Assembly: GCA_002746295.2 (NCBI GenBank)
Contig: NVWS02000047.1
Span: 1-47,071 of the forward strand
Length of the DNA: 47,071 nucleotides
Reading direction: 5' to 3'
DNA from: Zetaproteobacteria bacterium
GTDB taxonomy: Bacteria > Pseudomonadota > Zetaproteobacteria > Mariprofundales > Mariprofundaceae
The position numbers and the translations under genes were made by a program. The notes below the pieces were generated by a model. The model made no database searches, was not told where the DNA came from, and saw only the letters and a list, made by a program, of their open reading frames with translations. This document shows, one piece after another, positions 1 to 47,071 of this stretch (the stretch's first letter is position 1; each line of letters opens with the position of its first letter).

Positions 1-3
1 TAA

Positions 4-261
4 ATGAAACGTACGCCAATTGTGCTTGTTTGTGTCCTATTGATGGGCTTGGCTTTGGCAGAAATATGGTTGGCGTATTTGCGTGTGGACATGGCACGTC
101 AACGGCATGATATTCAAGTGATGATCCAGACAGAAGAAAAGAAAATAGACAAACTGTCGTTGGAATATGCCAATTTAACCCGCCCTGAACGTTTGAGGAA
201 GCTGGCGCATGAGCAATTGGGTATGCATGCACCACGCCCTGACCAGTTGATTCAACGGTGA
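4..261 (+). CDS. ftsL: Cell division protein FtsL
   Basis: Small bitopic divisome protein of 85 residues. A short cytoplasmic N-terminus (MKRTP) leads into one hydrophobic segment at about residues 6-25. A periplasmic heptad-like region follows (about 30-65), rich in E, K and L, as expected for the FtsL coiled coil that pairs with FtsB and FtsQ. The TAA at bases 1-3 directly before the ATG is probably the stop of the preceding gene, by synteny rsmH/mraW, which lies outside the window. The stop overlaps the ftsI start. FtsL sequences are poorly conserved, so the call rests on size, topology and position at the head of ftsI-murE-murF. Confidence 0.88.
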   Translation: MKRTPIVLVCVLLMGLALAEIWLAYLRVDMARQRHDIQVMIQTEEKKIDKLSLEYANLTRPERLRKLAHEQLGMHAPRPDQLIQR

Positions 262-2204
262 GTGAAGAAAAACTAAAAATAAAAAAAACAAAGGGTGTTT
301 CTCCGCAGGTTCGACTGATTCCTGTCGCAGGTTTATTGGTCTTGGGCATGGTAATGTTAGCGATTCGTGCGGTGGATTTGCATGTGTTGCAAGCAGATTC
401 TATGCAGAAACGTGCTTATAAACAGCATTTCCATCAATATGCTGTCGTGGCTCCGCGCGGAAGTATTTATGATCGACGTAAGCGCATGCTTTCCAAAAGC
501 ATTGAGGTGGCATCATTTGCTGCCATCGCCAAGAATATTCCACAAGAAAAGATACAAGCCTTGGCAGATGCGATGGGCATATCTGAATCACGTTTGCGCA
601 AGCGTTTGGGGCATCGGCAAGGCTTCACTTGGTTGGCACGGCAGGTTGCGCCTGCGGTTGTGAAGCGTGTGGAAGCATTGGAGATGAAAGCTGTACGGCG
701 TGAAACAGAGTGGCAGCGTTATTATCCCTTGGGACCTGAGATGGGGCATTTATTGGGTTTTGTTGGCATTGATGGTCGGGGTTTGGAGGGGGTCGAGCAT
801 AGTTTTGATCAACGCTTGCATGGAGAATCGGGGGTGCGTTTACTGCAACGGGATGCCAAAGGTACAGCCCTGCCAGGGGGCAGTTGGTTAACACCACCCA
901 AGATGGGTCAATCCATGGTATTGACGGTGGATAGCAACATCCAAAGCATTGCCTATGCTGCATTGGCTGAAGGCATTCGCAAACAAGAAGCAACAAGTGG
1001 CTCTGTGGTAGTGATGGATCCAAACAATGGTGATATTTTAGCCATGGCAAGTTGGCCAAGCTTTAACCCCAATGATTTTTCTCATTATAGTCCCAAACAA
1101 TGGCGAAATCGTTCCATTACAGATGTATTTGAACCCGGTTCCACCATGAAGCCCTTCACCATTGCGACTGCCTTGGATTCAGGCAAGTGGCAAGTTAAAA
1201 GCCGTGTGTTTTGTGAACATGGTAGTTTTCGTGTGGCAAATTATACGATTCATGACGACCATAAAGAAGGTTGGTTGGATGTGACTGGCGTGATTCAACA
1301 TTCTAGCAATATTGGTGCAGCTAAAATTGCCTTGGATGTGGGGGCGGCGGCTTTGGCAGGTAAATTGAACGACTTGGGCTTTGGACAGCGTCCACAGTTG
1401 GGCTTGGACGGTGCTTCTTCAGGTTTGTTGGCGGATGTTTCAAAGTGGGGTGAGGTTGAAACTGCCAACATTGCCTTTGGACAAGGGGTGGCAGTGACCA
1501 CATTACAATTGGCCAGTGGCTTTGCAACCTTGGCACATGGGGGGCAACGGGTATTTCCACGTTTGTTGCTGACGAAACCTGTGCATCTTGGGCAACAGGT
1601 TTTTACACCATCAACAGCGCATGCCGTGAGCAAGATGTTGGTGGCGGCAACACAGCCAGAAGGGACAGGATTTCGCGCCGTACCCAAGGGATATACGGTG
1701 GCAGGAAAAACAGGTACAGCCCAACAAGCCAATGGCAAAGGTGGCTATGATAAACATAAGTTTACAGCGGTGTTCGCAGGCTTTGTACCAGCGAATAGGC
1801 CTGCTTTGGTGATTGTTGTTGAGGTGAATGAACCCAAAAAATCCATTTATGGTGGTGTCGTAGCAGCACCCATCTTCCGAGATATTGCCACTGCAAGCTT
1901 GCCTTATTTGGGGGTAATGCCAGAAGCTAAAAGGGTGATATATGCTGCCAAGAAAAAGGGCAAGAAAGTCAATAGATCTGAGCCTAAAATTAAGCATGGG
2001 ATTGGAACAATAGAAAAAAAGGTGAGCATACAAGGTGGTATGGCGGATTTTACGGGATTATCGTTGCGGGAATCTTATCATTTGTCATATCAACAAGGTT
2101 GGACGTTGCGCACGCATGGTTCAGGCTGGGTGGTGAAACAAAAGCCTTTACCCCACCAAAAAATAGATTCAGAAGGTGACGTTGAGGTATGGTTGCATGA
2201 ATAA
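258..2204 (+). CDS. ftsI: Peptidoglycan D,D-transpeptidase FtsI (PBP3), with C-terminal PASTA domain
   Basis: Septal class B penicillin-binding protein that cross-links peptidoglycan at the division site. The GTG start at 258 overlaps the ftsL stop by 4 bp. Order: cytoplasmic tail, membrane anchor at about residues 20-38, dimerisation domain, then the transpeptidase domain. The active-site motifs are S295-T-M-K298, S349-S-N351 and K484-T-G486. The last 60 or so residues (about 585-648) look like a single PASTA domain (ADFTGLSLRESYHLSYQQG). Many proteobacterial FtsI proteins lack a PASTA domain; it is common in SpoVD/FtsI-type proteins of other bacteria. The partner glycosyltransferase FtsW is encoded downstream in the same operon. 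Confidence 0.96.
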   Translation: MSEEKLKIKKTKGVSPQVRLIPVAGLLVLGMVMLAIRAVDLHVLQADSMQKRAYKQHFHQYAVVAPRGSIYDRRKRMLSKSIEVASFAAIAKNIPQEKIQALADAMGISESRLRKRLGHRQGFTWLARQVAPAVVKRVEALEMKAVRRETEWQRYYPLGPEMGHLLGFVGIDGRGLEGVEHSFDQRLHGESGVRLLQRDAKGTALPGGSWLTPPKMGQSMVLTVDSNIQSIAYAALAEGIRKQEATSGSVVVMDPNNGDILAMASWPSFNPNDFSHYSPKQWRNRSITDVFEPGSTMKPFTIATALDSGKWQVKSRVFCEHGSFRVANYTIHDDHKEGWLDVTGVIQHSSNIGAAKIALDVGAAALAGKLNDLGFGQRPQLGLDGASSGLLADVSKWGEVETANIAFGQGVAVTTLQLASGFATLAHGGQRVFPRLLLTKPVHLGQQVFTPSTAHAVSKMLVAATQPEGTGFRAVPKGYTVAGKTGTAQQANGKGGYDKHKFTAVFAGFVPANRPALVIVVEVNEPKKSIYGGVVAAPIFRDIATASLPYLGVMPEAKRVIYAAKKKGKKVNRSEPKIKHGIGTIEKKVSIQGGMADFTGLSLRESYHLSYQQGWTLRTHGSGWVVKQKPLPHQKIDSEGDVEVWLHE

Positions 2205-3729
2205 AGTCCATCAAATATTGCACAAACGGGTACACATCAAAGCGTGGACATGTTCACAATTGGGCTTTGATATTCATCAGGGTGAAAATATACCTGTGGG
2301 TGGTTTGTGTGATGATTCACGTGCTGTGAAGCAAGGTGACACGTTTCTTTGTTTACCACGCGCAGCAGGGCAAGCCCGCGACTTTATTCAACAAGCCATA
2401 CATCAAGGTGCAACGGCTGTGATTGTGGTGGGTGAGCGTATCCCTTGTCCATTACCGTGTTTATACCTATCGGATATGGCTGCGCTGGGTCTGTTTTTAC
2501 GTCGCTATTTTGACACCATGGAAACAGCGACCTGTTGTGTGGGTGTGACGGGTACGGATGGTAAAACCAGTGTGGCGTGGATGTTAAGGCATGCCTTGGC
2601 ACGACATTTGGGTGTGGCTTGGTCATCGGGAACCTTGGGGTGGGTACGCTCATCTGAAGAAACGTATGAATTGGGCAACACCACGCCGTCATTGTTGACC
2701 ATGCATCGCTTGTTGGCAGCCGCACACCAAGCACAGATGCCAGCTTGGGTGATGGAAGTCTCATCGCATGGCATTGAACAAGAAAGGCTGGCAGGTTTAC
2801 CCTTTGATGCGGCTGTTTGGACAACTTTAGGTCATGATCACTTGCAAGACCACGGTGGTTTTGAGTGTTATGCTGGTTTAAAAACACGCTTTATGAATCA
2901 GGTGATGTCGAATGGTGGACTGGCAGTGGTCAATGCCCATCAAGCGGCCTTGATAAAACGTTTGCAAGGATCATCTTGGAAAGGGTATATGCCCAAAGGT
3001 GCGCATTTGGATGTGTCGATTGCAGGCCGTCTGCATCAATCCGATATGATGGTCTGGGAAACGCTTGCCGTTGGACAGGTGGGTTTGCAGTGCCATGGTC
3101 AACAAGTGGTGGTGGACGATGTACCTGTTGGGCTATTTCATGCTGAAAATCTTGCTGCCGTAGCACAAGTATTGAAATATCAATTTAAGATGGATTTACC
3201 CTCGATTGCATCCTGTTTGCGTGCCATGCCAGCACCGTATGGACGGATGGAGACTGTAAAAAACACTGAGGATCTACAGGTGTACATTGATTATGCGCAT
3301 ACACCCGAAGGTTTGCAGGCGTGTTTAAAAAGTGGGCGTTCTTTGACACAAGCCAACTTGTTACTGGTGTTTGGTTGTGGTGGTAACCGTGATGTGAGTA
3401 AACGGGCTGAAATGGGGGCGGTTGCAGAAGCATACGCTGATGAAATTTGGCTGACATCCGATAATCCACGTGATGAAGAACCTGAAAATATTATGGGTGA
3501 TATTTTAAAGGGAATGCATGCAAAAAGAGCCGTCCACCAGTATCTGGATCGTGGCGATGCCATTGCCGATGCATTGCAGGTGATGAAAGTGGGGGATGTG
3601 TTAATCATTGCAGGTAAAGGACATGAAAATTATATGGAAATCAAAGGGAAACGCACAGCTTGGCATGATGCTACTTGGGTACGTCAATGTTTGCTGGATG
3701 ATGAGGGGCAGGAAACAATATGCAGTTAA
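2197..3729 (+). CDS. murE: UDP-MurNAc-tripeptide synthetase MurE (meso-diaminopimelate-adding)
   Basis: Cytoplasmic Mur ligase that adds the third stem-peptide residue to UDP-MurNAc-L-Ala-D-Glu. The P-loop GVTGTDGKTS sits near residue 115. The D-N-P-R motif (SDNPRDEEP) near residue 420 is the known signature for selecting meso-diaminopimelate over lysine. GKGHENY near the C-terminus is also typical. The ATG at 2197 was chosen because it gives a normal MurE N-terminus and overlaps the ftsI stop by 8 bp, with GAGG upstream; a longer reading from 2176 adds seven unlikely residues. The length (510) fits the family. The stop overlaps murF by 10 bp, so the pair is probably translationally coupled. 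Confidence 0.96.
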   Translation: MNKVHQILHKRVHIKAWTCSQLGFDIHQGENIPVGGLCDDSRAVKQGDTFLCLPRAAGQARDFIQQAIHQGATAVIVVGERIPCPLPCLYLSDMAALGLFLRRYFDTMETATCCVGVTGTDGKTSVAWMLRHALARHLGVAWSSGTLGWVRSSEETYELGNTTPSLLTMHRLLAAAHQAQMPAWVMEVSSHGIEQERLAGLPFDAAVWTTLGHDHLQDHGGFECYAGLKTRFMNQVMSNGGLAVVNAHQAALIKRLQGSSWKGYMPKGAHLDVSIAGRLHQSDMMVWETLAVGQVGLQCHGQQVVVDDVPVGLFHAENLAAVAQVLKYQFKMDLPSIASCLRAMPAPYGRMETVKNTEDLQVYIDYAHTPEGLQACLKSGRSLTQANLLLVFGCGGNRDVSKRAEMGAVAEAYADEIWLTSDNPRDEEPENIMGDILKGMHAKRAVHQYLDRGDAIADALQVMKVGDVLIIAGKGHENYMEIKGKRTAWHDATWVRQCLLDDEGQETICS

Positions 3730-5078
3730 CAGGCGAAGAACTGGCAACAGCCACACAAGGTGTTTGGCATCATGGACAGCCTGATAAAGTCTCTCAAATC
3801 AAAACCGATTCGCGGGGCTTTGAACAAGGTGATGTGTTTTTAGCATTGCGTGGTGATTTTTTTGATGGACACCGCTTCGCTGGAGACCTAGCAGGGCGTG
3901 CGGCAGCTTTGATGGGTGATACACAAGGTTTGGCAACATGGCAGGATTTAAATGTGCCAGTGCTTGAAGTGCAAGATACCTTGCAAGCTTATGGTGATAT
4001 TGCGCATGCGTGGCGAGAAAAATTATCGCGTACAAGCTTTATTGGCATTACAGGGTCGTATGGCAAAACAACGGTGCGCTCAATGTTGACCCACCTTTTC
4101 ACAGGTTTAGGGTTAAACGTACATGCCACAGATGCCAATCTAAATAATTTGATTGGTGTACCTCAAACATTGCTGGCAACACCGATGGATGCCGATGTCG
4201 CCTTGATTGAATGTGGTATCAGTGAGCAAGGTGAAATGCAGCGTTTGGCGGATATATTATCTCCCGATGGGGTGGTGATGACAGGGCTGACATCGGCACA
4301 CGCTGAAGGATTGGGGGGGTTGCAAGGGGTGGTGCATGAAAAAGCCCGCTTGTTGTCAGCGATAAAAGTAGGCGGCTGGTGTGCCTTGGGAAACGGTGTA
4401 GCGACATGTTTGCATGTGCAAAAGGTTCTGGTGAGCTGTCAGCAACTCAAGGCAGATGTGACTTGGACACGCAAAGATCAGGATGTGTGTTTTTTGTATC
4501 AGGGTGAATCAGCAAGTTTACGTTTATCATTGCCAGCCCAGCATTGGTGTGAAAATATGGCTCTGGTGTTGATGGTTGCTTTGGCTAAGCCATGGAAACG
4601 CGAGCTTGAGCTAAGTTTCCAAAGCATGGTGAATATATTGGCTTCTTGGCAAGCTGTGGATGGTCGTTTGCTCACATATCAAGGTGTTGCGGGCTGCCAA
4701 ATTTTGGATGATGCTTACAATGCCAACCCCGTTTCTATGCAAGCCGCATTGCAGACCTTGCAATCCATGCCAACACGTCGCATTGCCATCTTGGGTGATA
4801 TGAAAGAATTGGGTGAACATTCAGCAGCAGCGCATGCAAATATTGATGTGAAAAATATTGAGTGTGTATGGTTGGTGGGTGAAGACATGCGACATTTGCA
4901 TGCGGTGCTAGCGGACAGTTTATGGTTCTTGGATGTCGATGCCTTGCTGGCATCGTTGGCTTTGAATTTGGAGAAATTAAACGAAGGCGATACGGTGTTG
5001 GTCAAGGCTTCGCACAGTATGGGCTTGGAAAAGGTGGTGGATATGTTAAAATCAAAGGATGTCGATTGTGCTGTATAG
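3720..5078 (+). CDS. murF: UDP-MurNAc-tripeptide--D-Ala-D-Ala ligase MurF
   Basis: Adds the D-Ala-D-Ala dipeptide made by Ddl to complete the UDP-MurNAc-pentapeptide. The N-terminal region carries the Mur ligase sequence IKTDSRGFEQGDVFLALRG. The ATP-binding loop is GITGSYGKTTVRSM at about residue 108. DDAYNANPVSMQAAL near residue 330 is a characteristic MurF motif. Length 452 matches the family. The ATG lies within the end of murE, and the stop overlaps the likely mraY start. All genes of this cluster run on one strand with almost no gaps, implying one transcript. Confidence 0.96.
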   Translation: MQLTGEELATATQGVWHHGQPDKVSQIKTDSRGFEQGDVFLALRGDFFDGHRFAGDLAGRAAALMGDTQGLATWQDLNVPVLEVQDTLQAYGDIAHAWREKLSRTSFIGITGSYGKTTVRSMLTHLFTGLGLNVHATDANLNNLIGVPQTLLATPMDADVALIECGISEQGEMQRLADILSPDGVVMTGLTSAHAEGLGGLQGVVHEKARLLSAIKVGGWCALGNGVATCLHVQKVLVSCQQLKADVTWTRKDQDVCFLYQGESASLRLSLPAQHWCENMALVLMVALAKPWKRELELSFQSMVNILASWQAVDGRLLTYQGVAGCQILDDAYNANPVSMQAALQTLQSMPTRRIAILGDMKELGEHSAAAHANIDVKNIECVWLVGEDMRHLHAVLADSLWFLDVDALLASLALNLEKLNEGDTVLVKASHSMGLEKVVDMLKSKDVDCAV

Positions 5079-6138
5079 TGTTCTACTACCGTTTGTTGAT
5101 CAGTACTCATTTCTAAATATTTTTCAGTACATCACCTTTCGTACGTTTGGTGCATTGATGACGGCACTGGTGATTGCTTGGATGGTAGGCGAACCTTTTA
5201 TTCGTTGGATGCAGGGTTTACAACGTCAGGGGCAACCGATTCGCGGGGATGGACCTGAAAGTCATCTAAAAAAACAAGGTACGCCAACCATGGGTGGCTT
5301 GTTGATTTTGTTTAGTTTGACGCTTTCTACGGTACTTTGGATGCGTTTGGATAGTGCTTTTGTGTGGTGGTCGCTTTGGGTTACGCTGGGTTATGGTTTG
5401 ATTGGTGGTATTGATGATTATTTAAAATTAAGTAAGAACAATAGCAAAGGTTTGGCAGGACGTTGGAAGCTGATTTTGCAGTTGTTTTTTGGTGGTGTGG
5501 CTGCTTATGCCTTGTACCAAATCACCGATCCGATTGTGGATTTACCATTTTTTGCCACACAATGGGATATGGGAGGATGGTATATCCTCTTTGTGCTGTT
5601 TGTATTAATTGGTACTTCAAATGCAGTCAATCTCACCGATGGTTTGGATGGTTTGGCAGTGACGCCGACCATCATGGTGGCGATAACCTTGACCGTGATT
5701 GTATATTTGACGGGGCATGTTCATTTTGCCCATTATCTTTTGATTCCTCATGTATCGGGGGCGGGTGAATTGAGTATTTTTTGTGCGGCGATGATTGGCG
5801 CATGCTTGGGATTTTTGTGGTTTAATACATACCCTGCACAAGTATTTATGGGCGATGTGGGTTCGTTGGCATTGGGTGGTGGTCTGGGTTTTGTAGCGTG
5901 TGCTGTGCATCAACAATTCTTATTGGCGATTGCAGGTGGTATTTTTGTCTTGGAAGCAGTATCTGTGATGGTGCAGGTGGCAAGTTTTAAAATGACGGGG
6001 AAACGGGTATTTCGCATGGCACCCATTCATCATCATTATGAACTCAAGGGCTGGCCTGAACCCAAGGTGATTGTACGTTTTTGGATTATTTCTTTTTTAC
6101 TGGCGTTGATTACGCTCGCAACGCTAAAAATACGGTGA
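5068..6138 (+). CDS. mraY: Phospho-MurNAc-pentapeptide transferase MraY
   Basis: Polytopic inner-membrane enzyme that transfers phospho-MurNAc-pentapeptide to undecaprenyl phosphate, making lipid I. About ten hydrophobic segments are visible. Family motifs: PTMGGLLIL, GGIDDYLK (aspartate-rich), the NLTDGLDGLA Mg2+/substrate motif, FMGDVGSLALGG and MAPIHHHYELKGWPE (HHH motif) near the C-terminus. Two starts are possible. GTG at 5068 has an AAAGGA ribosome site ending 8 bases upstream and gives a family-like N-terminus (MLYSVLLPF). ATG at 5059 adds three residues but lies on top of that site. I prefer 5068. Confidence 0.95.
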   Translation: MLYSVLLPFVDQYSFLNIFQYITFRTFGALMTALVIAWMVGEPFIRWMQGLQRQGQPIRGDGPESHLKKQGTPTMGGLLILFSLTLSTVLWMRLDSAFVWWSLWVTLGYGLIGGIDDYLKLSKNNSKGLAGRWKLILQLFFGGVAAYALYQITDPIVDLPFFATQWDMGGWYILFVLFVLIGTSNAVNLTDGLDGLAVTPTIMVAITLTVIVYLTGHVHFAHYLLIPHVSGAGELSIFCAAMIGACLGFLWFNTYPAQVFMGDVGSLALGGGLGFVACAVHQQFLLAIAGGIFVLEAVSVMVQVASFKMTGKRVFRMAPIHHHYELKGWPEPKVIVRFWIISFLLALITLATLKIR

Positions 6139-6145
6139 TGAAACG

Positions 6146-7519
6146 ATGAAGTTGAGAAAACAAACACATGCAGTGATTGGCATGGGCAAAACTGGGATGT
6201 CAGTGGTTCGATTTTTAAAGGGTAAGGGTGTCTATTGCGAGGTATTTGATGAGAAAATACAGGATTTTTCATCGGTGCTCAAAGATGTGGGTGAGCTGCC
6301 ATATCATGCAGGCAGAATCAAAGCTGATGCACTGCTCGCATTTGATGCGGTGTGGGTTAGCCCTGGTGTGCCATGGCAGCATATTGCCTTACAAGCTGCG
6401 CGTGATGCAGGTGTTACCGTGCAGGGTGATTTAACCTTGTTCTTACAATATTGTGATGCGCCTTTGATTGCAATTACAGGTACCAATGGCAAAACCACGA
6501 CCACACAAAGCATTCAAACGTTGTTGGAGACCTTGCCTGGCGGTTGCGATGTCGGTGGTAACATTGGTATACCGATGTTGGACTTATTGGGTCAAAAAAA
6601 CAAAGCAAAACGTGTGGTCTTGGAGCTTTCTAGTTTTCAACTGGAACGTTGTGATGTGATTCACCCCAAGTGGGCGGTATTGCTTAATGTGCAAGCCGAT
6701 CATGCAGATATGCATGCTTCACCTGAAGATTATTGTGCAGCCAAATTAAAGTTGTTTGAACATCAGCAAACGGGTGACACGGCGGTGTTACCTGTGGGTG
6801 AACAGTGGGATGCGTTAAGTGGTGACTTGTTAAAACGAGGCGTGTGTGTGTATCGCGTTGGACATACACAAGCACCTGAAATACCCACGGATATGACGGC
6901 TGGCATTGCCAGTGATGCCAGCACACATCGTTTGTTTTGGCATGCAGATAAGCAAGTAAATACATTGAATTGTGCGAAAATACCAACCCGTGGTTTGCAT
7001 CAACATATCAACCTTGCGGTGGCAGCGCAGGCGGCTTCTGATTTTGGTGTAAGTCAACAGGTGATTCGAGAAGCACTCTCATCATTTCGTGGTTTACCGC
7101 ATCGCCTACGTTTTGTGGGAGATGTTTTGGAGCATGCGTGGTTTGATGATTCCAAAGCCACCAATCCTGCGGCAGCAGAGGCAGCACTGGCATCATTTGA
7201 TCAAGTGATTTGGATTTGTGGTGGTTTACTTAAAGGTTTGGATCTTACACCAATGACGGATGTGGTGCATAAGCATGTCTGTTACGCAGTGGTAATTGGT
7301 AAGCACCCAGAACCTTATATTCGTTTGCTACAGAAGGCTGGCGTGAATTATACGGTTGCCAATATCATGCAACGTGCGGTTCGTTTTGCCGCAGAGCATG
7401 AAGATAAGTTGCCTGTATTGCTTTCGCCTGCGGCAGCAAGTATGGATCAATTTAAAAATTATGTAGAACGTGGAAAAGTGTTCCAACAAGCCATTGACGC
7501 GCTGGCAAAGGACTCATGA
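6146..7519 (+). CDS. murD: UDP-MurNAc-L-alanine--D-glutamate ligase MurD
   Basis: Cytoplasmic Mur ligase adding D-glutamate to UDP-MurNAc-L-Ala. The N-terminal Rossmann-like UDP-binding part contains VIGMGKTGMSVVRFL. The P-loop AITGTNGKTTTTQ lies near residue 110, and the middle domain has LELSSFQLE and NVQADHADMH. The C-terminal domain contains HRLRFVGDVLEHAWFDDSKATNP, typical of MurD, ending in LLSPAAASMDQFKNYVERG. Length 457 is normal. It starts 7 bp after mraY and overlaps ftsW by 4 bp (ATGA). Confidence 0.96.
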   Translation: MKLRKQTHAVIGMGKTGMSVVRFLKGKGVYCEVFDEKIQDFSSVLKDVGELPYHAGRIKADALLAFDAVWVSPGVPWQHIALQAARDAGVTVQGDLTLFLQYCDAPLIAITGTNGKTTTTQSIQTLLETLPGGCDVGGNIGIPMLDLLGQKNKAKRVVLELSSFQLERCDVIHPKWAVLLNVQADHADMHASPEDYCAAKLKLFEHQQTGDTAVLPVGEQWDALSGDLLKRGVCVYRVGHTQAPEIPTDMTAGIASDASTHRLFWHADKQVNTLNCAKIPTRGLHQHINLAVAAQAASDFGVSQQVIREALSSFRGLPHRLRFVGDVLEHAWFDDSKATNPAAAEAALASFDQVIWICGGLLKGLDLTPMTDVVHKHVCYAVVIGKHPEPYIRLLQKAGVNYTVANIMQRAVRFAAEHEDKLPVLLSPAAASMDQFKNYVERGKVFQQAIDALAKDS

Positions 7520-8664
7520 GAAAGGGCTTGGACCCTGTTTTATTAACATCTGTGGCGGTGTTGTTGTCGTTGAGTGTTTTGATGGTGAGTAGTGCCAGCT
7601 TAAGCGTGTCTGAAGTGCGTTATCACGATGCTTTTCGCATTATTTCTCATTGGTTGGTGTATATTCCCGTGGGTTTGTTGGTGATGTGGGGCATATCCCG
7701 TATTCCTTTGGCTGTGTGGCAACGTTTTTGTTTTCCATTGTTGCTGGTATCTTTTCTTGTCATGGCGGTGTTGTTGGTGGCAGGTAATCATTTGAATGGC
7801 GCGACCCGTTGGTTTTCTCTGTTTGGCTTTAGTGCGCAACCAGTGGAGTTGTTAAAGCCATCTGTGATTCTTTATATGGCGTATTATATGGGACATTTCC
7901 CCGAACGTTTGCAATATTTTTCCCAAGGTATGGGTCCCATGTTGGCAATTTTATCGGTGGCAGTGGGTTTGTTGATGATGCAACCTGATTTTGGCAATAC
8001 GGTGTTGATATGCAGTTGTTGTTTTTTAATGTGGTTTGTGGGTGGTGTGCCATTGAGGCACTTGCTGTTGGTGTTCATCGTGGGTGTTTTTCTGGGTGCT
8101 ATTGCAATGATGGCAGAACCCTATCGTTTTGAACGCTTGTTAAGTTTTACCAACCCATGGCATGACCCCCTTAAATCAGGCTACCAATTGATTCAATCCA
8201 TGCTGGCATTTGGTTCGGGGGGTATTTGGGGCTTGGGCTTGGGGCAAGGTATACAAAAACTTTTTTATTTACCGGAGGCATTTACCGATTTTATTGCAGC
8301 GGTATTGGGCGAAGAACTGGGTTTGTTGGGTTCACTTTTGTTGCTTGGTATTTTTTCCGTTCTCATTGGGCGGGGTATTTATATTGCCACACGTTGTGAA
8401 CATGCGTTTGAAAGGCTTTTGGCATTGGGCTGTAGCTTGTTGATAGGCTTGAGTTTTTATATCAATTTTGCAGCTGTAACTGGTATGATTCCAACCAAGG
8501 GTATGCCGATTCCATTCTTCTCTTATGGTGGTAGTGCCTTGCTGGGGAATTGTGTATTGATGGGGTTCTTACTGGCTATTTATCGCAGTTTACCCGCTAA
8601 AAATAATGAAAATCCTAAAAAGAACATGCAAGCTAAAAAGAAAGCAGACAAGGCAATCGCATGA
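7516..8664 (+). CDS. ftsW: Septal peptidoglycan glycosyltransferase FtsW (SEDS family)
   Basis: Multi-pass inner-membrane protein with about ten hydrophobic segments. It polymerises lipid II at the septum in complex with FtsI. Family features: NGATRWFSLFGFSAQPVELLK (with the GA.RW and QP.E blocks), MQPDFGNTV, GYQLIQSMLAFGSGG, DFIAAVLGEELGLLG and IPTKGMPIPFFSYGGSALL, a hallmark near the C-terminus. The tail is lysine-rich and cytoplasmic (ENPKKNMQAKKKADKA). The 382-residue length is typical. It is chosen over RodA because it sits between murD and murG in the division cluster. It overlaps murD and murG by 4 bp each. Confidence 0.96.
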   Translation: MRKGLDPVLLTSVAVLLSLSVLMVSSASLSVSEVRYHDAFRIISHWLVYIPVGLLVMWGISRIPLAVWQRFCFPLLLVSFLVMAVLLVAGNHLNGATRWFSLFGFSAQPVELLKPSVILYMAYYMGHFPERLQYFSQGMGPMLAILSVAVGLLMMQPDFGNTVLICSCCFLMWFVGGVPLRHLLLVFIVGVFLGAIAMMAEPYRFERLLSFTNPWHDPLKSGYQLIQSMLAFGSGGIWGLGLGQGIQKLFYLPEAFTDFIAAVLGEELGLLGSLLLLGIFSVLIGRGIYIATRCEHAFERLLALGCSLLIGLSFYINFAAVTGMIPTKGMPIPFFSYGGSALLGNCVLMGFLLAIYRSLPAKNNENPKKNMQAKKKADKAIA

Positions 8665-9758
8665 ATAAAATAAACAAAAAACAACTGTGTATTGCAGGCG
8701 GTGGCACGGGCGGACATGTGATGCCTGCATTGGCGGTGGCTGATGCAGCACGTGAACAATGGGCGCATGTTGAGGTGAAATTTATTGGTGCAGAACGTGG
8801 ACTTGAAGCCAAACTCCTGCCTGAACGCGGTGAAGATGTGTTGTTATTGCGTATGCACGCGATTCAAGGTGTGAGTATTTTTCAAAAAATACGTGTGTTG
8901 CTTTGGGAGATGCCCAAGGCGGTGTTGACCATTCGTAAAGCATGGAGGAAAAAAAAACCTGATGTATTGGTTGGCGTGGGTGGTTATGCCAGTGCAACGG
9001 GGGTGGTTGCGGCACTTTTATCGGGTGTTCCCGTGGTGTTGTACGAACAAAATGCTGTACCAGGTTTGGTCAACCGAACCTTGGCTCGCTTTTGTAAAAA
9101 AGTGATGCTCGGATTCTCTCAAGCAGAACCCTACTTACCTCATGCTGATTGCGTGTATACAGGAAATATTGTGCGTGAATCGATTGCTCAAGTGCAATGG
9201 AATCCACATCAAACGCCTTGTTTATTGGTACTGGGTGGTTCGCAAGGTGCATTGTTTCTGAATGAAAAGGCTCCTCAAGCGTGTGCCAAACTCAAACAAG
9301 AAGGCTTTCATTTTAGGGTACTGCATGTGTGTGGATATTATCAAAATCCACATCCAAAAGTGTGCGCATTGTATGATGAAGCTGGGGTTGAAGCGAAGGT
9401 GATGACTTTTTGTGATGATATGCCAAATTTTTATGCACAAGGTGATCTGATGATTGCGCGATCTGGGGCGATGAGTGTTTCTGAGGCTGCAATGGTGGGC
9501 ATGCCATGTCTGTTTGTGCCGCTTCCACATGCGGCAGATCAACATCAATTATATAATGCCCGCAGTTTAAGTGAGCAAGGTGGCGCATTGTGTGTATCGC
9601 AACATGACACGTCACTGGAGACATTGACTCGTTTGTTGAAAAAAACATTGTGTGATCCTGAAGCATTACGGTATATGCATCAAAAGATGCGTGGTTTGGC
9701 AAAAAAAGATGCCAAAACATCGCAATTAAACGTTTTATCAACGTGGTTGGAGATATAA
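8661..9758 (+). CDS. murG: UDP-GlcNAc:lipid I N-acetylglucosaminyltransferase MurG
   Basis: Membrane-associated GT-B enzyme that adds GlcNAc to lipid I to give lipid II. The N-terminal glycine-rich loop AGGGTGGHVMPALAVA (about residues 12-27) binds the lipid acceptor phosphate. The C-terminal half has the UDP-GlcNAc pocket: LVLGGSQGALFLNEKAP, MIARSGAMSVSEAAMVGMPCLFVPLPHAADQHQ. EQNAVPGLVNRTLAR is also conserved. Length 365. The ATG overlaps the ftsW stop, and murC follows after a single base. Confidence 0.96.
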   Translation: MNKINKKQLCIAGGGTGGHVMPALAVADAAREQWAHVEVKFIGAERGLEAKLLPERGEDVLLLRMHAIQGVSIFQKIRVLLWEMPKAVLTIRKAWRKKKPDVLVGVGGYASATGVVAALLSGVPVVLYEQNAVPGLVNRTLARFCKKVMLGFSQAEPYLPHADCVYTGNIVRESIAQVQWNPHQTPCLLVLGGSQGALFLNEKAPQACAKLKQEGFHFRVLHVCGYYQNPHPKVCALYDEAGVEAKVMTFCDDMPNFYAQGDLMIARSGAMSVSEAAMVGMPCLFVPLPHAADQHQLYNARSLSEQGGALCVSQHDTSLETLTRLLKKTLCDPEALRYMHQKMRGLAKKDAKTSQLNVLSTWLEI

Positions 9759-9759
9759 A

Positions 9760-11133
9760 ATGAAAACACGGGTGCAACGTATTCATTTCACAGGTATTGG
9801 TGGCATTGGCATGAGTGGCATTGCCGAACTTTTACACAATCAAGGGTTTGGCGTGCAAGGTAGCGATGCTACCGATAGCCCGAATGTGCAACGCTTGCGT
9901 GATTTGGGTATCACAGTGGTGATTGGACACCGTGCCGATACGATTACGGGTGTCGATGTGGTGGTGGTGACATCGGCGGTCAATGCTTCAAACCCTGAGA
10001 TTATAGCAGCCAATCAACACAATATCCCTGTCATTCCCCGTGCTGAAATGTTGGCGGAATTGATGCGTATGAAACAAGGCATTGCCATTGCAGGCAGCCA
10101 TGGGAAAACCACCATTACATCCATGATTGCACACGGTATGGAAGTCGCAGGTTTAGATCCAACCTATGTAATCGGTGGAAGGCTGATTGCTTCAGGAAGC
10201 AACGCGCGCTTGGGTGCAAGTCCTTGGTTGGTGGCGGAAGCAGATGAGAGTGATGGCTCTTTTTTACATTTATCACCCACCATGACGGTAGTGAGTAATA
10301 TTGATCCTGAACATTTGGATCATTATGGTGATTTCGAACATTTGATGTCGGCTTTTGAGCAATTTGTGAATCATACGCCGTTTTATGGACGGGTGGTGTT
10401 GCATCATGAGCATCCAAATGTGGCGCGTTTGCGAGAAAAAGTACATAAACGTGTCATCACCTATGGTTGTAGTCCGCAGGCTGATATTCACTTGCTCGAT
10501 AGCCAGCCTGATGGACACACCCAGCATATACGCATTGGTTTTTATGGTGAAGCAGGTGTTAGGCAGGTACACTTACCGATGCCTGGTGTACACAATGCTG
10601 AAAATGCTTTGGCAGCAGTGGCTATTTTGCGTGAATTGAACATTGAGTGGTCAACGATCCAACAGGGGTTGGAAAGTTTTGCTGGCATTCAACGGCGTTT
10701 TCAATGTGACTATGTGGGTGCTGGGGTATTGGTGGATGATTATGCCCATCACCCCAAAGAATTGCAGGCAACCTTAGAAGCTGCAAAAACTTGCTGGGGT
10801 GAGAGAAATATCACCGTTTTTTTTCAACCCCATCGTTATTCTCGCACCCGAGACTTGATGGATGAATTTATGGGTAGTTTTGATTTGTGCCATGTACTGC
10901 ATGTTTTGCCCATTTATGCTGCCAGTGAAGAAGCCATGGATGGGGTGACATCCAATGTTTTACAGCAGGGTATTTTGAAACGTGGTCATCGCCATGCGCA
11001 GCTCTGTTCAGATTTAGAAGAAGCTGAAATATTGGTGAAAGAAGCCTTGCAAAAGGGAGATGTGGTGTTGCTTTTGGGTGCAGGTTCAATTGGTGATTTG
11101 GCAGCTTCATTGCGTCAAACTATGTTAACATAG
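9760..11133 (+). CDS. murC: UDP-MurNAc--L-alanine ligase MurC
   Basis: First ATP-dependent ligase of stem-peptide synthesis, adding L-Ala to UDP-MurNAc. The N-terminal UDP-binding motif is HFTGIGGIGMSGIAELL. The ATP loop is IAGSHGKTTITSMIAHG, followed by EADESDGSFLHLSP and SNIDPEHLDHYGDFE. The C-terminal domain has VDDYAHHPKELQATL and FFQPHRYSRTRDLM, both diagnostic of MurC. Length 457. murB follows immediately with no gap, so the enzyme making UDP-MurNAc and the one consuming it are adjacent. Confidence 0.96.
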   Translation: MKTRVQRIHFTGIGGIGMSGIAELLHNQGFGVQGSDATDSPNVQRLRDLGITVVIGHRADTITGVDVVVVTSAVNASNPEIIAANQHNIPVIPRAEMLAELMRMKQGIAIAGSHGKTTITSMIAHGMEVAGLDPTYVIGGRLIASGSNARLGASPWLVAEADESDGSFLHLSPTMTVVSNIDPEHLDHYGDFEHLMSAFEQFVNHTPFYGRVVLHHEHPNVARLREKVHKRVITYGCSPQADIHLLDSQPDGHTQHIRIGFYGEAGVRQVHLPMPGVHNAENALAAVAILRELNIEWSTIQQGLESFAGIQRRFQCDYVGAGVLVDDYAHHPKELQATLEAAKTCWGERNITVFFQPHRYSRTRDLMDEFMGSFDLCHVLHVLPIYAASEEAMDGVTSNVLQQGILKRGHRHAQLCSDLEEAEILVKEALQKGDVVLLLGAGSIGDLAASLRQTMLT

Positions 11134-12036
11134 ATGCAGAAAACTTGGCAGGCATCATTGAAAATTTGGGGTGATCTACGATCCAGTGTCGCCTTATCCA
11201 AACATACGACACTGGCAGTGGGTGGTAAGGCACGCTGGTATTTCAAAGCCAAAGATAAAGAAGCCTTGCAGCAGGTTTTGTCCATCATTCCGTTAAACAT
11301 CCATGTCTTGCCTTTGGGTCGTGGTAGTAATTTATTGGTTTCAGATGCTGGCTTTGATGGTGTGGTATTGGATCTTGGTTGTTTACAGACTATAGCATGG
11401 AAAAACGGACGTTTACTTGCAGAAGCAGGCTGTAGGATGTCCAAGCTGGCTCAGAATGCAGCATCGCATGGGCGTACAGGCCTGGAGTTTATGGCGACAG
11501 TACCTGGTGATTTGGGTGGCGGTGTGGCGATGAATGCAGGTGCTTTTGGTCAGCAGGTTTCAGATGCCCTGTATGCCATTGAAATACTGCATCGAGATGG
11601 AAAAAATGAAACATTGACGCGTGAACAATTGTCGATGCAATACCGTTATACTGATTTACCGAAGGATTGTGTGGTGGTTTCAGCTTGTTTTGACTTGTCA
11701 GAAAAGGATGTGGAGTCCGTGCGGATGAGAATGCGTGATATGCGTCACCAACGATCTCAAACACAACCCTTAGCATGGCCCAATTGTGGTTCGGTGTTTA
11801 AGAATCCAGATGGCGATTATGCGGCCCGATTGATTGAAGCTGCGGGTTTGAAAGGTGAACAAATAGGTGATGCACAGATTTCAGAGGTGCATGCCAACTT
11901 TATTGTAAACCACGGTTCGGCTAAGGCGCAAGATGTGTTCGCATTGATGACGTTGGCGCAACAGGCTGTAAAACAAAAATTTAGGGTGGACTTGAAGCCT
12001 GAAGTGCGAATTTTGGGTGAGTTGAATGGAGATTAG
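11134..12036 (+). CDS. murB: UDP-N-acetylenolpyruvoylglucosamine reductase MurB
   Basis: FAD-dependent reductase converting enolpyruvyl-UDP-GlcNAc to UDP-MurNAc. FAD-binding sequences: HTTLAVGGKARWYF, LGRGSNLLVSDAGFDG and GLEFMATVPGDLGGGVAMNAGAFG. QYRYTDLP and the catalytic-region block PNCGSVFKNPDGDYAARLIE follow. The GSVFKNP serine region and the 300-residue length fit the shorter type II MurB rather than the longer E. coli form. The ATG begins directly after the murC stop; no clear Shine-Dalgarno site is seen, so coupling to murC is likely. Confidence 0.95.
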   Translation: MQKTWQASLKIWGDLRSSVALSKHTTLAVGGKARWYFKAKDKEALQQVLSIIPLNIHVLPLGRGSNLLVSDAGFDGVVLDLGCLQTIAWKNGRLLAEAGCRMSKLAQNAASHGRTGLEFMATVPGDLGGGVAMNAGAFGQQVSDALYAIEILHRDGKNETLTREQLSMQYRYTDLPKDCVVVSACFDLSEKDVESVRMRMRDMRHQRSQTQPLAWPNCGSVFKNPDGDYAARLIEAAGLKGEQIGDAQISEVHANFIVNHGSAKAQDVFALMTLAQQAVKQKFRVDLKPEVRILGELNGD

Positions 12037-12039
12037 GGG

Positions 12040-12945
12040 ATGAAAACAGGGGGTAAGGCGTGGGGGAAAGTCGGCGTATTGATGGGCGGAAACTCATCCG
12101 AACGTGAAATTTCTTTAACATCAGGGCGTGCTGTTTTGGCATCCTTGCAGAACTCGGGCATTGAAACGGTGGCTTTGGATTTATCAGGACAATGGGTCAT
12201 GCAATTACAGGATGCGGATATTGATATGGCATTTATCGCCTTGCATGGCACCTGGGGTGAAGATGGTTGCGTGCAAGGTCTTTTAGAAATTTTGAAGGTT
12301 CCATACACTGGCTCGTCCGTGCTGGCATCGGCGTTATGTATGGATAAGAAGATGACCAAATCGCTATTGCAACAAGCAAGTTTGAGTGTGCCTGTTGATA
12401 TACCGATTCAAGAACATGGACCGATTCGTTATCCTGTTTTTATCAAACCAGTTGCCGAAGGCTCCAGTGTTGGTCTACACTACGTTAAGTCAGCGTCAGC
12501 GTGGAAGTTGCTGGCATTGCCATCGGTGGTGCATTGGATGGCTGAAATGCCTGTAGTTGGCGTGGAAATTGCTGTCTCAGTCGTTCAAGGTGAGGCATTG
12601 ATGCCTGTTGAGGTTTGTCCTGTCTCAGGTGTTTATGATTTTATATCCAAATATACGCAAGGGGCAACGCAATATTTCTGTCCTGCAAGGCTCCCACCTG
12701 AAACCTTGCGCTTGTGTATGCAACAAGCAGAACAAGCTGTGAAAGTGTTGGGGTGTGATGGTGCGCCACGTGTGGATATGATTGTGGGGGATGGTGGTGT
12801 GCCAACGATTTTAGAGGTGAATACGATTCCAGGCATGACTGCGACAAGCTTGTTGCCCAAGGCAGCGGCAGCGGCAGGTATTGATTTTGATGAACTTTGT
12901 TTGAAAATTTTGTCCATGGCGTGCTTGTATCATGTTGGCAAGTGA
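12040..12945 (+). CDS. ddl: D-alanine--D-alanine ligase Ddl
   Basis: ATP-grasp ligase making the D-Ala-D-Ala used by MurF. The N-terminal motif VLMGGNSSEREISLTSG and HGTWGEDGCVQGLLE are typical (the latter is HG..GEDG). The ATP-grasp core includes FIKPVAEGSSVG. EVNTIPGMTATSLLPKAAAAAGIDFDELC at the C-terminus carries the Mg2+-binding Glu/Asn and the family's closing signature. Length 301. It starts 3 bp after murB and overlaps ftsQ by one base, the usual ddl-ftsQ-ftsA-ftsZ order. Confidence 0.96.
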   Translation: MKTGGKAWGKVGVLMGGNSSEREISLTSGRAVLASLQNSGIETVALDLSGQWVMQLQDADIDMAFIALHGTWGEDGCVQGLLEILKVPYTGSSVLASALCMDKKMTKSLLQQASLSVPVDIPIQEHGPIRYPVFIKPVAEGSSVGLHYVKSASAWKLLALPSVVHWMAEMPVVGVEIAVSVVQGEALMPVEVCPVSGVYDFISKYTQGATQYFCPARLPPETLRLCMQQAEQAVKVLGCDGAPRVDMIVGDGGVPTILEVNTIPGMTATSLLPKAAAAAGIDFDELCLKILSMACLYHVGK

Positions 12946-13733
12946 TGGATAAAAATCAGGGCGAGAAACGCATACGGAAAAATCAACGCCGAAGTAAACC
13001 TAAAGCACCGATCAACTGGGCTGATAATTGGCAGCATTGGAAGCAAAAAGTTGTGCATATAGCTGTGTTTTTTCTATGTTTCGGAGTGTTGTTTGTCGGT
13101 GGGCGAGCATTGAATGAAAGCTTGCGTGTGACGCAGTGGAATATTGATGCTTCTCCAAGCATAGTGAAGGAAATGAGTCGTGTATTACAGGTGCAGAAGT
13201 TGGATTTTTGGCATACGCGTCCCATGTTTTTACGGCAACAGTTATTGAACGGTGTGCCTGATTTGGCGGATGTTTTGATTCAACGTCAACTACCTGACAC
13301 ATTAAATATCCATGTTCGTTTACGTCAACGGATGGGTTTATGGGAAAATGAGCATGGGGTGGTTTATTTGGTGGATGAACATGGCGTAGCTTATCGTGCT
13401 TTAAAAAAGGGGGAGAATGTAAATTTACCCATGTTGAGAATGCCTAAAAAATATTTACAAGCTGCCAGTGAGATATTGCAAACTTTGCAGGCATCTTCAG
13501 GCAAATGGTTTGCTTTAAATAGTGAAGTTTTCACAGATGGTTTGGATTGGAAATTGAATTTTAATCAAAGGCAACAATGGCTCCTACCTTTTGGGGCAAA
13601 AGCTGTGCATAATATCGCCCTATTGTCTAAAGTTATTGATGAAAATCAGTGGCATGCAAAAAAATGGCGGGTCAATACACGCATGGGCAATCGTTGGTTT
13701 TTCCGTGAAGCCAATCTTGAGGAGGTCATTTAG
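12945..13733 (+). CDS. ftsQ: Cell division protein FtsQ
   Basis: Bitopic divisome scaffold. A basic cytoplasmic tail (EKRIRKNQRRSKPK) precedes one hydrophobic segment at about residues 37-56. A periplasmic POTRA-like and FtsQ beta domain follows (for example LNIHVRLRQRMGLWENEHGVVYLVDEHGVAY). The ATG at 12945 overlaps the ddl stop (TGATG); the reading frame is open 16 codons further upstream, but those residues lie inside ddl and would put a hydrophobic stretch before the basic tail. Length 262. The end of the gene carries GAGGAGG, the ribosome site of ftsA. Confidence 0.93.
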   Translation: MDKNQGEKRIRKNQRRSKPKAPINWADNWQHWKQKVVHIAVFFLCFGVLFVGGRALNESLRVTQWNIDASPSIVKEMSRVLQVQKLDFWHTRPMFLRQQLLNGVPDLADVLIQRQLPDTLNIHVRLRQRMGLWENEHGVVYLVDEHGVAYRALKKGENVNLPMLRMPKKYLQAASEILQTLQASSGKWFALNSEVFTDGLDWKLNFNQRQQWLLPFGAKAVHNIALLSKVIDENQWHAKKWRVNTRMGNRWFFREANLEEVI

Positions 13734-14969
13734 GTGACTAGAAGTGAGCAAAATGTCATTGTTGGCTTAGATATTGGCACAAGTAAAATTGCTTGTGTCG
13801 TTGCTGAAGTTTCTCCCGATGGTCGCATTGATGTGATTGGTATTGGTAAGCATGTTTCACGCGGACTCAAACGTGGTGTGGTGGTGAACATTGAAAGCAC
13901 GGTACAAGCCATTCGCTTGGCAGTTGAAGAAGCTGAATTGATGGCGGGTGTAGATATTCATTCGGTGTTTGTGGGTATCGCAGGAAGCCATATCAAGGGG
14001 CAAAACTCCAACGGAGCCGTTGCAATTAAAACGGGGGAAGTCACCGAAGAGGATGTACAGCGCTCCATTGATGTTGCCAAAGCCTGTGCCATTCCAGGTG
14101 ATCAACAAATTCTCCACATTCTTCCACAAGAATATATTATTGATAAACAAGATGGCATTCGAGAGCCCATAGGTATGAGCGGTGTTCGTTTAGAATCGCG
14201 TATTCATATGATTACAGCGGCGGTGTCATCGGCACAAAATATTATCAAATGTTGTAAACGTTGTGACCTTGATGTATCCGATATGGTGCTGGAACAGGTG
14301 GCTTCCAGTGAAGCGGTATTAAGTCAGGATGAAAAAGATATTGGTGTGGTACTGATTGATATTGGTGGTGGTACAACCGATATGGCGATTTTTATTGATG
14401 GCGCAATTACACATACGGCTGTGATTCCGATTGGCGGCGATCATTTAACCAATGACTTGGTGAATTGCTTGCGTACATCGGCGCGGGAAGCTGATACACT
14501 CAAGGTCAAACATGGTTCATGTATGGTAGAATTGGTACCAGCGGATGAACAAATTGATGTACCTGGTGTGGGAGGGCGTGAATCAAGCCCCATGCCAAGG
14601 CAAGTGATGGTGCAATACCTGGAAGCGCGAACGATTGAGCTGCTGGAATATGTTCGAAGTGAGTTGCAACGCTCAGGTTATGAAGAATTGGTGGCAGCTG
14701 GTTTGGTGATTACAGGAGGCACTTCTTTACTGGAAGGTATGGTTGATTTGGCAGAGCAAACCTTTGATGGCTTGCCCGTCCGACGGGGCTACCCTCAAGG
14801 TGTTGGTGGCTTGGTAGATGTGGTCTCAAGTCCCATTTATGCAACGGGTGTTGGTTTGTTGTTGTATGGTAAGAATAACCAGAAAACATCGCTTGCAGCC
14901 CACAATATATCAGATGAACAACAAGGCATATGGCAGAAAATGCGTCAATGGTTTGGCGATACAAAGTGA
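13734..14969 (+). CDS. ftsA: Cell division protein FtsA
   Basis: Actin-like ATPase that tethers FtsZ to the membrane and recruits later division proteins. The N-terminal phosphate-1 motif is VGLDIGTSKIACVVAEV. DIGGGTTDMAIFIDGAI is the second phosphate motif, and AGLVITGGTSLLEGM the adenosine motif. The last residues (IWQKMRQWFGDTK) form the amphipathic membrane-targeting helix. The start is GTG at 13734, directly after the ftsQ stop and with a strong GAGGAGG site inside the ftsQ end. Length 411 is typical. Confidence 0.97.
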   Translation: MTRSEQNVIVGLDIGTSKIACVVAEVSPDGRIDVIGIGKHVSRGLKRGVVVNIESTVQAIRLAVEEAELMAGVDIHSVFVGIAGSHIKGQNSNGAVAIKTGEVTEEDVQRSIDVAKACAIPGDQQILHILPQEYIIDKQDGIREPIGMSGVRLESRIHMITAAVSSAQNIIKCCKRCDLDVSDMVLEQVASSEAVLSQDEKDIGVVLIDIGGGTTDMAIFIDGAITHTAVIPIGGDHLTNDLVNCLRTSAREADTLKVKHGSCMVELVPADEQIDVPGVGGRESSPMPRQVMVQYLEARTIELLEYVRSELQRSGYEELVAAGLVITGGTSLLEGMVDLAEQTFDGLPVRRGYPQGVGGLVDVVSSPIYATGVGLLLYGKNNQKTSLAAHNISDEQQGIWQKMRQWFGDTK

Positions 14970-15011
14970 ACCATAAATATAAAATTGGAAGTATGGGTTT
15001 AGGAGTCGAAA

Positions 15012-16202
15012 GTGGCTATTTATTATGAAATTGATGAGACCAGCGGACTTTCAGCAAAGATTAAAGTGATTGGTGTCGGTGGTGGTGGTGGCAATGCCAT
15101 CAACAATATGATTCGAAAAAACATGACAGGTGTTGAGTTTATTGTAGCCAATACTGATGCACAGGCCATTGAAAACAGTCAAGCTGAGGTGCGTTTACAG
15201 TTGGGCAGCGAGCAAACGCGTGGCTTGGGTGCGGGTGCCAAACCTCAAATTGGTAAAGAGGCCGCTGAATTAGAAAAAGACCATTTGCGTGAATTGCTTG
15301 TAGATACGGATATGTTGTTTATCACAGCGGGGATGGGTGGTGGTACTGGAACAGGTGCCGCACCTGTAATTGCCGAAGTCGCAAAAGAGATGGGTATTCT
15401 TAGCGTCGGTATTGTGACCAAGCCTTTTGCTTTTGAAGGCCGCCGCCGTATGAAACAAGCCGATGCTGGGATTGAAGAGCTGCGCAAGTTTATTGATACA
15501 TTGATTGTCATTCCCAATCAAAAACTCTTGGGTGTGGTGAGTAAAAATACCAGCCTGATGGATTCATTTCTTGAAGCAGATAACGTCTTGTATCAAGCGG
15601 TAAAAGGAATTTCTGATTTGATTGCCAACTCTGGTTACATCAATGTGGATTTTGCCGATGTAAAATCTGTGATGAGTGAAGAACAGAGTATGGCAATGAT
15701 GGGAACAGGGCGTGCTACAGGTGAAAATCGTGCATGTGAGGCCATGGAGCAGGCAATTGCATCTTCTTTGCTTGAAGATGTAAATATTCAAGGTGCGCGT
15801 GCGATTTTGATTAATGTGACAGGCAATGAATCTGTTGGTTTGCATGAGGTCGATGAGGCTGTGAGTACTATTTCGAATCTTGTGGATGAAGATGCCAATA
15901 TTATTTTTGGTATTGTGAATGACCCTGATATGGGAGAAGATTTAAGTATCACCGTGGTTGCAACGGGCTTGAATCATAAAGAAGATCTGATTGTTCCTGC
16001 GGAGCCTGTGCAAGTTGTAGCTATTGAAAAGGAAGTGATTGAAATACCTATTCAAGCTGAAGTCAGGATTCCTCGTGCGAAAGATTATGCTAAATTTGAA
16101 GTCAGCAAAAGCGCGCGTGTTGCGGTGAAGGCTGGTAATGCAGTGGCCTATGATGAAGAGCAACTGTCTATTCCAACATGGATTCGTAAACAGGCTGATT
16201 AA
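15012..16202 (+). CDS. ftsZ: Cell division protein FtsZ
   Basis: Tubulin-like GTPase that forms the Z ring. Glycine-rich GVGGGGGNAINNM lies near residue 21. The tubulin signature GGGTGTG is at residues 109-115 and NTDAQA near 47. The GTP hydrolysis loop region NVDFADVKSVM is present. The C-terminal conserved peptide (LSIPTWIRKQ) that binds FtsA ends the protein after a short linker. GTG at 15012 is preceded by AGGAG about 7 bases upstream. Length 396. It closes the division cluster; lpxC, often next in gammaproteobacteria, is absent here. Confidence 0.98.
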   Translation: MAIYYEIDETSGLSAKIKVIGVGGGGGNAINNMIRKNMTGVEFIVANTDAQAIENSQAEVRLQLGSEQTRGLGAGAKPQIGKEAAELEKDHLRELLVDTDMLFITAGMGGGTGTGAAPVIAEVAKEMGILSVGIVTKPFAFEGRRRMKQADAGIEELRKFIDTLIVIPNQKLLGVVSKNTSLMDSFLEADNVLYQAVKGISDLIANSGYINVDFADVKSVMSEEQSMAMMGTGRATGENRACEAMEQAIASSLLEDVNIQGARAILINVTGNESVGLHEVDEAVSTISNLVDEDANIIFGIVNDPDMGEDLSITVVATGLNHKEDLIVPAEPVQVVAIEKEVIEIPIQAEVRIPRAKDYAKFEVSKSARVAVKAGNAVAYDEEQLSIPTWIRKQAD

Positions 16203-16524
16203 TATTTATTGTGGGATTACCTTATCAAATGGCTTGACCCCAGCATCTGTATCTGTATACAACTTGCGGGCTGCAAGCAGTGATTAAATAGCAAAGTGTC
16301 TTAAGGGTTGACGATAAAAAGAGTGATTCAAACCTGCATTTAAGCGTAATTTTCTGCCCCAAACTTAAGATTTGTAGGTTATGCAAAATATCTTGCCTTT
16401 TCATCAAACAAGTTATTGTGAACATGCTTACTGGCATGGGGCATTGTACGTTCTACAGAACCATATAGTTAATAAAGAATCATGCCTTAACCCATGATGA
16501 CATGCTGATGTTATTTATATTTTT

Positions 16525-16646
16525 CTGCGCCTCTGCGGTAAGATGCTTTTGTATAAACAAACACCCATAGGCGAGAAGAAGCATTGGCTTAGAAACCAGT
16601 CAATAAATGCTTTAAAGCTTGAGTTTTTTTACCGCAGAGGCGCGGA
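16525..16646. repeat. Inverted repeat, 17-bp arms (CTCTGCG/CGCAGAG type)
   Basis: Left arm CTGCGCCTCTGCGGTAA (16525-16541). The right arm, on the top strand near 16629-16646, reads TTACCGCAGAGGCGCGG, so 16 of 17 bases pair. The loop is about 88 bp and contains a smaller AAGCATT/AATGCTT pair. CGCAGAGGCGC-type palindromes are widely dispersed intergenic repeats in proteobacteria. The loop is too long for a terminator, and the T-run after the right arm is the only terminator-like trait. Confidence 0.6.
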
Positions 16647-16664
16647 GTTTTTTTAGAGTATATA

Positions 16665-16701
16665 GAATATGATATGGTAGTTTTATACTTAAGCGACTAT
16701 A
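16665..16701 (+). repeat. Partial copy (one end) of the MITE-like repeat found at 31153-31294
   Basis: About 37 bases aligning with the right end of the 31-kb element, 31257-31293, at roughly 80% identity by eye. Both carry the block GAATATG, TAGTT, TATACTT then GACTATA. Only this end was found here; the internal palindromes of the other copies are missing. It may be a relic, or the end of a related element with a different interior (the adjacent inverted repeat). Confidence 0.45.
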
Positions 16702-16778
16702 GCAGCTATGCGTTTGATATTATAAGATAGAAAAGCATAGGCTTCGCGCCATGTTTTTTGAATCAAGGAATCTGAATC

Positions 16779-18395
16779 ATGAGCGTGTTAAAACGTATTC
16801 AACTTTATGACACAACCTTACGAGATGGTGCACAAACAGCGGGTATTCATTTCTCAACCGAAGATAAAGTACGCATTTCTGAGGCGTTAGCAGACTTTGG
16901 CATGGATTGGATTGAAGGTGGTTGGCCAGGTGCAAGCCCCACCGACCAAGCTTTTTTTGAATCCATGAAACACCGCACTTGGAAACATACAAAACTGGTC
17001 GCATTTGGAAGCACTGCGCGTACAGGTCATCCTATTTCAGAGGATCAAGGCTTAAATAACTTGATCAGCTCAGATTCCGATGCTGTGTGTATTTTTGGAA
17101 AAAGTTGGGATTTACATGTCACCAAAGGCTTGGGCTTAAGTTTGGAAGAAAACTTAAGTCTTATTCAAGGCTCAATTGCTTATTTAAAAAAACATATTGC
17201 CATAGTAATATTTGATGCCGAACATTTTTTTGATGGCTTTATCGCCAATCCAAAATATGCCATGCAAGTCTTACATGCAGCCATTCTAGGTGGTGCTGAA
17301 ACCCTCGTTTTATGCGATACCAATGGCGGCTCTTTACCGCATCAAATCGAAGATACTGTGCAGCGCATCAAACAAGAATTTCCAAACGTGACGCTTGGCA
17401 TTCACGCACACAATGATTCAGAAATGGCTGTTGCCAATGCAGTTGCTGCGGTCAGGGCTGGCGTATCCCATGTTCAAGGTACCATCAATGGCATAGGTGA
17501 ACGCTGTGGCAATACCAATCTCATCTCATTCATTCCCATTGCTTGTTTGAAAATGAAATTGGATTGTGGTGTGAATCAACAACAACTCGGTCAACTGACA
17601 TATCTTTCTTCTTTTGTGAATGAAATGGCGAATCGTTTACCTTGGCGGCACCAACCTTTTGTCGGACAAAGTGCTTTTGCACACAAAGGGGGCATCCATG
17701 TGTCAGCGATTCAAAAAGATCGCCGTTTGTATGAACATCTTGATCCGACATGCGTGGGAAACTCACAACGTATTTTGATTTCCAATCAAGCAGGCCGCAG
17801 CAATATTGTGGCAAAATTACAGCAGCTAGAACCAACTGCGATCATTCAAGTCAATGATCCAGTCGTGAAAGAAGTGATTAAAAACATCAAGGATATGGAA
17901 GCTCATGGTTATGCCTTTGAAGGTGCTGATGCCTCTTTTCAACTCTTATTACAACGTGCGATGGGACGTTATCAACGGCATTTTGAATTGGTGGGCTTTC
18001 GAGTGTTTGATGAAAAACGAGGTCATTTAAAACAACCTGAAGCGGAAGCTTCGGTACAAGTGCGCGTACATGATCGTTTATTACACAGATCAGCCTTGGG
18101 TGAAGGGCCTATCCACGCTATGGATCAAGCCTTACGGCTGGCTTTATCAGGCGCTTACCCATGCTTGGAAAGTACCCGTTTAAGTGATTTTAAAGTACGT
18201 GTTTTATCAAGCAAAGAAGCCACAAAAGCGGCTGTCCGAGTCTTGATTGAATCCACAGATGGCGTGAAAAAGTGGAGTACGGTGGGCGTATCTCATGATA
18301 TATTGGAAGCAACATACCGTGCATTAAATGATGCCATAGAATATAAATTACTTATTGATCAGATTCCGTCTGATCTTGAAAGGATACAAGCATGA
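16779..18395 (+). CDS. cimA: Citramalate synthase (CimA; isopropylmalate/homocitrate synthase family)
   Basis: Condenses pyruvate and acetyl-CoA to citramalate, the first step of the threonine-independent isoleucine route. The TIM-barrel domain (about 1-280) opens with [45 protein letters not shown] (metal-binding HxH) and [15 protein letters not shown] follow. A linker includes GGIHVSA. The C-terminal region (about 400-530) is the regulatory LeuA-type domain. The 538-residue length and the GWPGASPTD block fit CimA rather than LeuA, but the exact substrate cannot be proved from sequence alone. The last bases overlap the next small gene. Confidence 0.9.
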
Positions 18396-18631
18396 CTGAA
18401 AAAATAACGCAATCCCATGATCCCATGCATGGGATGACATTGGAAAAGATTATTCATCTGTTGGTTGAACATTATGGTTGGGAAGACATGGGTCGACGCA
18501 TCAATATTCGTTGCTTTAATAGTGACCCATCGGTGAAATCAAGTCTAAAATTTCTTCGCCGCACACCTTGGGCACGAAAGAAAGTTGAAGATCTGTTTTT
18601 GACCACACAAGGAAGTGTTTGGAGAAAATAA
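18392..18631 (+). CDS. VF530-type (DUF2132) small protein, putative DNA-binding
   Basis: A 79-residue protein with the conserved core of the VF530/DUF2132 family: [52 protein letters not shown]. The family has a known small helical fold, and some members are described as DNA-binding; the cellular role is unknown. It overlaps cimA by 4 bp (ATGA), so it is co-translated with it, although no functional link to isoleucine synthesis is known. No transmembrane or signal segment is visible. Confidence 0.85.
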
Positions 18632-18710
18632 GCATCGCATTAAAGTCTATTGACTGATAAGCGATGGAATGTATGTCATGTTCCATAACCTTTTATGCAA
18701 GGAGAATATC

Positions 18711-18986
18711 ATGCAAATCAATCCAACTGGGCAAATCACTGCCGAAGCCCAAGTTCAAGCGATTGTTTCAGGCGCACAAACACCCGTACAGACCACCGCT
18801 GATACACAGGTGGCTGCGAGTGCAAAAGATGCCACCCAGCTTGCACCGAGTGACCCAGTAAGTATTTCACCTCAAGCCCAAGCTTTAGCAAAAAGTGAAG
18901 TCAATGAAAGTTCATCTGCAGAAAGTATTGAACCTGTGGCTGTACAAACCACTGAAGGTGAAAATAGTCGTTCACAAGGTGCTTGA
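18711..18986 (+). CDS. Small hydrophilic protein of unknown function, probably flagellar-associated
   Basis: A 91-residue protein low in hydrophobic residues and rich in A, Q, T and S, so probably disordered. I do not recognise a family. The ATG at 18711 is chosen because AAGGAG ends 5 bases upstream; the frame is open 14 codons further but without a ribosome site. It contains the block DPVSISPQAQALAKSE, close to the DRVxxS/SPEAxxL segments of FlgM and other small flagellar proteins. The next gene encodes an FlhB-like domain and flgF follows, so a role in flagellar export or hook-length control is a guess from context. Confidence 0.6.
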   Translation: MQINPTGQITAEAQVQAIVSGAQTPVQTTADTQVAASAKDATQLAPSDPVSISPQAQALAKSEVNESSSAESIEPVAVQTTEGENSRSQGA

Positions 18987-19010
18987 TAGCCAGAGTCAAC
19001 GAGCGTTGTG

Positions 19011-19292
19011 ATGAAAGATCAGCCAGCCGCAGTTGCTTTGGGTTATGATCCGAAAGCCCCGAAAGCCCCAAAAGTGTTGGCATCGGGTCTAGGGGAAATT
19101 GCCAAGAAAATTTTAGAAATTGCCCGTGAAAATGATGTTCATATTCATAAGGATGATAATTTAGCCCAACTGTTGGCACAGGTGCCTGTGGGTTCTGAAA
19201 TTCCTGAAGAAGCATACCAACTGGTGGCGGAGCTTCTTTCCTTCTTGTATCAGACCGATCAGAAAATGGCGGAAAAAATGACCACCAAGTAG
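19011..19292 (+). CDS. Stand-alone FlhB C-terminal domain homologue (EscU/YscU family, FlhX-like)
   Basis: About 93 residues matching only the cytoplasmic, post-cleavage part of FlhB: AAVALGYDPKAPKAPKVLASGLGEIAKKILEIARENDVHIHKDDNLAQLL, then IPEEAYQLVAELLSFLYQ. In FlhB this stretch follows the self-cleaving NPTH motif. Here there is no NPTH and no membrane domain, so the protein begins roughly where cleaved FlhB-CC would. Stand-alone copies of this kind (FlhX) are known and can partly substitute for FlhB-CC in export-substrate switching. The start is ATG 19011; a GTG at 19008 in frame is possible. The gene lies just upstream of the rod/hook operon. Confidence 0.8.
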   Translation: MKDQPAAVALGYDPKAPKAPKVLASGLGEIAKKILEIARENDVHIHKDDNLAQLLAQVPVGSEIPEEAYQLVAELLSFLYQTDQKMAEKMTTK

Positions 19293-19311
19293 CGGCAAGA
19301 TATACCGCTAC
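19289..19311 (+). terminator. Hairpin after the FlhB-like gene, possible weak terminator
   Basis: Stem GTAGCGG (19289-19295) pairs with CCGCTAC (19305-19311) around a 9-base loop and overlaps the stop codon. It is followed by GTTTACAT rather than a strong T-run, so termination would be weak or need Rho. It separates this gene from the flgF promoter. Confidence 0.3.
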
Positions 19312-19381
19312 GTTTACATGTCCCACCTGTTTCATAAAAAATATATATGATATAACAATGATTTATTGATTAAACAACCTT

Positions 19382-19397
19382 TGGCATCGTGCCTGCT
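19382..19397 (+). promoter_or_regulatory. Sigma-54 (RpoN)-type promoter upstream of flgF
   Basis: The sequence TGGCATCGTGCCTGCT has the -24 GG (19383-19384) and the -12 GC (19395-19396) separated by exactly 10 bases, and matches most of the consensus TGGCAC-N5-TTGC. It lies about 40 bp before the flgF start in an otherwise empty gap. Rod and hook operons are often RpoN-dependent in polar flagellates, which supports the call. Confidence 0.55.
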
Positions 19398-19437
19398 TTA
19401 GTTATCTTAGAAGCAACATGGTTTGAAGGGAGTTTTT

Positions 19438-20184
19438 ATGAATCGTGGTTTTTATATTTCTGGTGTTGCAGGTCAGATGACGGGTAATAAACTGGATAGT
19501 ATCAGTCATAATTTAGCCAACGTGAATACAGTTGGTTTTATGCGTGATCGTTCTGCATTTTCAACCGTACTGGCCAATGTCGGTGCTGAAAGCACGGGTG
19601 TGAAATCAGCTGCTTATATGACCATGGATCATCAATTTATCAGCCCTGATAAAGGTCTTATTCGTAAAACAGGTAATGATTTTGATTTTGCTTTGCGTGG
19701 TAATGGTTTTTTTAAGGTTCAAATGACGGATACACAAGGGAAAACATCGGTCGGCTACACACGAGCAGGTGATTTTCATATGGATGCACAAGGCACATTG
19801 CTCACCGAAAGTAACCTTCCCATTTTGGATAATAAGGGTAAAAAAATCACCCTTCCCCAAGGTATTTTAACAGCTACGCGTGAAGGGAAATTAAGTATCA
19901 ATCAACTAGAAGTCGCACAAGTCGGCTTGTACCAAATCAAGGACATGACCCAAGTTCAGAAAGCATCTGGCACGGTATTGGAAACAGATGCAAAGAATGT
20001 AAAAGTAGCCGATAATAGTGTTACTTTGGAACAAGGCATGTTGGAAGGTTCCAATGTGAACTCAGTCCTCATGATGGTGGAAATGATGCAAAACTCTCGC
20101 AGCAACCAATCCATGATGAAACTTTTAGAACAATACAATCAACAAGAAGGCTTGCTCAACGATAAAGTTGGACGAGTTGGCTAA
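19438..20184 (+). CDS. flgF: Flagellar basal-body proximal rod protein FlgF
   Basis: Rod component exported through the flagellar type III system. The N-terminal rod/hook signature NKLDSISHNLANVNTVGFMRDRSAFS is clear, and the central GNDFDFALRGNGFFKVQ block is typical of FlgF/FlgG/FlgE. The C-terminal block LEQGMLEGSNVNSVLMMVEMMQNSRSNQSMMKLL is the conserved coiled-coil end. The ATG at 19438 has AAGGGA 7-12 bases upstream. The frame is open from a TTG five codons earlier, but that codon overlaps the ribosome site. First gene of the flgFGAHIJMNKL-csrA-fliW operon. Confidence 0.94.
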   Translation: MNRGFYISGVAGQMTGNKLDSISHNLANVNTVGFMRDRSAFSTVLANVGAESTGVKSAAYMTMDHQFISPDKGLIRKTGNDFDFALRGNGFFKVQMTDTQGKTSVGYTRAGDFHMDAQGTLLTESNLPILDNKGKKITLPQGILTATREGKLSINQLEVAQVGLYQIKDMTQVQKASGTVLETDAKNVKVADNSVTLEQGMLEGSNVNSVLMMVEMMQNSRSNQSMMKLLEQYNQQEGLLNDKVGRVG

Positions 20185-20202
20185 CTCTCGGAGGGTACTA
20201 TT

Positions 20203-20991
20203 ATGATGCGATCTTTGTGGACAGCTGCTACGGGTATGAATGCACAAACCACCAACGTGGATGTTATTTCCAATAACTTGGCAAATGTGAATACAGCAGG
20301 ATTTAAGCGTGGGCGGGCAAATTTCCAAGATTTGATGTACCAACAAGTGAAAGCACCAGGTTCAGAATCCAGTGCAAGCGGTAACCAATTGCCTTCAGGT
20401 ATTCAAATTGGTTTAGGGGTGGAAACCTCCAGTGTGAGTCACATTTTTTCTACAGGAAGCATGAAGCAAACAGGCAATCCGATGGATTTAGCGATTCAAG
20501 GGCGTGGTTTTTTTGAGATTTTGATGGCGAATGGTGAATTGGCATATACACGATCAGGGTCATTTGGGGTGGATGCGCAAGGTCAAATGGTGACAGCCAA
20601 TGGCGATGTATTGCAACCAACGATCAACATTCCAACCGATGCGATTTCCATTGATATTGGGGCTGACGGTACTGTTTCAGCAGTTCAACCTGGCAATGTA
20701 TCCTCTGTCATAGGGCAAATTACCACGGTTGATTTTAGTAACCCTGGTGGTCTCAAGCTCTTGGGTAGTTCCATGTTTCAACCCAGCAACTCTTCGGGTC
20801 AGGCCATTTCTGGAACGGCAGGAAACAATGGTTTCGGAGGCTTGAGCCAAGGCACGTTGGAAATGTCCAATGTGAATATCGTGGAAGAAATGGTGAACTT
20901 GATTGCGGCGCAACGTTCGTATGAAATGAACTCCAAAGCCATTCAAGCGGCAGATCAAATGCTACAAACTGCCAACAATGTACGCCGTTAG
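20203..20991 (+). CDS. flgG: Flagellar basal-body distal rod protein FlgG
   Basis: Distal rod subunit, 262 residues. Opens with MRSLWTAATGMNAQTTNVDVISNNLANVNTAGFKRGRANF, the near-universal FlgG N-terminus. GNPMDLAIQGRGFFEI follows near residue 90, and the C-terminus is LEMSNVNIVEEMVNLIAAQRSYEMNSKAIQAADQMLQTANNVRR. A strong GGAGGG site lies 7-12 bases before the ATG at 20203; a second ATG follows directly at 20206. It is 18 bp downstream of flgF and 8 bp ahead of flgA. Confidence 0.97.
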   Translation: MMRSLWTAATGMNAQTTNVDVISNNLANVNTAGFKRGRANFQDLMYQQVKAPGSESSASGNQLPSGIQIGLGVETSSVSHIFSTGSMKQTGNPMDLAIQGRGFFEILMANGELAYTRSGSFGVDAQGQMVTANGDVLQPTINIPTDAISIDIGADGTVSAVQPGNVSSVIGQITTVDFSNPGGLKLLGSSMFQPSNSSGQAISGTAGNNGFGGLSQGTLEMSNVNIVEEMVNLIAAQRSYEMNSKAIQAADQMLQTANNVRR

Positions 20992-20999
20992 TTTTTGAT

Positions 21000-21680
21000 A
21001 TGAATATTTTACACGCTTTTCAAAGGATACTTATCTTGAGTATTGGGTTGCTTTTGAGTGGAGCGGCGTGGGGTAGCCCGTTGAGTGAATCATTACAGCA
21101 GTTTTTTAAGCAAGGTATTGTTTATAATGGCGCACAGGCTGAATTGATCGGAATAATACGTGAACCCAATATTCAAGGTAAAGTGCATTGGGTATTGCCC
21201 CCATTAAGAAGGCATGCAACACGCATATCGATGATTGCAAAGCAGGGTGAAGGGCGTACGGCGCGACGTTGGTATGTATCTATCAATGTTCATTGGTGGG
21301 CCAAGGTGGTCACCGTTCGGCAAGAGTTACCGACACGCTCATTGTTACAAGCTTCGATGTTGCAAGTGGAACGTCAAGATATTGCAGGTCAGGGACGTAT
21401 TTTTTGGACATCTAAGAAAGGCTTGCTGGGTATGCGTTTAACTCGCCCTATGCATGCCCATGATGTGGTTTTTTCAAACATGGTGAAGCGTCCGCCCTTA
21501 TTGCAACGGGGGGATAGGGTGTCGATTGTTGCGGGTAATGATTTCTTTTCCGTACGTGCCGATGGTGTGGTGATGCGAGCTGGAGGTTTAGGCGACAAGG
21601 TCTTGGTACAAAACATGCGTAGTAAAGAGCGTGTGCAAGCCATTATTGTCGATGCACATACGGTCAAGGTTCATATTTAA
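21000..21680 (+). CDS. flgA: Flagella basal-body P-ring formation chaperone FlgA
   Basis: Periplasmic chaperone for assembly of the FlgI P-ring. The N-terminus has a signal peptide with a hydrophobic core (ILILSIGLLLSGAAWG) and likely cleavage after AWG. The C-terminal half (about 90-226) is an SAF domain: LPTRSLLQASMLQVERQDI, LTRPMHAHDVVFSNMVKRPPLLQRGDRVSIVAG, DGVVMRAGGLGDKVLVQNMRSKERVQAIIVDAHTVKV. That ending is diagnostic. Length 226 is usual. It lies between flgG and flgH, the common order. Confidence 0.92.
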   Translation: MNILHAFQRILILSIGLLLSGAAWGSPLSESLQQFFKQGIVYNGAQAELIGIIREPNIQGKVHWVLPPLRRHATRISMIAKQGEGRTARRWYVSINVHWWAKVVTVRQELPTRSLLQASMLQVERQDIAGQGRIFWTSKKGLLGMRLTRPMHAHDVVFSNMVKRPPLLQRGDRVSIVAGNDFFSVRADGVVMRAGGLGDKVLVQNMRSKERVQAIIVDAHTVKVHI

Positions 21681-21725
21681 TGCGTTAAATTGAAAGAATG
21701 GTCGATGCGTTCAGTGGAGATACGA

Positions 21726-22436
21726 ATGAATAAACAAATTCAACAATGGTGGTGGATCATCTGTGTGGTGTTGGTGTTACCAGCATGTGCAACAACGCCA
21801 TCAGCCTATTCCATCAAAGAAGATAAGAACCTTGATCTTGTTGAACGTGCCATGCATGCAAAACAAAATAATCATGTGGAAACGGGTTCTTTGTGGAATA
21901 ACACGGGTGTGACGATGTTTACAGACCCCAAAGCACATGCCGTGGGTGATTTGGTCACGGTGTTGGTGGCAGAAAATGCCAGTGCAACACGGAGCCTAGC
22001 AACCAAGAGTAGTCGAAATACATCGCATAAGACAGGTGTAAAAGCTGCATTTGGTTTGAATGCTGCGTTATCTGCAAAGAACCCAACATTTCAACCTTCG
22101 ACAGGCTTGGATGTGAATGATGGCGGAAGTTTTGATGGTTCAGGAAAAACCACCAATTCAGATAGATTAACCGCCAGTGTGACATCGGTGGTCACAGAGG
22201 TTTTTGCCAACGGTAATATGAGAATTATGGGGCGAAGACAAGTCACCATCAATCAACAGCCGCAAGAGCTCACGTTTATGGGGGTGATTCGTCCCTATGA
22301 TATTACGTCAAACAATACCATTCCATCATCCAAAGTGGCGCAAGCTGTGATTAGTTACGGTGGTGGTGGTGAACTGGCATCGGTAATACACAAAGGTTGG
22401 CTATCTCGCTCGCTTGATGCGGTTTGGCCATTTTAG
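21726..22436 (+). CDS. flgH: Flagellar L-ring lipoprotein FlgH
   Basis: Outer-membrane L-ring protein. The N-terminus is a lipoprotein signal: charged start, hydrophobic run (WWWIICVVLVLPA) and lipobox LPAC with the lipidated Cys near residue 20. Family blocks: SLWNNTGVTMFTDPKAHAVGDLVTVLVAENASATRSLATKS, then VTEVFANGNMRIMGRRQVTINQQPQELTFMGVIRPYDITSNNTIPSSKVAQAVISYGG. The ATG at 21726 is chosen because GGAGA lies 7-11 bases upstream and it gives a proper lipoprotein signal; the frame is open 12 codons further upstream. Confidence 0.95.
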   Translation: MNKQIQQWWWIICVVLVLPACATTPSAYSIKEDKNLDLVERAMHAKQNNHVETGSLWNNTGVTMFTDPKAHAVGDLVTVLVAENASATRSLATKSSRNTSHKTGVKAAFGLNAALSAKNPTFQPSTGLDVNDGGSFDGSGKTTNSDRLTASVTSVVTEVFANGNMRIMGRRQVTINQQPQELTFMGVIRPYDITSNNTIPSSKVAQAVISYGGGGELASVIHKGWLSRSLDAVWPF

Positions 22437-22442
22437 GAGAAA

Positions 22443-23537
22443 ATGATGCGATATATATTGGGTATTTTTCTTTCTTTGCTACTTATTCCAACAGTATACG
22501 CGGAACGTATCAAAGACTTGGCAAGCGTGGAAGGTGTGCGTGGTAATGCTTTGATTGGTTATGGTTTGGTGGTGGGTTTAAATGGTACAGGAGATACGTA
22601 TAACTATTCCCCCTTTACCATTAAAAGCATTACGGCAATGTTGGATCGTTTTGGTGTGAATGTGCGGGCTGATATTAAAACCATGAAGCCAGAAAATATT
22701 GCGGCAGTCATGGTCACAGCCGAGTTGCCTGCTTTCGCACGGCCAGGTCAACAGTTGGATATGACAGTATCCAGTATGGGTGATTCTGAAAGTTTACGGG
22801 GTGGAACACTGTTGATTACACCATTGCTCGGTGGAGATGGTCAGGTATATGTGGTCGCACAGGGTGCCATATCTGTGGGTGGTTTTGCTCTGGCTGGCAA
22901 AGCTAAAACCGTGACCAAAAATCACCCCACAGTTGGCAAAATTCCCAATGGTGGGCGGGTGGAGCGAGCCGCTCCCAATGGTTTTCGTTCCAATCAAGCC
23001 AAGGTGGTGTTGCGCTTGAATCATGCTGATTTCACAACCGTTCGACGTATGCAGCAGGCAATCAACCGCCGCTTTGGTCAAAAAATCGCATTGGCTGTGG
23101 ATGCGGGTACGGTAGAAGTGAAAAACTTTAAAAATAATGCAGTCATGTTGATGGGTGACTTGGAGCAGGTTGAATTGACGACAGATCATGCCGCAATTGT
23201 CGTGGTGGATGAACGAACAGGCACGATTGTGATGGGGCAAGAAGTGAAGATTGATATGGTGGCTGTCGCCCATGGTAACATTCATGTGAGTGTGGGGGAA
23301 AACCCCAACGTTTCTCAACCGAATGCTTTTTCAGAAGGTCAAACAACAACCACAGATAACACAACAGTCACAGTGAAAGAGGATGCTGCCAAGTTGGTCG
23401 TGTTACCCCGCCAAGTCTCGTTGACTAGCCTGGTATCGGCATTGAATTCAGTGGGTGCATCACCCAGTGATATGATTTCAGTCTTGCAAGCCATTAAAGC
23501 GGCGGGTGCATTGCATGCTGAATTGAAGGTGATCTGA
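22443..23537 (+). CDS. flgI: Flagellar P-ring protein FlgI
   Basis: Periplasmic P-ring subunit. A cleavable signal peptide (LGIFLSLLLIPTVYA) is followed directly by the family start ERIKDLASVEGVRGNALIGYGLVVGLNGTGD. Later blocks include NVRADIKTMKPENIAAVMVTAELPAFARPGQQLD, GGTLLITPLLGGDGQVYVVAQG and VVLPRQVSLTSLVSALNSVGASPSDMISVLQAIKAAGALHAEL. Length 364. AGGAG lies just upstream of the ATG at 22443 (a second ATG is at 22446). Its stop overlaps the flgJ start by one base. Confidence 0.96.
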   Translation: MMRYILGIFLSLLLIPTVYAERIKDLASVEGVRGNALIGYGLVVGLNGTGDTYNYSPFTIKSITAMLDRFGVNVRADIKTMKPENIAAVMVTAELPAFARPGQQLDMTVSSMGDSESLRGGTLLITPLLGGDGQVYVVAQGAISVGGFALAGKAKTVTKNHPTVGKIPNGGRVERAAPNGFRSNQAKVVLRLNHADFTTVRRMQQAINRRFGQKIALAVDAGTVEVKNFKNNAVMLMGDLEQVELTTDHAAIVVVDERTGTIVMGQEVKIDMVAVAHGNIHVSVGENPNVSQPNAFSEGQTTTTDNTTVTVKEDAAKLVVLPRQVSLTSLVSALNSVGASPSDMISVLQAIKAAGALHAELKVI

Positions 23538-24031
23538 TGCGTGATTTGGTTGAAACAGTCATTGGGCAGGTGCTACAAAAAGATGCACGCTATAAATCTA
23601 CAAGCCCATCTGTGGGCACATCTTTTAAAAGTGATTTTATGAAGCATGTGAATGATAAAAAGCAAACGGTATTTGTTGGGCATACAAAGATTAGGGATGA
23701 AAAATTATGGCAGGCTAGTTTAAAATTTGAAGGCATGTTGTTTAAGCAAATGATGCAAGCCATGCGTAAAACGATTCCTGATGGTGGCTTATTAAAGCAT
23801 GGATTTGCTCAAGGTGTTCAAGATTCGATGTTCGATCAGGCAGTATCGGATGCTGCCAGTCAACGGGGAAGCTTGGGGCTTGCGATGAATATTTACCGTC
23901 AAATGGAAAAAACATCGGGCGCGGATCAAGCTTCAAGGCAAGATATGATTCAAGCAGCACAAAAAGCAACCGATAGTGAAAAGGCGGCTTCATTTTCAGC
24001 GTTAAGAGGGGGCATCGATGGTTCGCATTAG
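23537..24031 (+). CDS. flgJ: Rod-binding protein FlgJ, N-terminal (rod cap) domain only
   Basis: A 164-residue protein with the FlgJ rod-binding domain: KFEGMLFKQMMQAMRKTIPDGGLLKHGFAQGVQDSMFDQAVSDAASQRGSLGLAMNIYRQM. The C-terminal muramidase domain of enterobacterial FlgJ (about 150 more residues) is absent, as in many non-enteric bacteria, so a separate peptidoglycan hydrolase must open the wall for the rod. The end of the gene overlaps flgM by 14 bp. Confidence 0.88.
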   Translation: MRDLVETVIGQVLQKDARYKSTSPSVGTSFKSDFMKHVNDKKQTVFVGHTKIRDEKLWQASLKFEGMLFKQMMQAMRKTIPDGGLLKHGFAQGVQDSMFDQAVSDAASQRGSLGLAMNIYRQMEKTSGADQASRQDMIQAAQKATDSEKAASFSALRGGIDGSH

Positions 24032-24302
24032 TGGTACTGGGTCTATTGGCACTGTACAGAAATCGACAGGAACTCGAAAAAAAGGCAAAGCTTCATCAAA
24101 AAAAAGTACTGATCGTGTTCAAGTGAGTGATGCGGAAACTTTACGGGAAGTGGCGCATACCATGATGGCAGATATGCCAGATGTACGATTGGAGAAGATT
24201 GAAGGCATCCGAGATGCTTTAGAGAAGGGAACATTTCAATGTAACAGCAAAAAAGTGGCAACGCAGATTGTACGAAATGCGTTATCGGAGCGAACATGGT
24301 AG
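24018..24302 (+). CDS. flgM: Anti-sigma-28 factor FlgM
   Basis: Inhibitor of the flagellar sigma factor FliA, exported when the hook is complete. The N-terminal half is basic and disordered (TGTRKKGKASSKKS), followed by DRVQVSDAETL. The C-terminal sigma-binding helices are seen in DVRLEKIEGIRDALEKGTFQCNSKKVATQIVRNAL, the standard FlgM ending. Length 94. It overlaps both flgJ and flgN. A sigma-28-like promoter at 28109-28135 is a plausible target of the factor it controls. Confidence 0.9.
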   Translation: MVRISGTGSIGTVQKSTGTRKKGKASSKKSTDRVQVSDAETLREVAHTMMADMPDVRLEKIEGIRDALEKGTFQCNSKKVATQIVRNALSERTW

Positions 24303-24769
24303 CAATCATTAAAACACACAATATCGCCAAAGATTTGGATGAAATTTTAGGTCGCTTGGATGTAGCAGCCAAAAAAATGGAAACCATTATTCAAAATGAA
24401 CGCGAAGCTGCGCATAGTTTTGCTGGTGAAGCCTTGGAGTTGTTGTTTGATGATCGAGCGCGATGTCAAAGTGAATTGGTGGAATTGGAAAGCCGATGCC
24501 GCCGCCTTATGATGAAGCAAGGTGTGCCTGCTGAAACCAGTTTAGAACATTTTATTGATGCGTATGTCGAAACATCCAAAGCAGAGCTGCAAGTGAAACG
24601 CTTGGGGGTTTTGGAACGTTTGGAACAGGTACGTGTGGCAACAGATGAAAATAAAATTCTTTTGCATGCTGCTTGGAGTGTGACCAACCATGTGTTGCAG
24701 GAAGTCGGAGCATTACCTGTGCAGGGAAACTATGGCAATGAAGTGGCTGCCTATGGAGGTATGAGATGA
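24296..24769 (+). CDS. flgN: Flagellar export chaperone FlgN
   Basis: Cytoplasmic chaperone for the hook-filament junction proteins FlgK and FlgL, which are encoded next. A 157-residue, mostly helical protein with a long charged coiled-coil pattern (DEILGRLDVAAKKMETIIQNEREA, RARCQSELVELESRCRRLMM). The family is weakly conserved, so the assignment rests on size, helical character and its place between flgM and flgK. It overlaps flgM by 7 bp and flgK by 4 bp. Confidence 0.8.
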   Translation: MVAIIKTHNIAKDLDEILGRLDVAAKKMETIIQNEREAAHSFAGEALELLFDDRARCQSELVELESRCRRLMMKQGVPAETSLEHFIDAYVETSKAELQVKRLGVLERLEQVRVATDENKILLHAAWSVTNHVLQEVGALPVQGNYGNEVAAYGGMR

Positions 24770-26505
24770 TTTCCAGTGCATTAAACTTGGCAGCAGGCAG
24801 TCTAAAGGCTCAGCAAAAAGCCATGGATGTGGTTGCCAATAATATGGCAAATGTGAATACACCTGGTTATTCACGTCAAAGCTCGCAAATGTCCTCTGCA
24901 ATACCTGTTCAACAAGGTGGCTTGAATTTTGGGCGTGGGGTACAATTGAGCAATATTTCACGTACAGTAGACCCCATTATCAATCAAGCCATGTTAAAAA
25001 ACAATGGTCAGCAAGGTTATTGGCAGAACCTTCAAACAGGCTTGACGAATGTTGAAACTTCATTTGGCAGCTTGCAAAACACAGGCTTATCAGCAGCGAT
25101 TGATGATTTTTTTGCCGCCACACAACAAATGGCGAATGCACCGCAAGATGTCGCTCAAAAAATCAATGTGAGCAGTAAAAGTGTGGCACTGGCAACCCGT
25201 TTGTCAGATATGAGTCGCCAATTAACATCCGCACAAACGCAATCCGATGTAAAAATAACCCAAGATATTACATCAGTGAATCAATTACTGGATCAAGTGG
25301 GTGCATTGAATACACAAATTTTGAAAGCGGAAGGTGCTTCGCAAGGCGTGGTGGGCGCGGCCAATGATTTAAGAGATCAACGCGATCAAGCCATCCGTGA
25401 TATTTCTAAATTTATGCCTGTACAACAAGTGAAGGTGAACAATGGTGGTGTGCTATTGCAAAGTATGGGCGGTGATTTGTTGGTGCAAGACAATGTGGTG
25501 AATCACTTGGCTCGTAGTACCAATCTGGCTGCCAATGGTTTTCAAGACGTGGTGATTGCGAGTACGCAACAAACAGTCGCAGGTATCACCCAAAGTGGAA
25601 CGATTGGGGGATCCATTGCCTTAAGAGATGATCGTTTGGGTGGTTATTTAACCAAGCTTGATAGTATTGCAGTCAACTTGGCATTTGGTATCAATCAAGC
25701 CAATGCTTCAGGTGTCGGTTCAACTCAGGCTTCGACAATCACATCAGGACAAGGTGTATTGAATCAAGCACTACCTGTGAATGATGTGGCACAGAAAAAT
25801 CCATTTTCAGCGCAAATGGTTGTACCTGGTAGTTTTACGATTCATGCGTATGATAGTGCAGGTACACCGTTAATACCTGCAAGCCAAGCGACAATTTCAG
25901 TGACAGCAACCAGTACCATGGCAAGTATTGCGACAGCCATTTCGGGTAGTGGTTTGGGTGTGACAGCGAGTGTGGATGTGGGTGGACGCTTGGTCATGAA
26001 TGCAGGTGTCAATAAGATGGGCTTTGCCAATGACACATCTAATTTTTTGGCTACTTATCAAATCAATAATATTTTCCAAGGTACGAATGCAGCAACCATG
26101 CAGGTTTCAGCAGCGGTACAAGCTGATGCAGGTTTGATTGCGACAGGGAAAATTGATGCTGTAACCTCATCTATTCAAGTCGGTGATAATCAATCCGCCT
26201 TACAAATGATGAATTTACAAAATGCTGCGGTTTCCTTTGATGGAAGCAATAGTGTCAGTTTAAGTGCGCGTACATCAACACTCTCTACGATTTATGGTAA
26301 TGATGTGGCGTTGGCAACCCAACAAACAAGTTTTCATACGGCAGAAGCGAGTTCCTTAATGCAGCAACGGCAAGCACTTTCAGGTGTGAATGTGGATGAA
26401 GAGCTGGTGAACATGATTAAATATCAACGTTCTTATGAGGCCTCAGCGAAAATCATCCAAACCAGCAATCAAATGCTAAGTACGTTGATGGGGCTAATCC
26501 GATGA
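24766..26505 (+). CDS. flgK: Flagellar hook-associated protein 1 FlgK
   Basis: Hook-filament junction protein (HAP1). The N-terminus SALNLAAGSLKAQQKAMDVVANNMANVNTPGYSRQ is diagnostic. DLRDQRDQAIRDISKFM follows near residue 205. The C-terminus GVNVDEELVNMIKYQRSYEASAKIIQTSNQMLSTLMGLI is the conserved D0 helix. The 579-residue length is usual, with a variable S/T/A-rich middle. Substrate of the chaperone FlgN encoded just upstream. Confidence 0.96.
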   Translation: MISSALNLAAGSLKAQQKAMDVVANNMANVNTPGYSRQSSQMSSAIPVQQGGLNFGRGVQLSNISRTVDPIINQAMLKNNGQQGYWQNLQTGLTNVETSFGSLQNTGLSAAIDDFFAATQQMANAPQDVAQKINVSSKSVALATRLSDMSRQLTSAQTQSDVKITQDITSVNQLLDQVGALNTQILKAEGASQGVVGAANDLRDQRDQAIRDISKFMPVQQVKVNNGGVLLQSMGGDLLVQDNVVNHLARSTNLAANGFQDVVIASTQQTVAGITQSGTIGGSIALRDDRLGGYLTKLDSIAVNLAFGINQANASGVGSTQASTITSGQGVLNQALPVNDVAQKNPFSAQMVVPGSFTIHAYDSAGTPLIPASQATISVTATSTMASIATAISGSGLGVTASVDVGGRLVMNAGVNKMGFANDTSNFLATYQINNIFQGTNAATMQVSAAVQADAGLIATGKIDAVTSSIQVGDNQSALQMMNLQNAAVSFDGSNSVSLSARTSTLSTIYGNDVALATQQTSFHTAEASSLMQQRQALSGVNVDEELVNMIKYQRSYEASAKIIQTSNQMLSTLMGLIR

Positions 26506-27386
26506 GAATTACAAGTATGCAAATGTATGACACCCTTTTAAAAGGGGTCAATAAACAAACCAAAATTCAAGCCGATACAACGGAGCAGGTATCATCTGGC
26601 TTGCGCTTTCAACGACCGTCGCAAGCTGGAATGGACTATAAAATAAGCTTGGACTTGCGCCATGCCCAAAAAGGTATGCAAGGAAGTTTAACGGCGATTA
26701 AAACCGCAGAATCGAGATTGGGTTCATCGCAAACGATGTTGAATGATATGAAAAATATCATGGTACGCGCGCAGACATTGGCTGTGCAACAAGCCTCTGG
26801 CAATGTGGGGGCAACGGAGCGTCAAACTGCTGTTCAAGAAGTGAATCATTTGCTGACGCAATTTGCCAATGATGCCAACCAAAAGTGGCAAGGTCAGTCT
26901 TTGTTTTCAGGCACTGCGGTGGATAAACCTGCATTTACTACCAATGCAGTGACAGGCAATTATGCTTATACAGGAAGCGCCCAAGATCGAACCGTTGCCA
27001 TCAGTGATATTCATCAAGTGAAAAGCAATGTTCGGGGGGATGATGCTCGCTTTACAGCCGCATTTACGGCGTTACAAAGCTTCGTCACCGCTTTAACTGC
27101 CAATAATCAGGCGGGGGTACAAACAGCATTGGGTGATTTAAATACGGCAAGCAATGGTATGATAGACTTAACCAGTGAAGTGGGTGGACGTATTTCTGCT
27201 TTGACCGTGAGTAAAACATCATACACAGACATGAAATTTAACTTGGATAAGCAGTTGAACCAACATGAAGCAGCGGATATTCCAGCCGCTGTGGCGAAGT
27301 TGCAACAGTCTCGTATTGCTTTGCAAGTGTCATACAGCCAAATATCTCAATTGAAGTCATTAAGTTTGATTAATTATCTTAAATGA
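26502..27386 (+). CDS. flgL: Flagellar hook-associated protein 3 FlgL
   Basis: Second hook-filament junction protein (HAP3), distantly related to flagellin. The N-terminus MRITSMQMYDTLLKGVNKQTKIQADTTEQVSSGLRFQRPS is typical (QL.SG.R..P pattern). The central part has ANQKWQGQSLFSGTAVDKPAF. The C-terminus carries the helical DIPAAVAKLQQSRIALQVSYSQISQLKSLSLINYL. Length 294. It overlaps flgK by 4 bp and csrA by 4 bp, so the late hook genes and the CsrA/FliW switch sit on the same transcript. Confidence 0.93.
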   Translation: MRITSMQMYDTLLKGVNKQTKIQADTTEQVSSGLRFQRPSQAGMDYKISLDLRHAQKGMQGSLTAIKTAESRLGSSQTMLNDMKNIMVRAQTLAVQQASGNVGATERQTAVQEVNHLLTQFANDANQKWQGQSLFSGTAVDKPAFTTNAVTGNYAYTGSAQDRTVAISDIHQVKSNVRGDDARFTAAFTALQSFVTALTANNQAGVQTALGDLNTASNGMIDLTSEVGGRISALTVSKTSYTDMKFNLDKQLNQHEAADIPAAVAKLQQSRIALQVSYSQISQLKSLSLINYLK

Positions 27387-27625
27387 TGGTATTGCGGCGA
27401 AAATCTGGGGATGTTATTTGTATTGGTGATGATATTCGTGTGGTGATTCAGGAGGTACAGCCTGGTCGTGGTATTCGTTTCGCCATTGATGCACCTGTAG
27501 AAGTGCCTGTTCATCGCTTGGAAATTTATAAAATAATTCAACAAGAAAATCGGGCTGCATGTCATGCCAATGCATTGCAATGGTTACAAGGAGGGGTGAA
27601 TGTCGCAGATCATACCAAAGAGTGA
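27383..27625 (+). CDS. csrA: Carbon storage regulator CsrA (long form)
   Basis: RNA-binding homodimer that blocks translation of target mRNAs at GGA motifs. The fold is recognisable: MVLRRKSGDVICIGDDIRVVIQEV, then FAIDAPVEVPVHRLEIYKIIQQEN. The key RNA-contacting Arg is at residue 45 (VHRLEIY). Divergences from the common form include RRKSGD instead of TRKxGE and a C-terminal tail of about 25 residues, giving 80 instead of about 61-65. It overlaps fliW, whose product sequesters CsrA in many bacteria, so the pair probably forms the FliW-CsrA-flagellin feedback. Confidence 0.88.
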   Translation: MMVLRRKSGDVICIGDDIRVVIQEVQPGRGIRFAIDAPVEVPVHRLEIYKIIQQENRAACHANALQWLQGGVNVADHTKE

Positions 27626-28058
27626 TAATAATCAAGATCCCTATATTTTCCCTCAGGGTTTGGCTGGATTTGGTTCAGCCCATGCATTTGGTTTTATTTA
27701 TGCAGGTACAGGGGACTTGGTATGTATGCAGTCGTTTGATCAAGTTGAAGCATCATTTATTTTAACAGCTTGGGATGACGAACGTTTGGGTTGCCCGCCT
27801 CATGTATCACAAGATCAGCTTCATTGCTTAGACATGACACGCCAACAATTAGAAGCAGGTGATGATGTCCTGTGGATGTTGGTTTTGAATCCTTTTGCCG
27901 ATAGCACTTGGGTGACAGCCAATATTCGTGCGCCGATTCTACTCAATACTGTCACAAGACGCGGTATTCAATGTATTCAACATGATACGACCTTAGCATT
28001 GCGTTACCATTGGATGAAACATCCAACAGCCCCTGCCTTGACTGCGGCGAATGCATGA
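27600..28058 (+). CDS. fliW: Flagellar assembly factor FliW
   Basis: Protein antagonist of CsrA that is released when flagellin is low. A 152-residue beta-rich protein with the family blocks IYIFPQGLAGF-like (PYIFPQGLAGFGSA), WMLVLNPFADSTWVTANIRAPILLNTVTRRGIQ. LNPF and NIRAPI(L/V)xN are the usual FliW signature. The ATG at 27600 is preceded by AAGGAGGGG, which also contains GGA and could be a CsrA site (inference). Overlaps csrA by 26 bp. Confidence 0.88.
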   Translation: MSQIIPKSDNNQDPYIFPQGLAGFGSAHAFGFIYAGTGDLVCMQSFDQVEASFILTAWDDERLGCPPHVSQDQLHCLDMTRQQLEAGDDVLWMLVLNPFADSTWVTANIRAPILLNTVTRRGIQCIQHDTTLALRYHWMKHPTAPALTAANA

Positions 28059-28108
28059 CCATTTGCTGTTTTCTAGGTCTTCTGCAAAAATAGGGACGTC
28101 CGCTGCGC

Positions 28109-28135
28109 TTAAGTTTTCTGATTCACATCCGATAG
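28109..28135 (+). promoter_or_regulatory. Sigma-28 (FliA)-type promoter
   Basis: TTAAGTTT (28109-28116) matches the -35 consensus TAAAGTTT at 7 of 8 positions. It is followed by exactly 11 bases and then TCCGATAG (28128-28135), which matches GCCGATAA at 6 of 8. It lies in the 153-bp gap after fliW and about 75 bp before the next gene, which has a flagellar-type sequence. This would make the downstream group late flagellar genes. Confidence 0.6.
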
Positions 28136-28211
28136 AAGTATTGAAGGTTTAAGTACCACATCATCCTAGATGGGTTATTTGAGCTGAGATACTATGAAAA
28201 GGAGGTGAAAT

Positions 28212-28478
28212 ATGTCTTTAGGCATTCGTCCAACTGATGCTTTGGTTCACCGGCTTCTTCAACAAAATACACGTTCAGCCACTGAAAGCTCGCGGGATAG
28301 TGGTGCCAAACAAAGCCATATTGAGGATCAAGTGAACATCTCTTCTGAAGCTAGAAAAGGTTCAGCAAGCAAGCAAAGTGGACAAACATACACTCCTTCG
28401 GGACAAAGTGCTGCATACAAGCAGGAAGACTTGGAGGCACGCTTGCTTAAGATGTATAGCCATTCACAGGAGACATAG
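28212..28478 (+). CDS. Small hydrophilic protein, probably flagellar-regulon
   Basis: An 88-residue soluble protein of unknown function, rich in S, Q, A and T. The segment IEDQVNISSEARKGSASKQ resembles the DRVxxSxxA block of FlgM N-termini and the protein at 18711. The C-terminus (QEDLEARLLKMYSHSQET) may form a short helix. It has a strong AAGGAGG ribosome site and lies behind a sigma-28-like promoter, and its stop is 2 bp before the response regulator. A weak FlgM-like or export-related role is a guess. Confidence 0.6.
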   Translation: MSLGIRPTDALVHRLLQQNTRSATESSRDSGAKQSHIEDQVNISSEARKGSASKQSGQTYTPSGQSAAYKQEDLEARLLKMYSHSQET

Positions 28479-28480
28479 TT

Positions 28481-28996
28481 ATGAAGCAGACGCGTTTGTT
28501 GATCGCAGAAGATGATAAAGCCTTGGCAGCACTGCTGGTGGAATATTTATCAGAAGGTGATTACGATGTGACTGCATGCCACCGTGGTGATGATGCTTTG
28601 GCATTGTTACAGCAACATACCTATGACTTGGTTTTGACAGATATTGTCATGCCAGGTGCCGATGGTTTGACGCTTTTGGCAGAAATTGGCAATCAAGATG
28701 GTGATACATTGGTGATATTGATGACTGGTTATTCAGGGATTGAAGATGCCTTACATGCTGTAGAGCAAGGAGCATACGACTTTGTAAGTAAACCATTTCA
28801 GTTGCCCGAGATTCGTGTGCGTTTGGATAATGCCGCGCGTTATCAACAATTATTACGCCGTTCTGATGCCATGAAAGTTAAGTTATCGGATACTGTGGCA
28901 TCATCTATGTTTATTCCCCAGAAAATAGAGCTGGATGCAAGTAGCCGATCAACAGGTGTGGCAAGGCGTGCATATGGGCTGCGTGGGAGTGAATAG
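28481..28996 (+). CDS. Response regulator receiver (CheY-like) protein, no known output domain
   Basis: The receiver domain covers about residues 1-125: acidic pair near residue 12 (AEDDKA), phospho-acceptor D54 (LTDIVMPGADGL), the conserved Thr in LMTGYSG, and Lys in VSKPF. The remaining 45 residues (to 171) are not a recognised output domain. The protein could act by protein-protein contact, like CheY or Spo0F. No histidine kinase is encoded in the window. The next gene also encodes a receiver domain and starts at the following base, suggesting a shared signalling chain tied to motility. Confidence 0.85.
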   Translation: MKQTRLLIAEDDKALAALLVEYLSEGDYDVTACHRGDDALALLQQHTYDLVLTDIVMPGADGLTLLAEIGNQDGDTLVILMTGYSGIEDALHAVEQGAYDFVSKPFQLPEIRVRLDNAARYQQLLRRSDAMKVKLSDTVASSMFIPQKIELDASSRSTGVARRAYGLRGSE

Positions 28997-30577
28997 ATGT
29001 TAGACATATTGGTGCTTGAGGATCAGCCCGCTGTACGAGAAGTGATGACCGAAATTGTTCAAGATTTGGGTGTGGAAATTTATGTAGGACAAGCCAGTAG
29101 TTTGAGTGAAGCTCGGACGATGTTGGCAAAGCAGCCATGGCAAGGATTGGTGACAGATTTAAGTTTGGGCGATGGGCAATCACTGGCTTTGATTGAGGAA
29201 CTCAGAGAGGCTGGCAATGATATGCCAGTCATCTTGGTCAGTGGCTTTTTATCTGCGGAACGTTTGCAGCAAGCTGGGCGTTTAAATGTGGCTCATGTGT
29301 TGGCAAAGCCGTTTGATCCAGAAGTCTTGCTGGATTGCATGCGTACTTTCTTAACTGCTGATGATATGGATGATGCACCTATTCCAAAAATACACAAACA
29401 TGATAATCATCGATTGTTACCTGAAATGTTTGAAATGGATCGTCGTTTGGGGTTGCTTTACCGAATGTTTGATGAAATCCCCAAAAAACATGATGTATCG
29501 GGTGTATGTCAAGCAACATTGAGTCTAGCCCTAGAGATGGTGCATGCTGAGCGAGGTTTTCTTGCGCTGTTTGAACGTAAACAGGAGTCGTTGGTTATTG
29601 TTGCCAACAAAGGTATGAATGATGTAGCTCTTACCATGCAATGTTCCTTGGGGGAGACACCTTTTCGCCCACTGATTTATGCGGAAGAAGAATATCTCGA
29701 AGTGCTGTCTTCCGCAGGTGCGTCACAAGCTTGCTGGCCAGATGTGAGTGATGATGCTTATGTGGCTATTCCCGTGTCACTTCAAGGTATTCACATGGGT
29801 GTTCTTTGTTTGATGCAAAGAAAAAGTAGTGAGCCTCTCAAGTCTGAAGAACGTCACCTGTTGGGATTGTTAATGAAAGAACTCGATACCTTATTGGATA
29901 ATCGAGCGGTACATGCAGCTTTAGCAGATAGTATGAATCAAACACTCATTGGTCTCGTTCGCTCCTTGGAAGCCCGTGATCGTTATACCAAAGATCACTC
30001 CATGCGTGTGGGTCATTTATCCATGGTTTTTGCGCAAGAACTGGGCTTGGATGAAGAAACCATTCAAATTATTCGTACAGGTGGTCGTTTACACGATATT
30101 GGCAAAGTGGGTGTAGCCGATGCCGTTCTTTTGAAACCAGGTCGTTATACGAAACAAGAGTTTGCCAAAATGAAAGCACACCCTGGCATTGGTGATAGTA
30201 TTTTAAAAAATATGGACAGCTTGGTGCGGGAGCGTTTGATGGTGCGCCACCATCATGAACGAATGGATGGTCGAGGTTATCCAGATCGTTTAGCGGGGGA
30301 AGATATTCCTTTTGAAGCACGGATTGTATGTGTGGCTGATGCCATTGATGCGATGACAACCCACCGCGTTTACCGCATGGCAAAACCCTTATCTTTTTGC
30401 TTGGAGCAGCTTCGAAACAATTCTGGCATACAATTTGATCCACAAGTGGTTGAGGTTGCAGTTTCGGTGATTGAGAATGGTTTGGTACATACCCAAGCAA
30501 ACCCAACACCGAAAAATACAGAAGGGCTGATGCCCTTATCTGCATCCGACATGATGGAAGGAGTCTTACATGCCTGA
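28997..30577 (+). CDS. REC-GAF-HD-GYP response regulator, putative cyclic-di-GMP phosphodiesterase
   Basis: Three-part signalling protein. A receiver domain (about 1-118) has phospho-acceptor D54 (VTDLSLGDG) and LAKPFDPE. A GAF-like sensor region (about 160-300) includes LALEMVHAERGFLALF. The HD-GYP domain (about 315-500) has HD at residues 366-367 (LHDIGKVGVAD), the histidine cluster H418-H-H-E and G427-Y-P429 (DGRGYPDRLAGEDIP), then IVCVADAIDAMTTHRVYR. All metal-binding motifs of active HD-GYP enzymes appear intact. It overlaps the PilZ gene by 8 bp, so a phosphodiesterase and a putative c-di-GMP receptor are co-expressed after the flagellar genes. Confidence 0.9.
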   Translation: MLDILVLEDQPAVREVMTEIVQDLGVEIYVGQASSLSEARTMLAKQPWQGLVTDLSLGDGQSLALIEELREAGNDMPVILVSGFLSAERLQQAGRLNVAHVLAKPFDPEVLLDCMRTFLTADDMDDAPIPKIHKHDNHRLLPEMFEMDRRLGLLYRMFDEIPKKHDVSGVCQATLSLALEMVHAERGFLALFERKQESLVIVANKGMNDVALTMQCSLGETPFRPLIYAEEEYLEVLSSAGASQACWPDVSDDAYVAIPVSLQGIHMGVLCLMQRKSSEPLKSEERHLLGLLMKELDTLLDNRAVHAALADSMNQTLIGLVRSLEARDRYTKDHSMRVGHLSMVFAQELGLDEETIQIIRTGGRLHDIGKVGVADAVLLKPGRYTKQEFAKMKAHPGIGDSILKNMDSLVRERLMVRHHHERMDGRGYPDRLAGEDIPFEARIVCVADAIDAMTTHRVYRMAKPLSFCLEQLRNNSGIQFDPQVVEVAVSVIENGLVHTQANPTPKNTEGLMPLSASDMMEGVLHA

Positions 30578-31142
30578 TAATGCCGATAACCGCCGACAAG
30601 ATTTTAGAATTGAAGATATACTACCTTGGAATGATGAACCTTTATCGACTGAGGAATTTGAAATTCGCAGAAAACATGTGGGCATCCGTTCGCGTCAAAG
30701 TTCAATGCTGCGAGATATGGTTGGCACTGATTTATTTACGGGGGATTCACGCAATAAATTGAATTCAGAAGTGGCTCAAGCGATGGAGGCTTTGGATGCC
30801 AAACTCAATTATTTGATTGGTATCAATACACTAAATGATGCCAATCGTAGTGATTTGAAAGAACGTCCTATTAACTTGAGTGTCACTGGGGCAAGTTTTG
30901 TGAGTGATGAGCGTTATCGTCAAGGTGACCCTATTTTTATGACCATGATGTTGCCGTCTTTTCCCCCCGTTGTGTTGGAACTGTTGGGTGAAGTGATGTG
31001 GGCAAGGAAAACTCCAGATAATCGGCCGTTTATTGGCGTGAAATTTTGTTATCGCTGTGATGAAGAGGAAGATTCCGTTGCCAAATATGTGTTTCGTCGT
31101 CATCGCGAAATGATTCGCTTAAGAAAACAACAAGAAGCGTAA
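30570..31142 (+). CDS. PilZ-domain protein, putative c-di-GMP receptor
   Basis: A 190-residue cytoplasmic protein. The N-terminal part has RRQDFRIEDILPW, with an RxxxR-like element. The C-terminal part (about 90-185) fits a PilZ barrel: INLSVTGASFVSDERYRQGDPIFMTMMLPSFPPVVLELLGEVMWAR, with NLSVTGASF corresponding to the D/NxSxxG motif. FIGVKFCYRCDEEEDSVAKYVFRRHREMIR closes the domain. Because motif 1 is imperfect, c-di-GMP binding is likely but not certain. It ends 11 bp before a MITE-like repeat. Confidence 0.78.
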   Translation: MPDNADNRRQDFRIEDILPWNDEPLSTEEFEIRRKHVGIRSRQSSMLRDMVGTDLFTGDSRNKLNSEVAQAMEALDAKLNYLIGINTLNDANRSDLKERPINLSVTGASFVSDERYRQGDPIFMTMMLPSFPPVVLELLGEVMWARKTPDNRPFIGVKFCYRCDEEEDSVAKYVFRRHREMIRLRKQQEA

Positions 31143-31152
31143 GGGTTGTGTA

Positions 31153-31294
31153 ACTATCGTAATTCAAGTATTAAATCAGCACGTCATTCCCGAAATCTTT
31201 TATCGGGAATCTAATGGTAGATCCTCGATACAAGCATTCGAGGATGACGATTGGGGAATATGGAAATGATAGTTCTATACTTGAATGACTATAT
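31153..31294. mobile_element. MITE-like palindromic repeat with imperfect terminal inverted repeats
   Basis: About 142 bp filling the whole gap between the PilZ gene and apeB. The ends are imperfect inverted repeats: CTATCGTAATTCAAGTA on the left (31154-31170) and TACTTGAATGACTATA on the right (31278-31293). Inside are two hairpins: ATTCCCGA...TCGGGAAT (about 31185-31210) and CCTCGA...TCGAGG (about 31223-31243). A second, shortened copy in the opposite orientation lies at 39898-39976, and one end is present at 16665-16701. No coding capacity, so any transposition would need an enzyme in trans. The right end lies 3 bases before the apeB ATG. Confidence 0.65.
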
Positions 31295-31297
31295 CGT

Positions 31298-32584
31298 ATG
31301 AAAAATGATGATTTTACCCAAGGTTTATTGGATTTTATAAAACAATCACCGACACCATTTCATGCTGTACAAACCATGGTTGAGCGTTTGCAAGCAGAAG
31401 GTTTTCAGCGATTGGATGAAAAAGAAGCTTGGAAGGTAGAAAATAAACACGATGCTGGGTCTTATTTTGTGACCCGTAATGACTCGTCGATTGTGGCTTT
31501 CAGGCTGCATCAATCTTTGTATAAACATGGCATACAGATGGTTGGCGCGCATACTGATAGCCCATGTTTGAAAGTGAAACCCAACCCAGATATCAGCAAG
31601 CATGGTTATCTTCAATTGGGTGTTGAAGTGTATGGTGGGGCATTGCTTAATCCTTGGTTTGATCGGGATTTATCCTTGGCTGGTCGGGTGAGCTTTTTAA
31701 ATAATCAAGATGAAATTGCACATCAATTGGTGGATTGGGAAAAAGCGGTTGCGGTGATTCCCAGCTTGGCGATTCACCTTGATCGTCAAGCCAATGAAAA
31801 CCGCAGCATTAACAAGCAAACTGATTTACCACCTGTGTTGATGGTCTTATCGGATCAACACAGGGGCTTTGCTGATGTCTTGTTGGCGTTGGTGAATACA
31901 CAATGCATGGATGCCAAAGCAGTGAAAATATTGGATTATGAATTGAGTTTTTATGATGTTCAATCGCCTGCACTGGTGGGTTTAAACAATGATTTCATTG
32001 CCAGCGCACGTTTGGATAATTTGCTTAGTTGCTATGTTGGTATGATGGCGTTGATTGAGGGTACAGATAAAAAAAATGCCTTATTGGTCTGCAATGACCA
32101 TGAGGAAGTCGGCAGTATGTCAACCGCTGGCGCACAGGGAAACTTTTTGAGTTCGGTTTTGGCGCGCTTATGTAGAAATGAGGAAAACCTTTCTCGAATG
32201 ATAGCATCAAGTCTTATGGTATCAGTGGATAATGCCCATGCCATCCATCCCAATTTTCCTGGTAAACATGAACCCAACCATGGGCCTATGATCAATGCTG
32301 GCCCTGTGGTGAAAATCAATGCCAACCAGCGTTATGCCACAAACAGTGAAACCAGTGCACTTTTCCAGCATTGTTGCATTTTGGCAGATGTACCTGTGCA
32401 GTCTTTTGTTGTGCGTTCAGATATGGGATGTGGTAGTACCATTGGTCCGATCACTGCCAATGCCTTGGGGGTGCGTACTGTCGATGTGGGTGTGCCAACC
32501 TTTGCGATGCATTCTATTCGTGAACTGGCGGGGCGTATGGATGCGTTTTATTTATACCGTGTATTGTTGCAGTATTTTAAATAG
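31298..32584 (+). CDS. apeB: M18-family aspartyl aminopeptidase
   Basis: Cytosolic zinc aminopeptidase removing N-terminal acidic residues. Metal and active-site blocks: VGAHTDSPCLKVKP (His85 and Asp87 region), NDHEEVGSMSTAGAQG (catalytic Glu pair), MVSVDNAHAIHPNFPGKHEPNHGPMINAGPVVKIN and SDMGCGSTIGPITANALGVRTVDVGVPTFAMHSIRE with the final zinc-binding His. Length 428 is typical. The ATG lies 3 bases after a MITE-like repeat and lacks a clear ribosome site, so its leader comes from the repeat. Its 3' end overlaps the convergent tag gene by 8 bp. Confidence 0.94.
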   Translation: MKNDDFTQGLLDFIKQSPTPFHAVQTMVERLQAEGFQRLDEKEAWKVENKHDAGSYFVTRNDSSIVAFRLHQSLYKHGIQMVGAHTDSPCLKVKPNPDISKHGYLQLGVEVYGGALLNPWFDRDLSLAGRVSFLNNQDEIAHQLVDWEKAVAVIPSLAIHLDRQANENRSINKQTDLPPVLMVLSDQHRGFADVLLALVNTQCMDAKAVKILDYELSFYDVQSPALVGLNNDFIASARLDNLLSCYVGMMALIEGTDKKNALLVCNDHEEVGSMSTAGAQGNFLSSVLARLCRNEENLSRMIASSLMVSVDNAHAIHPNFPGKHEPNHGPMINAGPVVKINANQRYATNSETSALFQHCCILADVPVQSFVVRSDMGCGSTIGPITANALGVRTVDVGVPTFAMHSIRELAGRMDAFYLYRVLLQYFK

Positions 32585-33245
32585 AAACAGGGGAGTACGG
32601 TCGAATCAGATTCTCCCTTAAACCTTCGATGATAGGGTGACAAACACAGCCTTGCATATGGTCATTGACCAAGCCCATTGCCTGCATAAAGGCATAGGCG
32701 GTTGTAGGACCAAAGAACTTCCAACCTCGTCGTTTTAAATCCTGACTCAAGGACTGAGATGTTTGGGTGATACTGGGAATCGGATGGTGATATTCACCTT
32801 TGCCGATATGTGACTCAGGAAATTTGGCTTCCCACTGCCAAATATAGGCTGCGAGCGAACCAAATTCATCTACGATTTCAAGGGTACGATGGGCATTGTT
32901 CAGGGTCGCGTTAATTTTACCGCGATGGCGAACAATGCCTGCATCTTGTAGTAAGCGGCTCACATCTTCTGCATCAAAGTGAATGATTTGATTGAAATCA
33001 AACCCTGCAAATGCTCGACGAAAATTCTCGCGCTTGCGCAGAATGGTGAGCCAAGATAAACCCGACTGAAAACCTTCCAAACACATTTTTTCAAAGAGTT
33101 GTATATCATCTTGGGTGGGTCTTCCCCATTCATGGTCATGATAGTGTTGGTATAGCACATCATCCCCTGCCCAGCGACAACGGGTGATGCCATCGCTGGC
33201 TGTGTGTAAATAGGCCGCTTGGGGATGATCTCGGTCTTGTTGCAT
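32577..33245 (-). CDS. tag: DNA-3-methyladenine glycosylase I (Tag)
   Basis: Base-excision repair enzyme removing 3-methyladenine. The N-terminal zinc and base-recognition sequence RCRWAGDDVLYQHYHDHEWGRP is typical, followed by FEKMCLEGFQSGLSWLTILRKRENFRRAFAGFD with the helix-hairpin-helix region. RRGWKFFGPTTAYAFMQAMGLVNDHMQGCVCH supplies the C-terminal His/Cys zinc ligands. Length 222. The ATG at 33245 forms TGATG with the stop of the upstream SMR gene; a TTG one codon earlier is less likely. It is co-transcribed with the transporter and convergent with apeB. Confidence 0.95.
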   Translation of the reverse strand: MQQDRDHPQAAYLHTASDGITRCRWAGDDVLYQHYHDHEWGRPTQDDIQLFEKMCLEGFQSGLSWLTILRKRENFRRAFAGFDFNQIIHFDAEDVSRLLQDAGIVRHRGKINATLNNAHRTLEIVDEFGSLAAYIWQWEAKFPESHIGKGEYHHPIPSITQTSQSLSQDLKRRGWKFFGPTTAYAFMQAMGLVNDHMQGCVCHPIIEGLRENLIRPYSPVSI

Positions 33246-33580
33246 CAATTCATATTCACTGTTGTTTTGGAAAACAAATGAATCACCACCACACCTGTAA
33301 TAATGAGTGCCATGCCAATCATCGCAGGCAAATCAGGTGTTTGTTGGTAGAATATTCTGCCAACAATAGCGATCAAGACGATCCCCACACCTGACCAAAT
33401 CGCATAGGTGATGCCAATGGGCATCGTGCGTAGAACCAATGTCATCCAGTAAAAAGATAGGACATAACCCACTATGACAACCAAACTTGGTATGAGCCTT
33501 GTAAATTCTTCGGATGCTTTGAGTGCGCTGGTGGCAGCGACTTCAGCCATAATGGCAAGTGCCAAATATATATATGTCAT
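33245..33580 (-). CDS. SMR-family multidrug/cation efflux transporter (EmrE/QacE-like)
   Basis: A 111-residue protein with four hydrophobic helices. The N-terminus [31 protein letters not shown] closely follows EmrE, including the essential membrane Glu in helix 1 (MAEV). [17 protein letters not shown] is the SMR signature of helices 2-3. Works as an antiparallel dimer exchanging protons for lipophilic cations. The ATG at 33580 is chosen because GGAGG lies 5-10 bases upstream; the frame is open 21 codons further, but those residues do not belong to the family. Quaternary ammonium compounds or guanidinium-like substrates are possible. Confidence 0.92.
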
Positions 33581-33683
33581 CCATACCTCCAGTAAAAAGC
33601 ATGATAAGAACGCATCGCTTGATTGTTGGCAATATATTTTCACACTCCAATCTTGTAAAAAAAGGTCTGGGGGGATTTTGTTG

Positions 33684-35627
33684 ATGAATCAAGACAATAT
33701 TGAATCTATTTTAGAAGAAACACGGATTTTTTCACCGCCACAATCAGACACATCATTTTCATCGTTGGATCATTGGCAGATTACATCCGATGCTTTCACA
33801 ACGGACTTTGAAGGCACTTGGGGTAAGCTTGCACAACAGCATCTAACGTGGCAAAAGACTTTTACGCAAGTCTTGGATGAAACAAACCCACCTTTTTACC
33901 GTTGGTTTTCTGATGGACAGATCAACCTTTCTGAAAACTGCCTTGATCGCCATGTGAAGTATGGCTTGGGTGATCGCACTGCCATTATTTGGCAAGGTGA
34001 AGCTGGAGATGTCCGCCATATCTCATACACTGAATTATTGGCAAATGTGTGCAAAGCTGCCAATACACTCAAATCTTTGGGTGTGAAAACAGGGGATCGG
34101 GTGGTGCTTTATATGCCCATGATTCCTGAGACTGCCATGGCCATGTTGGCGTGTGCGCGTATCGGTGCGACACATTCGGTGGTCTTTGGTGGATTTTCTG
34201 CCCAATCACTGCGTGATCGAATCGAAGATGCAGGCGCAAGCGTGGTGATTACTGCTGATGGTGGCTATCGCCGTGGTGTTGTGCATGCTTTGAAATTATC
34301 GGTGGATGATGCCTTGAGTCAGGGTTGCAAGAGTGTGAACCACCTGTTAGTGGTTAAACATGGTGGCAATGATGTGGCATGGCAAGAAGGTCGTGATGTC
34401 GATTGGCATGAAGCTTTGGCAGCCCAATCCGATATATGTCCTGCTGAAATATTAGATTCGGAACACCCCCTATTTATTCTTTACACTTCGGGTTCGACAG
34501 GCAAACCCAAAGGCATCGTGCATAGCACGGCGGGTTATTTATTGTGGGCGCATTTAACCATGCAATATAGCTTTGATTTCAAGCCTGAATCGGATGTTTT
34601 TTGGTGTACCGCCGATGTCGGTTGGATTACAGGGCATTCCTATTCGGTCTATGGTCCATTATCCAATGGCGGTACAAGCTTGATGTATGAAGGTGTGCCA
34701 ACATATCCCGATGCAGGACGTATTTGGAAAATCTGCCAAGAGCATCAAGTGACGGTATTTTATACTGCTCCCACAGCCATTCGTGCATTGATTAAAGCTG
34801 GGGATGATTATCCCAATGCTTATGATTTATCAAAACTTCGTGTACTCGGTACAGTCGGTGAACCCATCAACCCTGAAGCTTGGATGTGGTATCACAAAAC
34901 TATTGGTCAAGAGCGTTGCCCAATTGTCGATACATGGTGGCAGACAGAAACAGGGGGGCACATGATTGCCCCCATGCCATTTGCCACACCCACCAAACCA
35001 GGCTCGGCCACCTTACCATTACCAGGGGTGTTTGCAGAAGTGGTGGATGCCGATGGCGAAGTGGTCAAAGAAGGCGGTGGCTTACTGGTGTTAACCAAAC
35101 CTTGGCCTTCGATGCTTCGCGGTATTTGGGGGGATAAATCCCGTTTTATCGAAACATATTGGCAAAAGTTTGCCAATAAAGGCTATTATTTTGCAGGCGA
35201 TGGCGCGCGTAAAGATGAAGATGGTTATATATGGATTATGGGGCGTGTGGATGATGTCTTGAATGTATCGGGGCATCGCTTGGGTACGATGGAAATTGAG
35301 TCTGCTTTGGTATCCCATCCTGCGGTAGCAGAGGCAGCAGTGGTCGGTTGCCCCGATGACATCAAAGGCGAAGGTATTTTTGCTTTCGTCACCCTTAAAA
35401 CAACAGAAACCAATGATTTGGTGCAAGTGCTTCGGGCGCATGTTTCTCAAGAAATTGGCGCGATTGCCAAGCCTGATGTGATTCGTTTTACCCATGACTT
35501 ACCCAAAACACGTTCAGGTAAAATCATGCGTCGTTTGTTGCGGGATATAGCCGCAGGAAAAGCAATAACCTCGGATATATCAACCTTAGAAAATCAAAGC
35601 GTGATTGCAATACTACAGGGTCAATAA
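33684..35627 (+). CDS. acs: Acetyl-coenzyme A synthetase
   Basis: AMP-forming ligase turning acetate, ATP and CoA into acetyl-CoA. Family blocks in order: [21 protein letters not shown] near the N-terminus, [20 protein letters not shown], the P-loop-like [56 protein letters not shown] and the C-terminal catalytic Lys in [13 protein letters not shown], the site of regulatory acetylation in known Acs. Length 647 matches Acs. The ATG at 33684 has GGGGGA about 10 bases upstream; the frame is open 70 codons further, but that part lies over the divergent SMR gene. Confidence 0.96.
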
Positions 35628-35630
35628 GGC

Positions 35631-38222
35631 ATGATGTCTGTATATATGGGGCGCATGGGTGCGGCAGCACGCATCTATGCCACTGCATTAAGCATGTTGA
35701 TGTTCACCTTGCTTGCCATGCACTTTTACCTTCAAGCTTGGAGTCAAAAACAAGCCGAAACTTGGGTGGCAACATGGGAAAAAACATACCATGCCCGTGT
35801 TGGACAAGTGCATTTACACATGTTGCGGGGTGCATTGAAATTAAAAGATGTGCATTGGCAATCGGATGATGTGAACATGGATATTCCCACCTTATTGGTG
35901 CATGGCGTATTCGCAGGCACGTTGCAGCAAGTGAAAATAACCGATATGACCATGCATGACCCAGACCTTCAAGTCAGCCAAGCTTGGCTACAAAAAACTT
36001 GGCTACATAAAAATACGCTATTATCTCAACTACCTTGGTCACCGATGTTGGTATCGCTTCATGCAGTCAATGTGAAAGGTTTACACTGGTCTTTACTGGG
36101 GCAACAACAAGATACGCCTGTATTCAATTGTCAATGGTCAGATATGCCTCGTGCATGGTCGTGTGATGGTCAAAATCAATACGGTGGTACATTGCAGGTG
36201 AAGGCATCGGGGCAATCAGGGCATGCCGTTTGGATAGATATGCAAGATGCTATATGGATGCAAGTTGCTGGCTTGCCATCCCAAGCGGGTCTTTGGCAAG
36301 GTCAAGCGAGTTGGCAAGCCGATCAAATATCAGGGCAGGCAGTTTGGGCAGCGAATGATGCAAGTCAGGATCTTGGGCGAGTGGTATGGCATGGCAAAAA
36401 AGAAGGCAATACGTGGCAAACACGCTTGTATTTAAAGCATGCACCCTTGCATATGTTCGCCAACAAAGTGCCGCATCTATTTGGGCAAGCATGGCAACAA
36501 GGGTTTGCCACAGGCAATGTCGATATGCTTGGCAAGGTGATGACTTCCGATGTGTTGATGTTTGAAGATGTATGGTTTCAAGGCAAGGATACATCATCCC
36601 TTCGCTTGAATCATATTCAGTTATCGCATGTTCAACTTGATACTTATTCACAAATATTCAAGGCAGAAAGCATGCAGGCGAAAGCTGGAACATGGCATGT
36701 TCAAAACCTATTATCCGATGCCCAACAAAATCATTCATCACCTTGGACAGTCAAAATTCCTAAGATTTCTTGGCAAGGTATGGTATGGCAAGATGTGCAA
36801 CATGATGTCATGTTATCGGATGTCTATGGTGATGCTTCATGGCAAGGAAACGCTGGAACAGCGCATGCCCATCAAAACAATGAACAAGGTTTATGGCATA
36901 TTACCATCAAGAAAAAAGTAGGTGAAACCTTGGGGCTTGATATGGATGCTGAAAAAGTACCGTTACGTTTGCTACGTAGTCTGCTTCCAGAAGCATTACA
37001 AACGCAAGGCTACTTCAATGGCGATGTTGCCTTTTATGTGCAAGGTCATATTACAGAAAATGCTTGGCAGTTAGATGGCAACATCAACATTCAAAATTTT
37101 TCTTGGCAACATGCAGGTGGCACATGGCAAGCGACATCACTGGACTTACAAGGCATCCAATTATCATCCAATCACCCTTTTCAGGTCACAACGATAAATG
37201 TTCAGGATTGGACTGGTTTGGTTTCGATGCAGCCATGGATGCAAAACAGTACAGCAGAACCCATCACTGTGTTGCCGCCGATACCTTTTTGGTTGGGTGA
37301 TTGGCAAGTTGGGAAGCTCCACTTTTCTCAAGGTCATTTGAGTATTGGTCAAGCAGACAAGGTTTGGTTTACATCCGATAGTATGGATTTTTCACCGATT
37401 CAACCATCACATCTGATGAATGTGAATATTCAAGGGCATATCGGAGAAGGGGTGTTTCAATGGCAAGGGAAATGGTCACCTTGGTTACCCAAGCCTTGGT
37501 TTGATGCCAGCATTCATCTCAACAACGCCTTACCTTTTGTTGCCAAGGATTGGTTGCATCTTTCAGGGCTACCCAGTTTCACACAAGGGCGCATCTCATT
37601 GGAGATGAATATTCACCCACAAAATGAACAGCGCACGCTCTATGCAGGTGATTTTAAGGTGCATCTAAAACACGCTCAATTGGAACAAGGCTTGGTTTCA
37701 AATTCACGTTTTGAAGCCTTAACGGGCTATGCACCGCACGCATTGTTTCAACGTATTGCACCACAAGGCTCAATTACCACGCAACAAACCTTTGATAATC
37801 TAAGCTTAGAACAAGGTTTTAGCGTGAGTATATTGGGGGATATACTGCTTTCTGATTGGTTGCAACAAAGTCAACAAAGTCAACAAACGATATTGGATGA
37901 TACACCCAAGCTTGTACATGATGATATTGCCATTCGTTTGCATGCTGTACAGAGAGATAGCTTTAAGCACAATGAACGGGTGCGTTTGCGTCAAGTTTTA
38001 CATGCCTTGCAAGCCCACCGTGATTGGTATGTCGTGTTAAATCCGATGTTGGGGCAAAGCCCTTTGGATGAGGATATGCTGCTACGCATTCGTCAAACAC
38101 AACGGCAAATTGAACATTTTTTAGTGGAACGAGGTGTGTCTGTTTCACGCATTGTACCGCGTTTTCCTTTGGAATCACAGCGTTCAGGGGATATGATAGG
38201 GATTCAATTGCAAATAATGTAA
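35631..38222 (+). CDS. Large AsmA/DUF748-like envelope protein
   Basis: 863 residues. One N-terminal hydrophobic segment (about 12-33) anchors the protein in the inner membrane, and the rest is periplasmic. The body is a long repetitive beta-rich region with many W and Q residues (VHWQSDDVNMDIPTLLVHGVFAGTLQQVKI), typical of AsmA/DUF748 proteins that are thought to bridge the envelope for lipid transport. The last hundred residues (QTQRQIEHFLVERGVSVSRIVPRF) resemble the OmpA-like or DUF748 C-terminus. It is 3 bp after acs, and cas1 begins 31 bp after it. The family assignment is by architecture; the precise role is unknown. Confidence 0.68.
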   Translation: MMSVYMGRMGAAARIYATALSMLMFTLLAMHFYLQAWSQKQAETWVATWEKTYHARVGQVHLHMLRGALKLKDVHWQSDDVNMDIPTLLVHGVFAGTLQQVKITDMTMHDPDLQVSQAWLQKTWLHKNTLLSQLPWSPMLVSLHAVNVKGLHWSLLGQQQDTPVFNCQWSDMPRAWSCDGQNQYGGTLQVKASGQSGHAVWIDMQDAIWMQVAGLPSQAGLWQGQASWQADQISGQAVWAANDASQDLGRVVWHGKKEGNTWQTRLYLKHAPLHMFANKVPHLFGQAWQQGFATGNVDMLGKVMTSDVLMFEDVWFQGKDTSSLRLNHIQLSHVQLDTYSQIFKAESMQAKAGTWHVQNLLSDAQQNHSSPWTVKIPKISWQGMVWQDVQHDVMLSDVYGDASWQGNAGTAHAHQNNEQGLWHITIKKKVGETLGLDMDAEKVPLRLLRSLLPEALQTQGYFNGDVAFYVQGHITENAWQLDGNINIQNFSWQHAGGTWQATSLDLQGIQLSSNHPFQVTTINVQDWTGLVSMQPWMQNSTAEPITVLPPIPFWLGDWQVGKLHFSQGHLSIGQADKVWFTSDSMDFSPIQPSHLMNVNIQGHIGEGVFQWQGKWSPWLPKPWFDASIHLNNALPFVAKDWLHLSGLPSFTQGRISLEMNIHPQNEQRTLYAGDFKVHLKHAQLEQGLVSNSRFEALTGYAPHALFQRIAPQGSITTQQTFDNLSLEQGFSVSILGDILLSDWLQQSQQSQQTILDDTPKLVHDDIAIRLHAVQRDSFKHNERVRLRQVLHALQAHRDWYVVLNPMLGQSPLDEDMLLRIRQTQRQIEHFLVERGVSVSRIVPRFPLESQRSGDMIGIQLQIM

Positions 38223-38253
38223 ACACATTGGAAAGCGTAACTGGGGAAGAAGC

Positions 38254-39219
38254 ATGGACGATTTAACGCCAAAAAATCTCAAAGCAATTTTACATTCCAA
38301 ACGTGCCAATATTTATTATTTGGAACACTGCCGTGTCATGCAAAAAGATGGGCGCGTGCTTTACCTCACCGAAGAAGAAAAACAAAAGCAATATTGGAAC
38401 ATTCCCATTGCCAATACCACCTGTATTTTATTGGGTACAGGCACATCCATTACTCAAGCAGCCATGCGGATGTTGGCATCGGCAGGGGTGTTGGTTGGTT
38501 TTAGTGGTGGTGGGGCAACGCCATTGATTGCCGCCAATGAAATCGAATGGTTATCACCGCAAAGTGAATACCGCCCCACGGAATATGTACAAGGCTGGAT
38601 GTCTTGGTGGTTTGATGATGAGCAACGCTTGAAAGTTGCCAAACAATTTCAACAAAGCCGCATCGCTTATATGCAAACCGTGTGGGCAAAAGATAGGGAT
38701 TTGCAGCTTGAAGGGTTTACACTGGATGATGATCTAAGCCCTGCCATCCAAAAGTTTTCCACACGCATCGAGCAATCCGTCAATGTCACTGAATTATTGT
38801 TGGTGGAAGCACAACTGACCAAAACATTGTATAAAATTGCTGCCAATCGAACCAAAATCCAAGGGTTTACCCGTGATCATAAACAAACCGATGATGCCAA
38901 TGCCTTTTTGAACCATGGCAACTATTTGGCGTATGGCTTGGCAGCAACCACCTTGTGGGTGTTGGGTATTCCGCATGGCTTTGCGGTGATGCACGGCAAA
39001 ACACGGCGTGGCGCACTGGTCTTTGATGTGGCGGATTTAATCAAGGATACGTTGATTTTGCCGTGGGCATTTATCTGCGCCAAAGAGGGCGCGACAGAAC
39101 AGGAGTTCCGCCAGCAGTGTTTGCAAAACTTCACCCAACACAAGGCACTGGATTTTATGTTTGATACCGTGAAAGAAATGAGTCAAATCAATCATAAAAC
39201 ATTGGCAAAAGACTTTTAA
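38254..39219 (+). CDS. cas1f: Type I-F CRISPR integrase Cas1
   Basis: Metal-dependent integrase that inserts new spacers, working with Cas2 (fused to Cas3 in type I-F). 321 residues. Predicted catalytic residues: E185 (LLVEAQLTK), H247 (AVMHGKTRRG) and D258/D261 (LVFDVADLIKD). NYLAYGLAATTLWVLGIPHGFAVMHGKTRRGALVFD is typical of the I-F subtype. GGGGAAG precedes the ATG. It starts 31 bp after the envelope protein gene without an obvious promoter, so it may be read through from acs. The cas2-3 partner normally follows at once, but here it is about 1.1 kb away, behind inserted material. Confidence 0.95.
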   Translation: MDDLTPKNLKAILHSKRANIYYLEHCRVMQKDGRVLYLTEEEKQKQYWNIPIANTTCILLGTGTSITQAAMRMLASAGVLVGFSGGGATPLIAANEIEWLSPQSEYRPTEYVQGWMSWWFDDEQRLKVAKQFQQSRIAYMQTVWAKDRDLQLEGFTLDDDLSPAIQKFSTRIEQSVNVTELLLVEAQLTKTLYKIAANRTKIQGFTRDHKQTDDANAFLNHGNYLAYGLAATTLWVLGIPHGFAVMHGKTRRGALVFDVADLIKDTLILPWAFICAKEGATEQEFRQQCLQNFTQHKALDFMFDTVKEMSQINHKTLAKDF

Positions 39220-39252
39220 TAAGTCTTATTAAAGTGTGTTAAGGAGGTAATT

Positions 39253-39501
39253 ATGGCTGCAACTATATTAGCTGATACTGTGATTAGCATTTCAGATCTA
39301 AAAAAGAACCCAACACTTGCAGTAGCACAGGGAGAAGGTTTTCCTGTGGCTGTATTGAATAGAAATAATCCCGAATTTTATTGTCTTCCCGCCGAATCGT
39401 ATGAGGCTTTGTTAAATAAAATTGAAGATTTGGAGTTGAATACCTTGGCAGATTCAAGGGCGAATCAAGCGCGTATAAACGTCAATATAGATGACTTATA
39501 A
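39253..39501 (+). CDS. Phd/YefM-family antitoxin (StbD-like)
   Basis: 82-residue antitoxin. ILADTVISISDLKKNPTLAVAQGEGFPVAVLNRNNPEFYCLPAESYEALL is the DNA-binding Phd/YefM fold and is very close to StbD-type antitoxins. The C-terminus (LADSRANQARINVNIDDL) is the toxin-binding tail. AAGGAGG lies 6-12 bases upstream of the ATG. It overlaps the toxin gene by 11 bp, as expected for an autoregulated pair. The module lies between cas1 and cas2-3, in the same direction. Confidence 0.92.
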   Translation: MAATILADTVISISDLKKNPTLAVAQGEGFPVAVLNRNNPEFYCLPAESYEALLNKIEDLELNTLADSRANQARINVNIDDL

Positions 39502-39781
39502 ACTTGAATTTGTACGCGATGCTTTCAAAGAATGGAAAGCCCTGGATGCAAGCATTCAGAAGCAGTTCAAGAAAAAATTAGCGCAGCGTTTGGAAGAATC
39601 AGAAGTTGCCTTAGCTCGTTTGATTGGTTCACAACATCGTTACAAAATAAAACTTCGTAGTGCTGGATTCCGTCTGGTTTATGAAGTGCAGCAGCAAGCC
39701 GTGTTGGTATTGGTGGTTGCTGTCGGTAAACGTGAACGCAATACCGTCTATAAAGCTGCGGCGAAACGACTATTGCCATGA
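39491..39781 (+). CDS. RelE/ParE-family toxin (StbE-like)
   Basis: 96-residue mRNA-interferase-type toxin, the partner of the preceding antitoxin. TYKLEFVRDAFKEWKALDASIQKQFKKKLAQRLE is the RelE helical part, and YKIKLRSAGFRLVYEVQQQAVLVLVVAVGKRERNTVYKAAAKRL the beta sheet with the conserved basic residues. Length and motifs look intact. Its TGA stop overlaps the ATGATG of the chimeric cas fragment that follows, the position that the start of cas2-3 would occupy. Confidence 0.92.
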   Translation: MTYKLEFVRDAFKEWKALDASIQKQFKKKLAQRLEESEVALARLIGSQHRYKIKLRSAGFRLVYEVQQQAVLVLVVAVGKRERNTVYKAAAKRLLP

Positions 39782-39899
39782 TGGCGACCTTTGTTTCCCA
39801 ATGTGAAAAAAAATCCCTGCCTAAAACACGGCACGGCGCATTGCTCTTTGATGTGCTGGATTTAATCAAGGCTACCTTGATTTTACCGGGGGCATTTAT
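39778..39899 (+). pseudogene. Chimeric cas fragment: start of cas2-3 joined to the 3' part of cas1
   Basis: Bases 39778-39830 match the first 53 bases of cas2-3 (40336-40388) at 48 of 53 positions, giving MMATFVSQCEKKSLPKTR. From 39823 the sequence instead matches cas1 38998-39073 (GALLFDVLDLIKATLILPGAFI against GALVFDVADLIKDTLILPWAFI), about 67 of 77 bases. The switch falls in AAAACACG, shared by both genes. The cas1-derived part stops at 39899, where a MITE-like repeat begins. The frame stays open to 40002 through the repeat but is unlikely to make a useful protein. Confidence 0.85.
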
Positions 39900-39976
39900 A
39901 GTCATTCAATCGTCACCCTCGAGTGCTTGTATCGAGGGTCTATCATTAGATTCCCGATACAAGATTCCGGGAATGT
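39898..39976. mobile_element. Shortened inverted copy of the MITE-like repeat
   Basis: Matches the reverse complement of the element at 31153-31294. It starts with TATAGTCATTCAA, then lacks about 29 bases of the first copy and rejoins at TCGTCA. It continues with the CCTCGA...TCGAGG and ATTCCCGA...GGGAAT hairpins. The far terminal repeat is not recognisable. It interrupts the cas1-like part of the chimeric fragment. The parD-like gene starts about 30 bp further on. Confidence 0.65.
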
Positions 39977-40006
39977 GTACATTTGATTCCAAACAGAGGT
40001 GAAAAT

Positions 40007-40249
40007 ATGTCCACTACCATGACGATACGTATTGATGAAGAGATTAAAAATCAATTGGGCAAGCTTGCCGAGTCTTCCAATTGTTCGAAATCTTTTTTAG
40101 CCGCAGAACCAATCAAGACATATATTGCGTTGAATGGATGGCAAATGCAGGAGATCGAGACTGCTCTTGTAGAGGCGGATAGTGGTCAGTTTGCCAGCGA
40201 TGAAGAAGTCCATGCCGTGATTGAAAAATGGGTTCCAAGTGAAAATTAA
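40007..40249 (+). CDS. ParD/CopG-type ribbon-helix-helix antitoxin
   Basis: 80-residue antitoxin. The N-terminus TTMTIRIDEEIKNQLGKLAESSNCSKSFLAAEPIKTYIALNGWQMQEIETAL is a ribbon-helix-helix DNA-binding domain typical of ParD/CopG-type antitoxins. SGQFASDEEVHAVIEKW is the usual toxin-binding tail. The ATG at 40007 has AGAGGTG 6-12 bases upstream; a TTG eight codons earlier lies inside the repeat. Its cognate toxin downstream is broken, so this is an orphan antitoxin that could still repress its own promoter or neutralise related toxins. Confidence 0.88.
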   Translation: MSTTMTIRIDEEIKNQLGKLAESSNCSKSFLAAEPIKTYIALNGWQMQEIETALVEADSGQFASDEEVHAVIEKWVPSEN

Positions 40250-40329
40250 ATGGTTGAAAAATGAAAGGTAACAATGTTGAAATTTTACGTGTCTTTCATG
40301 CATCAAGAAAACGACCTGCAAAGTGGTGA
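40239..40329 (+). pseudogene. parE toxin remnant with internal deletion
   Basis: A GTG at 40239 overlapping the antitoxin end gives VKIKWLKNER, the expected start of a ParE toxin, and then a stop at 40269. In another frame, 40276-40329 gives VEILRVFHASRKRPAKW and a stop, the typical ParE C-terminus. The middle (by comparison with ParE length, about 60-65 codons) is missing. The toxin is therefore inactive. The cas2-3 start follows 6 bases after the remnant stop. Confidence 0.8.
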
Positions 40330-40335
40330 CAAACG

Positions 40336-43300
40336 ATGATGGTCACTTTTATTTCCCAATGTGAGAAAAAATCCCTGCCTAAAACACGCCGTGTACTTGA
40401 TGCCTTTGCCAATCGCATTGGCAGCCGTACATGGCAAACAGTCATCACCCAAGAAGGCTTGGATGCGCTCAAAACATTGCTGCGAAGCACTGCATCCAAG
40501 AATACGGCGGTATCCTGCCATTGGTTAAGAAGCCGTAGCCGCAGTGAATTGGTGTGGATCGTGGGCAATCGGAGTAAGTTCAACGCGCAGGGGATTGTGC
40601 CAGTGAACTATACGCAGCAAGAAAATATTTTGAAGCATTCAAATGAAGAGGACTGGTCTTTTTTGCCTGCCATAGAGGCACTTACTGTGTTTTCGGCTCT
40701 GTTGCATGACTTTGGTAAGCTCACTGTATTGTTTCAAGATAAGTTAAAAGGGAAAAGTGAAAGCCAAAGTGACCCACTCAGGCATGAATGGGTTTCGGTA
40801 TTGTTTCTTGTTGCCATTGTAAATCACAAAAGCGATGAGGAGTGGTTAGACAGCCTAATCACTGATGAAGTACACAAGAAAATATCAACCCTTACAGTTT
40901 CTAATGTCTCAAATCCATTAGATAACTTGCCGCCTATTGCAAGCATAGTCGCATGGCTGATTGTTTCGCATCACAAGCTTCCTGTTTTAGAAAAAAATAA
41001 AGGCAAAGGTATACAGTTATTAAAATTATTCTCAGAGATAAATGCCACATGGGGTTATGAGAATACAGAGTTGGGGAAAGATTTTTCTGAATGGTTTAAA
41101 TATGCTGAATTACCAAGTAAATCTATAGAGTGGCAATGGGAAATCAAAAGCTATGCGATTAAATTGAAGTTATTGTTGCCGCAAATCCACAGCCTCTTTC
41201 ATTCAACATCATTGAGACCTGCCATGACGTATTCACGCATGTCTTTAATGCTTGCTGACCATTTTTATTCATCACAACCCAAAGACCCCAATTGGCATAG
41301 TAGTGTAAAGTTATTTGCCAATACAGACCATCAAAAAAAACTTAAACAACAATTGGATGAACATTTGGTAGGGGTAGCAAGGCAGGCAAAGATAAATATT
41401 AAAAATCTACCGAGGCTTGAAGGTATTTTTAATCAGGATATTCGGATAGTTGATAATGAGAAGTTAAAGCAAAAAAGCCCCAAGGCATATAAGTGGCAAG
41501 ATACTGCCGCGAATAATATCAAAAAATGGAAGCATAAAGAAGAAGGGCTTGATAAACATCAGTTTGGTTTCTTTGCTGTCAATATGGCTTCTACAGGTAA
41601 AGGAAAAACCTTTGCCAATGCAAAAATTATGCAAGCACTATCTGCCAATGAAGAAAGTTTGCGATATATCTTAGCACTGGGTTTAAGAACGCTTACCTTA
41701 CAAACAGGCGATGAATACAAATCTAAAATAGGCTTAAAAGATAATGAATTGGCTGTACTGATTGGCTCTAAAGCCATTGTTGATTTGCACAACCAAAATA
41801 ACACTGGCTCTGAGTCCAGCACCAGCCTTTTTGATAGTGAATTGATATTTGATGAGGATTTTCCAGAACAGGGACTCGATACTGTTTTAAAGAACTCAAA
41901 AGATAGACAGTTTTTATATGCCCCTGTGCTAACTTGCACCATTGACCACATTATCCAAGCGACTGAAATAAAGCGAGGGGGGCGATACATTCTCCCAACC
42001 ATACGGCTCATGTCATCCGATTTGGTGATTGATGAAATTGATGATTTTGATGACACAGATTTAATTGCGATTGGTCGCTTGATTCATCTGGCTGGCATGT
42101 TGGGGCGAAAAGTGATGATTTCATCGGCAACGATTCCACCTGATTTGGCAGAAGGATATTTTAATGTTTATCAATCTGGGTGGAATATTTTTGCAACCAT
42201 GCGTGGGAAAAAAACATCCATCGGCTGTGCTTGGATTGATGAGTTTAGAACGCAAGTCAAAGCCCTAGAAAGCAAAGAAACTTATCAGAAAGAACACGAT
42301 AAATTCATAAATAAACGCATCAAAAATCTTCAACAACAAACTGTAAAACGAAAAGCCAATATTGCCCCATGCAGTACAAACAAGGATTTTAGAGAGTACG
42401 CTGAAGCTATTAAACAAGCTGTTTTAGAAAAACACCATCATCATCATGTGGCTGATACAAAAAGTGATAAGGTCATCAGTATTGGTGTTGTGAGGATGGC
42501 AAACATCAATCCCTGTGTGGAGTTAACGCGCTATCTGTTGGATAATCATTTGGCAGAAGATACAGAAATCAAAGCCATGGCATACCATTCCAGACAAGTA
42601 TTGCTTATGCGCCATAAACAAGAAAAATACTTGGATAAAATACTCAAGCGACATCAAGGCGATGAGCATATTTTTAATGATGCGGTGATTCGCAACCATA
42701 TCGAACAATCCAAAGCCAAAAACATCATATTTGTATTGGTAGCAACGCCAGTGGAAGAGGTTGGGCGTGACCATGATTTTGATTGGGCAGTGATTGAACC
42801 TTCATCATATCGCTCGTTTGTTCAAATGGCAGGACGGGTGCTGCGGCATCGAGATAAAGAAGTTCAAGAACCGAATGTTGCGATTATGAAGTATAATTAC
42901 AGAGCCTTAAAAACTGGTGGTAAGAAAGTTGCGTTTCGCTGGCCTGGTTATCAAGAGAAAACAAAGGACTTAACAAGCTATGACTTGGATCAGTTGGTTA
43001 ATACCCAAGAATTAGCAAAAAACCTTGATGCAACCAACCGTATCAAGAAAACAGGAACATCTGAATTAGCAGGCTTAGAGCATAAAGTGATTCATCAGCA
43101 TTTAACCAGTTATGAAAAAGAAGGTCCTGAATCCATGCAGGGCTGGCTTGATAGTGCTTGGTGGCTAACAGGTGTACCGCAGGAATATGTCAGGTTTAGG
43201 AACAGTAGTCCGGACTTAACGGTGTTTTTAACTGCTGATAATGAGATGATAGAAAAAGGGAAGAGAGGGAATACGACTACTATAGGGAGAGACAATGTGG

Positions 43301-43503
43301 AATTTAATATGGATAAGCTGCCCAACTTATGGTTGAAAAGGGACTACAAAGCCCTGCTTCAAGAACAAGTGGATAAGCTAGGGCTAGATATTGAAAAAGT
43401 AGAACTGATTTATGGGGAAATCAACTTACCCATCTATGGCAAGACCTTAGAGCCCAATGATCGGTTCATATATCATGAGCAGTTGGGGCTTACTAAAGTA
43501 TAG
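40336..43503 (+). CDS. cas3f: Type I-F Cas2-Cas3 fusion helicase-nuclease
   Basis: 1055 residues. The N-terminal Cas2-like domain (about 1-95) pairs with Cas1 for adaptation. The HD nuclease domain starts with ALLHDFGK (H124-D125). The superfamily 2 helicase has Walker A S419-TGKGKT425, the Walker B box D566-E-I-D569, and motif VI Q830-MAGRVLRHR839; VATPVEEVGRDHDFDWAVIEPSSYRS precedes it. A C-terminal domain follows. All key motifs look intact, so interference should work. The start lies 6 bases after a broken parE, with no strong ribosome site; normally it would directly follow cas1. The final codons overlap the degenerate repeat annotated at 43496-43572. Confidence 0.95.
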   Translation: MMVTFISQCEKKSLPKTRRVLDAFANRIGSRTWQTVITQEGLDALKTLLRSTASKNTAVSCHWLRSRSRSELVWIVGNRSKFNAQGIVPVNYTQQENILKHSNEEDWSFLPAIEALTVFSALLHDFGKLTVLFQDKLKGKSESQSDPLRHEWVSVLFLVAIVNHKSDEEWLDSLITDEVHKKISTLTVSNVSNPLDNLPPIASIVAWLIVSHHKLPVLEKNKGKGIQLLKLFSEINATWGYENTELGKDFSEWFKYAELPSKSIEWQWEIKSYAIKLKLLLPQIHSLFHSTSLRPAMTYSRMSLMLADHFYSSQPKDPNWHSSVKLFANTDHQKKLKQQLDEHLVGVARQAKINIKNLPRLEGIFNQDIRIVDNEKLKQKSPKAYKWQDTAANNIKKWKHKEEGLDKHQFGFFAVNMASTGKGKTFANAKIMQALSANEESLRYILALGLRTLTLQTGDEYKSKIGLKDNELAVLIGSKAIVDLHNQNNTGSESSTSLFDSELIFDEDFPEQGLDTVLKNSKDRQFLYAPVLTCTIDHIIQATEIKRGGRYILPTIRLMSSDLVIDEIDDFDDTDLIAIGRLIHLAGMLGRKVMISSATIPPDLAEGYFNVYQSGWNIFATMRGKKTSIGCAWIDEFRTQVKALESKETYQKEHDKFINKRIKNLQQQTVKRKANIAPCSTNKDFREYAEAIKQAVLEKHHHHHVADTKSDKVISIGVVRMANINPCVELTRYLLDNHLAEDTEIKAMAYHSRQVLLMRHKQEKYLDKILKRHQGDEHIFNDAVIRNHIEQSKAKNIIFVLVATPVEEVGRDHDFDWAVIEPSSYRSFVQMAGRVLRHRDKEVQEPNVAIMKYNYRALKTGGKKVAFRWPGYQEKTKDLTSYDLDQLVNTQELAKNLDATNRIKKTGTSELAGLEHKVIHQHLTSYEKEGPESMQGWLDSAWWLTGVPQEYVRFRNSSPDLTVFLTADNEMIEKGKRGNTTTIGRDNVEFNMDKLPNLWLKRDYKALLQEQVDKLGLDIEKVELIYGEINLPIYGKTLEPNDRFIYHEQLGLTKV

Positions 43504-43572
43504 CTGCCTGTGCGGCAGTCAATGAATACAACAAAGTATTATATTTTCTAAGCTTTCTATGCGAAAGAATTG
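43496..43572 (-). CRISPR. Degenerate single-spacer type I-F mini-CRISPR (crRNA-like), antisense to cas
   Basis: Read on the minus strand. The upstream pseudo-repeat (43572-43545) has hairpin CTTTC-GCATA-GAAAG and then CTTAGAAA, a perfect 8-base I-F crRNA 5' handle. A 21-base pseudo-spacer follows (43544-43524, beginning ATATAATACTTTG). The downstream pseudo-repeat (43523-43496) has CTGCC-GCACA-GGCAG, identical to the classic I-F repeat hairpin of Yersinia/Pectobacterium type. The pieces one mature crRNA needs are conserved (5' handle, spacer, 3' Cas6f hairpin), while the unneeded outer parts have decayed. The 28-base consensus is known from the family; no full array is in the window for direct comparison. 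Confidence 0.78.
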
Positions 43573-43575
43573 GGA

Positions 43576-43604
43576 ATCATAATAAAAGATGACTGCTTTT
43601 GAAA
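43576..43604 (-). promoter_or_regulatory. Possible sigma-70 promoter of the crRNA-like gene
   Basis: On the minus strand, TTTCAA (43604-43599) is a weak -35 box. A 17-base spacer leads to TATGAT (43581-43576), which matches TATAAT at 5 of 6. Transcription would start near 43569, just at the 5' end of the first pseudo-repeat hairpin, and run towards the 3' end of cas2-3. Confidence 0.4.
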
Positions 43605-43624
43605 ACTAAAATTTACTTACCATT

Positions 43625-43645
43625 TTATAACCAAGTAATATATGG
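43625..43645 (-). promoter_or_regulatory. Predicted target site (CC PAM plus partial protospacer) of the crRNA-like RNA
   Basis: The minus strand reads CC (43645-43644, the I-F PAM) and then ATATATTACTTGGTTATA. Against the pseudo-spacer, positions 1-18 match except 6, 12 and 16. Positions 6 and 12 are bases flipped out of the guide-target duplex in type I complexes, so the effective seed is perfect. The PAM abuts the TTGACA -35 box of the csy promoter, so Cascade bound here would block RNA polymerase. Confidence 0.65.
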
Positions 43646-43675
43646 TTGACATGTATAAATGATTGAGGCTACTGT
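43646..43675 (+). promoter_or_regulatory. Probable sigma-70 promoter of the csy1-4 operon
   Basis: TTGACA (43646-43651) is a perfect -35 box. With an 18-base spacer, TACTGT (43670-43675) has the conserved TA...T of a -10 box but is otherwise weak. The start would be near 43682, leaving a leader of about 48 bases before csy1. It lies in the only sizeable gap between cas2-3 and csy1. Confidence 0.45.
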
Positions 43676-43729
43676 TGCGGTATAAAGTGGAATGATAGAA
43701 AGGAAAGCTGACGCTGATAGGAGTGGCTC

Positions 43730-44980
43730 ATGTTAGATAAAGCGATTGCAGAATTTTTAGAGAGTAAGAAACAAGACTTTTTAAAGAAAAAAAATAAAGG
43801 CAATGTAAGCGATGAGGATAAACAAAGCTTTATTCTAGAGTCTGAAAATAAATATAGCCTTGAAAACTGGTTAATAGATGCTTCTAAACGCGCCAAACAA
43901 TTATCGTTGACATCTCACCCTGCTAAGTTTGTTCATCCCAATGCTAAAACAAGCAGTGTTATTGCACATGCAAAGCAAGAAAATGATGGTTTGTTGCGTT
44001 CGGGTAATGTTGATGTGCAACTTGATATATTTGGTAATGCCGCAGCTTTGGATGTGGAAAAATTTTTAAGAGTAAGACTGCAAGATGGTAAGACTGTTTT
44101 ACAACATTTGGAAGAAAATACAGGCGTTATTCAAGAGCAATTTACCATAGAAGGAATTGATTATAAAAAAGTTCGGGATGACTTTATGCGCGTTAAAAGC
44201 TCGGATTTGAATCAAACCAGCGAAAAGATAAAGCAAGTCTATTTCCCTGTTGGTAATGCTTATCACTTGTTATCTATTTTGAATTCATCAGGCATTATTT
44301 ATAAGTTGAAGAGTGAGGTAAATGGTCTGCGGTTTTCTGAAGAAAACAAGCAGTTGCGTGAAGCATTGAAAAAGGCAAATCCGCAGCCCATGCAAGGAAC
44401 AATTTCTGATTTATATGGACTGGTAGCATTGGGTTATGGTGGAACAAAACCACAAAATATTAGCACCTTAAACAACCAAAATGGCGGGGTAAGTTTGCTC
44501 TTGCCTTCGCTTCCACCGAATTTATCCAAGCGAAAAGTACAACCACCCAAAAAAGATTTTTTTGATAGTTGTTTATGGGATGGTCTGTTTCAAAGTGATT
44601 TTGAAGCTTTTCATGAAGTGCTTACTTGGCGTAAAAACAATAAAAAAATCAGGGATAAGCGTGATGATATTGTGCTTAACGCCATAGCGAAGGTGAAAAG
44701 ACTTATAGAAAGTATTCGAGATATACATGTTGGTTGGTCAGACAGTGAAACATACAATGGCTTGCTTCGTTGGCAAAAGATTTGGCTGGATGAACAATAT
44801 GCAGATATAAGACATGATAAATCACTCAATGATGACTACTTAACCAAAGCACAAAGCTATTTCTCGAATTGGTTTATTAACCATTATAAATCTGTAATAA
44901 AAGACAGTAAATTATTGGGTGATGATGATATTCAGCATGTCAAAAAAGTTCTCAACGATGAGCAGGTACTATTGAAATGA
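43730..44980 (+). CDS. csy1: Csy complex large subunit Csy1 (Cas8f)
   Basis: Subunit of the type I-F surveillance complex that recognises the CC PAM and holds the crRNA 5' handle together with Csy2. 416 residues. Family blocks: LTSHPAKFVHPNAKTSSVIA, VYFPVGNAYHLLSILNSSGI and GYGGTKPQNISTLNNQNGG, the last containing the Lys/Asn PAM-reading region. The ATG at 43730 has AGGAG 7-11 bases upstream. Expression probably starts from the promoter at 43646-43675. Overlaps csy2 by 4 bp. Confidence 0.95.
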   Translation: MLDKAIAEFLESKKQDFLKKKNKGNVSDEDKQSFILESENKYSLENWLIDASKRAKQLSLTSHPAKFVHPNAKTSSVIAHAKQENDGLLRSGNVDVQLDIFGNAAALDVEKFLRVRLQDGKTVLQHLEENTGVIQEQFTIEGIDYKKVRDDFMRVKSSDLNQTSEKIKQVYFPVGNAYHLLSILNSSGIIYKLKSEVNGLRFSEENKQLREALKKANPQPMQGTISDLYGLVALGYGGTKPQNISTLNNQNGGVSLLLPSLPPNLSKRKVQPPKKDFFDSCLWDGLFQSDFEAFHEVLTWRKNNKKIRDKRDDIVLNAIAKVKRLIESIRDIHVGWSDSETYNGLLRWQKIWLDEQYADIRHDKSLNDDYLTKAQSYFSNWFINHYKSVIKDSKLLGDDDIQHVKKVLNDEQVLLK

Positions 44981-45870
44981 AAGATATATTGCTTATTCCC
45001 AACATAAAAGTTCATCATGCAAATGCGTTGTCTAGCCCTTATACCATTGGTTTCCCAGCCATGACAGGGTGGCTGGGGTTTATGCACGCACTCGAACGAA
45101 AATTAAAAGGTTCTGAATTTGAGGCGGTTAAATTCACGGGTATTATCATCAGTTGTTTGGAGTTTTATTTACACACTTACAAAGGCAGAGGAGATTATGT
45201 CCACTCTATTGTTGCCAGTAGTAACCCCTTGGATAAAGCAGGAAAACGCCCATCTTTTATCGAAGAGGCACGCTGCGATATGGAAGTCACACTTGCCATA
45301 GAATGTGAACTGGGTGTGCTTGATTATGATAAATTGACAAGCTTCATTGATAACACATTACACACCATGAAAATCGTTTCAGGTGATATTCTTTCTTTTA
45401 AGCCAAGCAAACACTTGGAAGTTGATAATGATGAACCTAGAGGGCTTACCAAGTATTTAATGCCAGGCTTTTGCTTGGTTTCAAGGCAGAGCTTAATGGA
45501 AGAAGTCATGAATGAGGGCATGGATGCCATGGATGCCATGCTTGAGTATTTAAAAGTCACGACAGATATTGAAGTTGATGAAAACCACCGAGTAAGCAAA
45601 AGCAAACCTTCACGGAAAGAAAGTGGCTGGATTGTACCCATAGCTGTGGGTTATCAAGGCATCAGTGAACTTGGGTTATTGAAAAACACTCGTGACGCAA
45701 CAACGCCGCATAGATTTGCAGAAAGTGTAGTGACGTTAGGTGAATTTAAAATGCCTTACCATTTTGAAAATATAGATGACATGATTTGGCGTTATCAAGC
45801 ATACCAAGGTGATAATTTATACCTTTGTAAGAACAACTATTCGATTAAAAATGAGGAGAGTAAACTATGA
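44977..45870 (+). CDS. csy2: Csy complex subunit Csy2 (Cas5f)
   Basis: RAMP-type subunit forming the tail of the I-F complex with Csy1 and binding the crRNA 5' end. 297 residues. Family features: LLIPNIKVHHANALSSPYTIGFPAMTGWLGFMHALER at the N-terminus and GWIVPIAVGYQGISELG later. A tandem GATGCCATG repeat in the gene (about 45523-45540) gives MDAMDAM and looks like a local slip without frame effect. Overlaps csy1 and csy3 by 4 bp each. Confidence 0.94.
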   Translation: MKDILLIPNIKVHHANALSSPYTIGFPAMTGWLGFMHALERKLKGSEFEAVKFTGIIISCLEFYLHTYKGRGDYVHSIVASSNPLDKAGKRPSFIEEARCDMEVTLAIECELGVLDYDKLTSFIDNTLHTMKIVSGDILSFKPSKHLEVDNDEPRGLTKYLMPGFCLVSRQSLMEEVMNEGMDAMDAMLEYLKVTTDIEVDENHRVSKSKPSRKESGWIVPIAVGYQGISELGLLKNTRDATTPHRFAESVVTLGEFKMPYHFENIDDMIWRYQAYQGDNLYLCKNNYSIKNEESKL

Positions 45871-46874
45871 GTAAAATACCAGCGTCAGTCTTAGCTTTTG
45901 AGAAAAAATTAGTGCCTTCGGATGGTTTGATGTATGGCACAACTTGGGAAAATAGAAGCAACCAAGCCGCACCATTGGCACTTCAAGAAAAATCGGTGCG
46001 CGGAACGATTTCAAACCGCCTTAAGAAAAATGAAGAAGGAAAAATTGATGGAAAAATAGAAAATGCGAACTTGCAAAGGGTTGATAGCTGTGCGCTTACA
46101 CCTGAACAAGATACGTTAAAATTAAGCTTTACACTAAAAGTATTAAGTGGTGTGGAGAATCCTTCAGCCTGTAATCATGAAGGATTTAATCAAAGCTATA
46201 CCAAAGCTGTTCAAGGTTATATTGAAGCGTATGGTTTTACAGAGTTAGCACATCGCTATGCTTGTAATTTGGCAAATGGGCGTTTTTTGTGGCGCAACCG
46301 TGTGGGTAGTGAGCATGTTGAGGTTCAAGTTAGCGTTTTAAATGGTGATAACCCTAAAATTTGGGTGTTCAATGGCTTGGGCTATGATATGCAAAACTTT
46401 GATAATCATCATGCAGATATTGATGAACTTTCAGAACTTATTGCCAAAACCTTGTCGGGTAAAAGTGAGTTTTTACTGTTGGAAATCAATGCGTTTGCAA
46501 AAGTAGGAAAATCTCAAGATGTCTATCCAAGTGAAGAGCTTGTTTTGGATAAAAACAACAGCAAAGAGAAGAAAAGCAAGATTCTTTATGATGTGAACGG
46601 CGTGGCAGCGATGCATTCGCAGAAAATAGGTAATGCGGTTCGCACCATTGATACATGGTATCCTGAATTTAAAAAACAGCAGCGAGTTATATCCATCGAC
46701 CCATACGGAGCGGTGACCAATTTGGGCAAGGCATACCGTCAGCCAAAGGCAAAAAAAGACTTCTTTAATTTGTTTGATGCTTTTTCACAGGGTGAAGCAT
46801 TAGATAGTGTAGAAGATAAACATTTTGTGATGGCAGTATTGGTTCGTGGCGGTGTATTTGGAGAAAAACAATAA
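45867..46874 (+). CDS. csy3: Csy complex backbone subunit Csy3 (Cas7f)
   Basis: Six copies line the crRNA spacer in the I-F complex; the thumb of each subunit displaces every sixth guide base. 335 residues. Family features: ASVLAFEKKLVPSDGLMYGTTW at the N-terminus, GRFLWRNRVGSEHVEVQV in the middle and KAYRQPKAKKDFFNLFD near the end. Its stop overlaps the cas6f start by one base (TAATG). Confidence 0.95.
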   Translation: MSKIPASVLAFEKKLVPSDGLMYGTTWENRSNQAAPLALQEKSVRGTISNRLKKNEEGKIDGKIENANLQRVDSCALTPEQDTLKLSFTLKVLSGVENPSACNHEGFNQSYTKAVQGYIEAYGFTELAHRYACNLANGRFLWRNRVGSEHVEVQVSVLNGDNPKIWVFNGLGYDMQNFDNHHADIDELSELIAKTLSGKSEFLLLEINAFAKVGKSQDVYPSEELVLDKNNSKEKKSKILYDVNGVAAMHSQKIGNAVRTIDTWYPEFKKQQRVISIDPYGAVTNLGKAYRQPKAKKDFFNLFDAFSQGEALDSVEDKHFVMAVLVRGGVFGEKQ

Positions 46875-47071
46875 TGAATTGCTATCTTGATATAAAGATA
46901 GTACCTGATGATGACATCCCCATTTATTTCATCCGAAATAAAGTGTACACCAAGCTACACAAAGCCTTATCGACCATGAAGGCAACCGACATCGGCGTAA
47001 GCTTTCCTAAATATCGGGTAAAGTTGGGGGATGTACTTCGTATTCATGGCACAAAGCAACGGCTTGAAGCA
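46874..47071 (+). CDS. cas6f: CRISPR endoribonuclease Cas6f (Csy4), 5' part only
   Basis: The first 66 codons; the gene runs off the window. The start NCYLDIKIVPDDDIPIYFIRNKVYTKLHKALSTMKATDIGVSFPKYR follows the Csy4 pattern, including YLDI at the start and the GVSFP block. LGDVLRIHGTKQRLEA follows. Csy4 cuts the repeat at the base of the CTGCC/GGCAG hairpin and stays bound. The catalytic His (about residue 29 in the Pseudomonas enzyme) may be His30 here (KLHKAL). The arginine-rich helix lies beyond the window. Confidence 0.93.
   Translation, partial: MNCYLDIKIVPDDDIPIYFIRNKVYTKLHKALSTMKATDIGVSFPKYRVKLGDVLRIHGTKQRLEA

What the first reader, a model, noticed from the sequence alone, without database searches (positions are those of the whole stretch)
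43496..43675. A single-unit crRNA-like gene that appears to aim the Csy complex at its own operon promoter
Seen: in the 226-bp gap between cas2-3 and csy1, two degenerate I-F repeats flank a 21-nt pseudo-spacer on the minus strand. The pseudo-spacer (starting ATATAATACTT) matches 43643-43626 at 15 of the first 18 positions. The mismatches are at 6, 12 and 16. A CC PAM sits at 43645-43644, touching the TTGACA -35 box of csy1. Known: type I guides do not read every sixth base, I-F needs CC, and partial matches allow binding without cleavage. Crr-like regulators (CreR, CreA) are described for other CRISPR types. Inference: autorepression of csy1-4, relieved when real crRNAs or anti-CRISPRs occupy the complex.
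Basis: partly seen in the sequence, partly recalled or inferred. Interest (0 to 1): 0.95.

Follow-up and report, generated by a model that had tools for sequence, protein, structure and literature searches.

The report
CRISPR guide silencing its own operon
Between two genes of a bacterial CRISPR immune system lies a tiny one-guide CRISPR unit whose guide matches the switch of the next genes, so the defence most likely turns itself down; the same guide-plus-target pair recurs with co-changing sequences in dozens of relatives, but the kind of device is already known.

Summary
In the 226-bp cas2-3/csy1 gap of a Mariprofundaceae-like (Zetaproteobacteria) type I-F locus, a minus-strand mini-CRISPR (PsiR1 43572-43545, PsiS 43544-43524, PsiR2 43523-43496) matches 43643-43626 at 15 of 18 positions, mismatching at 6, 12 and 16. 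A CC PAM abuts the TTGACA of the csy1 promoter. It is not chance: 0 of 20,000 shuffles reach the score, under two controls. Among 94 csy1 upstream regions, 34 distinct mini-arrays were found. In all 34 the best match in the region lies 5' of csy1 and is CC-flanked even when no PAM is required. Guides and targets differ widely between loci and co-vary. Mismatches pile up at positions 6 and 12 (44/68) against 26/442 elsewhere in positions 1-15. PsiS lengths cluster near 14/20/26/32, the Cas7f pitch. The window belongs to the 'direct' class, where the target sits 52-107 nt before csy1 with no toxin gene between. Best reading: CreR-like RNA-guided autorepression of csy1-4. It resembles the Acinetobacter I-F CreTA module in the same gap, minus the toxin. 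The novelty is overstated: new member of a known kind.

The parts
43545..43572 (-). PsiR1: degenerate I-F repeat with intact 5-bp stem (CTTTC/GAAAG), 5-nt loop and the 8-nt 5' handle CTTAGAAA
   Evidence: stem pairing kept by double changes across 30 PsiR1 sequences
43524..43544 (-). PsiS: 21-nt pseudo-spacer (guide), near the length L=6N-4 for N=4 Cas7f subunits
   Evidence: length rule in PMC7296934
43496..43523 (-). PsiR2: repeat-like element (stem-loop identical to the genome's CRISPR repeat) that would give the 3' handle
43623..43643 (-). Target (protospacer-like) of PsiS; 15/18 matches, mismatches at 6, 12, 16
43644..43645 (-). CC PAM
   Evidence: in 34 of 34 related loci the best match is CC-flanked without PAM being required
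43646..43651 (+). TTGACA -35 box of the csy1 promoter, adjoining the PAM
   Evidence: TTG 0-2 nt after the PAM in 23 of 34 loci against 9.7% background
43670..43675 (+). TACTGT, probable -10 box (18-bp spacing; weak)
43719..43723 (+). AGGAG Shine-Dalgarno of csy1
43730..44980 (+). csy1 (cas8f), first gene of the csy1-4 operon presumed to be repressed
   Evidence: Pfam PF09611 E=3.6e-97
40336..43503 (+). cas2-3, upstream neighbour
   Evidence: Pfam PF21384, PF22590, PF18019
43576..43605 (-). Possible promoter of the mini-array (TTTTCA-18-TATGAT); weak, within chance expectation

Best explanation
A CreR-like autoregulator of a type I-F1 CRISPR-Cas locus. A short minus-strand transcript is cut by Cas6f (Csy4) at two repeat-like hairpins into a crRNA with a 21-nt guide. 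It loads a shortened Csy complex (about 4 Cas7f). The complex binds the CC-flanked partial match just upstream of, and touching, the csy1 -35 box, and blocks RNA polymerase, lowering csy1-4 expression. The short, imperfect R-loop cannot recruit Cas2/3, so the chromosome is not cut. Real crRNAs or anti-CRISPRs that occupy or disable Csy would relieve repression. Shown here: anatomy, non-randomness, co-variation, sixth-base skipping, promoter position, absence of a recognisable toxin gene. Inferred from published I-F biochemistry and analogues: processing, binding without cleavage, repression, relief.
For: Exact architecture and match, none of 20,000 shuffles as good. 34 distinct mini-arrays in 94 csy1 upstream regions; the hairpin finder gave 37 raw hits against 0-5 in shuffles, and a target-first scan gave 31 hits against 0 in 20 shuffle rounds. 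Own guide-target pairs score >=85% in 30/34, mispaired ones in 11/1122, all between similar loci. Same best site with or without requiring the PAM, 34/34. Mismatches: 0/170 at positions 1-5, 44/68 at 6 and 12, 26/442 elsewhere in 1-15 (Fisher p 6e-28; loci are not fully independent). PsiS lengths 15, 19-21, 24-27, 29, 31-33 (Rayleigh period 6, p about 2e-6), close to L=6N-4. PsiR1 stems: 32 cells with double compensatory changes against 8.8 shuffled. TTG right after the PAM in 23/34 against 9.7% background. Same-genus L010: the 68-nt core of the mini-array and the next 49 nt are identical, while the cas3 tail is 86.6% and csy1 94.5% identical. I-F1 complexes with truncated spacers bind and form R-loops but do not trigger Cas2/3 (PMC7296934). 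The analogous Acinetobacter CreA guides Csy to repress a promoter about 7-fold, dependent on Csy4 (PMC10097628).
Against: No expression data for this organism (a MAG-like draft genome). The csy1 -10 box and the mini-array's own promoter are weak. Closest relatives in csy1 either lack the gap (L083, L055) or carry an extra conserved stretch between target and csy1 (L053, L054), so the element is gained and lost and not essential. Readthrough from cas2-3 could still feed csy1.
Confidence: 0.85

Rival explanations
1. A CreTA module: the guide represses a small RNA or peptide toxin encoded in the csy1 leader, so that loss of Csy is punished.
For: The same gap in Acinetobacter carries CreTA (PMC10097628). 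The nearest csy1 relatives with a mini-array (L053, L054) and L057 have a longer conserved stretch between target and csy1, and L023, L029, L071, L074, L077 have creT-like leaders (read by eye). The window leader holds a 14-codon frame, ATG ATA GAA AGG..., overlapping the csy1 start.
Against: PAM to csy1 is only 84 nt, leaving about 45 nt of transcript before csy1. The window falls in the direct class (52-107 nt, 23 loci by tree labels) and not the long class (183-311 nt, 11 loci). No recognisable similarity to either leader type. The 14-codon frame has two non-synonymous and no synonymous changes against L010 (read by eye), so no sign of coding.
Confidence: 0.06
2. A decaying remnant of an ordinary CRISPR array; the match to the promoter is accidental.
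For: Repeats are degenerate, and I-F arrays commonly lie near cas genes.
Against: Match not reached in 20,000 shuffles; co-variation in 34 loci; stems kept by compensatory changes; 117 identical nt against the sister species.
Confidence: 0.01
3. An inhibitory repeat decoy (Racr-like) or a transcript-end hairpin for cas2-3, with no guided targeting.
For: The PsiR2 hairpin lies right after the cas2-3 stop, and on the minus strand it scores as terminator-like.
Against: Does not explain the guide-target match, CC PAM, sixth-base pattern or length steps. The plus strand has no U-run after the hairpin.
Confidence: 0.01
4. Same guide and target, but the main effect is on something other than csy1 level, such as blocking readthrough from cas2-3, repressing the mini-array's own promoter, or providing primed adaptation.
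For: The target lies between the two divergent promoters (the minus-strand one only weakly predicted), and any bound complex is also a roadblock.
Against: The target tracks the -35 box of the csy1-facing promoter across loci (23/34); truncated R-loops do not recruit Cas2/3.
Confidence: 0.07

Closest known systems
I-F CreTA (CreA guide) of Acinetobacter sp. WCHA45/LoGeW2-3/ANC3789 (PMC10097628)
   Same: Same cas3-csy1 gap, PsiR1-PsiS-PsiR2 on the opposite strand, about 20-nt guide, CC PAM, partial match skipping position 6, divergent target promoter.
   Different: Acinetobacter has a creT RNA with a 33-bp mini-ORF between target and csy1 in a roughly 400-bp gap, and its target lies downstream of the creT start. 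The window has a 226-bp gap, no recognisable creT, and a target immediately upstream of the csy1 -35 box.
CreR (cas-regulating RNAs) of types I-B, I-E and V-A (Liu et al. 2023, as summarised in PMC13131331 and PMC12737573)
   Same: Mini-CRISPR whose guide partly matches a cas promoter; autorepression is the proposed role.
   Different: Subtype I-F is not in the list given in the reviews read; repression in the window is not measured.
Type I-F1 regulatory mini-arrays of Shmakov et al. 2023 NAR (from memory; paper not held)
   Same: As recalled: standalone mini-arrays in type I loci with spacers partly complementary to cas8 promoters, one I-F1 case tested as a regulatory guide.
   Different: Could not be compared locus by locus; whether a zetaproteobacterial case is listed is unknown.
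Cas9 autoregulation by a natural single-guide RNA (Workman et al. 2021, cited in PMC10651486)
   Same: Effector represses its own operon through a natural guide.
   Different: Type II, guide derived from tracrRNA, no mini-array (own knowledge).

Membership tests
CreR / regulatory mini-array | Two repeat-like elements flanking one spacer, close to cas genes | tested here: met
CreR / regulatory mini-array | Guide partly complementary to the cas operon promoter beside a proper PAM | tested here: met
CreR / regulatory mini-array | Guide-target pairing maintained by selection | tested here: met
   34 of 34 loci with matched pairs; mispairing control
CreR / regulatory mini-array | No toxin gene under the repressed promoter | tested here: met
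   84 nt from PAM to csy1, no recognisable creT or ORF of note
CreR / regulatory mini-array | Effector-dependent repression of cas transcription, relieved by crRNA load or Acr | not testable with these tools
   needs expression experiments
I-F CreTA | Mini-CRISPR in the cas3-csy1 gap with CC-flanked target | tested here: met
I-F CreTA | creT RNA toxin gene with SD and 33-bp mini-ORF downstream of the target | tested here: not met
   no visible similarity to L023/L029 leaders, and too little room
I-F CreTA | Toxicity on loss of Csy | not testable with these tools
   needs experiment
Ordinary CRISPR array | About 32-nt spacers and near-identical repeats, spacers unrelated to the own locus | tested here: not met
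   21-nt guide, degenerate PsiR1, match to own promoter; the real array is on contig C67 with 43 repeats matching the pattern

The most novel reading that the evidence does not exclude
Type I-F loci carry a widespread, self-aimed guide whose sequence turns over completely while three rules stay fixed: CC PAM beside the -35 box, unread sixth bases free to drift, and guide length in Cas7f steps (about 14/20/26/32). The same slot switches repeatedly between plain autorepression of csy1 and guarding an inserted toxin or small-protein gene. The window would be a zetaproteobacterial case whose nearest mini-array-bearing relatives outside its genus are of the long, toxin-like type.
Probability: 0.4. 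Interest if true: 0.65.

Novelty: new member of a known kind. Interest (0 to 1): 0.5.

Why it matters
It gives a clean natural example of a CRISPR effector used as its own transcriptional repressor in a subtype for which the reviews read list only other types (I-B, I-E, V-A). The 34 matched pairs form a ready comparative data set for what a Csy complex reads when it binds without cutting. They also suggest that toxin-guarding (CreTA-like) and self-repressing (CreR-like) versions replace each other at one genomic slot, which bears on how such addiction modules arise. The guide and its target are short enough to test directly with a reporter.

Tried and rejected
One region request was malformed, and the genome search would not take a locus id as a centre, solved through handles. 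Shmakov 2023 is not held, and the held papers that cite it or might have described it did not give its I-F1 result, so that comparison rests on memory. A viral-contig scan for the handle plus guide found nothing, so no phage copy of this guide is known here. The promoter scan did not report the csy1 promoter and returned only weak minus-strand sites; the csy1 promoter was scored separately. The first finder masked the neighbourhood of PsiR1 and wrongly gave L065 and L099 no target; unmasking gave 12/15 and 15/15. L060 has a visible mini-array but only a 12/15 match with an odd PsiR1, and was left out. L075 was a false finder hit and was dropped. L115 was counted as direct because its csy1 start lies nearer the target than first set (read by eye). 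Linking array contig C67 to csy4 failed: its start holds no csy4 end.

Full report
What is there. The window is contig C19 of a 2.09-Mb genome whose closest named relative at this locus is a Mariprofundaceae MAG (JAUZQO010000063, 93% identical Csy1). The locus reads cas1, toxin-antitoxin genes, cas2-3, a 226-bp gap, csy1, then csy2, csy3 and csy4 (the last cut by the contig end) (csy2-4 named from order and operon layout). In the gap, on the minus strand, lie two repeat-like hairpins around a 21-nt spacer. PsiR2 keeps the exact stem-loop of the genome's own repeat (CTGCCGCACAGGCAG). PsiR1 has a changed but fully paired stem (CTTTC/GAAAG) and the standard handle CTTAGAAA. The spacer matches 43643-43626 at 15 of 18 positions, with mismatches at 6, 12 and 16, next to CC, next to TTGACA. 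Every coordinate in the finding is right.

Is it chance? No. With positions 6, 12 and 18 ignored, the match is 14/15. Over 20,000 shuffles of the spacer against the gap, and 20,000 dinucleotide shuffles of the gap, the best CC-flanked score never exceeded 13/15. In the whole window, both strands, no other CC-flanked site exceeds 10/15.

Do guide and target co-vary? I collected 94 csy1 upstream regions, with a few duplicate records, from family, class and order searches and from plasmids. A finder for hairpin + handle + spacer + hairpin on the strand opposite csy1 found 37 raw hits (0-5 in shuffles, 1 in reversed sequence), of which 34 are distinct and real. Every one has a match upstream of csy1. 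When the best site is chosen by all 18 positions without requiring a PAM, the same site wins 34 of 34 times and is CC-flanked each time. Guides are unrelated between many loci, for example TGTTTATTTATGATTGTGAT (L088), CTAACCTCTTCGCTATACA (L077) and ATGTTATAACTGGTATTACC (L028), yet each fits its own target. Own pairs score >=85% in 30 of 34; mispaired guides reach that in 11 of 1122, all between similar loci. Relatedness inflates formal p-values, but the turnover of sequence with pairing kept is hard to explain without selection on pairing.

What the pairs say about mechanism. Position 1-5 mismatches: 0 of 170. Positions 6 and 12: 44 of 68. Other positions up to 15: 26 of 442 (the same counts with unbiased site choice). 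That is the reading pattern of a type I complex, in which every sixth base is flipped out (established knowledge). In Acinetobacter CreA, mutation of guide positions 2-5, 7-9 and 13-17 abolished function while position 12 was dispensable and position 6 is naturally unpaired (PMC10097628). Spacer lengths fall at 15, 19-21, 24-27, 29 and 31-33 (Rayleigh test for period 6, p about 2e-6), near L = 6N-4 for N Cas7f subunits (PMC7296934). PsiR1 stems keep pairing through double changes (32 cells against 8.8 in shuffles), as expected if Cas6f must cut them. I-F1 complexes with spacers shorter than 32 nt bind and open DNA but do not trigger Cas2/3. So binding without self-cutting is the expected outcome for a 21-nt guide.

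Where the target lies. TTG follows the PAM within 0-2 nt in 23 of 34 loci, against 9.7% for GG in general, usually with a -10-like hexamer 16-18 bp on. Distances from PAM to csy1 fall into two groups: 52-107 nt (23 loci, including L115 after correcting its csy1 start) and 183-311 nt (11 loci). In the short group only a leader separates promoter and csy1, so csy1-4 itself must be the regulated gene. In the long group other things are inserted: creT-like leaders in the Acinetobacter-type loci, a different conserved stretch in L053/L054/L057, or a roughly 60-residue ORF in L065/L066. The window (84 nt) is in the short group. On the csy1 tree, direct, long and absent states are interspersed (22 changes against 28.9 shuffled), so the slot is gained, lost and switched often; the quick tree and a conservative finder make that count rough. 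The window's nearest kin are long (L053, L054) or have no gap (L083, L055); only L010 shares its version, with the 68-nt mini-array core and the next 49 nt identical while the cas3 tail is 86.6% and csy1 94.5% identical.

Comparison with what is known. A mini-CRISPR in the same cas3-csy1 gap, with the same parts, CC PAM and a 20-nt guide, is published as CreTA in Acinetobacter; its guide represses a toxin RNA. CreR guides that repress cas promoters are described for I-B, I-E and V-A (PMC13131331; PMC12737573). From memory, Shmakov et al. 2023 report mini-arrays targeting cas8 promoters across type I and a tested I-F1 example; the paper is not held. The window's element therefore works like CreR and is built like I-F CreA, but fails the CreTA test for a toxin gene. 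I file it as a new member of a known kind.

Limits. No RNA or protein evidence exists for this organism. The mini-array's promoter is not convincing by consensus scan, and the csy1 -10 is weak. Relief by crRNAs or anti-CRISPRs is taken over from the CreR literature. The creT-like and small-ORF statements about other loci are by eye, not tested.

Noticed in passing
window 39253-40335: Between cas1 and cas2-3 sits a Phd/YefM-ParE type toxin-antitoxin pair (Pfam PF02604, PF05016), followed by an ORF (39778-40002) that fuses the first residues of Cas2-3 to a piece of the Cas1 C-terminal region. Duplicated DNA blocks of 77 and 53 bp (87-91% identical) underlie it, suggesting a duplication-linked insertion of TA genes into the cas operon.
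   Followed up: partly
L053, L054, L057 between target and csy1: A conserved stretch (GGATGATGCAnCCnnGTATGTGTnnTTAGTCA-like) under the guided promoter, unlike Acinetobacter creT; possibly another CreT-type RNA (seen by eye).
   Followed up: no
L065 and L066 between target and csy1: ORFs of 58 and 63 residues starting MAKRYVRKETLT / MMNKKYVKEETFT under the guided promoter; no Pfam match. Perhaps a small protein kept silent by the guide, as in CrePA.
   Followed up: partly
L026 (Methylomonas koyamae plasmid) 2117-2879: A GNAT acetyltransferase / DUF1778 pair, a typical TA pair, lies in the cas3-csy1 gap on the opposite strand.
   Followed up: no
L113, L114: A single repeat-like hairpin with part of the handle (CTCTGCTGAAAAAGCAGCTTAGC) on the csy1 strand just upstream of csy1; no second repeat found.
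   Followed up: no
G000 contig C67:1-3560 (L130, L131): The genome's I-F array (43 repeats matching the pattern, mostly ending AGAAG) is preceded by small genes that look like another toxin-antitoxin pair by eye, not by csy4.
   Followed up: partly
34 mini-array loci: Pseudo-spacer lengths cluster near 14, 20, 26 and 32 nt, matching the Cas7f 6-nt pitch.
   Followed up: yes
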